From a virus, in the IMG/VR virus record IMGVR_UViG_3300020195_000089, positions 1 through 36,723 of that record: a stretch of 36,723 bases of DNA; one strand, 5' to 3'. The notes beneath the pieces are model-generated. The model did not search any database, was not told the origin of the DNA, and worked only from the letters and a program-made list of their open reading frames with translations. The translations under genes and the position numbers were made by a program. This document shows, piece after piece, positions 1 through 36,723 of the stretch (within the stretch, counting starts at the first letter, position 1; every line of letters begins with the position of its first letter).

Positions 1-405
1 CAGGCGCAGATCCGCAGAGCGCAGATCCGCAGAGCGCAGATCCGCAGAGCGCAGATCCGCAAAGCGCAGATCCGCAGAGCTCAGATCCGCAAAGCGCAGA
101 TCCGCAGAGCTCAGATTCGCAGAGCGCAGATCCGCAGAGCGCAGATCCGCAGAGCGCAGATTCGCAAAGCTCAGATCCGCAAAGCGCAGATCCGCAGAGC
201 TCAGATCCGCAGAGCTCAGATTCGCAGAGCGCAGATCCGCAGAGCGCAGATCCGCAGAGCGCAGATTCGCAAAGCTCAGATCCGCAGAGCTCAGATCCGC
301 AGAGCGCAGATTCGCAAAGCTCAGATCCGCACGTTTGCCTGTGCTATTATCAGCAAGCCATAGTTTGTGCTGTTCTAAAATGCCTTTTATTTCTTTCGGT
401 GTCAT
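1..405 (-). CDS. Pentapeptide-repeat protein, N-terminal part (gene crosses the contig ends)
   Basis: The minus strand opens at ATG 405 and stays open to base 1. The product has a 25-residue leader beginning MTPKEIKGILEQHKLWLADN, then 22 tandem pentapeptides of the form A-(D/N)-L-(R/S)-(S/F). This fits the A(D/N)LxX rule of pentapeptide-repeat proteins, which fold as a right-handed quadrilateral beta helix, and the leader ending in GKRADL is typical of phage members. The stop of the upstream 57-aa gene overlaps this start (ATGA), so translation is probably coupled. If the 120-base terminal overlap is removed and the ends joined, the frame continues into 36603-36487 and gives a protein of about 172 residues with 27 repeats. 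Some relatives act as DNA mimics, but function here is unknown. The repeat number may be wrong if the assembly collapsed. Confidence 0.85.
   Translation of the reverse strand, partial: MTPKEIKGILEQHKLWLADNSTGKRADLSFANLRSADLSSADLSFANLRSADLRSADLRSANLSSADLSSADLRFADLSFANLRSADLRSADLRSANLSSADLRFADLSSADLRFADLRSADLRSADLRSADLRL
6..330 (-). repeat. Tandem 15-bp repeat array, 22 units
   Basis: The plus strand shows 22 back-to-back units of the form KCAGATYCGCARAGC, the last one cut short where it meets the leader of the gene. Only three bases vary. Read on the minus strand, the three variable bases change D/N, R/S and S/F; every other base is invariant. Units 8-12 (111-185) match units 15-19 (216-290) except for one base in the last unit, so there is also a 105-bp higher-order period. 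The array is the body of the pentapeptide gene. Confidence 0.95.
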
Positions 406-575
406 TCATCCCCCTCGCTTTTGTCCATTTCCCCCCCTCGATCTTTGCGAGTGCTAGTCAGGACCCAAAACTCTCGCTGCCAAATCATTTTAAGTTCCTC
501 CTCTAGCGAACGGTTATCTTTTTTTAGCGAAGTAAACAGGTCGGCGATTGTCGTGAACTTGTCGATGTCATTCAT
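402..575 (-). CDS. Small hypothetical protein, 57 aa
   Basis: An ORF of 57 codons begins at ATG 575 (MNDIDKFTTIADLFTSLKKD...) and ends at TGA 404-402. It is linked by ATGA overlaps at both ends: its ATG overlaps the stop of the XRE-type gene and its stop overlaps the ATG of the pentapeptide gene. This back-to-back coupling is the main reason to believe it. The product is charged, with an acidic stretch around LEEELKM and a hydrophilic tail. A short amphipathic helix is likely, but I recognise no domain. Confidence 0.7.
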   Translation of the reverse strand: MNDIDKFTTIADLFTSLKKDNRSLEEELKMIWQREFWVLTSTRKDRGGEMDKSEGDE

Positions 576-895
576 AGGCTCCCCAATCTTTTAAATTCTT
601 TAAATTGTTTCTGAGTGATCAATACTTTTTCATTAATCAATACTTTTTGATTGTAAAAATCAAGTGTGACGATATCGACAATTGAAAATGGGGGGAACCT
701 TTCAAATTTAACAGAAGTCGCTTTCATAATTTTCAATACAGTGTCAATTCTCGGCATTCTTTCCCCATTTAAAAGCTGAGAAAGTCCGGCTTCCGTTATA
801 CCTATTTGTTCTGAAAATTCTTTTTGAGAACATCCTAGCTCCTTCATTAATTGTCTAAGATTTATCCCCATATTCTCTGTTTTTAAGTCTGGCAA
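572..895 (-). CDS. XRE/Cro-type helix-turn-helix regulator
   Basis: The 107-aa product has a clear HTH_3/XRE domain at about residues 10-62. The turn and recognition helix are visible in SQKEFSEQIGITEAGLSQLL, followed by NGERMPRIDTVLKIMKA. Proteins of this type bind operator DNA as dimers and act as repressors or antitoxin-like regulators. The chosen start is TTG 895, which has AGGGGAG a few bases upstream; an internal ATG (MGINLRQL) lacks a good site. The C-terminal 40 residues are not typical of a repressor peptidase domain, so this is a small regulator rather than a CI-like protein. It overlaps the preceding gene by 13 bases and the next by 4. Its target is unknown. Confidence 0.85.
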   Translation of the reverse strand: MPDLKTENMGINLRQLMKELGCSQKEFSEQIGITEAGLSQLLNGERMPRIDTVLKIMKATSVKFERFPPFSIVDIVTLDFYNQKVLINEKVLITQKQFKEFKRLGSL

Positions 896-1077
896 CTGAC
901 TCCCCTTTTCTCGATGTTTTTAATTTCAATTTGCGCAAGCTGTAAATCTCTCCATATCGCTCTCTCGTAACTACTTGCCTGCAGTTTCTTTTCAATTTCA
1001 AGGAAGGTACTGATTTCATGCCAAAGGCTGATTTCATTGACTAAAGCTTTATTTAAAAGAAGTAAGTCAACAGCCAA
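883..1077 (-). CDS. Small hypothetical protein, 64 aa
   Basis: The 64-aa ORF (MAVDLLLLNKALVNEISLWH...) sits between the metallopeptidase-like gene and the XRE gene and overlaps the latter by 13 bases. It is rich in Leu, Glu and Lys and looks mostly helical. The start is uncertain: TTG 1077 is the furthest possible, with only a weak GG-rich site. Its position in a tightly packed operon and its natural composition support coding. I recognise no family; a small helical partner of the next gene is possible, but that is inference from position only. Confidence 0.55.
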   Translation of the reverse strand: MAVDLLLLNKALVNEISLWHEISTFLEIEKKLQASSYERAIWRDLQLAQIEIKNIEKRGVSCQT

Positions 1078-1097
1078 CCTAACGGGCTTTTATAAAC

Positions 1098-1163
1098 TTA
1101 GTAACCTTTTTTAACTGGTTTAGAAGCGGGTTTTGCTGGTTTTGGTTTTGTTTTTTTAGCCAT
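1098..1163 (-). CDS. Possible internal in-frame start: 21-aa Lys/Pro-rich peptide
   Basis: Inside the metallopeptidase-like gene, and in the same frame, ATG 1163 is preceded by GAGGAGG with a 7-base spacer, one of the best ribosome binding sites in the window. Translation from here gives MAKKTKPKPAKPASKPVKKG plus a final Tyr. The peptide could be made separately as well as being the tail of the longer protein. It is also possible that the GGAGG arises only because the codons for Arg-Gly-Gly are needed. Confidence 0.4.
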   Translation of the reverse strand: MAKKTKPKPAKPASKPVKKGY

Positions 1164-1466
1164 TTTGTTTCCTCCTCGAACTTTCAATTTCACATCAAAG
1201 TTCTCAGCGATGGCAACAGAAATCTGTTCACAACAAAGTTCTTCAAGCTCTTTTGTTAGAAATTGACGCCAACCAAGCCGATCGATGACGGAATGAATGA
1301 ACTCATGAACCAGCACAGAAGTTAATTCATCGGTTTTTAGATTTTCTGCAACAACAATAGTTTTGATCCGAGTATCATAATATCCATTCCACCCCAAGGC
1401 TTCATCAATTGCTTGCTTCATCACTTTGACTTTAGTGCCGTAAATCGTAAGCCAACCAAGAATCAT
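1098..1466 (-). CDS. HExxH metallopeptidase-like protein with a Lys/Pro-rich tail
   Basis: The 122-aa product carries HEFIH at residues 54-58 in the context LVHEFIHSVIDRLGW, the zinc-binding signature of gluzincin-type and ImmA/IrrE- or SprT-like peptidases. Acidic residues at 73-80 (ELEELCCE) could supply the third ligand. Such phage proteins may cleave a regulator, which fits a neighbour two genes downstream with an XRE domain, but no substrate is shown. The last 21 residues are almost entirely Lys, Pro and Ala and look like a nucleic-acid-binding tail. The ATG overlaps the HNH stop (ATGA). The family assignment is tentative; the zinc motif is clear. Confidence 0.7.
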   Translation of the reverse strand: MILGWLTIYGTKVKVMKQAIDEALGWNGYYDTRIKTIVVAENLKTDELTSVLVHEFIHSVIDRLGWRQFLTKELEELCCEQISVAIAENFDVKLKVRGGNKMAKKTKPKPAKPASKPVKKGY

Positions 1467-1990
1467 AATGCCTTCTTTCTGAATCCAATTGCGCCGCGGC
1501 CGAAAGTTAAAATCTTTTTAATCTGTTTTTTAAAACCACCCATGGTCATCGAGCTTTTCATTGCATTGCACTTGTGGCACGCGGGTCTTACATTTTCGAT
1601 GATGTAGCCTTTGGAATTGTCTAATCGATCAATTCCAGAATAAAAAAGCTGGCCTTGAATGCTTTTTCGTTTAGCTAGGTTTGACGGTGGTGATCCGCAG
1701 AGATAGCAATTTTTAAAGATCAAGACCTTAAATTGCTCAAAAGTGAGTTTAAATTCAATTTCTCTTATTCTGGCTTTGTATGCGTATTTGCAAAAAAGCT
1801 GTCTCACCAGATGCTTTTTGTTTTTCGTCCTCGTATATTGCTTAGACCGGAAGGTATTGCCGATGGTTACACCTCCAGCAAAAATCTTAAAACATCTTAA
1901 AATACTTATTAAGTGGGCTTTAGACCAGTTTCGCCAAAGGGCCTCAGTGGTCCCTAATCGCAAAGCCCATGCGTTGACCTCAACCAACAC
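1463..1990 (-). CDS. HNH endonuclease
   Basis: The 175-aa product has the layout of zinc-bound HNH nucleases: CYLC at residues 95-98, then IDRLDNSKGY at 120-129, an Asn at 133, and CHKCN at 138-142 followed by AMKSS. The four cysteines would bind structural zinc and the D/N/H residues form the beta-beta-alpha metal site that nicks or cuts DNA. Free-standing HNH genes in phages are either homing nucleases or helpers of packaging; this one lies far from the terminase genes, so homing or an early function is more likely. GTG 1990 is a possible start, with AGGTGA about 9 bases upstream. The N-terminal 40 residues look less protein-like and the true start may be further in. Confidence 0.85.
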   Translation of the reverse strand: MLVEVNAWALRLGTTEALWRNWSKAHLISILRCFKIFAGGVTIGNTFRSKQYTRTKNKKHLVRQLFCKYAYKARIREIEFKLTFEQFKVLIFKNCYLCGSPPSNLAKRKSIQGQLFYSGIDRLDNSKGYIIENVRPACHKCNAMKSSMTMGGFKKQIKKILTFGRGAIGFRKKAL

Positions 1991-2042
1991 CGCAAAACGT
2001 CACCTTGGGGCGCTGGCGAAGCCGTTTTAGCGCGCCTGCGCT

Positions 2043-2258
2043 TTGGCAACGTCTCGATTTGATATGAATTCTAATGCTTTACTTGACACGTCGCGTCTGC
2101 GTTGCTCTGAAGACGGCGAGCCCAGTCATGAAGTCGCATTCAAAGGCGCTGCGTATTTTGAAGTCCCCAATATTGAAGAATATGACTCTAACTACGCAGA
2201 AAAGATCAAACGCTTGTGCATTGAATGGATTGAAAAACACGCTCACGCTAAAAAATAA
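2043..2258 (+). CDS. Small hypothetical protein on the plus strand
   Basis: This 71-codon ORF may start at TTG 2043 or, more likely, ATG 2064 (MNSNALLDTSRLRCSEDGEP...). The body contains EVAFKGAAYFEVPNIEEY followed by a helical tail ending WIEKHAHAKK. The amino-acid mix is natural and the ORF is the best coding candidate on either strand here. It is isolated: both neighbouring gene sets are on the minus strand. No recognised domain. No clear ribosome binding site was seen, which lowers confidence. Confidence 0.5.
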   Translation: MATSRFDMNSNALLDTSRLRCSEDGEPSHEVAFKGAAYFEVPNIEEYDSNYAEKIKRLCIEWIEKHAHAKK

Positions 2259-2334
2259 TCTCTAATTGCTTTTTATAATCCTGATACTCAAAGCCCGCTT
2301 TTCCGCTCGTCACTATAAATTTGTTTCTCGTCAT
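2248..2334 (-). CDS. Possible 28-aa peptide
   Basis: ATG 2334 opens a 28-codon frame (MTRNKFIVTSGKAGFEYQDY...) that overlaps the 53-aa gene by 47 bases and the end of the opposite-strand gene by 11. The composition is plausible, but there is no strong ribosome binding site. It could be coupled to the preceding gene. Listed as a weak candidate only. Confidence 0.25.
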   Translation of the reverse strand: MTRNKFIVTSGKAGFEYQDYKKQLEIIF

Positions 2335-2449
2335 AATTTCGAAATCCATGTGGATCAAATAACCACTGAGCCACCGGCTTTCCAATTTCTTGAAACCAAT
2401 CGTCTGGGCCTAAAACAATTTCACCTGAAGAGTCTCTGAGAAAATCCAT
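2288..2449 (-). CDS. Small hypothetical protein, 53 aa
   Basis: The ORF starts at ATG 2449 with a strong AAAGGAAG ribosome binding site about 6 bases upstream, and reads MDFLRDSSGEIVLGPDDWFQ... to a TGA at 2288. It is Trp- and Asp-rich (DDWFQ, AQWLFDPHGF), soluble and slightly acidic. The strong site and the natural protein sequence make it a real gene in my view. It lies downstream of the repeat cluster in the direction of minus-strand transcription. I do not recognise a family. Confidence 0.65.
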   Translation of the reverse strand: MDFLRDSSGEIVLGPDDWFQEIGKPVAQWLFDPHGFRNYDEKQIYSDERKSGL

Positions 2450-2566
2450 ATAAAACTTCCTTTCGGGTTTCCTTGTTTATCATCCGCGATAAAAACAATC
2501 CCTTGGATTTTTGGCTGCCTCAACTTTTACAAAAAAGAAACAAAATTCCTACGACGCACTGTCGCT

Positions 2567-2755
2567 GACAGATGGACGGATGAAATGCCAATCTGCCCCC
2601 CTGTGGTTGCTAGCTACATACGTATTAATACAATGAATATAGTAAATCATCTGTCCATCCGTCCGTTTTTTTCCAATTATTTAATAACTTCATAAGCTTA
2701 CAGCCAGACGGATGAATTTTTTTCATCCGTCCGATCCGTCCGATCCGTCCGGTTT
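2567..2755. repeat. GGACGGAT/ATCCGTCC repeat cluster, candidate replication origin
   Basis: Several copies of GGACGGAT or its complement occur in both orientations: near 2570-2584 (GATGGACGGATGA), near 2648-2664 (CTGTCCATCCGTCCG), at 2707-2731 as an inverted repeat (GACGGATGAA, five T, TTCATCCGTC), and three perfect tandem ATCCGTCCG units at 2725-2733, 2734-2742 and 2743-2751. The intervening DNA at 2600-2690 is AT-rich. Clustered short repeats plus an AT-rich tract beside a primase-helicase gene resemble an iteron-type origin. The link to replication is inference. Confidence 0.5.
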
Positions 2756-2762
2756 TTCTCAT
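2625..2762 (-). CDS. Possible 45-aa ORF built from the repeats
   Basis: ATG 2762 overlaps the primase-helicase stop (ATGA) and opens 45 codons beginning MRKTGRIGRIGRMKKIHPSG. The first half is the translation of the tandem ATCCGTCCG repeats (GRI GRI GRM), and a second copy inside the ORF gives KKTDGWTDD. The product would be very basic at the N-terminus. It may be a real DNA-binding peptide coupled to the replication gene, or simply an open frame through repeats with a 9-bp period. The overlap style matches many real genes in this genome, so it is listed. Confidence 0.3.
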   Translation of the reverse strand: MRKTGRIGRIGRMKKIHPSGCKLMKLLNNWKKTDGWTDDLLYSLY

Positions 2763-4915
2763 GGAAGCACCGCAGCGTTGCCTATATAACGAACAAAATT
2801 GTAGCCGCGCTGCTCCTTAATTTTTGTCTCGACCGGAAAATTGCCTATATTTCGCTCAATTAGTATTTTTTTAAATCTTTTACAAAATTGAATAAATTTT
2901 ACTGGAAACTGATTATTACACCGCGTGTCGTGGCAATATCGGTTGTAAAGGCTCCTTGCGGTAACGTCTCCATACTCGGTTGAGACCTTAATACTTTCAA
3001 TAAACCAAGCGTAAACGTTGTCGTTGTCTTCTCTGAATTCAAGCATCAGGTTATTCGAGACCGTTGGCTCTGTTAGTTTAAGCGTTGAGCTTACTCGCCT
3101 TGCGCCTTCGATTGCCCAGTTTAAAATTCCAGGCAATTCCTCTTTGAGTTTTTCAATTAAAAACACATCACGCCTTTCCAGTGGAATGAAGTTTTTAAAT
3201 GGTAAAAATACTAGCCTCTCCATTAATGATTCATTCTTGTCATCAAAGGTCGGAATTTTGTTACAAGCAAAAATAAACCTGGCATCTATTCTTAAATCGT
3301 ATTCGTCCTTACCTTTTTTTGCAGCCGTAAGAATTCCACCGCCGACAGCCGCTTTAAATGCTTCTGACGAAAGCTCTCCACTTGGCGTTTCCTCAACTAA
3401 GTTTGCAATTTTTCCATCGAGCGAAACAACGCTAAACGGTTTGTCTAAAAGCTTAATGCTAACACTTGCGGCGCCATTTCCGATCAGCATTCGAAATACG
3501 TCAATAAATGTACTCTTACCGTTTCGGCCCTCGCCGAAAAGCACAAAGGCTTTATGTAAAAACGGTTTTCCGCCAAGCAAGGTATAACCAATGATTTCTT
3601 GGGACAGTGCCGTAAGCTCGCCGTCCTTGCTGAAGACATCATCTAAAAATGAGATCCACTTAGGGCAGTCCGCTTTTTCATCGTAATTAATATTAATTTT
3701 ATTAGTGAAAAAATACTTCGAAGAACTTTGCAGCAATTCTCCAGTGACGACGTTTAAAACGCCGTTGTTTAAATTCATCAGGCCTTGAGTGCCTTTTCCG
3801 TCGCTTTTTTCAAAGCAAATTGACCTTGCGACTTTTTTAAAACTGCTTATCATAAAAGGCTTAAGCTTGTTTTTATTTGCCTGCATAATGATATTGTCAA
3901 AGTGCACTTCACCAATCGACTCCCAGTAACTACCGTTATAAATGTAATCAATAGTATCGTGACTTATTAATAGTCGTTCGCGCTTTAGGGTTTCGGCAAA
4001 CTGCGCGTAGTGCGGAACAACATTGCCATCGGCGCTTAAGTGAAAAAACCCACCCGATGATTTTAAAAAAGCGTCTATTGAAAGTTCGGTTTGGTTTTTA
4101 AAGCTCCAGCTTTCGCCTTTTTCTTCTTTCTTCTTTTTGAGCCAATCAACCGCACGGCTTACGTGCTGTCTTGCAAACTCTTCAGGCGAGTGTTGTTTTC
4201 TTTCCTGAGGGTCATTATAATAAGACTCATCACCAAACCACTCGACATCGATTGCCATAATGTGCTTAACAAGCTCGTCAAATGTTGAAAATTTATTTGC
4301 AACTTTAAAAATGTGCGCGCCGAGTGAAATATTTCTTCCGCCGGAATGCTTGGGTTGATTTGTAAAAAAATCCTCAACAAATATTTCAAAGTTAGTTAAA
4401 TCATCCTTTGTTAATTCCGGCAGTTCGCTTACTTTAACATCGGTTAGTTCATTTTCAGTAAGCCAAACGTAGGGCTTTTTTGTTTCCGAGTGAATCGACG
4501 GCGGCACGATTGTATAATTTCCGGTTGATAAAACTTCTAGGACTGTTTTTCTTTTATCTAGTGGGTGCTTTATTTTTCGCCCAGGTAAACTGCTTCTGTA
4601 AAAAGCGGAGAGCCCTTTTTTGCCTTTTTTCGCGACCAATATTTCCGGCGCTAATTTTTTAATTCCATCAAGAAATGCTTCGCGATCTTCGCCGTCGTAA
4701 TCAATATCGAGGCAAACCAGTCCGCCCAGTCCTAGGATTACTCCTATATTGAGTTTGGTTTTGATCTCTTCCCATTTTGAAATTTGCTCGTCGGTCGGCA
4801 TTTTTTTAGAAAACCGCTGGAAGCCCTTTTCTATTGGCTGGTCTTTTCCGATCACTGGCATAACGCTAAAGCCAGATTCATGATAATTCCTGGCGACGTC
4901 TGCAAAGATTGACAT
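2759..4915 (-). CDS. Primase-polymerase / SF3 helicase (D5-like) fusion
   Basis: The chosen start is ATG 4915 (MSIFADVARNYHESGFSVMP), with GAGGGG upstream; the open frame extends to 5014 but lacks a better site. The 718-aa product has an N-terminal archaeo-eukaryotic prim-pol domain: metal-binding DID at 70-72 in LVCLDIDYDGED, and the strand TGNYTIVPPSIH at 131-142. A linker is followed by a superfamily 3 helicase: Walker A GEGRNGKST at 461-469, acidic pair LVEET near 506-510, sensor Asn in FACNKIP at 549-555. It should synthesise primers and unwind DNA as a hexamer at the phage origin. It is transcribed leftward from the divergent region and ends beside the repeat cluster. The residue motifs are all intact. 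Confidence 0.92.
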   Translation of the reverse strand: MSIFADVARNYHESGFSVMPVIGKDQPIEKGFQRFSKKMPTDEQISKWEEIKTKLNIGVILGLGGLVCLDIDYDGEDREAFLDGIKKLAPEILVAKKGKKGLSAFYRSSLPGRKIKHPLDKRKTVLEVLSTGNYTIVPPSIHSETKKPYVWLTENELTDVKVSELPELTKDDLTNFEIFVEDFFTNQPKHSGGRNISLGAHIFKVANKFSTFDELVKHIMAIDVEWFGDESYYNDPQERKQHSPEEFARQHVSRAVDWLKKKKEEKGESWSFKNQTELSIDAFLKSSGGFFHLSADGNVVPHYAQFAETLKRERLLISHDTIDYIYNGSYWESIGEVHFDNIIMQANKNKLKPFMISSFKKVARSICFEKSDGKGTQGLMNLNNGVLNVVTGELLQSSSKYFFTNKININYDEKADCPKWISFLDDVFSKDGELTALSQEIIGYTLLGGKPFLHKAFVLFGEGRNGKSTFIDVFRMLIGNGAASVSIKLLDKPFSVVSLDGKIANLVEETPSGELSSEAFKAAVGGGILTAAKKGKDEYDLRIDARFIFACNKIPTFDDKNESLMERLVFLPFKNFIPLERRDVFLIEKLKEELPGILNWAIEGARRVSSTLKLTEPTVSNNLMLEFREDNDNVYAWFIESIKVSTEYGDVTARSLYNRYCHDTRCNNQFPVKFIQFCKRFKKILIERNIGNFPVETKIKEQRGYNFVRYIGNAAVLP

Positions 4916-4948
4916 TAAGAGGCCCCCCTCAAAATTAATTAAAAAGTA

Positions 4949-5040
4949 CCGACCAAGGGCCAACAAAAAGAAGCGTTTTAAAACGAAAGCGCCGACTTTT
5001 TTAAGAAAAAACACTTCGAAATTGTTGGCTCGTTGGTCGG
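4949..5040. promoter_or_regulatory. Divergent control region with inverted CCGACCAA sites
   Basis: CCGACCAAGGGCCAAC at 4949-4964 is repeated in inverted form at 5024-5040 as the complement of CCGACCAACGAGCCAAC. Between them is a perfect 12-bp palindrome, CGTTTTAAAACG, at 4974-4985. The first site is just upstream of the primase-helicase start. Paired inverted sites between divergent operons look like operators for a dimeric regulator that could loop the DNA. The XRE-type protein at 572-895 is a candidate binder, by inference only. I could not pick out convincing -35/-10 boxes. Confidence 0.45.
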
Positions 5041-5156
5041 CGTTTTAAAGTGTGCACTTATCTTTGGGGCTGTAAAACATAAAAAGTTGAGCACGACGCC
5101 GAGCGTTTCATTTTTTAGTTTCCTTTTACTGTTTTTGCTGTCAGATTTGCAATCCG

Positions 5157-5294
5157 TTACTACTGTAGATTTAAATAAAAAACATCGAGGTTCGGCCCGT
5201 AGAAATATTCTAGAATCCTCTCTCTATCTACAGTAGTAAAAGAGATTCTGGGCTTCTGCGGGTCGGGCTAATTTTAAAAACCGAGGGGGTTTTT
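5157..5294 (+). ncRNA. Structured 5' leader of the plus-strand operon
   Basis: TTACTACTGTAGAT (5157-5170) and ATCTACAGTAGTAA (5226-5239) are perfect 14-base inverted repeats. An alternative fold also exists: CCCGTAGAA near 5196-5204 pairs with TTCTGCGGG near 5254-5262, enclosing AGAATCcTCT paired with AGAGATTCT around a CTACAGTAG loop. A third hairpin, AAAAACC-GAGG-GGTTTTT at about 5276-5294, contains part of the GAGGGGG ribosome binding site. Mutually exclusive stems next to a hairpin that includes the ribosome site look like a translational or attenuation switch. No known riboswitch class is recognised. Confidence 0.45.
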
Positions 5295-5993
5295 TTGTCC
5301 TTGATAAAAAGTGAGATAATCTCTCAAGAGAAGTCTAAAATCGTTAACGACTATAAGGCTATGAATATAGTAATTGCTGGATTGCCAAAAGTCGGAAAGA
5401 GCACATTTGCTTCACAGATTGGTGCTGACGGTTCAGTCTATTTCTGTTCGACCGAGAAGGGCTTAGATTTTCTCGAAGTATATAAGACGGAAATCCGCGC
5501 CTGGACTGAGTTTCAGAAGCTAGTCACAGAATTTTGTAAACAAACTAAATTCAAACATCTAGTAATCGACGTGATGGACAACTTGCACGATATTTGTGTG
5601 GATCACGTTTGTGAGACTAACAAAGTAAAGGCGTTGACGGACTTAGCTTTTGGAGCTGGATTTACAGCCACTAAGAAATTCATCATGAAAGAGCTTGTGA
5701 AGCTAAACAACGCCGGCAAGGGAATTACTTTCGTCACCCACACGAAGGACAAAGAGATCAAAAAAGAGGCCGTGACATATACGGCGGTAGCGACGTCTCT
5801 TGCGAATTCGATTGAAGAGAAAATCCTTGGCATGAGTGATTTGATTTTATTTTGCTACGTTGATAAAGACGGCAAGCGAATGATGCGAACAAAGCCGACT
5901 AAGCATATTATATGTGCCGGCGATCGCAGCGGGAAATTGCCGGATGTAATGCCAATGGACGCTAAATTATTACTTGAAACGTTAAGCATATGA
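5295..5993 (+). CDS. Sak4-like RecA-fold ATPase (recombination/annealing)
   Basis: The 232-aa product has Walker A GLPKVGKST at residues 29-37 and a Walker B-like HLVIDVMDN at 88-96. Its length and the layout, with VTHTKD in the middle and no second helicase domain, match phage AAA_24/Sak4-type proteins, which bind single-stranded DNA and promote strand annealing. An SSB-like gene follows directly and a YqaJ exonuclease closes the same operon, a known combination for phage recombination. The start is TTG 5295, or TTG 5301, with GAGGGGG at 5283-5289. That site is embedded in a hairpin, so translation may be regulated. The name Sak4 rests on motifs and context, not on a search. Confidence 0.8.
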   Translation: MSLIKSEIISQEKSKIVNDYKAMNIVIAGLPKVGKSTFASQIGADGSVYFCSTEKGLDFLEVYKTEIRAWTEFQKLVTEFCKQTKFKHLVIDVMDNLHDICVDHVCETNKVKALTDLAFGAGFTATKKFIMKELVKLNNAGKGITFVTHTKDKEIKKEAVTYTAVATSLANSIEEKILGMSDLILFCYVDKDGKRMMRTKPTKHIICAGDRSGKLPDVMPMDAKLLLETLSI

Positions 5994-6054
5994 TTTGGTT
6001 AAGATAAAATGCTGCAATTATTAATTTTAATAGACAAAAAACAAGGGGTGTAAA

Positions 6055-6471
6055 ATGGATATTTGGAACGCAATTGACAATGCAGATGCTACCGCTGGGC
6101 TTAAAGAATTCACGATGTTGCCAGAGGGCCAATATAAGGCCGAAGTAACAGACGTTGAGATAAAAGAAGATATTTTTCAAATTTCATTAAGTGTTGAATT
6201 TACTATTACCGAAGGCGAGATGACTGGCCGCAAGTGTTGGATGAACTCAGTATTATCTGAAGAGATCGCGCTTAGTAATCCGACCAGGCTTTCAATGGTG
6301 AAGGCGCAAATCTGTAAGCTTGCAGGCACGGATACAACCGGCGGCGAACCTGCCGAAGTATTAGCCGGGTGCAAAGGCAATACTGTATCGATAACGATTA
6401 AGCACAATCCATCTAAAAAAGATGCCTCGAAAATATATGCCAATGTTTATGTGAATGAGAAGTTGAACTAA
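6055..6471 (+). CDS. SSB-like protein (DUF669-type)
   Basis: The 138-aa product starts at ATG 6055 behind AAGGGGTG. It has the pattern of phage DUF669 proteins: LPEGQYKAEVTDVEIKED near residues 22-39, a second strand ISLSVEFTITEGEMTGRKCW, and a C-terminal strand KIYANVYVNEKLN. This beta-barrel family sits next to Sak4 or other recombinases and is thought to bind single-stranded DNA. It follows the ATPase by 61 bases and ends in a 4-base tail-to-tail overlap with the VRR-NUC gene. The acidic C-terminal tip of classical SSB is absent. Confidence 0.75.
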   Translation: MDIWNAIDNADATAGLKEFTMLPEGQYKAEVTDVEIKEDIFQISLSVEFTITEGEMTGRKCWMNSVLSEEIALSNPTRLSMVKAQICKLAGTDTTGGEPAEVLAGCKGNTVSITIKHNPSKKDASKIYANVYVNEKLN

Positions 6472-6962
6472 ACATCATCAAATAGCGGGCTATTATCGGC
6501 CCGCATAGAAGGAGTAGGTAGTTGTGAAACCAAAAAGGCTTTGGGACTTGGAGAGTGACAAAATTCACGATAGGTCTTTTCTAGAAGATCTACAGAGTCA
6601 ATACAGCAAGCAAATCCATTTGAGTCGATCACTTCCAATAGAAAAGCGCGTTGAGCTTCTCGAAGAGTCGACCTTCTGCCAGGCGACTTTAGTTCGATTG
6701 CTACAAAAAGACCTCGTTCATTTAAGCCGCACATATCAGGAAAGCCAGCTTGGGCTGATCCTCGCAGAAAACGACCTGCAGCTTTTGAAAAAACAGCTTT
6801 TGATTCAACAACCCACGCTTTCCAGTTATTCTGTCGCAGCCATAGCATTACTAATTTTTCTAGGTCTTTCTCTGGTGTCTGGTTTGTTCGCTTTGGCTTA
6901 TTCGAGCTTAGTTGTTTAGCGAAGTATTTATTTAGGGCGGCTTTTGTAGAATCTCGACTCAT
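6468..6962 (-). CDS. VRR-NUC domain nuclease
   Basis: The 164-aa product carries the PD-(D/E)xK core of VRR-NUC proteins: GFPDMCGL at residues 73-80 with D76, FVAIELKSPG at 86-95 with E90 and K92, and REAQRAFL at 101-108 with Q104. A Glu in the first helix (EKDLEKLV) completes the site. Members cut or trim branched DNA, and phage copies are usually near replication or recombination genes, as here. The gene is on the minus strand inside a plus-strand block and converges on the SSB-like gene. The C-terminal 25 residues (from about SPSPKAFLVS) are an extra tail. Confidence 0.9.
   Translation of the reverse strand: MSRDSTKAALNKYFAKQLSSNKPKRTNQTPEKDLEKLVMLWLRQNNWKAWVVESKAVFSKAAGRFLRGSAQAGFPDMCGLNERGLFVAIELKSPGRRSTLREAQRAFLLEVIDSNGFACCIDSVDLLEKTYREFCHSPSPKAFLVSQLPTPSMRADNSPLFDDV
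6524..6919 (+). CDS. Antisense ORF over VRR-NUC: coiled coil plus C-terminal membrane helix
   Basis: GTG 6524 has GAAGGAG nine bases upstream and opens 131 codons on the same strand as the surrounding operon. The product is helical and charged for about 95 residues, then has one strong hydrophobic segment (VAAIALLIFLGLSLVSGLFA) near the C-terminus. It fills what would otherwise be a 500-base gap in the plus-strand operon. Against it, the opposite strand holds a clear VRR-NUC gene, and antisense frames of charged proteins are often Leu-rich. I keep it as a possible overprinted gene. Confidence 0.3.
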   Translation: MKPKRLWDLESDKIHDRSFLEDLQSQYSKQIHLSRSLPIEKRVELLEESTFCQATLVRLLQKDLVHLSRTYQESQLGLILAENDLQLLKKQLLIQQPTLSSYSVAAIALLIFLGLSLVSGLFALAYSSLVV

Positions 6963-6978
6963 GATGAAAGGATAGCAA

Positions 6979-7197
6979 ATGAATAAAGTTCGTCATCAAA
7001 AAACACTAGCCGCATACTGGTATCGTTTTATGCAGGGTGTTTTCTCAGTGTTGGAGTTAATTTTTATTCCAATTGCGGCGGCTACGATAATGTTTGGTGT
7101 TTTGGTTTACAATTTAGGGGCTTATATTTTAAGGCGCTCAGATCGGGCGTCTTTGTTGATAGAGTCGGTGTCTGATAAGTCGAAAGGCGGATCATGA
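6979..7197 (+). CDS. Small membrane protein, 72 aa
   Basis: ATG 6979 follows AAAGGA with a 6-base spacer. The 72-aa product has a basic N-terminus (MNKVRHQKTLAAYWYRF) and a single long hydrophobic stretch at about residues 22-48 containing LELIFIPIAAATIMFGVLV, then a charged tail, so an N-in single-pass inner membrane protein is likely. It overlaps the next gene by 4 bases (ATGA). Function is unknown; superinfection exclusion or holin-like activity is possible for such proteins, but nothing in the sequence decides it. Confidence 0.7.
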   Translation: MNKVRHQKTLAAYWYRFMQGVFSVLELIFIPIAAATIMFGVLVYNLGAYILRRSDRASLLIESVSDKSKGGS

Positions 7198-7391
7198 CAC
7201 TTGAATTTTGCAATGGCGAATTAGTGATGGAAGTCGACGAGGGCGCGGTTGAATGGGCAGAGGCTTATTGCAAGTCGATTGATAAGTTTGTTGATGTGAC
7301 TGAGCATTTGCCGGATAAGTGGCGCGAAGAGGCAAGGGTTGAGTATTTTGTCAGGCTGCTGGATAGGGATGATTACGAGGGGGACAGATGA
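7194..7391 (+). CDS. Small acidic hypothetical protein, 65 aa
   Basis: The ATG overlaps the previous stop and the TGA overlaps the next ATG, so the three genes are translationally coupled. The product (MTLEFCNGELVMEVDEGAVE...) is strongly acidic and Trp-containing, with no membrane segment. Size and charge resemble small phage proteins that inhibit host DNA-binding proteins or simply serve unknown roles. I recognise no family. Confidence 0.7.
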   Translation: MTLEFCNGELVMEVDEGAVEWAEAYCKSIDKFVDVTEHLPDKWREEARVEYFVRLLDRDDYEGDR

Positions 7392-7672
7392 TTCACTTCG
7401 TAGCGGGATTTTTCACGGCTGAGGATTTTATGCAAAACCTCGACAGGTTTCAAGCTGAGGAGGTCGCTGCTATAGCAAACGACAAGTTAGCAAAGATTCA
7501 AGACAAGCGGATAGAGAAGTCGAGGTGCGCGCTGACTGACGATTTTATGCAAAACCTCGACAGGTTTCAAGCTGAGGAGGTCGCTGCTATAGCAAACGAC
7601 AAGTTAGCAAAGATTCAAGACAAGCGGATAGAGAAGTTGAGGTGCGCGCTGAATGGCACTTTCGGCGTTTAA
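7388..7672 (+). CDS. Hypothetical protein made of two near-identical 39-residue units
   Basis: The 94-aa product has a short leader (MIHFVAGFFTAE) and then two copies of a unit starting DFMQNLDRFQAEEVAAIAND and running to ALTD or ALNG. The units differ at one position (Ser/Leu) before diverging at the end. Each is a predicted amphipathic helix pair rich in Ala, Glu, Lys and Gln. The duplication is visible at DNA level with only one mismatch in 112 bases, so it is recent or kept identical by recombination. A single-copy ancestor of about 55 residues is likely. No known domain. Confidence 0.65.
   Translation: MIHFVAGFFTAEDFMQNLDRFQAEEVAAIANDKLAKIQDKRIEKSRCALTDDFMQNLDRFQAEEVAAIANDKLAKIQDKRIEKLRCALNGTFGV
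7424..7652 (+). repeat. 117-bp tandem duplication inside a gene
   Basis: Bases 7424-7535 and 7541-7652 match at 111 of 112 positions with a period of 117 bp (39 codons), so the reading frame is kept. The one mismatch is TCG/TTG. It lies fully within the 94-aa gene. Confidence 0.97.
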
Positions 7673-7718
7673 TAAAATCGAGAAAGCCCTAGCCGACGAC
7701 TTGTTTGGCTATAAATAA
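7653..7718 (+). CDS. Possible 21-aa peptide
   Basis: ATG 7653 starts inside the end of the duplicated gene, in another frame, and gives a 21-residue peptide (MALSAFNKIEKALADDLFGY plus Lys). GAGG lies about 10 bases upstream. The peptide is a plausible amphipathic helix. Evidence is limited to the open frame and its place in a packed operon. Confidence 0.3.
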   Translation: MALSAFNKIEKALADDLFGYK

Positions 7719-7741
7719 TTGTCTCGATTGGAGGGGCTGAA

Positions 7742-8023
7742 ATGATCACTCTTTTTCTATCTATGTTTTTATCGGCCCATGCAGCAAAGCTAACTTGGGA
7801 AGACCCTGGCGATTCTGAGTTAATCGTTGGATACCGGGTTTACTGGAAGCTGTCAGCCGACGAGAGCCTATGTCCTACTGATGAAAAGGCTGTGCACTCC
7901 ATCGATGTCGGTAAAGAAAAGTTTTACGGTATAACAGACGACAAGAGTTTCATTCCTGGCAAAACCTATGAATTTCAAGTTAAGGCATTTAACACCACCG
8001 GAGAAAGATCAAATGCCAACTAA
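7742..8023 (+). CDS. Secreted single fibronectin type III domain protein
   Basis: ATG 7742 follows GGAGG with a short spacer. The 93-aa product begins with a short hydrophobic leader (MITLFLSMFLSAHA, cleavage expected after AHA). The rest is one Fn3 domain: first strand KLTWEDPGDSELIVGYRVYW, and final strands GKTYEFQVKAFNTTGERSNAN, the usual Fn3 end. It should be exported to the periplasm or beyond. Fn3 modules bind carbohydrates or proteins and are often attached to phage enzymes; here the domain is free-standing. It precedes a second signal-peptide Fn3-like gene and a lyase-like gene, so a joint extracellular role is likely. Confidence 0.8.
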   Translation: MITLFLSMFLSAHAAKLTWEDPGDSELIVGYRVYWKLSADESLCPTDEKAVHSIDVGKEKFYGITDDKSFIPGKTYEFQVKAFNTTGERSNAN

Positions 8024-8046
8024 CCAACCAATAAGGGAGATAAGAA

Positions 8047-8292
8047 ATGAAAAGAATATTGTTTTTGCTGGCTTCAGCAATTTTGCTAAGCCAACCAGCG
8101 ATAGCGGTACCGAGGACGTTTACGTGGGACTTCGACCAGACACAAGGGGCGGACGGGTTCACGCTATTCAGCAAGGAAGTCGGATCGACAACGCCGGAGA
8201 AACTAATCGATCTTGGAGCGGTGACCGGAGTCGCCAACGCGTATACGAAAACATACAACGACCCGACTTGGATCGAAGGAAAGCGATTGTGA
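8047..8292 (+). CDS. Secreted, truncated Fn3-like protein (possible first half of a lyase fusion)
   Basis: ATG 8047 follows AAGGGAGAT and encodes a clear signal peptide (MKRILFLLASAILLSQPAIA). The mature part starts like an Fn3 domain (RTFTWDFDQTQGADGFTLFS, then KLIDLGAV) but stops at residue 81, before the last two strands that an Fn3 domain needs. The stop TGA at 8290-8292 overlaps the GTG start of the lyase-like frame (GTGA). A one-base backward shift near 8280 would join the two into one secreted protein. Either it is a coupled gene pair, or a fusion broken by a deletion or frameshift, or a sequencing error. Confidence 0.6.
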   Translation: MKRILFLLASAILLSQPAIAVPRTFTWDFDQTQGADGFTLFSKEVGSTTPEKLIDLGAVTGVANAYTKTYNDPTWIEGKRL

Positions 8293-8909
8293 ACATTGGC
8301 CGCGATGGCAATACAGCAATCCGCTTACACACAGAGCCAGGGGATAACAACGTATCAGGCTCTGGCTTGCATGAGAGAAACGACATCTCAGTACCAATGC
8401 AAAACCTAGACTCAATCGCAGGTAAAGAACAATGGTATGCGCACTCTGTTTATTTTCCTGATGATTACAACCAGCCACCTCCTGGACATTGGGGCGCGGT
8501 GTTTGACTTTCACGATAGTAAAAACCAGGGCGGGCAAGCGAACTTTCAAATGCTAGTTCAAAATGGAGTGATTACCATTTACGGTCACGGCGGCCCTGAT
8601 GTTGTTTACGATAACAAAGTCGGCAATCAATATAGTTACAAAGCCGAAGTCGGCCCCTTGGTTAAAAAAGTATGGTTCGATTTTGTTTATCATGTGAAGT
8701 GGTCGCCATACTCAGACGGCTTAATGGAAGTATGGGTCAACGGTAAAAAGCTGCTTTCACACGCAGGCCCTAATTTGTATGAAGGCTATGGGGTTTACTT
8801 AAAGCTTGCGAATTACCACTCAGCTTATGGATTGCCGGTGTCTGTAATTCACGACCGGGTGAAGCTTGGGCTCAGCGCTAAAGACGTGGCGATAGGGGCT
8901 TTGGAGTGA
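8289..8909 (+). CDS. Polysaccharide lyase-like jelly-roll enzyme
   Basis: The frame is open from 7968, but the part before about 8289 is a shadow of the two preceding genes. GTG 8289 has AAGGAAAG upstream and overlaps the previous stop, giving 206 aa. The sequence resembles PF14099-type (heparin lyase I/glucuronan lyase-like) beta jelly rolls: TAIRLHTEPGDNN, HERNDIS, WYAHSVYFPDDY, HWGAVFDFHDS, WFDFVYHVKW, and MEVWVNGKKLL. Such enzymes cleave acidic polysaccharides by beta-elimination, which would help phage reach or leave encapsulated cells. On its own it has no signal peptide and seems to lack the first strand or two of the fold, which suggests it was once fused to the secreted Fn3 part. Confidence 0.7.
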   Translation: MNIGRDGNTAIRLHTEPGDNNVSGSGLHERNDISVPMQNLDSIAGKEQWYAHSVYFPDDYNQPPPGHWGAVFDFHDSKNQGGQANFQMLVQNGVITIYGHGGPDVVYDNKVGNQYSYKAEVGPLVKKVWFDFVYHVKWSPYSDGLMEVWVNGKKLLSHAGPNLYEGYGVYLKLANYHSAYGLPVSVIHDRVKLGLSAKDVAIGALE

Positions 8910-9124
8910 AGCATCGAGAATGGTGGCTGCTAATCAACCGATGCAATTTGGCTGACAGAGTGGCCGATTCAGAAGACCAGGCTCGCCAGATGATGGAGCC
9001 TAACGACGAAATTCATCATGCTGTAGAGATCGGCGCCGTTGCTGAACAATGCCGCCTAAATGCTATCGGTCAAGAGCGTGAGCTAAAGCTTATGGCTGAA
9101 GTCGAGCGGCGGAAAAAGCTCTAG
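8906..9124 (+). CDS. Small hypothetical protein, 72 aa
   Basis: GTG 8906 overlaps the lyase stop (GTGA). The 72-aa product (MKHREWWLLINRCNLADRVA...) is helical and charged with no membrane segment and a basic C-terminus (AEVERRKKL). Two cysteines (residues 13 and 49) are present. The middle reads like a short coiled coil. I recognise no family, and the position at the end of the secreted-protein group does not tell its role. Confidence 0.6.
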   Translation: MKHREWWLLINRCNLADRVADSEDQARQMMEPNDEIHHAVEIGAVAEQCRLNAIGQERELKLMAEVERRKKL

Positions 9125-9138
9125 CAGAATGACTAAGC

Positions 9139-9168
9139 TTGACAAGATTTAGCCTGCAAATACATAAT
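9139..9168 (+). promoter_or_regulatory. Sigma70-type promoter for the lysin/YqaJ segment
   Basis: A perfect TTGACA at 9139-9144 is followed after 18 bases by CATAAT at 9163-9168 (one mismatch to TATAAT). It lies in the 60-base gap before GTG 9185 and would drive the 54-aa gene, the lysin and the YqaJ nuclease separately from the upstream operon. Confidence 0.55.
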
Positions 9169-9184
9169 TTATTAGGGGGCCTTC

Positions 9185-9349
9185 GTGAATAAAAAACCAA
9201 CGCAAAACCAAGCTGAAACCGATTACAAAGCCGTTCAAATTAGTCATTTCGATGACGCAAAGTCGGTTGAGAAAATAATTAAACAAAAGCAGATTGAAGG
9301 CTACAAGCTTAGCTTCTTTTCAACTCCTTGGCTGATTTTCACAAAATGA
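9185..9349 (+). CDS. Small hypothetical protein, 54 aa
   Basis: GTG 9185 is preceded by AGGGGG, and the frame runs 54 codons (MNKKPTQNQAETDYKAVQIS...) to a TGA that overlaps the ATG of the lysin (ATGA). The C-terminal end SFFSTPWLIFTK is hydrophobic and could be a short membrane-associated segment, but it is too short for a normal transmembrane helix. Coupling to the lysin gene suggests co-expression. The function is not evident. Confidence 0.65.
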   Translation: MNKKPTQNQAETDYKAVQISHFDDAKSVEKIIKQKQIEGYKLSFFSTPWLIFTK

Positions 9350-9834
9350 TTCTCACAAAAGATATTTACAATAAGTTATATCTAACCGCTTTGAACGAAC
9401 TAGGTGTCGAAGAGATCCCGGGCAAGGAAAGTAATCCAAGAATTTTACAGTATTTTAGTGCTGTAAACATTCCGACTGATGGGACCGTGGCTCTTCACGA
9501 CGAAACAAGTTGGTGCGCGGCTTTCGTCTCTTGGGTGTTAGAGCAATGTAGTATTCCATCAAAGCGAACACTCTGGGCGCTAACGTATGCGCATTTTGGA
9601 GTCAAGCTAGACGCCCCAATTAAAGGGTGCCTTGTAGTTTTAAAGCGCGGCGAGAAAAACGGCCATGTGGGCTTTTACGACTGCGAAGACGAGAACTCGA
9701 TCTTTGTTCTTGGCGGAAATCAATCCAATAAAGTTACTATCTCAGCATTCCCGAAAGATCGGCTTATCGCATATCGAGGGCTTGAAATACCGCCACCGTC
9801 TGCGCAAATCAGGCACGGCAGCGTGATGGCGTGA
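9346..9834 (+). CDS. Endolysin-like cysteine peptidase/amidase (NlpC/CHAP-like)
   Basis: The start ATG 9346 is chosen because it overlaps the preceding stop; the longer frame from 9328 would intrude into that gene. The 162-aa product has a papain-like triad: Cys57 in TSWCAAFVSWVLE, His107 in NGHVGFY, and Asn125 in VLGGNQSNKV, followed by the strand FPKDRLIAYRG. This is the layout of TIGR02594-type phage wall hydrolases, which cut peptide or amide bonds in peptidoglycan. There is no signal peptide, so it would need a holin to reach the wall. The stop overlaps the GTG of the YqaJ gene. A role in lysis is inferred. Confidence 0.85.
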   Translation: MILTKDIYNKLYLTALNELGVEEIPGKESNPRILQYFSAVNIPTDGTVALHDETSWCAAFVSWVLEQCSIPSKRTLWALTYAHFGVKLDAPIKGCLVVLKRGEKNGHVGFYDCEDENSIFVLGGNQSNKVTISAFPKDRLIAYRGLEIPPPSAQIRHGSVMA

Positions 9835-10451
9835 AGACTGAAATAAATTATATTCAAGGCTCACCCGAATGGCATGAGTGGAGAAAAGGATCTATCGGCT
9901 CATCCGAAATCGGCACGATAATGGGCCTAAATCCTTATGAGAAAATAGAGGATTTATGGCTTGTAAAAACTGGCCAAAAACCGCCTAAAGATTTATCAAA
10001 GAATTTTGCCGTTTTGCGTGGGTCGTCATTAGAGCCCGTCGCTAGAAATTTATTTAACGAAATATCTAAAAAGAAGTTCGAGCCTGCTTGCTTTAATCAC
10101 GATAAATACCCGTTTGTATATTCATCCGATGGCGTTTTTGAGAATGAGATTATCGAGATAAAGTGCATGGGCGCGCGAAACCACTTCAAAGTCATATCAG
10201 AAAAACAAGTGATCCCATATTATCTGCCGCAAGTTTATTGGGGCATGATGCTTAGTGGTGCAGATGTTTGTCACTTTGTTTCATATAATCCAGAGTTCGA
10301 GGAAAACATTGTCTCAATCGAAGTTAAAAAAGATGAGGCCTATTTCGATGCAATGATCGCTAAGGCCGTTTGGTTTTATGAATGTGTTAATAATAAAATC
10401 AATCCCTTACATGCCGTTCTTGATTTGAACGCCGTAAACTCTGTAACTTAA
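9831..10451 (+). CDS. YqaJ-family viral recombinase/exonuclease
   Basis: The 206-aa product has the lambda-exonuclease-like core: GSIGSSEIGTIMGLNPYEK at residues 20-38, RGSSLEPVARNLF at 63-75 with E68, YSSDGVF at 97-103 with D100, and IIEIKCMG at 107-114 with the E-x-K pair. It should degrade one strand of linear dsDNA from the 5' end to expose single strands for the Sak4/SSB-like proteins. The start is GTG 9831, overlapping the lysin stop. The last 45 bases run into the end of the opposite late operon. Confidence 0.9.
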   Translation: MKTEINYIQGSPEWHEWRKGSIGSSEIGTIMGLNPYEKIEDLWLVKTGQKPPKDLSKNFAVLRGSSLEPVARNLFNEISKKKFEPACFNHDKYPFVYSSDGVFENEIIEIKCMGARNHFKVISEKQVIPYYLPQVYWGMMLSGADVCHFVSYNPEFEENIVSIEVKKDEAYFDAMIAKAVWFYECVNNKINPLHAVLDLNAVNSVT

Positions 10452-10769
10452 AACTGTAGTCGATCCGCCTATTTTAAAATCACTTATTCTTTGCCCAGGA
10501 CCAACTTTTATATTGTGTGTGACAGTATTATTTTGATTGAAGGAATGAAGTATTACGGTGTTAGTTGCATCATAAATACGTATCCCATTTTGAGTATTAT
10601 TAACCAGTCCTATTCCATTCACCTGTCCGATTAGGATGGTAACGTCGTAATAAGATCCGGCGGGGACTAGTAGAATTTCATTTTTCTCATTAGCTCCCGA
10701 AAAATCATTTCTATCTTGTGCGGATTCTGTTGCGACTCCGACACTTACCCCATTACTAAACGTAGCCAT
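10407..10769 (-). CDS. Tail-associated hypothetical protein, last gene of the late operon
   Basis: The 120-aa product (MATFSNGVSVGVATESAQDR...) is beta-rich, with Asn/Thr/Gly-rich strands such as GIRIYDATNTVILHSFNQNN, typical of small distal tail or receptor-binding accessory proteins. It lies after the tail-tip protein gene and another of similar style. Its final 45 bases overlap the end of YqaJ on the other strand. No catalytic motif is seen. Assignment as virion protein is by composition and position. Confidence 0.6.
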   Translation of the reverse strand: MATFSNGVSVGVATESAQDRNDFSGANEKNEILLVPAGSYYDVTILIGQVNGIGLVNNTQNGIRIYDATNTVILHSFNQNNTVTHNIKVGPGQRISDFKIGGSTTVLSYRVYGVQIKNGM

Positions 10770-10778
10770 AAAACTCCC

Positions 10779-11315
10779 CTATCTAGGTCGATGAAAAATA
10801 ACAATACCACAATTCTGAGGAGCACCGCTTTGGGCCGCAGTAATATCAACTACAATCAAATCGCCAGCGTCCACCAGTAAGCTTGTAAACACAGCCTTTG
10901 TCGTGCCCGCTGGATTTTCTAAAACAACAGCACCCGGTGCAAAGCTTTCAGCTACAAAGGCATAATTTCCAACACTCGCAGCAATCGAAGGAAGTGTTGA
11001 AAACATAGAGGCTCCGCCTGTATTGCTCGCAGTATATTTTCTAACATCAATTGTTGTTGTCCCGCCGCTCCCGGCAACTACGTTAAACATACAGTAACCA
11101 ATAATTTCGGCATTATATAGAAACAGGTGCGCACCGTCTGGTGCGACAACGGCTTGGTAAGGCCCATTGATAAAGAATTCTTTTCTATCGTGCTGGAAAT
11201 AATTAATGAAATTTACAGCAGAACCAAACCGAGTAAATGTTGCCTCTGAAACGGCAGCCTTGTAAGCGACCTCTTCGGATTGAACATTTATTCTCTCAGG
11301 TGTTAAATCAGCCAT
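10779..11315 (-). CDS. Tail-tip accessory or receptor-binding type protein
   Basis: The 178-aa protein starts MADLTPERINVQSEEVAYKA and continues with alternating beta strands (FLYNAEIIGYCMFNVVAGSG, TTTIDVRKYTAS). I recognise this style from many environmental siphophage genomes, where it sits at the end of the tail module. A trimeric beta-sandwich fold is likely. It may help receptor binding, but there is no direct evidence. ATG 11315 follows AAGAAGG. Confidence 0.6.
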   Translation of the reverse strand: MADLTPERINVQSEEVAYKAAVSEATFTRFGSAVNFINYFQHDRKEFFINGPYQAVVAPDGAHLFLYNAEIIGYCMFNVVAGSGGTTTIDVRKYTASNTGGASMFSTLPSIAASVGNYAFVAESFAPGAVVLENPAGTTKAVFTSLLVDAGDLIVVDITAAQSGAPQNCGIVIFHRPR

Positions 11316-11332
11316 TAAAAGACCTTCTTTTT

Positions 11333-13795
11333 TTAAATGTATCGATACGGCAGCCCTTCATCAATAAAGCCAATCAAGTCTATATAATGAGTATTATTGG
11401 GCGTGAATCCCAGTGCGGCGTCAACTGTTATTGTATTACCGACGATTGTTAAAATCCTAACTTCTGGAGAGTCATCACTATAATCGAAATCATGAACCCG
11501 CAAAATGCTGCCGACAAAAAACTTTCCAATATCTCCACCATCTACGTCAAAAACAGTACTAGACGATCCACTGGCAACTGAAACTTGCGGCTCTATATAA
11601 CAGTGAATCAGCTTGTATTTCTCGTTTACAGTTTTATCCGTAGTGTTGCCGTAGAGCGCAATATCAATGATGTAGTCCTCAAGTGGCGGCGCTGAAAGCG
11701 GTGGGTTTACAATCATTTTGTAATCATCGCCTGGAGAAAATCCGACTAAAACAGTTTGTTCTTGATATGACCAATCAACAGAGTGGAATAATACAGTTTC
11801 CCCTATGTAGTCGCTCCATTTTTCGCGCTCAAGATCCGGCGAAAGTGTTGAAAAACTGTCTTTAATATTAATAACACTTGTTGTTGATCCGCTTGCGACC
11901 TTAGTGGCTGGTGACATTACGCCGTATCGACCGTCTAGATTAAAAGCCGTAGACAATAGGTCCAGCGAAATGTCGCCGGTCTTTACGTTTAGTTTTTTGT
12001 TTACGACTTCATACAGCCGTGGCGGCGTCAGCCTAGTGCCAGAGCTAGTGTCAGCAATTTTTAGCGCAGCACTACCGAAGACAACCACGTCACCAACATC
12101 TATATTAAACCCGGTCTTGTATAAAACCTTAATGCCGGGCAAGCTTTCAGCCGCATATTCATATCTCTCAAGTAATCGTCTTGTCGTGTTTCGGATAATA
12201 ACTTGGCTTCCGCCCGTATCTCTAAGTCCTTTTGATTTAATAGTAAGTGGCTTGTTTCCAGTGTTTTTTATTCGCTCAGAATTGGCCGAATAACCAACCG
12301 TTGAGCTGATAAACTTCTCTTCAAGTGGAAGCTCGTTGTATTTATAAATAACAGCGTTATAGAAATCTTTATTTATCCCGCGCGCGGTTTTAATCCCGCC
12401 AGGAGATAAAACAGTGTCCTCGTTTAGAATCGGGACAACTTGATCACTCAATGGCGGGATAGTTATTCCAACACTTGCCCTTGATTTTCTCGGTAAAGAA
12501 TAAAGCCCGGCGGGGAAATAAATCTCGCCAGATAAAAACTCTTTGCCCTTAATAGTATCTTTTATATAAAAATCATAGCTAGGGATTTGGCTTGTGAACT
12601 TAGTTTTATAGTCCTCGTGCCTTGCCACGTCCACGTCTTGCGGGGTCATCCCCATGCCCTCTGTAAGGACTGCATATTTAGATTTAAACGAAGCCAATCC
12701 AACAGTAGAATGTTCGGCCGCAAAAACGGTTGACGTAACAATATAACTTTCGCCGCCAGAGGTTTGTCCAAAACCAGTTATGACCGCATCAACTACGTCA
12801 CTCGTGGCGCTTCCGGTAATTGTAATGAAATCGCCCTTTACCAAGCCGTATTGCTCTTCTACGTCAAAAATAGGAAACAAAATGTAATTAGGGCGAATAT
12901 CAATCGGCGAAAGAGCGCCAATGTGAAGCATCTTAACATTAGTCGCGAAATACTCAGGCCCTTGGGACAACATAAGCTGTAAAGCTAAATCAAGCGCGTT
13001 GCCTTGAAGCCTATAAAAACTCTCTACATCGCTATCGTCATCGTGAGCATCAGCAATGCTACCAAGAGCACCCCGGATACAGCCAGTAAAGCTATTGCCA
13101 GAAATTCCAGTAAACTGAATAATCTCGTCTTCAGCTTTGATGTAAGAAAGTATTTCAGTGCCCGTCGGTAAAATAAAACCAACAGTGGACGTTGCCGTAA
13201 TTGTCGTTTGAACTGCATCGATAGCCCCGTCTAATTGGACGTTTGTTTTGATAAATAATTCTTGCCGCTTCTGTGATTCTGGATGCGCAATGTTTAATTT
13301 AATACTTGCAGGCTGTGTTTCAACTGCATCAATAATGCCTCGGTGAATTAATACCGAATCATCGGGATGGCGTCCGCCCTTGAAATTTAAAAACACGCGG
13401 GCCTTAACGCCTAAAATCTCATCTAGAATTATCCCTGGAGAAATTATCTCAGTCATCTCGCCATTGTTATCGATAAACTCTAGATTTAAAGACGACACCG
13501 ATTGCGTGGCGCCTTTGTCTTGCTGTAGCTGTTGTGAAATTGTTGGGCCGCCGCCTCCGAGAGAAATATAATTTTTGCTGTCTCCAATCTCAACACTGCC
13601 TCCGTAAACAAGCCCAGGCATCCCGTAATAAATGCCGTCCTCACCGTATTTAGCAGCCTTTAGCGTTTCAATTGTTGAGAAAATAGTTGTGATCCCGTCG
13701 ATTTCAACAATAAGATTCGGCTCAATATTTCTTTTAGACGATAAGACTTTAGCCGTAGCTGATAATTTAACGGCCACTTTTTGGCCCTTGCTCAA
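11333..13795 (-). CDS. Tail-tip/baseplate hub-type protein
   Basis: The 820-aa product is the largest non-fibre protein of the distal tail. It starts MSKGQKVAVKLSATAKVLSS and contains stretches typical of central tail proteins: GGGGPTISQQLQQDKGATQ near residue 80, a section describing strand-rich hub folds (GTEILSYIKAEDEIIQFTG), and a C-terminal half with repeated beta modules (ASGSTTSVINIKDSFSTL, ASGSSSTVFDVDGGDIGKF). The two ASGS...V modules look like a duplicated domain. It would form the tip of the tail below the tape measure and distal tail protein. It overlaps the upstream lipoprotein gene by 29 bases. Confidence 0.7.
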   Translation of the reverse strand: MSKGQKVAVKLSATAKVLSSKRNIEPNLIVEIDGITTIFSTIETLKAAKYGEDGIYYGMPGLVYGGSVEIGDSKNYISLGGGGPTISQQLQQDKGATQSVSSLNLEFIDNNGEMTEIISPGIILDEILGVKARVFLNFKGGRHPDDSVLIHRGIIDAVETQPASIKLNIAHPESQKRQELFIKTNVQLDGAIDAVQTTITATSTVGFILPTGTEILSYIKAEDEIIQFTGISGNSFTGCIRGALGSIADAHDDDSDVESFYRLQGNALDLALQLMLSQGPEYFATNVKMLHIGALSPIDIRPNYILFPIFDVEEQYGLVKGDFITITGSATSDVVDAVITGFGQTSGGESYIVTSTVFAAEHSTVGLASFKSKYAVLTEGMGMTPQDVDVARHEDYKTKFTSQIPSYDFYIKDTIKGKEFLSGEIYFPAGLYSLPRKSRASVGITIPPLSDQVVPILNEDTVLSPGGIKTARGINKDFYNAVIYKYNELPLEEKFISSTVGYSANSERIKNTGNKPLTIKSKGLRDTGGSQVIIRNTTRRLLERYEYAAESLPGIKVLYKTGFNIDVGDVVVFGSAALKIADTSSGTRLTPPRLYEVVNKKLNVKTGDISLDLLSTAFNLDGRYGVMSPATKVASGSTTSVINIKDSFSTLSPDLEREKWSDYIGETVLFHSVDWSYQEQTVLVGFSPGDDYKMIVNPPLSAPPLEDYIIDIALYGNTTDKTVNEKYKLIHCYIEPQVSVASGSSSTVFDVDGGDIGKFFVGSILRVHDFDYSDDSPEVRILTIVGNTITVDAALGFTPNNTHYIDLIGFIDEGLPYRYI

Positions 13796-14075
13796 ATTTC
13801 TTGCGAACTTTTTTAACCCAATCTATAATCTCGACCTGCTCGTCGGGCTTAGTGCAAAAAGAACCGTCAAGAGAATTATCCAATGGCGTTGACGTTGGTT
13901 CACACTGGAAAATCATTCGCTTAGTGTCCACAAGATGACATTGAAATTTTTTATTCTCACTCGGAATTGTTATGTAAGGTGACCATTGAGGGAAATCAGG
14001 GAGGCTATTGCAGCCACTAAGAATTAGGAGTAATGCCGTTAAGAAGATTTTCACCGGCTTTAGATATTTCTTCAT
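13767..14075 (-). CDS. Outer-membrane lipoprotein, candidate o-spanin
   Basis: Start ATG 14075 is preceded by AGGAG. The 102-aa product begins with a basic end and a hydrophobic segment ending in a lipobox (MKKYLKPVKIFLTALLLILS then GC), so Cys would be lipid-modified and the protein anchored to the outer membrane. The mature part is about 80 residues with several cysteines and prolines (DFPQWSPYITIPSE). It starts inside the preceding gene in a different frame, the usual Rz/Rz1 overlap. Spanins fuse inner and outer membranes in the last step of lysis of Gram-negative hosts. The role is inferred from this architecture. Confidence 0.65.
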   Translation of the reverse strand: MKKYLKPVKIFLTALLLILSGCNSLPDFPQWSPYITIPSENKKFQCHLVDTKRMIFQCEPTSTPLDNSLDGSFCTKPDEQVEIIDWVKKVRKKFEQGPKSGR

Positions 14076-14256
14076 CTGGCAATTTCTCCTCAATGGCTTT
14101 TTTATATTTCTCAAGATTTATTTTATTAATTCGCTTGCGCTCAGCTTCTTCTTGCTGCTCTTTTGCCCAAGCAACCAGCCTTCCAAACAAAAATAGAATA
14201 AAAGATTTTAAAATCTTTCCACCTACATTTGCAAAAAAGGCCGTTAGCCAACTCAC
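14017..14256 (-). CDS. Membrane-anchored coiled-coil protein, candidate i-spanin
   Basis: GTG 14256 overlaps the previous stop (GTGA). The 79-aa product has an N-terminal hydrophobic segment (ANVGGKILKSFILFLFGRLV) and a long charged helix (AKEQQEEAERKRINKINLEK) as in Rz-type proteins with one membrane anchor and a periplasmic coiled coil. The downstream lipoprotein gene starts within it. Together they look like an i-spanin/o-spanin pair. A holin is an alternative, but the single N-terminal helix and the long charged tail favour a spanin. Confidence 0.6.
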   Translation of the reverse strand: MSWLTAFFANVGGKILKSFILFLFGRLVAWAKEQQEEAERKRINKINLEKYKKAIEEKLPDEEISKAGENLLNGITPNS

Positions 14257-14459
14257 TTGCTAAGTTCTGCTTTCATCATAGTAATGGCTTGAATCATCGC
14301 CATTTTATCAAGCTCTGTACCTTTGATAAGGTCAATTTGACCGGCTTCGATTTTCGATTGCATCGACTCTAGCCATGGAAGTACAATTGCTGACAATTTG
14401 TATTTCATAACCACGTCGCCATTCTCGTAATCCAATGACAAACCTTTTGCTAATTCCAT
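14253..14459 (-). CDS. Small hypothetical protein in the lysis segment, 68 aa
   Basis: ATG 14459 has AAAAGGAG upstream with a good spacer. The 68-aa product (MELAKGLSLDYENGDVVMKY...) is soluble with an amphipathic helical C-terminus rich in Met (DKMAMIQAITMMKAELSK). It sits between the holin-like and i-spanin-like genes with a 4-base overlap to the latter, so it is co-translated with lysis genes. No domain is recognised. Confidence 0.6.
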   Translation of the reverse strand: MELAKGLSLDYENGDVVMKYKLSAIVLPWLESMQSKIEAGQIDLIKGTELDKMAMIQAITMMKAELSK

Positions 14460-14461
14460 TC

Positions 14462-14683
14462 TTATTTTCTCCTTTTGGTAATTGGTTTCTCTAGATTTGA
14501 TATTCTCTCATCGTGCTTGTCGAGCACTTTTTCATGCCAAACTGCCTTTTCAATTAGTGACGCGATGGTTTCGTTTAAAGTGTCCACGCTTTCATTTAGT
14601 CTGTGCAAGAATGCAATCGTCAACATCATACCGCCAGAAATTAATCCTAAAAATGCCCACTCAATAAATTGGTTAAAATGCAT
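14462..14683 (-). CDS. Holin-like/XhlA-like membrane protein
   Basis: The 73-aa product has one hydrophobic segment at about residues 8-27 (EWAFLGLISGGMMLTIAFLH), followed by a coiled-coil tail (RLNESVDTLNETIASLIEKA, ending in KPITKRRK). Small proteins with one membrane helix and a charged helical tail in the lysis region are often holins or XhlA-like helpers, but usually XhlA has the helix at the C-terminus. Position just before the spanin candidates supports a lysis function. No two-helix holin was found in the window. Confidence 0.5.
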   Translation of the reverse strand: MHFNQFIEWAFLGLISGGMMLTIAFLHRLNESVDTLNETIASLIEKAVWHEKVLDKHDERISNLEKPITKRRK

Positions 14684-14684
14684 C

Positions 14685-15263
14685 TCACAGCCCCTTTGCT
14701 ATTAAAGAGTCAAGTTTACTAAGGATAACTTGTTTTTCTGCGTCTGTATAATATCCAGCAAAGCTTAAAACCAAAGCTTTCGCCGTTGAAAAACTACCGG
14801 TCCAAAGGGCTCGCTCGATTGCAGCCGCCGTCTGGTCTTGTAAAAGTGCAGTGAATTGCTGCGGAGTCATTGTGCCGGCCAAGATCTTAGACTTGTTCAA
14901 TGCCCTAATTTCAGCGACCACTGTCATACCTAGATCAATGGCTAGGATTGATTCTTGCCTAGCTTTTGCTAGAGCCGCCTGCTGACTAACGTCTATTTGT
15001 TCGACTGTGTAATCACCTGCGAATTTGTAAATGGTAATTGTGGAGGGCTCTCCAAATGCTGGGAATGGATTTGGAATAATCGCAGAATCCAAAGCGTCTA
15101 AAATATTTTCAGTGGTAATTTTTGAAGCCTCGACCCATCTTTCAGGCGAGCCCCATGTTTTCTTTTCTGCGTTTCTCTGAAGCCAGCTATTAACCTCTGC
15201 CTGCGTTGGAAAATCAGCCGACTTAACAACCGCACCGGATACTCTGATTATTACTCTAATCAT
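14685..15263 (-). CDS. Tail fibre-associated hypothetical protein, 192 aa
   Basis: The 192-aa product starts MIRVIIRVSGAVVKSADFPT and follows the large fibre gene by 12 bases. It has an N-terminal strand-rich part (KSADFPTQAEVNSWLQRNAE) and a helical C-terminal half (TPQQFTALLQDQTAAAIERA, ending LDSLIAKGL). Position and layout recall fibre chaperones or assembly proteins, but no diagnostic motif was found. It could be a virion or assembly protein. Confidence 0.6.
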   Translation of the reverse strand: MIRVIIRVSGAVVKSADFPTQAEVNSWLQRNAEKKTWGSPERWVEASKITTENILDALDSAIIPNPFPAFGEPSTITIYKFAGDYTVEQIDVSQQAALAKARQESILAIDLGMTVVAEIRALNKSKILAGTMTPQQFTALLQDQTAAAIERALWTGSFSTAKALVLSFAGYYTDAEKQVILSKLDSLIAKGL

Positions 15264-15275
15264 ATCTTTAAGCCC

Positions 15276-18200
15276 CTAGTTCTTTCGATAAATTGAAAAT
15301 GTATTGTATCCATCCGCAGTCAAAAGCGTGAGCGTCCCTCCATCGACCAGAGTATTAATCTGGAAGGTGTCCCCGGCCAAAAGCTCAACAGACCCGCTAA
15401 GCCTTACTGAGTTTGTGGTATTTGCCGCGCCCGTACCAGCTTTCAAATCTGCCGCGACTCTAGTCGAGGTGTTTTTATAGGCGTACAAATACCAAGCAAA
15501 CGAAGCGCTTAATGCAGAGGTGCTAATCGCGTTTGCGTGAAAAACATAAGTGCCAGGCGCAGGAGCTGTAAAAATACCAGTCGAAGTGTTGTATGATAAA
15601 TGAGTGTCCTTAGCCTTCACCGCATAAGGCAAAGCTACGTCACTCGTGGTGACAGTGCTTCCAGCGGTATTTGAGTAAATAGCCTCAATTGCTTCAGTTG
15701 CCGCAATATGCGAAGGCCCTGAAAGCTTACTAATAGCTAAGAAATTAGCAACCGAACCAGTCCCAAGCGATCTAGTACCACCAGAATCTTGAAACATTTC
15801 AATCCGGATCTGCTCGCCTGCGTTTAGGTAAAATTCATCATTGTGCTCAATGTAAAACTCAACACTAGCCGCCGACGGGTAATCAAAGTTTCTTGAAATT
15901 TCAGTAGGTCCGACAACCTTGGTAAAGCTAAGCCCAACCGATTCCGTTGTCCCGTTGAACTGCCCAGCCGTTGCAATGGCGTTTTGAGCTTTGAACCTGT
16001 ACCACCCGGCTTCATGAGGCGTGTATATCCCGGTAGATGGATTGTAATTCCCATGCGTGTCCTTGGTGACGGTGCCATATAAAATAGTCGTGGTCGTAGC
16101 ATCTGGGATCGACTGCCCCGCTGTTGACGTGTATCTAGCAGCAGTGATTCTACCGTCCGTCTCGCTTGACATAATGACACTAGACGACCACCCAGCAACC
16201 GCAAAAGTTACGTCTAAATAAACTTCATCTCCAGACGCCCAAGTAAACGGTGTAGTGGCATCCCACCGGCCAGCACTGTCGTCACCAAAAACTCGAAGCT
16301 TGCTAGCGCTTACAATCTCAACTGCCCCGTCGTGCACACCAACCCCGGTCTCTTGAGCATAAGCTGAGCTGCGAAGCGCGATTGCGGCTGTCTCCTTGTC
16401 GAGATCGACAGGAATATCTGACGGTAAATCAATCTCCATCAGTCCACCCGGTGCGGCATTTAAAACAGCCTTGCCGTGAAGCCTTACGGTATCGCCAACT
16501 CGCTGCTTAAAAAACTCTTGCGACGACACTGTGAAATTCGTGAATGATAAAGTCGTAGGCACAATATCTAAAACCGGACTTCCGTAAACATTCTCACAAG
16601 ACGGCGTCACTTTTATGTTATCCACTTGCAGCGTCAAGGCCGTTGCCGATGTCGTGCCTAAGTGAAAAATCAATCTGTAGGAAGTGCTATCAGGTGATGA
16701 TTGAAACAAACTCTGAAACTCGCCCGCAAGCGTACTCGAATTGCTAAACAGTTTGTTATTGTGCATTGAAACTAAACGCGAATTCGTAACGTCGTAAATC
16801 CACATTGTCAGATCAGAATCAGCAGTATCACTTCCTGCAACAAAGGACCCAGCCGCAACTAGATAGTCAAAGCTTAGCTTTAAAAGCCTAGCTCTATTTG
16901 CCAAATCAATAGTGAATGGAATTGACCACCCCTGGCCTTGTCGATTTGCAGCAGCGTCTTTAGCTAGTAAAAAACTATTCGACCCAGATAGTGGGCTAGA
17001 CGCTGAAATTGACGCCGCCGTTAGAGTAGGAGCCCCGCCCGTGCCGTCAACCGGCTGGATTCCAGCAGCATCAGCATAAGTAGTAAAATCATTTTGAGCT
17101 TCAGCATCGCCGTTCTCAATAAAGTTTAACTCAGAACCACCGCCGCCCGAACCGCCCACAACTTGCCAACGAGAGTCGACAAAGTTGTATACAAAAAACA
17201 AAGAAGAGTTGTAGGCCATATTTATGCTTTGGCCGGTGCCGGTTAAAATTCTATTCGCAGCAGTAGCCGAAGCATCTTCGTTTAGAATTACGATAGGCCC
17301 GCCGGTTTTATTCATCACAATCTGAATTTTACTATCTGCACTTGGCGCTACCAACCCGCTAACAGAATCCAAGCTTGCGTTTGTAAGTCTTTTGACCGGG
17401 TTTACGTTAGTAACTAAGGCCGTCGCAGCACCCGAAGTACTGTCGTCTGAAGCAGATAACGAAACATCCTGAGCTAGCAAAGCCCCGCCGGCAAAAGTTT
17501 TTTTACCAGAAAAACCTTGCGCCGAAGTTGTAACCCCTCCAGGAAAAGAAGGCGATGCCGGTTCTAAATTAAAAACTCCAGTGCCAGTATTATAGCTTGC
17601 GCCGTTAACATTCGGTGTCGATCCGAACGCTGTAAGCGAGAAAGTCCCAGCGTCTTGGCCGCTTAAGTGCCAGCGCTGTGTTGAATTGTCCCAAATAAAA
17701 TAAAAAGCCTGGTTGTTTTTCCAAGTAATTGTTGTCCCGCCGCCAGTTAAAATTCTATTTTGCGGCGAAACTACTGCGACTGAGTTGTTATTCAAATCAA
17801 TCGCGTTTCCAGTCGCGTTAATCACAACAGCGATTTTATTGAATCCGTCTTGAATTAATCCAGAAACCGAAGTCACGCCTGCGTTAGTCAAAACATTTAG
17901 CGGATAAACAAACGATACCGGCGTTCCAATGATTACATCAGCTCCGGTACTTGTAGAATCAACATTTTCACCAAGAGAGAATCTCCCAGTAGTTTGTACA
18001 CCAGATGCAAAAGTTTTAAACCCCTCAAGCGTCTGGTTTCCCGTGCTTACCAATCCCCGGCGAAATTGATCAGCGTCCGCAATGTCAGCCGTCAAATCCA
18101 TGGACCCAAACTCTGGACCGTTGGGAATCGTCGGACGCGTGCTTTGATTAAACACTTCTAAATAAAAAAACCGCATATCCTTAGGTGACGCAAAGTTGTA

Positions 18201-18842
18201 TGTAGTCTCAACGCCGACTTCATTAGTGAAAAAACCAACAGTAAAATCAGGAGCCGAATAAGTAATACGACCAAATACTTTTTGGCCTTCTAAGTCTTCA
18301 AATCCTTGCCCAGTCAAAGAGTCAAAAATAGCAATCTTGTTGCTTGGCGCCGTAGTTATCACGCCCAAAGATCCAGACGTGCCTCCAGATATTTTGCCAG
18401 CAAGTTCTGTTGTAACCGTGGCGGTTGATCCGCTAACGGCAGCTTTTGTGAATGACTGCCACTCAGCAAAAAACAAATTGATATTATCCAAATTAGCCGC
18501 ATCAATTGGCTGCCCATCACCAGCCGCGCCCGAGTGCGCGTGCCCTGTTGTCTCGTGAAATTCAGCGTCTAGCTTTCCAATCGCAACCTTATGAGAATCC
18601 CCATTTGTCACAATTTTATTAGATGAATAGTTTTTTCTAGTCGCATCTCCCTCGCCAGTCATCCCGACCGCGTCGAAAGTTTCGTTTACAGCTCGTTGTG
18701 CGTTAGTAATCAATGCGCCTGAGCTGACGTTAGCCGTATTTTCTAAAGCTAAAACCCCGACTGTATTTGTGTCTGTAGTTCTTGAAACAAAAGCCGCATT
18801 GGTTATTGCGGCCGAGACGTCCTGTCCATCAATTAAACTCAA
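15276..18842 (-). CDS. Large tail fibre with C1q-like C-terminal domains
   Basis: The 1188-aa protein begins MSLIDGQDVSAAITNAAFVS and has a repeat-rich shaft. A unit with LTNAGVTSVSGLIQDG ... NRILTGGGTTITWKNNQAFY and one with LTNASLDSVSGLVAPS ... NRILTGTGQSINMAYNSSLF show that a segment of roughly 170 residues was duplicated (about residues 265-400 and 435-570). Two C1q/TNF-like jelly rolls form the C-terminus, with DTHGNYNPSTGIYTPHEAGW in the first and DTHLSYNTSTGIFTAPAPGT in the second. C1q-type trimeric heads bind ligands, so this is the likely receptor-binding fibre. It lies downstream of the distal tail gene in the late operon. Confidence 0.8.
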   Translation of the reverse strand: MSLIDGQDVSAAITNAAFVSRTTDTNTVGVLALENTANVSSGALITNAQRAVNETFDAVGMTGEGDATRKNYSSNKIVTNGDSHKVAIGKLDAEFHETTGHAHSGAAGDGQPIDAANLDNINLFFAEWQSFTKAAVSGSTATVTTELAGKISGGTSGSLGVITTAPSNKIAIFDSLTGQGFEDLEGQKVFGRITYSAPDFTVGFFTNEVGVETTYNFASPKDMRFFYLEVFNQSTRPTIPNGPEFGSMDLTADIADADQFRRGLVSTGNQTLEGFKTFASGVQTTGRFSLGENVDSTSTGADVIIGTPVSFVYPLNVLTNAGVTSVSGLIQDGFNKIAVVINATGNAIDLNNNSVAVVSPQNRILTGGGTTITWKNNQAFYFIWDNSTQRWHLSGQDAGTFSLTAFGSTPNVNGASYNTGTGVFNLEPASPSFPGGVTTSAQGFSGKKTFAGGALLAQDVSLSASDDSTSGAATALVTNVNPVKRLTNASLDSVSGLVAPSADSKIQIVMNKTGGPIVILNEDASATAANRILTGTGQSINMAYNSSLFFVYNFVDSRWQVVGGSGGGGSELNFIENGDAEAQNDFTTYADAAGIQPVDGTGGAPTLTAASISASSPLSGSNSFLLAKDAAANRQGQGWSIPFTIDLANRARLLKLSFDYLVAAGSFVAGSDTADSDLTMWIYDVTNSRLVSMHNNKLFSNSSTLAGEFQSLFQSSPDSTSYRLIFHLGTTSATALTLQVDNIKVTPSCENVYGSPVLDIVPTTLSFTNFTVSSQEFFKQRVGDTVRLHGKAVLNAAPGGLMEIDLPSDIPVDLDKETAAIALRSSAYAQETGVGVHDGAVEIVSASKLRVFGDDSAGRWDATTPFTWASGDEVYLDVTFAVAGWSSSVIMSSETDGRITAARYTSTAGQSIPDATTTTILYGTVTKDTHGNYNPSTGIYTPHEAGWYRFKAQNAIATAGQFNGTTESVGLSFTKVVGPTEISRNFDYPSAASVEFYIEHNDEFYLNAGEQIRIEMFQDSGGTRSLGTGSVANFLAISKLSGPSHIAATEAIEAIYSNTAGSTVTTSDVALPYAVKAKDTHLSYNTSTGIFTAPAPGTYVFHANAISTSALSASFAWYLYAYKNTSTRVAADLKAGTGAANTTNSVRLSGSVELLAGDTFQINTLVDGGTLTLLTADGYNTFSIYRKN

Positions 18843-18852
18843 TTTAAACCCC

Positions 18853-19623
18853 TCACGTTATCTTTCTAAATTTAAGCACACCAGTTTCGAAATAGCCAAC
18901 TAGGCCCCTCGAATATAATTCTTGAAGTTTAAACCCAATTCCGTTTTTAGATCCAGGCGAGCTATCTAGTAAGCATTTAGTAAAAACACTTACACTGTCC
19001 CTGTCTGGCATAAACTCAAGATCAGCCTTAGTCGTTGCGTATTCTAAAAACTGCCTCGCCTCTGAAACCGCAGTCGGATTGTTTTCAATAAGTCCATTGG
19101 ATTGAGGCACATCAGTAATGTAAGTAAAGTTTGCGTCCATTGTTTTAACAGTTCCAAACCTAACGCTTTCAGTTTTCCCACTTGTTGATTCGCGAGACAC
19201 GCCGTCTACAGCGTCTTGCTGATCTTCGAAATCAACAAAGTCCTGAGCTAAAAACTGAGGCCGCCAAGAAAACCCAGACGCAGACACTCCGACCGCAGTC
19301 GTAGCAAGAGCCGTATCCGCAACTATTCCAAGCAAGGGCAAAACTGACTTAGACGAATTAACACCCGTCACGGGTAACACTTTAAAAGAACCAGTCCCTA
19401 ATATAGTGATGATGCGGGTAGAACGATTTACTGTTACGGAATAATCAAAAGTTCCAACTAAATTCATGGCTCGAGCAACGGCTGAACAAAAATCAGTGAT
19501 TGTATATTCACCGATTGCAACTTTGGCCGATAGCGCTGGGTCCGTACCCTCTTGAAAATCTAGCCAAAAGTTTGTCTCATTGACTGTGTGACCGTAATAA
19601 AATTGGCACATTGTTTTAATCAT
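18853..19623 (-). CDS. Distal tail-type protein
   Basis: The 256-aa protein (MIKTMCQFYYGHTVNETNFW...) follows the tape measure with a 4-base overlap (ATGA). Its middle and end contain PQFLAQDFVDFEDQQDAVDG and a final section LQELYSRGLVGYFETGVLKF. I have seen this pattern often right after the tape measure in environmental siphophages, where a distal tail (Dit-like) or tube-end role fits the position. No enzymatic motif is seen. Function is inferred from gene order. Confidence 0.65.
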   Translation of the reverse strand: MIKTMCQFYYGHTVNETNFWLDFQEGTDPALSAKVAIGEYTITDFCSAVARAMNLVGTFDYSVTVNRSTRIITILGTGSFKVLPVTGVNSSKSVLPLLGIVADTALATTAVGVSASGFSWRPQFLAQDFVDFEDQQDAVDGVSRESTSGKTESVRFGTVKTMDANFTYITDVPQSNGLIENNPTAVSEARQFLEYATTKADLEFMPDRDSVSVFTKCLLDSSPGSKNGIGFKLQELYSRGLVGYFETGVLKFRKIT

Positions 19624-21587
19624 GCTGTTCTTACCTGTACGCCTTGTTTATCAAAGGCTGAATTTAATAGGTCTACAATTCTAAGCCCAGTCTGATCAGA
19701 ATCCAAAACATCACCTTGAATATTCACTTCGATAGTTGTCGTTGGCTTAATTAGCTCTGTAGGAGTTGTTAAAGGATTGCCATCAGTTACCAATCCGCCA
19801 GTTGGTGTGGCGCCAATACCACCGCCAGTGAACGCGCCTGGATCCACACTTGAAGCCGGCGAGCCACCGGCTTGACCATACTGGGTTTGTGCAATCTTTT
19901 GAATATTAATAGCGCTGGTCGCAATAGCTATCGGGACAGCAAACAGGGCCGCTGGAAACCCAAGCTTAAAAGCTTCGGTAACAGCTAAATAGCCATTAAT
20001 CGTTGCTTGACTAAGTGCCGCTGCTTTTCCAATTTCAAAGGCCTCGCGGCTGCCAGAGTCCTGAATCGTGGCAAGTTGTCCAAGCAATCCGGCGGCAAAT
20101 GTAAGCTTGTTTCGCTCAATCGCAGCCGATTGCGCCGCTGCTTTTCTATCGATTTCTATGCGCTTTGCCGCTCCGGCTGCTGTAATGCTGGTCAAAACAG
20201 TTTCCCTCTGCTCTTTTGAGAATTGTTCACTGTCGGCAAATTGCTTATTGGCAGCCGCTAGGCTTGCATTCTGTTGATCATTTATAATTTTAAGGGCTTC
20301 AGCTTTTCTTTCAGCTCTTTCCACCGGATCTTCTGCAAAGGGATTACCATTCGCTTCAATGGCAGCTGTGTTTTCTTTACTCGCAAGTTCGGCAGATCGG
20401 TTAGGAATCGTAGCGCTCGTAACTGCGAGATCCCTAGCCTCAGCCTCCGCCGCTTTCTGAATTTTTAAGTCTTCTTCTTCTTTTTTCTTTCTAGCCAACG
20501 CCTCTTGTCTGCTGGCCTCTAATCCTTTTTCTTTTTTGGCTAATTCGTCTATTAAAGCAAGATTTTCTTTAATCCTTACGTTAATTGAAGCAATGACATC
20601 TGGATTACCGCCAGCAGTAAAAAGGTTAAAAAGATTAGCTTTCTGTCCAGCTAATGAATCCAGCCTTTTTCTTAGGCCTTCTATTTCTTGGTTTAACTCT
20701 GAAACTCCCCTTTGAGCAGGAGTGATGCCTTTTACTATACCAGTAAAGCTGTCGGCTATTGACTTAAAAATTCCGCCGAAATTTTTATTGGAAGCAATAG
20801 ACAACCCATCAAAAAACTCACCACTCGCAACTTTCAGCCGAGTCATAGCGTTTGCAAGGGGAGTTACTTCATTAGTTACGCCTTTAAAAGTTTTCTTGCT
20901 ATTTTCCAAAACCGCATCAAGTAGCGCCGCCTGCTCTTGTGTTTTTGTTAACCTATCTCTAGAGATTCCCAACGAGTCTGCATAGTCTTTATAGACTTTA
21001 TTGACATCTACAAATATCTTATTATTTTGTAGCAGTTTTTGATTCCCCGTTTCGACAGCGCGGATTAAATCTTCAAAGCGGTCTTTAGCAGTGCCGCCGA
21101 GGAGGGCTGTTGCCTGCGTAGCAGTTGTTAAAAGTTCGGGCAATCGAGAAGCGCTTTGTCCCAGCACCGTAATCGCGCTGTTTGCGCCTTGAAGCAAATC
21201 CTCAGTATCGATCAACCCGTCAGCCGCTAATTCCAAACCCTCTTTTAGTTTAGAACCGACCAAGCCCTCGCGCGCAGCTAAAGAATCAAACTGCGAATTA
21301 AGAGCGTTGATCTTTTCACCGATTAAAGCGCCATCGAAAGCGGCCTTTAGCGCAAAACCAATTGTAGCAATAGCCGCCGATGCCAGCGCAGCCTTGCTGG
21401 TCAGAACATCCATCACCGCTGAAGCTTTGCCGCCCGTAAATCCGTCTAGGCCCTTAGTCGCACCAGATTGAAAAGAATCACCGACTTTTTTACCCGAATC
21501 TTTAGCTTTTGCCTCGATGTTAGCAAAGCCACTAGCAATCGAGCCATCATCTAAAACTATCGATACTTCAATTTTTTCATTAGCCAT
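19620..21587 (-). CDS. Tape measure protein
   Basis: The 655-aa product follows the frameshifted chaperone gene with no gap, with AAGGA before ATG 21587. It is largely helical, with a hydrophobic block (LASAAIATIGFALKAAFDGA) and a second near the end (ATINGYLAVTEAFKLGFPAA, IAIATSAINIQKIAQTQYGQ). A long coiled coil spans the middle (EEDLKIQKAAEAEARDLAVT). Tape measures set tail length at about 0.15 nm per residue, which gives a tail of roughly 100 nm. The size and helical repeats fit a siphovirus. Confidence 0.85.
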   Translation of the reverse strand: MANEKIEVSIVLDDGSIASGFANIEAKAKDSGKKVGDSFQSGATKGLDGFTGGKASAVMDVLTSKAALASAAIATIGFALKAAFDGALIGEKINALNSQFDSLAAREGLVGSKLKEGLELAADGLIDTEDLLQGANSAITVLGQSASRLPELLTTATQATALLGGTAKDRFEDLIRAVETGNQKLLQNNKIFVDVNKVYKDYADSLGISRDRLTKTQEQAALLDAVLENSKKTFKGVTNEVTPLANAMTRLKVASGEFFDGLSIASNKNFGGIFKSIADSFTGIVKGITPAQRGVSELNQEIEGLRKRLDSLAGQKANLFNLFTAGGNPDVIASINVRIKENLALIDELAKKEKGLEASRQEALARKKKEEEDLKIQKAAEAEARDLAVTSATIPNRSAELASKENTAAIEANGNPFAEDPVERAERKAEALKIINDQQNASLAAANKQFADSEQFSKEQRETVLTSITAAGAAKRIEIDRKAAAQSAAIERNKLTFAAGLLGQLATIQDSGSREAFEIGKAAALSQATINGYLAVTEAFKLGFPAALFAVPIAIATSAINIQKIAQTQYGQAGGSPASSVDPGAFTGGGIGATPTGGLVTDGNPLTTPTELIKPTTTIEVNIQGDVLDSDQTGLRIVDLLNSAFDKQGVQVRTA

Positions 21588-22135
21588 CTAGCGTCCTTGC
21601 AATAGCCTCTGTAAATGTTCTGCTGAAAGTGCCTTTTTTTCAAAAAAAGAATCTGGATAAGCCTGAGAAGTAAGCGACCTGTGCGTTTTCTCTCTGTCGC
21701 TTTTTGACAGTTTATCAAAGTGAAGTAAGTTTAATTCAACCAAGGCTTTTTGAGCTTCAATCACCGTAATCGCATTCCAGTAATCCTCCGCATCGTCTTC
21801 GCTAAGACACTCGACTTCGGGCCTGCTCCATCCGTAAAAATGGGCAAGCTTTGCTTTCTTAAAGCCCCAATACGTTAGTTTTTTTTTGAACTAACGATGA
21901 AATCAAAAAGCTGATTAAACAAATCTTGATCTAGCTTCTCAAGTTCAGCCATTGGGATTTGCCCAAGGTCGCACATGAATTGCTTGGTCATAAGATTTTG
22001 CTTCGACAACGAAGGCTCAGCACTTAGCGCCTCAGACAAACTTGCAGTCTGACCAACAAGTGGCGCTGTTATCTTATAAGTGTTTGACCCTATCTCTAGG
22101 GTCGCCTTTGGTTTTGATTCAGCTTTAAAATGCAC
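21588..22135 (-). CDS. Tail assembly chaperone fusion (GT-type) made by -1 frameshift
   Basis: The short chaperone frame starting at ATG 22135 reaches S-K-K-N-stop. Its last codons contain A AAA AAC, a classical -1 slippery heptamer (minus strand, 21884-21878). Slipping back one base continues in a frame that is open for 96 more codons, from CTA 21878 to TAG 21588 (LTYWGFKKAKLAHFYGWSRP ... AHLQRLLQGR region). The extension has no start codon of its own, has natural composition, and ends exactly before the tape measure ATG, matching the lambda gpG/gpGT arrangement. The fused protein is about 182 aa and should recruit tail tube subunits to the tape measure. Confidence 0.85.
21873..21896 (-). 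promoter_or_regulatory. Frameshift site: slippery A-run inside a perfect inverted repeat
   Basis: On the minus strand the sequence CGTTAGTT-CAAAAAAA-AACTAACG gives perfect 8-bp arms (21889-21896 and 21873-21880) with the A-run mostly in the 8-base loop. The slippery A AAA AAC partly overlaps the 3' arm, and the zero-frame stop TAA is in that arm. Confidence 0.75.
21875..22135 (-). CDS. Tail assembly chaperone, short form (gpG-type)
   Basis: The unshifted product is 86 aa (MHFKAESKPKATLEIGSNTY...) ending LFDFIVSSKKN. It lies between the major tail protein and the tape measure, the fixed position of gpG-type chaperones in long-tailed phages. It is a mixed alpha/beta protein with a helical end (IPMAELEKLDQDLFNQLFDF). 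A fraction of ribosomes shifts at the terminal A-run to make the longer GT form. Assignment comes from gene order plus the slip site. Confidence 0.85.
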   Translation of the reverse strand: MHFKAESKPKATLEIGSNTYKITAPLVGQTASLSEALSAEPSLSKQNLMTKQFMCDLGQIPMAELEKLDQDLFNQLFDFIVSSKKN

Positions 22136-22157
22136 AAACTCTCCCAGTTGTTTTAGA

Positions 22158-23081
22158 TTACTTTACAAAGCTTTGTGACCAATCTCCGTACATCCATACA
22201 GAAACCGCAGAAGCCTTGTCGCAATCTTCAAACGCTTTTGCCTTAACTGGCAACATTAAAATGTTCTCGCCTGAGAAATTCAAACTGTCTAAATCAAGAC
22301 TTACTTTCCAAAAGCAATAGTCATTCGATTTATCAGCAACTCCCAAACGAACCGGATGCAACACAAGCTGTGGAGTCGTAGGAGACTTAAACAATCCGCC
22401 AGAACCGCCGCCAATTCCAGGCGTAGACGCTGCCGCAACTGGGTAAAAAGCACCGTTTGCATACCGAGAAATCTTCTCAATACGCGCGTAAGTGACTTCT
22501 TTTAGCGTGAAACTAATCTCTGGATTTCCAGCAGAAGTAAAAATCTGACCCAAAACAGTCGCGCCGTTTTGATGTGCTTTAATATCAACAGGCGTTCTTG
22601 CAAGACCACTAATTGCGATATCGCCATCAATTAGTCCAACTTTGTCGAAAGTATCGCCAACTTTAGAAACAGAAAATGCAAAACCAGTTTTTGCCACTTG
22701 AGAATCATGAGCAAAAGTTGCAGCTCCGGAAGCCGCGTCTGTAATCGTAACTACAGAACCAGAAACAGTAGCAACAAAAGTCGCCAGTGGATCGACCGCA
22801 ACCTGAACCGCAGTCGCAACTTGCGCCGCAGTCTGTGGATTCGCGCCAAGCTCTACAGATACACTCGTGTATCCCGCAATGGCCGGATCAACGCCCGTAT
22901 TGTTAACATCCATCCACACAACGTATTTCACGCCGGTAGATGCATATAAAAGAAAGTATTTACTGTTCAAGTTCGAAGCAACGCTAGATGCAACGCACGT
23001 TACAGTTTGTACTTGAGCGACATCTGTCCCCAGGTAAACTTCCATTGGTTCAATTTTTACGTTTTCTGTACCACAAGACAT
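22158..23081 (-). CDS. Major tail (tube) protein
   Basis: The 307-aa product starts MSCGTENVKIEPMEVYLGTD and is beta-rich, with an inserted domain (GYTSVSVELGANPQTAAQVA, VVTITDAASGAATFAHDS) and the tube-type part in the second half (ISGLARTPVDIKAHQNGATV, NPEISFTLKEVTYARIEKIS). It has strong gene-order support: after the tail terminator and before the chaperones and tape measure. Hexamers would stack to form the tail tube. The start ATG 23081 has AAAGGAG upstream. Confidence 0.8.
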   Translation of the reverse strand: MSCGTENVKIEPMEVYLGTDVAQVQTVTCVASSVASNLNSKYFLLYASTGVKYVVWMDVNNTGVDPAIAGYTSVSVELGANPQTAAQVATAVQVAVDPLATFVATVSGSVVTITDAASGAATFAHDSQVAKTGFAFSVSKVGDTFDKVGLIDGDIAISGLARTPVDIKAHQNGATVLGQIFTSAGNPEISFTLKEVTYARIEKISRYANGAFYPVAAASTPGIGGGSGGLFKSPTTPQLVLHPVRLGVADKSNDYCFWKVSLDLDSLNFSGENILMLPVKAKAFEDCDKASAVSVWMYGDWSQSFVK

Positions 23082-23112
23082 TTTTCACTCCTTTGAAAAA
23101 TTGCATTTTAAT

Positions 23113-23532
23113 TTATAAACTTAAACTAGTTACTATATTACAGCTAATCCTTGCTCTAATCGCATTGTCATTCGAGTCCGCCAATGATTCAAAGTTTATG
23201 CTCTGAGTGACGACATTCTTTAGACATGTACCCAATCTATTTGACGGCTTTTCAATCTCTTTTACAAGTGTTTCTATCGTCTCAATTGCCCGATCCAAGC
23301 CCTCGCTAGGATTGCGGTACCCCTTAAAATAAACCGAAAACTCAAAATCAATATCAAACTCGTGATCATTCTGATTTAACTTACGGCTAGATCCACCCGG
23401 AGCACCTAAGTGAAAAGCCTTATCGATAATCGTCGATGGAATATTGTCGTTATTAAATGCGTCAACGTGTTCAGTTAGCCCAACCACTTTGCATCTGGCT
23501 CTAAAATAAGGCCTAACAAGCGCGAAACTCAT
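23113..23532 (-). CDS. Tail terminator-type protein
   Basis: The 139-aa product (MSFALVRPYFRARCKVVGLT...) overlaps the connector gene by 4 bases and lies immediately upstream of the major tail protein. The core FEFSVYFKGYRNPSEGLDRA and C-terminal strands (ARISCNIVTSLSL) match the alpha/beta layout of phage tail terminators (gpU-like), which cap the tail tube and join it to the head. The call relies on size, gene order and the mixed fold. Confidence 0.6.
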   Translation of the reverse strand: MSFALVRPYFRARCKVVGLTEHVDAFNNDNIPSTIIDKAFHLGAPGGSSRKLNQNDHEFDIDFEFSVYFKGYRNPSEGLDRAIETIETLVKEIEKPSNRLGTCLKNVVTQSINFESLADSNDNAIRARISCNIVTSLSL

Positions 23533-24251
23533 CGTCTAATCAATCCGCCAGACCTAAAGTCTAGCTTCTCGGTTTCGGTAATATTCCCGTCACGATTGTA
23601 ATCAGCCCGCAAAATATTAAACGTATACTGCTGATACTCGTTAGACTTTGCTTCGTACTTCTTAGATTTTTGCATAAACACGTCATCCACCGCGTTCTGG
23701 ATAGATCCATAAATCATAGACAAGGCCATGTAAGTTGCCCACTCACGAACTTCAGAAATATCCAAAAATTCAGCCTTGGTTAGCTTCTCGTAGTCAGTGC
23801 CTAAAATCCTAGACTTGTAAATCTCAGTCAAAATCCTTTGCTGAACCTTACGGTGCGTGAAATTCCAAGTCGATTTACCCGCAGGTAACCACTTCATAAT
23901 ATCACTCTCAATTGTCTTTAAATCATCATCACTCGCGAAAAGCGCGTCGGTCGCAACACTGACAACCGTGAAATCCTTAGTAAACACAACCGGGGCTGCG
24001 TTCGTCGTTATCCGAACACTGGCCGTGGTCGCAGCCGCCGCAGAATAAGACCAATCCAAAAACCAGTTCTCTTGTAACTCAGCACCAACCGTTGAAAAAA
24101 CAGTTATATAAGCGTCCGCAGCCGATGGCTTTATTTCCACCAAAGTGATATCTGCTTCATCGTTAGTAACAAAAGTTTTAGACGCGTCAAGCCTAACTTT
24201 TTCATTCACCTGAACTACCAAGTCAGTCTCTAACACTCCAAAAATAGCCAT
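23529..24251 (-). CDS. Head-tail connector/adaptor-type protein with EF-hand loop
   Basis: The 240-aa product has an N-terminal beta-rich part (VNEKVRLDASKTFVTNDEAD) and a helical middle similar to head-completion adaptors (FLDISEVREWATYMALSMIY). Near the C-terminus DYNRDGNITETE at residues 217-228 is a textbook EF-hand calcium loop with D, N, D, N, T and E in the six ligand places. Calcium may stabilise the head-tail joint. It is followed by the tail terminator gene with a 4-base overlap. Confidence 0.65.
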   Translation of the reverse strand: MAIFGVLETDLVVQVNEKVRLDASKTFVTNDEADITLVEIKPSAADAYITVFSTVGAELQENWFLDWSYSAAAATTASVRITTNAAPVVFTKDFTVVSVATDALFASDDDLKTIESDIMKWLPAGKSTWNFTHRKVQQRILTEIYKSRILGTDYEKLTKAEFLDISEVREWATYMALSMIYGSIQNAVDDVFMQKSKKYEAKSNEYQQYTFNILRADYNRDGNITETEKLDFRSGGLIRR

Positions 24252-24745
24252 TACAACCTCGCCTTGTCTCTGATTCCGTCTCGCAACTCGCGCAGTCCTA
24301 GATTATCAATCTGTTCGCCGCCGAAGCTTATATCAAAGTGATTAAATGCTATGTCACCAGCTAACTCAGTACAAATTAAAAACTTGCGACCATTCCATTT
24401 TATTCTAGAAAAGTAATTCTCAATACTTTTCGACAATAAACTCAAAGCCACTAAAACAATCTGAAACTGCGAATACCGCTTACCCATCAGCTCTTCGCAA
24501 TCAAGCTTGATCAAATCCACGTTCTCAAGAGGCACTTCAAACTTGTAAGTCTCGACAATCTCATAGGTTAAAAGCCAACCACCTAAAGGACTCTTCTTTG
24601 ATAAAGGAAAAATAGACTCATAAACCCAACCGTCAATCAACAAAGCTGCGTGACTGAAATCTAATCGCTCGCCGCACATGATCAAATACTTAAAAAGCGC
24701 CCACTTAGATATTTTCTTACAAAATAAAAAAGTAACGTCGCCCAA
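24251..24745 (-). CDS. Permuted NlpC/P60 (YiiX-like) hydrolase in the virion module
   Basis: The 164-aa product has the order His first, Cys last expected of circularly permuted NlpC/P60 (YiiX/YebB-like) enzymes: His32 in DFSHAALLIDGWVYES with Glu43, and Cys125 in KFLICTELAGDIAF. These are thiol hydrolases of lipid or peptide bonds. Its place between connector and head-fibre genes suggests a virion-associated enzyme that acts during entry, for example on peptidoglycan. It shares its terminal base with the connector gene start region. Substrate unknown. Confidence 0.7.
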   Translation of the reverse strand: MGDVTFLFCKKISKWALFKYLIMCGERLDFSHAALLIDGWVYESIFPLSKKSPLGGWLLTYEIVETYKFEVPLENVDLIKLDCEELMGKRYSQFQIVLVALSLLSKSIENYFSRIKWNGRKFLICTELAGDIAFNHFDISFGGEQIDNLGLRELRDGIRDKARL

Positions 24746-24771
24746 AAATCCCCCTCCCGCTCCCGCTACCT

Positions 24772-25464
24772 TTAAAGTTTCTTATTTAAAAAGTAGTTTA
24801 CTAAAACCGACCGAGTATCTCCACTTGCATCGTCGCACGCGTTGTAAGTCACGCGTAAAGCCAGGCCTGCCGATATCCTTGCGACCAGCGGCCTTGTGTC
24901 CACACCTTGCTTAAACCAAACAGAATTTGAATCATACACCTCTAAATATTGAGAGATAATATACGTCGCAACCGTTGGCCAATTCTCACAAAGTGCCGAC
25001 CTATAAGCCTCTGGGATAACTCCCAGCGTGTCCCGGATCTCGGCACTCAGCCAATCGCCGTACTTAGCGTTTTTAATAACGACTGTCCCGCCACTGGCAT
25101 AAAGCTCCTCAGACAAAACAAAATCAATCGTGCTAGAAGAATTGTTCGCAATCGTAGTAATGCCGGTCTTAACTTGGTGCTTCGTTCGATAAAGCGGATC
25201 GGCGAAAGGCTGCGCGGGCGGCAGTTTTGATACCTCCACCATGCTTATTTGGTTATCCGGTAGTGGAGTATTAACATGCGCACCCACTAAAGCCGTAAGA
25301 GTCGTAACTTCGCCAGCGGCTAACTCGGCCTTAAACCAAATGTCCACAAGATCCGCAGACCCAGTAATGTAATCCAAAGCAATAATAATCGTGCTTTCTT
25401 GAATCTCAAGCGTGAGTCTTTGAGCATCACAAGACTTATTGTAGGTGTACTTTGTTGATGCCAT
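24772..25464 (-). CDS. Virion structural protein, unknown role, 230 aa
   Basis: The 230-aa product (MASTKYTYNKSCDAQRLTLE...) is mixed, with beta strands at the start and helices around WLSAEIRDTLGVIPEAYRSA. The position after the fibre-like genes and before the NlpC-type gene places it in the head or neck. I recognise no motif. Four cysteines are present, including one in TYNACDDASGDTRS. Confidence 0.6.
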   Translation of the reverse strand: MASTKYTYNKSCDAQRLTLEIQESTIIIALDYITGSADLVDIWFKAELAAGEVTTLTALVGAHVNTPLPDNQISMVEVSKLPPAQPFADPLYRTKHQVKTGITTIANNSSSTIDFVLSEELYASGGTVVIKNAKYGDWLSAEIRDTLGVIPEAYRSALCENWPTVATYIISQYLEVYDSNSVWFKQGVDTRPLVARISAGLALRVTYNACDDASGDTRSVLVNYFLNKKL

Positions 25465-25470
25465 TTTTAA

Positions 25471-26028
25471 TTACTCCGCTCTATACAGTTCTATTTTTGC
25501 GCCCGAAATATACGTCGTTCTACCAGATGTTTGATTTCTATACTCAAGTGTCCAAGTAATGTTCCCGGCAGTGGCTACATCAACGTAAAGAAAACACCCG
25601 TATGACGTGGCTTTAGAAGTATCAATCGGATCTACGATTATCCAAACCTGCGCGCCGTTAAACAAAACCCTATATTCAGGAATTGAATTCGCTCCAGCCT
25701 CGCGCCCCTGAAAACACCACTGAATCCTATATTTACCCACTGGCAGAAACTTAGTTTCAGTAACCTTTGTCTGAAAAATCGTTGAGGTCGTATTGCTCTC
25801 AGCTAGAGATTCTGTGATGGTACGAAAGTCCATAAATGATGCTCGAACCCAATCGCTCACACCCGCGCCGTATTTTCGCCACGTAATCACACCTTGATCA
25901 GAATGCTGTAAATAAAAAGTACTCGTCGGCAAGTCTTGCCCAACAGGAGAGGCCGTCCCACCCGTGTAGAACGGCCCGCTTTCAACTAGAAACCCCTGAG
26001 AAGCCTCAAGGGCCTTATCAATATCCAC
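25471..26028 (-). CDS. Beta-rich virion protein, 185 aa
   Basis: The 185-aa product (MDIDKALEASQGFLVESGPF...) has an N-terminal short helix and then a jelly-roll-like series of strands: FLPVGKYRIQWCFQGREAGA, EYRVLFNGAQVWIIVDP, ITWTLEYRNQTSGRTTYISG. This looks like a surface-exposed carbohydrate- or decoration-type domain. It follows the repeat-containing fibre gene by 12 bases and may form its tip. The family is not recognised. Confidence 0.6.
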   Translation of the reverse strand: MDIDKALEASQGFLVESGPFYTGGTASPVGQDLPTSTFYLQHSDQGVITWRKYGAGVSDWVRASFMDFRTITESLAESNTTSTIFQTKVTETKFLPVGKYRIQWCFQGREAGANSIPEYRVLFNGAQVWIIVDPIDTSKATSYGCFLYVDVATAGNITWTLEYRNQTSGRTTYISGAKIELYRAE

Positions 26029-26040
26029 TCAAAAAACCCC

Positions 26041-27618
26041 TTACAAGACTGATTTCACAACTTCAATTCGTCGCGCAGTAACAGTCACGCCAGCAGTTGA
26101 ACTTGCAGCTCTTAGCCGCATATCAGCGCCAGAAATGTCCACCGACAAAGTTAAGTTGAAATTAGCCCCAAGCTTCAAAAGAGAGTGTGCAGTATCATCA
26201 ACATCCGTGCCGTTATTCAAAGCAAAAATCTCAAACGATTTTCTGTTCGCAGGAGTCGCCTCTTGAAATGCCTCGACTAACCACTTACAAGCCTTAACGC
26301 TCGCGTGAGGTACCGAGTCAACAGTCACAGCAGTAGTAATGCCAGTCGATTGAACGCCTCGCATTTGCTCAAGCAACACTTCGATTCGCTGGAATAACTG
26401 TTTAGAAGTCTGGCTATCGGCTAACGATACACCCGTGAAAGTACCAAAAGAAGATGCGTTTTCTGCCACACCAGAAAGCGTAATCAAATCATTTACGTTC
26501 TGATCAACTTCCTCATGCGCAGTCTCAAGAGATTGCAAAGCTTCTTTATTATCTGAGCTGTCAGGAATTGTCGCACCAGTGAAGGTACCCAAGTCCGTAG
26601 CATTCTCAGCGACACCGCTAAGCGTGATTAGATCATTAACATTCTGATCAACTTCCTCATGAGCCGTCTCTAAAGACTGTAAAGCCGCTTTTACGGTAGA
26701 AGAATCAGCAATCGTCGCACCGGTAAATGTTCCAAGCGTGGTCGCATTTTCAGCAACCCCACTTAAGGCAATTAGATCATTTACGTTTTGGTCGATCTCT
26801 TCCTGAGCGGTCTCCAATGATTGAAGCGCTGCTTTAACAGTCGAAGAATCAGGAATGGTAGCACCTGTAAAAGTACCAAGTGACGTAGCACCCGGTGCGA
26901 CGCCTGACAAAGTAGTCAAATCAATCTGATTACCGTCAAGCTTTTGGATTGCTGAGTTTACAGTATCCGCAGAAGTGATCGAGCCGTTGGTTTGCGCGTA
27001 ACCGGCTGCCATATTGATGCCGTCTGCGAAATTCCAATTCACATCGGAGATCTTAATCATGATAGTGCCGTTGTAATTCACAATCGCTTCAGACTCTTGA
27101 GCCGCAGGACTGTCAGGCAAGTAATGCTTAGTTACAAAAGTATCATTCGCAACAAGCGCAGAAGCCGCTGCTACGAAAGTGACATCGGCACCGACTACAG
27201 CGCTAATTCTTAACAAAGCAGGAGTGCCGTCAGCATCCGTGATCACATACTTATCAACAACAAAATCACCGATAGGTACCGCAGTACCTTCGTCATCCGA
27301 AAAAGGCGACACAACCATGTCACGAGTGCCTGCACCTTGGATTGCGTTAGTTACTAAAACAAGGCTTTCAGGTCTCCATGTACCGATTACAGCAGCGGTC
27401 GCACCGTTTAACTGGTAGTCAGAAGAATTGCCGACGTTTGCAATCTTTTGGTAAAGCTGGCCAGTACCTGATCGAACATAAAGCGAACCAATGGGCGCAT
27501 CCGACTGATCAAGCAATCCATCTGGCGCGGCTGTACCTGATAAAATATCGATTAATTCATTACCGTTTTCCTGAAATAATCTAACGCCCTTTTCAATCCC
27601 GTGAAGTACTCTTCCCAT
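26041..27618 (-). CDS. Head- or neck-fibre type protein with four 48-residue repeats
   Basis: The 525-aa product starts MGRVLHGIEKGVRLFQENGN. Residues 233-424 hold four tandem units of exactly 48 residues, each with DL-x-x-LSGVA-x-x-A-x-x-x-GTFTG-x-x-x-x-DS followed by a helix (VKAALQSLETAHEEVDQNVN in the second); the last is the most divergent. The units look like alternating short strands and a coiled-coil helix in a trimeric shaft. The C-terminal 100 residues form a separate beta domain. It lies among head genes, well before the tail genes, so a capsid or neck fibre is more likely than a tail fibre. Confidence 0.65.
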   Translation of the reverse strand: MGRVLHGIEKGVRLFQENGNELIDILSGTAAPDGLLDQSDAPIGSLYVRSGTGQLYQKIANVGNSSDYQLNGATAAVIGTWRPESLVLVTNAIQGAGTRDMVVSPFSDDEGTAVPIGDFVVDKYVITDADGTPALLRISAVVGADVTFVAAASALVANDTFVTKHYLPDSPAAQESEAIVNYNGTIMIKISDVNWNFADGINMAAGYAQTNGSITSADTVNSAIQKLDGNQIDLTTLSGVAPGATSLGTFTGATIPDSSTVKAALQSLETAQEEIDQNVNDLIALSGVAENATTLGTFTGATIADSSTVKAALQSLETAHEEVDQNVNDLITLSGVAENATDLGTFTGATIPDSSDNKEALQSLETAHEEVDQNVNDLITLSGVAENASSFGTFTGVSLADSQTSKQLFQRIEVLLEQMRGVQSTGITTAVTVDSVPHASVKACKWLVEAFQEATPANRKSFEIFALNNGTDVDDTAHSLLKLGANFNLTLSVDISGADMRLRAASSTAGVTVTARRIEVVKSVL

Positions 27619-27630
27619 CTTATTCCCCCG

Positions 27631-27993
27631 TTATATTAACATGCATTTCATTTTATATGACACCGCAGTTGATTCGTTATTGGTCACGCTCAAAATGATA
27701 TCAGGCCCTGAGATATTCGCAACTACCGATGCCGAAAGAGATCCAATCCGAGAGTAAATACTATCACTTAGTCCAGTGTCTTTTTTAGTTATGTTCATGT
27801 CGAAGCTTTTGTTCTTAGTTAAATCAGAAAAATAAATCTCAAAACTCAATCGGCAAGCTGTAAAATTCGCATCATCATCGAGTTTTATATTCGCAGACTG
27901 CGCCGGCAAAATCGTGCCAGCAAACAAAACAAAATCTGGCGAATTAACACGGTCTAATCCTATTTTTATTAAAGGATTAAATTTAAAACTCAA
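27631..27993 (-). CDS. Small beta-rich virion protein, 120 aa
   Basis: The 120-aa product (MSFKFNPLIKIGLDRVNSPD...) consists mostly of strands (FAGTILPAQSANIKLDDDAN, VVANISGPDIILSVTNNEST, VSYKMKCMLI). It overlaps the preceding gene by 4 bases and precedes the fibre-like gene. A decoration protein or fibre attachment protein would fit, but nothing decides between these. Confidence 0.6.
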   Translation of the reverse strand: MSFKFNPLIKIGLDRVNSPDFVLFAGTILPAQSANIKLDDDANFTACRLSFEIYFSDLTKNKSFDMNITKKDTGLSDSIYSRIGSLSASVVANISGPDIILSVTNNESTAVSYKMKCMLI

Positions 27994-28337
27994 ACAATCC
28001 TCCGCACCTCAGAAAGAACGTCCTTCGTCGAATCCGTGTAATCAACCTGTAAGGTTATAACTACAACTAAATCCTTTCGAAATTCGTAAGTCTCCCTGGT
28101 CGCAGTCGGGTAATTAGCCTTTATGTTGTTATCAACCGCTAAAAACGGCCACTCTGATAATAAATTTAAATACGATATGCCATCAATTGTAGAACTGCTC
28201 GCATCAACAGTCGCAAGAAGAGAACTTAATACTGTAATACTAGCAGGATCTTTTACTCTTAAAAGTAACTCGGTCGGCCCAGCATATAGCTCAGCCGACT
28301 TCTTTAAAACCTCTAAACCATGATCGTCGACGGCCAT
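27990..28337 (-). CDS. Head-completion type hypothetical protein, 115 aa
   Basis: I choose ATG 28337 (MAVDDHGLEVLKKSAELYAG) because AAAGGA is 8 bases upstream; ATG 28346 sits directly on that site. The product has helices first and then strands ending RKDLVVVITLQVDYTDSTKD, a layout similar to small head-tail joining proteins. It is downstream of the capsid gene in the late operon. No motif proves the role. Confidence 0.6.
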   Translation of the reverse strand: MAVDDHGLEVLKKSAELYAGPTELLLRVKDPASITVLSSLLATVDASSSTIDGISYLNLLSEWPFLAVDNNIKANYPTATRETYEFRKDLVVVITLQVDYTDSTKDVLSEVRRIV

Positions 28338-28364
28338 CGCTGACATCCTTTCAGATGCACAATA

Positions 28365-28565
28365 TTAAGCTGGCGCTTGTTCAACTACCTCTAATAACGA
28401 AACGTCTTTCAAATACCATGCGTACCAAGCGTCCTTCACAAACTGAATGTCCTGGTAAGCAAACTTAGTCCCAAACTTTATGTTGTTCAAAAGCATTAAG
28501 CGAAACAGCCCTTGCGGGCTGCTCGCTTTTATATATGTCGGGACGCGTAGGCTATTCCCAACCAT
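28365..28565 (-). CDS. Small hypothetical protein next to the capsid gene, 66 aa
   Basis: The 66-aa product (MVGNSLRVPTYIKASSPQGL...) is rich in aromatic residues (FVKDAWYAWYLKDVSLLEVV). It starts 5 bases after the capsid stop. It resembles short proteins that follow the capsid gene in environmental siphophages, but I do not know a function. Probably translated at high level with the capsid. Confidence 0.6.
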   Translation of the reverse strand: MVGNSLRVPTYIKASSPQGLFRLMLLNNIKFGTKFAYQDIQFVKDAWYAWYLKDVSLLEVVEQAPA

Positions 28566-28570
28566 GACTA

Positions 28571-29425
28571 TTAAACACCAGCACCGTTGAAATAAACTTG
28601 TCGTTTACCAGCATCCAAGACCTTCACTCCATACAAATTATGAAGCAAATACTCTTGTGATACAGACGCCAATTGGAAATCAGTCGCGTACTCAGGATTC
28701 ATCTGACGTGCGAAACCAACTGCAGACTGATGCCAGAACAAAGTATCCGCTGCTGACAAACCAGTGTGCATCAAAACAGTGTATCCGTAAATGCGGCCTA
28801 GCTCACCGTTCTTCAAAGCAACTGCATCCGCACCATACTTAAAAACTTCGATAAAGTTAGCGATTTGCAACATTGCCTTCTCCTGATCAGGAGAAATCAG
28901 CATGTAACGATTTGCTTGTGGAACAACTTGAACGTTCATCAATCGACGAGCTTCCAAGATGTCAACCGCTGCAATCGTATCGGTAGGACTATTTGCATAA
29001 TCCAAAAGATGATCAGGAGCCGCAGTAGAAGCCAATTTCAATTGAACGATAATGTCTTTGTCGATTTGCAAAGCAAGTTCAGTCGCCATTTCAGTGATGA
29101 TCTGTTGATCAACCTGAACCATCGCTTGAACACCAGCAATTCGCTCAAGCTTTGAGTAAATCGCTTTGTGCTTATTCAAATCCAATTTGTCAGCAGAAAA
29201 AGTCAACATCTGAGAAGTTAGGTCTGTGTTCTCAGTCTTGTCAGCCGCTGCAAACTGCGTGCGCTTAGGGATTGATACCGACTTGTCACCCTTCATTGCG
29301 TAAGATGAATAGTCCGAAATGGTTGGAAGCAAAATACTTTGCTGCTTCAAAACCTCTTGTACAACTGCCGCAATCGCATCCTGTGCAATCGCAGTTACTT
29401 CTGTCAGGCCAATTTCATTTGCCAT
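28571..29425 (-). CDS. Major capsid protein (HK97 fold)
   Basis: The 284-aa product starts MANEIGLTEVTAIAQDAIAA behind GGAGG with a good spacer. It has the features of HK97-fold coat proteins: an N-terminal helix, then KSVSIPKRTQF (E-loop start region), the spine helix IITEMATELALQIDKDII, ANRYMLISPDQEKAML in the P/A-domain, and a C-terminal strand (LYGVKVLDAGKRQVYFNGAG). It lies after the scaffold gene. No N-terminal delta domain and no protease gene are seen, so assembly should depend on the separate scaffold. Confidence 0.9.
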   Translation of the reverse strand: MANEIGLTEVTAIAQDAIAAVVQEVLKQQSILLPTISDYSSYAMKGDKSVSIPKRTQFAAADKTENTDLTSQMLTFSADKLDLNKHKAIYSKLERIAGVQAMVQVDQQIITEMATELALQIDKDIIVQLKLASTAAPDHLLDYANSPTDTIAAVDILEARRLMNVQVVPQANRYMLISPDQEKAMLQIANFIEVFKYGADAVALKNGELGRIYGYTVLMHTGLSAADTLFWHQSAVGFARQMNPEYATDFQLASVSQEYLLHNLYGVKVLDAGKRQVYFNGAGV

Positions 29426-29452
29426 ATTTTAAACCCTCCATGGATTTATTAA

Positions 29453-30094
29453 TTAGTTAGAACCTCTTTTATTATAAACACCGTTCGCGCTCATCTCGGC
29501 AACCTTCTTGATCTTATCAGCTAACGATAGCTTACTAAAATCATCATCCTTGCCGTTGAGCGACTGCTTATCTAGCTTTGGATTTACATCGTTTATTCCT
29601 GAAACCTTTTTGCTAAACAAATAAGGCTTCTTACCAATCACCGACGTAACCTCTCGCTGAATATCAGTCGAGTTAACTGAAAAATCGTCCCCAAACTCAA
29701 TCGCGTTTAGATCCATACTCTTCAGCAGAAGATCGGTGTCCACACATCCGTGCTTGGCACCCTCAGCTTCGACCGCGGCAGTTAAAAGTTTGTAAGCGTA
29801 ATTCTTCTTAAAATCTTTTATCTGCGTGTCTTTTTCGCCAACTTGTTTCCTCAAAGACTCGATCAACTCGTTAGACTTACCCTGCGTCTGCATCTCGGCC
29901 TGAGTGTACTTCTGTACTTCAGCCTCTAATGCTTTTGCCTTTTCCTTGGCAGCTTTAGCCTCACTCAACACCTTTTTATAAGTGTCGTATGCGACTTTGT
30001 CCTCTTTGACAGGCGTCTCTTTAATTGTCTCTTTGATTTCGTCACCACTGGTAACTTGGTCGGCTTGGCCACTGGCCTTTGTATCTTCTGGCAT
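29453..30094 (-). CDS. Scaffolding protein
   Basis: The 213-aa product (MPEDTKASGQADQVTSGDEI...) is highly charged and helical, with a coiled coil at about residues 35-95 (LSEAKAAKEKAKALEAEVQK, ELIESLRKQVGEKDTQIKDF) and a basic C-terminal helix (SLADKIKKVAEMSANGVYNK). This is the usual layout of phage scaffolds, which nucleate capsid assembly through their C-terminus. It directly precedes the capsid gene. ATG 30094 has AAAAAGGAG upstream. Confidence 0.85.
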   Translation of the reverse strand: MPEDTKASGQADQVTSGDEIKETIKETPVKEDKVAYDTYKKVLSEAKAAKEKAKALEAEVQKYTQAEMQTQGKSNELIESLRKQVGEKDTQIKDFKKNYAYKLLTAAVEAEGAKHGCVDTDLLLKSMDLNAIEFGDDFSVNSTDIQREVTSVIGKKPYLFSKKVSGINDVNPKLDKQSLNGKDDDFSKLSLADKIKKVAEMSANGVYNKRGSN

Positions 30095-30125
30095 AAACTC
30101 TAAACTCCTTTTTATGTTGTTGCAA

Positions 30126-30653
30126 TTACTTATTTTGTAATATTATTCGTCTCAAAAACCTTTTAACCGTAACTACAGTCCTTTTCCTAAAAGCTTTTGA
30201 CACAAATAAAAACTCAAAACCCATATCACTCAAATAGTTAGACAACTTTTTGTTGTCCACCGATTTAGTCTTTCCAGACCCAGTCTTGTATCCAGGATGA
30301 CGACCAGAAGGCTCAACGCTAACTAGACCTTCCGATGGGAAAACCTTAGCGACAATCGATTCTAAAAACTTACCCGTGAAAGTTAAATTAGATTTACTAG
30401 AGCCTAAATAAAACTCTCCTGTAGAATTGTACCGCTTTAAATACTCACGACTCTTTTGCCAACTCGTAGATAAACTAGGAAATACTTTACCACCCGGTGA
30501 TTTTCCACTTCTAGCACTTCCTAAAACATCCGCTTGTAATTGCTCAGCTAACTCTGAAAGCAAAGCCTTATCTGTGCGTACTTTATCAAAAGTCTCACGC
30601 ACGCTTCTTCTAACTCCAGGAATGCCAGTTATTTTTACCTTAGCTGATGCCAT
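30126..30653 (-). CDS. gp10/gpG-like virion morphogenesis protein
   Basis: The 175-aa basic protein (MASAKVKITGIPGVRRSVRE...) contains helices typical of HK97 gp10/Mu gpG families and a central segment SGKSPGGKVFPSLSTSWQKS. It overlaps the preceding small gene by 14 bases. These proteins act at the head-tail junction or in tail assembly. A second member lies two genes upstream, so two joining proteins of related type are present. Confidence 0.65.
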   Translation of the reverse strand: MASAKVKITGIPGVRRSVRETFDKVRTDKALLSELAEQLQADVLGSARSGKSPGGKVFPSLSTSWQKSREYLKRYNSTGEFYLGSSKSNLTFTGKFLESIVAKVFPSEGLVSVEPSGRHPGYKTGSGKTKSVDNKKLSNYLSDMGFEFLFVSKAFRKRTVVTVKRFLRRIILQNK

Positions 30654-30876
30654 GATATGTCCACTTATCTAAGAACTTTGCTTGAACAATAAAGGAATAA
30701 TCCGTCTGAACTAACTTCGACACCCGCTCGTTATAAATATTTGCCACAACTTCGAAATCGCCATTGTGCGTGCGCACGCTTCGCTGAACTAAAAAAGTAA
30801 CGCCCGCCATGTCTCGATGCGTGTAAATGCCCGCTACAAAATCCTCAACCATCGTCGGCACCAAACTCAAACCCAC
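30640..30876 (-). CDS. Head-closure type small protein
   Basis: The open frame gives 78 aa from GTG 30876; ATG 30852 (MVEDFVAGIYTHRDMAGVTF) gives 70 aa and a shorter overlap, so I favour it. The product is a small beta-rich protein (FLVQRSVRTHNGDFEVVANI, YSFIVQAKFLDKWTYHG), as seen for head-closure proteins. It overlaps both neighbours. Assignment is by size, fold style and position only. Confidence 0.55.
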   Translation of the reverse strand: MGLSLVPTMVEDFVAGIYTHRDMAGVTFLVQRSVRTHNGDFEVVANIYNERVSKLVQTDYSFIVQAKFLDKWTYHGIS

Positions 30877-31411
30877 TCCGTGGATTCAAGGCCCCAATTA
30901 TCTCGCTAATAACCCGGTCCCGCTCAGACTGTAATGATTTCGTCTCGGACTTCACTCTGTCAATAAATTCTAATTTAATATCATCAAGCTCTGACTTGCT
31001 AAGCCCAAAAAAAGGACGCTTAGGAACAGTGTCCCCAACATTGTGATTATATGCCTTCGCATTCTCGTTATCATCTATCCAACCAATCGTTACCTTGCCA
31101 GCATCATTACCAACAACGTCCAATGTCCCTAACATCTGACCCGTTAGCTCCATATTCACTTTGTTCTTACTCTTGCCGAAAGCCTTAAATTCTAAACTCT
31201 CAGCATACATCTTTGAATAAGGTGATTTTAATTTAACCCCGTCCAAGCCCTTACCAGAACTAGTTCGCTCGATAATCTTATCAATCATCGCTTGACCAAT
31301 TGCTTGAGCTAAACCTGAATTGCCAGAAAAGTTAGCGCCAAACAAATCGTTTAAATCAAGCGTCTGACTGACTTCCGACTGGGTCAGCTTTAAGCCCTTT
31401 GTCTTGGCCAT
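30845..31411 (-). CDS. Mu gpG-like virion morphogenesis protein
   Basis: The 188-aa product starts MAKTKGLKLTQSEVSQTLDL with AAGGTG upstream, inside the end of the portal gene (56-base overlap). It contains ELTGQMLGTLDVVGNDAG, GWIDDNENAKAYNHNVGD and TVPKRPFFGLSKSE, a sequence of motifs characteristic of phage virion morphogenesis/tail completion proteins (gpG type). Role at the head or head-tail junction is expected. It immediately follows portal, a common place. Confidence 0.75.
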   Translation of the reverse strand: MAKTKGLKLTQSEVSQTLDLNDLFGANFSGNSGLAQAIGQAMIDKIIERTSSGKGLDGVKLKSPYSKMYAESLEFKAFGKSKNKVNMELTGQMLGTLDVVGNDAGKVTIGWIDDNENAKAYNHNVGDTVPKRPFFGLSKSELDDIKLEFIDRVKSETKSLQSERDRVISEIIGALNPRSGFEFGADDG

Positions 31412-32966
31412 TCACCACACCTTGATCTGGATTGTTAACTTGCTCAGGGATTTTCATCGCGCTCTTTGGAAATAGTAATTCGTCCTTGTCAATCTCTTCA
31501 GCCAATACCAAAGCCTGCTCACGATCAATTCCATTTAGCTCCATCAAAGCGTCAATTCTAGACTTAAGCCCAAGCTCACGCTCTTTTGTGATCGCATCTA
31601 ATTGTTCGTTTCGACTTTGAATCATCTGAGGCTCTGCAAACTTAACACTAAGTTTTACACCCTCTGGGATTTCGGCAATCTGTAAATCCTTATCCAACAA
31701 ATCACTGCCACGTAAAATATTATTCCAAGCAACGATAATATCAAACGCCTTAACCTCGGCTTGTCGATACAATTCCATATCTCCCTTTGATGCCTCGAAC
31801 TGCGAAATCATCGCAAGTAATCTCTCAACACCAGACGAGAACTTCTCGCCCTGGCCCTTACTAGACACAATCGATGGATCCAAACCTCGACTAGATAAAA
31901 AGCTAGATAAAATCATCTCAATATATTGAATAGATCCGGCAAGATCTGGACTTGGATTAGAATAACCAAAATCAGTCTCTACCTTAGAATCAGGATCAAT
32001 CGGCAATTTCAAAATAAAGTTTGGACCAATCTGAATATTCTCGGGCATTAAGTTTTTATCGCCCTTCATCCACGCTTGCGCCCATCCTTGCATTTTGACG
32101 ACATTGCCAAGATCCGATAAAGCGCCACAATATTGAACACTGAAATCAGTAAGGGAAGCCCCACTGCGAACAAAGTATTCAAAGTCCTTGTCATAACTAA
32201 TATCAACAAAAGGCAAGATACCAATAGGATTAGAAATATTACCTGGATCACTAATGATTTTTCCATTGCCGTCCATCACAAAGTTAAGATCGTTTGTCCA
32301 CACCGCATACCGCTCAAGTGTCGCTTTCCAATCATCAGGATCGCCAATCTTTTGATTAAGCCGATCTGAATACGCCGAACCAGATTGAGCGTTAAACCCA
32401 GTCGATGATGGATTAGCTAAATTACTACCCGCAGACATTTCTTGATTTAGAAAATCATTCTTGTCCATGCTAGAAATAATGTAAGCCTCTGCCTTTTCTG
32501 GGTTGATATCACTCGGCACCACATCAACATGATGACTCATCAACACTCGGCAATTTAACTTACCTTCCTTAGGAATAATCATCAGATGATTTTGATTCTG
32601 GAGCTTAAAACACTGATTCGACTTCATCATCTTTGAGTCAAAACTCATCGAATTATAATGCGCGTTTAGTTGTGCCGTCTGATTCTCATCAGCATCTTGA
32701 AATGTCCGAGAAGGCTTATTCAAATAAAGACTAGCCTCCTTGGTAACAATCCTTCGAGCTAAGTTGATCGAAGACACCACCGGCATTTCTTTAACGGTCT
32801 TGCTAGAAAATTGCTGCCGTAAATATTCAACCACATACTGATGTTGCCGATCTTGCATGATTTCATACTGCTTAAGAGATACAGCTTTTCGCTCTTTGTT
32901 CTCTTGACCCTTGATTTCGGAAATGATTTTTTTACGCTGATTTGGATCAAGAAAATCTATTGGCAC
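31356..32966 (-). CDS. Portal protein
   Basis: The 536-aa protein begins MPIDFLDPNQRKKIISEIKG; the start is GTG 32966 with GAGG six bases upstream. It has the portal layout: INLARRIVTKEASLYLNKPS in the N-terminal part, a wing domain with VVPSDINPEKAEAYIISSMD, ISYDKDFEYFVRSGASLTDF, and helices near the crown (SRNEQLDAITKERELGLKSR). It would form the 12-mer channel through which DNA is packed. It follows TerL by 3 bases. SPP1-type size. Confidence 0.85.
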   Translation of the reverse strand: MPIDFLDPNQRKKIISEIKGQENKERKAVSLKQYEIMQDRQHQYVVEYLRQQFSSKTVKEMPVVSSINLARRIVTKEASLYLNKPSRTFQDADENQTAQLNAHYNSMSFDSKMMKSNQCFKLQNQNHLMIIPKEGKLNCRVLMSHHVDVVPSDINPEKAEAYIISSMDKNDFLNQEMSAGSNLANPSSTGFNAQSGSAYSDRLNQKIGDPDDWKATLERYAVWTNDLNFVMDGNGKIISDPGNISNPIGILPFVDISYDKDFEYFVRSGASLTDFSVQYCGALSDLGNVVKMQGWAQAWMKGDKNLMPENIQIGPNFILKLPIDPDSKVETDFGYSNPSPDLAGSIQYIEMILSSFLSSRGLDPSIVSSKGQGEKFSSGVERLLAMISQFEASKGDMELYRQAEVKAFDIIVAWNNILRGSDLLDKDLQIAEIPEGVKLSVKFAEPQMIQSRNEQLDAITKERELGLKSRIDALMELNGIDREQALVLAEEIDKDELLFPKSAMKIPEQVNNPDQGVVNGQDKGLKADPVGSQSDA

Positions 32967-32969
32967 TAA

Positions 32970-34247
32970 TTACCTCGGCTGTGATTCGTACTTTTTAATC
33001 ATGCGGCTAAATGGATCTAATTTCCAACATAAATATCCTAAGCAGTCCGAGATATGAGTCAAATGTTTATTCGCACCCGACTGGTCTAGTTCGTCGTTTT
33101 TCCAAACAACTTTTTCCAAATCGTTAATCAACTTCTTGCACTTCGGATCAATCACTATCCGACCGTCAGTGAATAGCCTATTAATATTGTTAACGCGGTC
33201 AGTAACAAAAGGGTTATGGGTTGAATCGATTCTAAAACCGGATTCTCTAAGAATTTGAAAATCAGATTGGCCGGATGTTTTTCTGTTTGCTCCAGTTGAG
33301 TCTGGGATAATAATTCCAGCATAACCCTTTTCTTTAAGTGCAGCTGTCATTTTATACGTATCTGAGTTGTTCAAAAACACTTCGTCGAATATATAAAAAG
33401 AATTATCCCTATATTGGCCAATAACTGCTGTCATTGGGTCGACGTTGAAATCCATGCCTATAAATATAGTTCCAGGATTTTTCTCTACCGGCTTTACGTG
33501 TTTATCCCTATCAAAGCTGTAGTAAACACTCCCGTCAGAGTCGTCATTATACAAGCCCAGTAAAAACCTGTTGCGCTCTTTTTCTGGCATTTTAGATAAA
33601 AGATCTAAATACTCTTCGTCAATGTTTTCTAGATTGTCCACCGGGTTCATCAATAGAGAGGCGTAGGCCTCTGGATTTTGCACAGGCACTTCGTCGATTG
33701 GGTCAATGTGCTTTTCGAAAAGCCAATAAGCCCAGTGACGCTTTGTCGGTGGGTTCATGTCGTAATAAACTTTTTTGGCTAACCCATTCTTCTCAGCCAA
33801 CCTTGTTTTAGCAATCTGAACGCTTGAGTAATCAATCTGAGAGCACTCGTTAAAATAAATCGTTGAGTATTCGGTACCTAGAATTTTCTCGACGCGGTCT
33901 TTATCATCAAGTCCACCAACCCAGATCTCCGAATCGTTTGCTAATTTATAATAAAAATCACTTTTGTTGGGCTTTGCTCTCAGGTTAGGAAAGCTCAGGG
34001 AGAGAACCTTTGGTAAAGTGTCGAGCCATATAGATCTTTTAATGTGGTTAAAGTTTTTTCGTAAAATTAAATGTCTAGATTTTTCCTTAGCTGCACGAAC
34101 AAAAACGTGTCGACAAAGCCCAAACGTCTTGCCACTTCGAGAGCCACCGTACGCCATAATTTCTTTGGCGTCAGAGCCAAGAAGTATTGCCAGCTCTTTT
34201 TGTTTTTCTGTTTTTCTAAACTCAGGCTTTTGCGTCGTCACTGTCAA
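32970..34247 (-). CDS. Terminase large subunit
   Basis: The 425-aa protein has an ATPase domain with Walker A GGSRSGKT at residues 34-41 and Walker B-like STIYFNEC at 128-135, where Asn133 stands in for the usual Asp before the catalytic Glu134. The nuclease domain shows FIGMDFN at 262-268 (D266), IIPDST at 313-318 (D316) and HISDCLGYL at 398-406 (D401), the RNase H-like metal site. It packs DNA and cuts it into genome units. The start is TTG 34247 (or GTG 34241) inside the TerS gene, with no good ribosome site, so expression is probably coupled to TerS. Confidence 0.93.
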   Translation of the reverse strand: MTVTTQKPEFRKTEKQKELAILLGSDAKEIMAYGGSRSGKTFGLCRHVFVRAAKEKSRHLILRKNFNHIKRSIWLDTLPKVLSLSFPNLRAKPNKSDFYYKLANDSEIWVGGLDDKDRVEKILGTEYSTIYFNECSQIDYSSVQIAKTRLAEKNGLAKKVYYDMNPPTKRHWAYWLFEKHIDPIDEVPVQNPEAYASLLMNPVDNLENIDEEYLDLLSKMPEKERNRFLLGLYNDDSDGSVYYSFDRDKHVKPVEKNPGTIFIGMDFNVDPMTAVIGQYRDNSFYIFDEVFLNNSDTYKMTAALKEKGYAGIIIPDSTGANRKTSGQSDFQILRESGFRIDSTHNPFVTDRVNNINRLFTDGRIVIDPKCKKLINDLEKVVWKNDELDQSGANKHLTHISDCLGYLCWKLDPFSRMIKKYESQPR

Positions 34248-34578
34248 TTTTTATTTGAATAGGCACGCTTGTTGTGTGCTCAGTTTCTTGTCTGTCTTTT
34301 TGCCCGAGATATTGTTTGCCCAGCCAAATAAGCATGACTACATTTGCTTTTTCAGCTGCTTGATATTGAAGTCTTCGAAGGGAAATCAGGCCTTTTTCTT
34401 TCTTTTCCGCGTAATAGTCCGAAAATTTCATTCCTTGTTCTGCCCAACAGCGATTTTCAATTGTGTCCACTGAGCAATCAAACCAAGCTGCAATTTCTCT
34501 AACTGTACATTGAATGTAACAAAGTTTATCAAATTGCTCCCAATCTATTTTAACTGGTTTTGGTCCACGCTTAGCCAT
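34222..34578 (-). CDS. Terminase small subunit
   Basis: The 118-aa product has an N-terminal HTH (CTVREIAAWFDCSVDTIENR at about residues 24-43) that should bind the packaging site, followed by an oligomerisation helix region (LISLRRLQYQAAEKANVVML) and the tail LGQKDRQETEHT. The layout with LGKQYLGQKDR just before a hydrophilic end is typical of phage small terminases. It overlaps TerL by 26 bases. Start ATG 34578 follows a tiny ORF directly. Confidence 0.85.
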   Translation of the reverse strand: MAKRGPKPVKIDWEQFDKLCYIQCTVREIAAWFDCSVDTIENRCWAEQGMKFSDYYAEKKEKGLISLRRLQYQAAEKANVVMLIWLGKQYLGQKDRQETEHTTSVPIQIKIDSDDAKA

Positions 34579-34638
34579 TTACACACCGCCTCTAGTTAAC
34601 TCCCTAATTGCTTTCAATTTAACTCCCTGTGTATCCAT
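34579..34638 (-). CDS. Possible 19-aa peptide upstream of TerS
   Basis: ATG 34638 has GAGGGGGGCC about 7 bases upstream and gives MDTQGVKLKAIRELTRGGV, ending directly at the TerS start codon. It overlaps the 54-aa gene in another frame. The strong site suggests it is translated, perhaps to couple TerS translation. Confidence 0.35.
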   Translation of the reverse strand: MDTQGVKLKAIRELTRGGV

Positions 34639-34778
34639 AGTCGTCGGCCCCCCTCATCTCTATAATCAGCGTTTAGCTCTGGCACGCACCAACACTTGCT
34701 AGAACACTCGTGTTTCCTATCTTCTGGCATGCAGTGAACATCATCAAAAGAATCATCTACTGGTTCGTTCTCGTTCAT
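34614..34778 (-). CDS. Small Cys/His-containing phage protein, 54 aa
   Basis: ATG 34778 overlaps the stop of the preceding gene (ATGA). The product includes DDVHCMPEDRKHECSSKCWC followed by VPELNADYRDEGGRRLWIHR. The H-x(8)-H-E-C-S-x(2)-C-W-C-x-P pattern near a terminal Trp-Ile-His is familiar from many phage genomes near the replication or packaging genes. Four Cys and several His suggest a small metal-binding protein. The biochemical role is unknown to me. Confidence 0.7.
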   Translation of the reverse strand: MNENEPVDDSFDDVHCMPEDRKHECSSKCWCVPELNADYRDEGGRRLWIHRELN

Positions 34779-35005
34779 TTTATTTCGCTTCCGTATTCAT
34801 CAGTTTTGCGAGCTGCCGCGTAGTCTTTTCGCGCACGCTCAATGCCACCAAAATTTGTATCCTGGATTAAATAATCCCAGATAATATCAAGGTCCTTCCA
34901 CCCGGAGAACCACCTGTGAACCTGCCAAAATTTTTGCATTTTAACTTGATGCCGCTCAAGCTCCGCGAGCCTTTGCTTGCTGATAATTGTAAAGCCAAAC
35001 ATCAT
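34775..35005 (-). CDS. Small hypothetical protein, 76 aa
   Basis: The 76-aa product (MMFGFTIISKQRLAELERHQ...) has a helical N-terminal half with two Trp clusters (FWQVHRWFSGWKDLDIIWDY) and a charged C-terminus. It is coupled by 4-base overlaps on both sides. Similar phage proteins of unknown role with a start like FTIISKxRLxELE are common, and a short coiled coil is likely. No function can be given. Confidence 0.65.
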   Translation of the reverse strand: MMFGFTIISKQRLAELERHQVKMQKFWQVHRWFSGWKDLDIIWDYLIQDTNFGGIERARKDYAAARKTDEYGSEIK

Positions 35006-35061
35006 TTCACTTCTTTCTTGGCTAAGACCTCGTCACGCAGTTTCTTTGTCTTGTCGGTCAT
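35002..35061 (-). CDS. Possible 19-aa basic peptide
   Basis: ATG 35061 follows the stop of the zinc-ribbon gene directly, and its TGA overlaps the next ATG. The peptide is MTDKTKKLRDEVLAKKEVK. GGGAG lies about 7 bases upstream of the first AUG in this cluster. Coupling on both sides makes translation plausible. Confidence 0.4.
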   Translation of the reverse strand: MTDKTKKLRDEVLAKKEVK

Positions 35062-35856
35062 TCATTTCTCCCGTTCCTTAATCATTTTTAGAATTTTATT
35101 TCGTGGCTGAGGGTCTTTCCAAATCCACCTTTGAAAATCCGCACAAGCCCTAATGCTGTCTTGTAGGTGCTTAGGAGCGCCTACTTTTAAGTGCTTTTCT
35201 AAATCTATCCATAAAAGCATTGATCTAAATAGCACTCTTCGTTTTGTGCGGCTAATCCCATACACCTTTAAATAGCGGGCATTGCTAGTCACTAAATGTT
35301 TTGCGGAGTCGCGGGGTAAGCCGTTTAGATAAGTAGGCGCGGCTTTAATTGTTTTAATATAAGCGGCCCAAATGGAGCCGGCCCTAGCTCGCGGCCTCTT
35401 AAAATATTTGTATTGAGATATACCGCTGACTAACCCCGCCATGCGCACCAGCTCAATGCGTTCTTGCAAGGTCCAAGGGCGGCATCTTGGTTTGAATAAC
35501 TTATATTTTTCTACGATGCTTCGAACCCGGACCATAGGAAATGCTTCTTGAGTTTTTAGTAGCCCGTGTCCCCCATAATAATCACAAACGTCCTTAATTG
35601 TTTTTTTGTCGTACGAGAGCCAGTTAATATCCACATTATTATAATAGGCCCAGCGGTCGAGAGTGCTATCACTAGTCCCCACGTGTTTTGCTAAGTCTTT
35701 AATTTTCATAGTGCCGGCAAGCTCTTTAACAGTCTGTTCTTGGGCTTCTGTAAGATTACCAAGTGGGCGTTTTTTTAAAACAGCGGCACACCCGGCGCAT
35801 CTTTTTCTGAAATGCCCTTCAATAATACTTTCGCAGTCAAAGCAAGTGCGTTGCAT
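35062..35856 (-). CDS. Zinc-ribbon and HTH-like DNA-binding protein
   Basis: I place the start at ATG 35856 (MQRTCFDCESIIEGHFRKRC), which has GGAG seven bases upstream. The 264-aa product has a zinc ribbon (CFDC and CAGC in the first 25 residues) and then helices with HTH character: EQTVKELAGTMKIKDLAKHV followed by GTSDSTLDRWAYY. The C-terminal 150 residues are basic (RPRARAGSIWAAYIKTIKAA). This reads like a sequence-specific DNA-binding regulator or a packaging/late-gene factor. Its position just before the terminase genes makes a late activator attractive, but this is inference. Confidence 0.65.
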   Translation of the reverse strand: MQRTCFDCESIIEGHFRKRCAGCAAVLKKRPLGNLTEAQEQTVKELAGTMKIKDLAKHVGTSDSTLDRWAYYNNVDINWLSYDKKTIKDVCDYYGGHGLLKTQEAFPMVRVRSIVEKYKLFKPRCRPWTLQERIELVRMAGLVSGISQYKYFKRPRARAGSIWAAYIKTIKAAPTYLNGLPRDSAKHLVTSNARYLKVYGISRTKRRVLFRSMLLWIDLEKHLKVGAPKHLQDSIRACADFQRWIWKDPQPRNKILKMIKEREK

Positions 35857-35911
35857 TTTCGAACTCCGCATCGAAATGAAGGTTTCCGAATGTAACCCCG
35901 CCTTTGGCAAT

Positions 35912-35930
35912 TAGCGCAAGCCAGGCGCTA
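35912..35930 (-). other. Hairpin at the end of the 77-aa gene
   Basis: TAGCGC and GCGCTA form a perfect 6-bp stem with a 7-base loop, and the first arm contains the stop codon of the upstream gene. There is no T-run after it, so it is not a standard terminator. Confidence 0.35.
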
Positions 35931-36161
35931 CTTTTCACTTAAATACCGAGCCGCCTGGATGGCCGTCTTAATAGTTAAGTTTAAATTCTGGACGCAGTTA
36001 CAAGCCGCATTTACCGAGTCGGGAGTGATTTCTTTTTTTGTAACTTCTTTCATCAATAGTTGAAGTGTATTAACAGTTTCTACCACTCCGAATCGTTCAG
36101 ATATTTCTCTAAGTGCGGCTTGTTTTTCGCCGTCGATGACAGCAATATTGTTAGCAGCCAT
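35928..36161 (-). CDS. Small helical hypothetical protein, 77 aa
   Basis: ATG 36161 has a very strong GAGGGGG site 7 bases upstream. The product ([20 protein letters not shown]...) is helical, with DSVNAACNCVQNLNLTIKTA in the C-terminal half. Proteins of this type, with an AC-x-C-V-x-N-L...A...AxYL pattern, are frequent in phage early operons and unknown in function. The gene overlaps the preceding sigma-like gene by 82 bases. Confidence 0.7.
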   Translation of the reverse strand: MAANNIAVIDGEKQAALREISERFGVVETVNTLQLLMKEVTKKEITPDSVNAACNCVQNLNLTIKTAIQAARYLSEK

Positions 36162-36490
36162 TTTATTTCCCCCTCGTTAAATTTTAATGCAGACAAATAC
36201 CAACGTATCTTTTGCTCAGCTTCTCTTCTAAAGTCGATATCGCGGTCTCCGCCGAATAAATCTCTTCCGTCACTTCCAACAATAATATCCGCAAATGTTC
36301 CGGATGAGTCTTCTCCAATTTTTTGGTCCAGAGAGAAGGCTCCCCGCAACAAAGTGTTGCGAGCAGTCCCTTTGCAAGAGATATATTTAAGATCAATCTT
36401 GTCAGTTCTTCCCTCACACTCAAGCCATCGTTTAATTTCAATTTCTTGTTCAAAGTCCTGCAAATCTTGTTCGTTCGACCAATTTTTCAC
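36080..36490 (-). CDS. Sigma factor-like small protein
   Basis: The 136-aa product starts at GTG 36490, overlapping the stop of the pentapeptide gene (GTGA). The middle reads [20 protein letters not shown] followed by [10 protein letters not shown], which resembles the sigma region 3 segment where SLD-x-x-(I/V)GED is followed by an acidic linker. It is followed by an aromatic helical part ([20 protein letters not shown]). A full region 2 or 4 is not visible. It might be a partial sigma/anti-sigma type regulator of late transcription, which would suit its place ahead of the packaging genes. This is tentative. Confidence 0.55.
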
Positions 36491-36723
36491 TTTGGGTCAA
36501 TATACTCTTCAGGCGCCGACGCCGCAGAGCGCAGATCCGCAAAGCTCAGATCCGCAGAGCGCAGATCCGCAAAGCGCAGATCCGCAAAGCGCAGATTCGC
36601 AGAGCGCAGATCCGCAGAGCGCAGATCCGCAGAGCGCAGATCCGCAGAGCGCAGATCCGCAAAGCGCAGATCCGCAGAGCTCAGATCCGCAAAGCGCAGA
36701 TCCGCAGAGCTCAGATTCGCAGA
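36487..36723 (-). CDS. Pentapeptide-repeat protein, C-terminal part (continues from the window start)
   Basis: The minus strand is open from the window end to TGA 36489-36487. The last 120 bases (36604-36723) duplicate the window start, so only 36603-36487 is new: five more A(D/N)L(R/S)(S/F) units and the tail [12 protein letters not shown]. The frame agrees with the N-terminal part. The stop overlaps the GTG of the sigma-like gene. The acidic tail after the helix is the only non-repeat part at this end. Confidence 0.85.
36531..36723 (-). repeat. Tandem 15-bp repeat array, second segment
   Basis: Thirteen units of the same 15-bp repeat as at 6-330, the last one cut by the window end. Units 6-13 (36606-36723) equal units 1-8 of the first segment base for base, as expected if the contig ends overlap. 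Confidence 0.95.
36604..36723. other. Terminal overlap of the contig (120 bases)
   Basis: These bases are identical to 4-123. The three bases before differ (AGA against CAG). This is what an assembler leaves when a circular or circularly permuted molecule is closed on itself, but because the overlap lies in a tandem repeat it could also be a false join. Confidence 0.8.

Follow-up and report, generated by a model that had tools for sequence, protein, structure and literature searches.

The window, by which is meant the whole 36,723-base viral record that was analysed, carries a 15-bp tandem repeat common to both of its ends (4–331 and 36522–36723), and for this reason we take the genome to be probably a circle, or permuted, that was opened within the repeat gene. 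Read on the − strand, the repeat encodes a pentapeptide-repeat protein, (ADLRS)n. A Cro/C1-type HTH protein is encoded at 572–895, an integrase was not noticed among the genes examined, and a genome scan for the host yielded none. The locus considered here is the gap at 4916–5294, which lies between a leftward primase-helicase gene and a rightward pair of genes encoding a Sak4-like protein and a single-strand DNA-binding protein (SSB). The genes, and the structures found in the gap between them, are as follows:

2759–4915, − strand: Prim-Pol / D5-type primase-helicase (Pfam PF09250, PF08706, PF19263), divergent from Sak4
4949–5040, both strands about equally stable: hairpin A (arms 4949–4966 / 5022–5040)
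5157–5170, + strand: 5′ arm, TTACTACTGTAGAT, of a 14-bp perfect inverted repeat
5189–5204 / 5254–5269, + strand: outer stem of hairpin B, 16 bp including 5 G-U pairs
5209–5252, + strand: inner stem of hairpin B (5209–5217 / 5244–5252 and 5219–5221 / 5241–5243), plus 4 apical pairs
5226–5239, + strand: 3′ arm, ATCTACAGTAGTAA, of the 14-bp inverted repeat, within the apical region of hairpin B
5276–5294, + strand: weak hairpin AAAAACC-GAGGG-GGUUUUU (5276–5282 / 5288–5294), its loop containing the ribosome site
5283–5289, + strand: Shine-Dalgarno sequence GAGGGGG for Sak4, assigned from its sequence, the motif being found also ahead of other starts of the phage
5295–5993, + strand: Sak4-like ssDNA-annealing protein (AAA_24, phrog_124), TTG start
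6055–6471, + strand: SSB (DUF669 / phrog_378), the second gene downstream

Alignment with L123, the one syntenic relative found (reached via a scan with the YqaJ nuclease), backs the primase-helicase start at 4915. For Sak4 the same alignment favours a TTG start, at 5295 or 5301, over ATG 5361, because an N-terminal extension is common to L123, which has no Met at the later ATG. GAGGGGG is therefore the plausible ribosome site for Sak4, as an earlier, sequence-only reading of this DNA had proposed; GAGGGG is also found ahead of several of the phage's other start codons, that of the primase among them.

That reading had also described a perfect 14-base inverted repeat at 5157–5170 and 5226–5239, which was confirmed: TTACTACTGTAGAT and ATCTACAGTAGTAA form the longest perfect inverted repeat in the window, and the only one of at least 13 bases, at gaps of up to 150. 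A repeat of 14 was reached in 4.5% of Markov shuffles of the window and in 0.2% of shuffles of the gap alone. Each arm holds a 9-bp odd palindrome (CTACTGTAG and CTACAGTAG) that has no other copy in the window, and further operator-like sites in the window did not exceed chance. No iterons stood out in the gap, where the best shared hexamer containing G+C was GACCAA, at 2 and 3 copies, a degree of sharing met in 10% of shuffles. Viral contigs scanned for the inverted repeat gave no match.

Hairpin B (5189–5269) folds with a predicted energy of −37.5 kcal/mol, and the 144-nt fold that encloses it has z = −4.2. When the + strand of the window was scanned in 90-nt stretches, every 10 bases, hairpin B was the most stable stretch (−38.5, against a mean of −15.2 and a standard deviation of 5.3), and hairpin A ranked next below it, after one overlapping frame. 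A strong alternative fold of two stems, as had been claimed, is thus indeed predicted (outer 5189–5204/5254–5269, inner 5209–5221/5241–5252). The stems comprise 16, 9 and 3 bp with an internal loop, dimensions of the kind looked for in an RNase III site (a stem of about 20 bp or more, with an internal loop). Eight of the 32 pairs in hairpin B are G-U, and isolated 1×1 A-C mismatches are absent; the energy of the complement is no better than −21.2 kcal/mol, compared with −37.5 on the + strand. Since the irregularities of the + strand fold are G-U pairs and the complement is weaker, these data point to an RNA read from the + strand, and are as expected from selection on that RNA; strand asymmetries larger than that of hairpin B do occur in other stretches of the window. 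In one such stretch, 7096–7215, the + strand folding bias exceeds that of hairpin B, with a difference of −20.6 kcal/mol at 7126. The structures in the gap are real and probably under selection.

The 14-bp stem and the two-stem fold had been described as mutually exclusive, a description that comparison of their coordinates did not confirm. The 14-bp stem and the 16-bp outer stem have no base in common and lie in crossing order (5157<5189<5239<5254<5269), the inner stem (5209–5221/5241–5252) is also clear of the 14-bp arms, and true conflict is limited to four weak apical pairs (5224–5227/5233–5236). Since the two stems cross instead of sharing bases, they could coexist as a pseudoknot, and would be exclusive only in a pseudoknot-free model. 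Duplex energies are −18.2 for the 14-bp stem and −25.8 for the 16-bp outer stem; by our own estimate, which sums the stems less a typical penalty and is not a computed fold, the pseudoknot would be about as favourable as the nested fold. In nested folding of a lengthening chain, the 14-bp stem appears first (to about 5260) and is displaced from about 5264 on.

A hairpin had further been placed over the ribosome site. The hairpin itself, 5276–5282/5288–5294, is predicted, but GAGGG (5283–5287) lies in its loop, and only the last two G of GAGGGGG (5288–5289) are paired. GAGGG was computed to be 78–94% unpaired in every state imposed, namely the free RNA, the 14-bp stem forced, the outer stem forced, a pseudoknot-like state and alternative 5′ ends. 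Sequestration, in which one of the folds would pair the site and the alternative would release it, was therefore not found, the unpaired probability being 0.78–0.94 throughout. The ribosome site, flanked by UUUUAAAAA and GAUAAAAAG, and where the weak hairpin forms, begins 13 nt downstream of the end of hairpin B.

No sigma-70-like promoter in the gap scored above the best site in shuffles, and assignment of a transcription start from promoters was dropped for that reason. Were transcription to begin at the candidate positions of about 5058, 5160 or 5183, the RNA would carry both arms of the inverted repeat, most of both or one arm, respectively; we infer that transcription of the region comes from upstream of 5189. 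The covariance models of Rfam 15 gave no match at gathering thresholds, with only a chance-level hit (E = 4.7) on the other strand, in agreement with the earlier reading, whose author knew of no matching class. Several more specific identities were also considered and set aside. An intrinsic terminator or attenuator would need a G+C-rich stem that runs straight into a U tract; here, hairpin B is followed by AAUUUU, and the 5276–5294 hairpin is A+T-rich with 2 G-C pairs; the latter was not reported by the terminator scan. An integron attC site lacks its GTTRRRY core here, a tRNA or tmRNA in the gap was ruled out by scan, and a small protein at 5033–5236 has no corresponding ORF listed in the gap of L123.

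Relatives of the locus were few. Scans of viral contigs with Sak4 or the primase as single proteins found none, blastn of the gap against phages gave no match, and relatives by terminase (57–65%) were without a detectable Sak4/primase module. L123 shares about 60% identity in Sak4, 53% in SSB and 37% in the primase. The gaps of the window and L123 gave no meaningful alignment, and because of this no covariation model was built. Even so, the longest perfect inverted repeat in the 13.8-kb locus of L123, of 11 bp (ACTGTCGCAAG/CTTGCGACAGT, 1886–1896/1986–1996; chance within its gap, 1.5%), falls in this gap, and so does the + strand hairpin that is the most stable there (rank 1 of 1369 for the locus). 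Like the window, L123 has one arm of the repeat within the hairpin and the other beyond it, and the repeats again cross; the outer arm is 3′ in L123 and 5′ in the window. CGACTGTCG overlaps one of the L123 arms, and the L123 ribosome site is predicted to be mostly paired.

More distant Sak4 loci were obtained by pattern search. In five primase-side gaps (L170, L172, L173, L174 and L171) the best hairpin ranked 1, 2, 5, 1 and 1 on the Sak4-sense strand, against a background of only 3–4.5 kb per locus; in L171 a different gene lies on the far side of the gap, Sak4 not having been located in that stretch. These hairpins are usually about equally stable on the complement. Every one of the five gaps thus has a hairpin among the most stable of its locus, and several of these hairpins have a T tract after them, towards Sak4, a possible origin or leader terminator. 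Because Sak4 genes inside operons (for example L128, L129, L130 and L154) have no such gap and no leader, the recurrent structure, as judged from these arrangements, goes with the divergent primase-side gap and is not a Sak4-specific riboswitch.

Our tentative choice, held with less than even confidence, is that the gap is a structured region controlling two divergent units and provides Sak4-SSB with a constitutive leader in the form of a stem-loop, a function that we infer. The gap would serve the primase-helicase leftwards and Sak4 and SSB rightwards; the rightward RNA would fold at 5189–5269 into a long stem-loop upstream of an exposed ribosome site. This stem-loop would be constitutive, comparable in size to RNase III substrates or to hairpins that protect 5′ ends, and would set the processing or stability of the Sak4-SSB mRNA while keeping the ribosome site clear, with no switching. 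The 14-bp repeat may pair across hairpin B as a pseudoknot, or act as DNA. In early phage transcripts, the T7 R sites and the lambda leaders include hairpins at which RNase III processes the RNA, and the predicted hairpin B would resemble them in its stem of about 28 bp, its internal loop and its position shortly before the ribosome site of an early gene. Counted against a leader are the mostly paired ribosome site of L123, the failure of any promoter in the gap to beat shuffles, and the near-equal stability on both strands of hairpin A and of most of the relatives' hairpins, which fits a role in DNA as well. Such a role, in which protein sites or replication-origin dyads are what matters and the RNA fold is incidental, is possible but somewhat doubtful. 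It could take the form of an operator pair with the core CTACWGTAG, or of hairpins read by the primase-helicase, whose gene adjoins the gap. Divergent origin or control regions occur beside phage primase-helicase genes, and the present gap is like them in lying beside an initiator-type gene and in having strong dyads on both strands; to our knowledge, replication origins in this phage group are unmapped. The window-unique palindromes CTACTGTAG and CTACAGTAG in the arms, with CGACTGTCG in L123, are in keeping with an operator. However, a shared ACWGT core was rejected as proof of one, as the repeated part in L123, ACTGTCGCAAG, is off-centre on the palindrome. Also against a DNA element are the strong + strand bias of hairpin B, the lack of iterons that stand out or of further operator-like sites beyond chance and, unlike in divergent phage origins, the lack of an established A/T unwinding element.

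If the crossing stems do form an H-type pseudoknot from the 14-bp and 16-bp stems, it might be an autogenous translational operator, bound by SSB (or Sak4), which would then spread across the ribosome site and its A/U-rich surroundings, much as gp32 of T4 acts on the mRNA that encodes it; by analogy with that system this is conceivable, and we consider it unlikely. In T4 gene 32 a 28-nt pseudoknot is followed by a weakly structured ribosome-site region rich in UUAAA/UAAA, and both are essential for repression (PMC535899). The present leader may resemble the T4/RB69 gene 32 operator in its capacity for a pseudoknot, its A/U-rich ribosome site, flanked by UUAAA/UAAA-like tracts as in the T4 target (PMC535899) though with a weak hairpin predicted there, its SSB operon and its place in a recombination/replication module. 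The stems cross without common bases at an estimated energy close to that of the nested fold, the operon encodes both Sak4 and SSB, and crossing repeats recur in L123. The likeness is in outline only: the leader is four times longer (113 nt for the pseudoknot here, about 28 nt in T4), there is no match in sequence or size, and the first gene is Sak4, SSB being the second. Moreover, L123 has its outer arm on the 3′ rather than the 5′ side of the hairpin, a crossing order is not an uncommon outcome of chance where two such repeats are present, and 5157–5170 would have to be in the transcript, with no promoter in the gap above chance. The fuller proposal, that the pseudoknot is a self-repression site for a recombination or SSB protein with a functional equivalent, unrelated in sequence, in L123, is again an analogy and is given rather little credence. 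A similarly low standing is accorded to the view that the gap changes fast and that its structure is neutral or due to chance and does nothing by itself: conservation of the gap sequence is absent at 60% protein identity, but the repeat and the hairpin are rare in the window and top-ranked hairpins recur in the gaps of several relatives. Very improbable is the regulatory switch originally envisaged, in which the 14-bp stem and the two-stem fold would alternate and gate the ribosome site. Its one attraction is the displacement of the 14-bp stem from 5264 under nested folding; the accessibility of the ribosome site is about the same in all states and is barely altered by forcing either fold, the main stems are compatible save for the 4 weak apical pairs, and no Rfam class matches.

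Were the hairpin or the pseudoknot functional, the locus would reveal a means by which phages of an uncharacterised family adjust their Sak4-SSB recombination operon, and a region of control or of replication origin would be marked by the strong hairpin that recurs next to the primase. An autogenous pseudoknot, if true, would be a second, unrelated solution to the control achieved in T4 gene 32.

Elsewhere in the window, two 117-bp direct repeats, 98% identical, at 7419–7652 duplicate 39 codons in a small ORF (7388–7672), and about three degenerate 144-bp repeats (26476–26890) lie in a 525-aa ORF (26041–27618), possibly a fibre protein. Among the contigs compared, the one bearing L009 and L015 (IMGVR_UViG_3300025652_000060, 65,335 bp) has both its terminase and its capsid-like gene of this kind in duplicate, two of each, and looks as if two related phage genomes had been joined.
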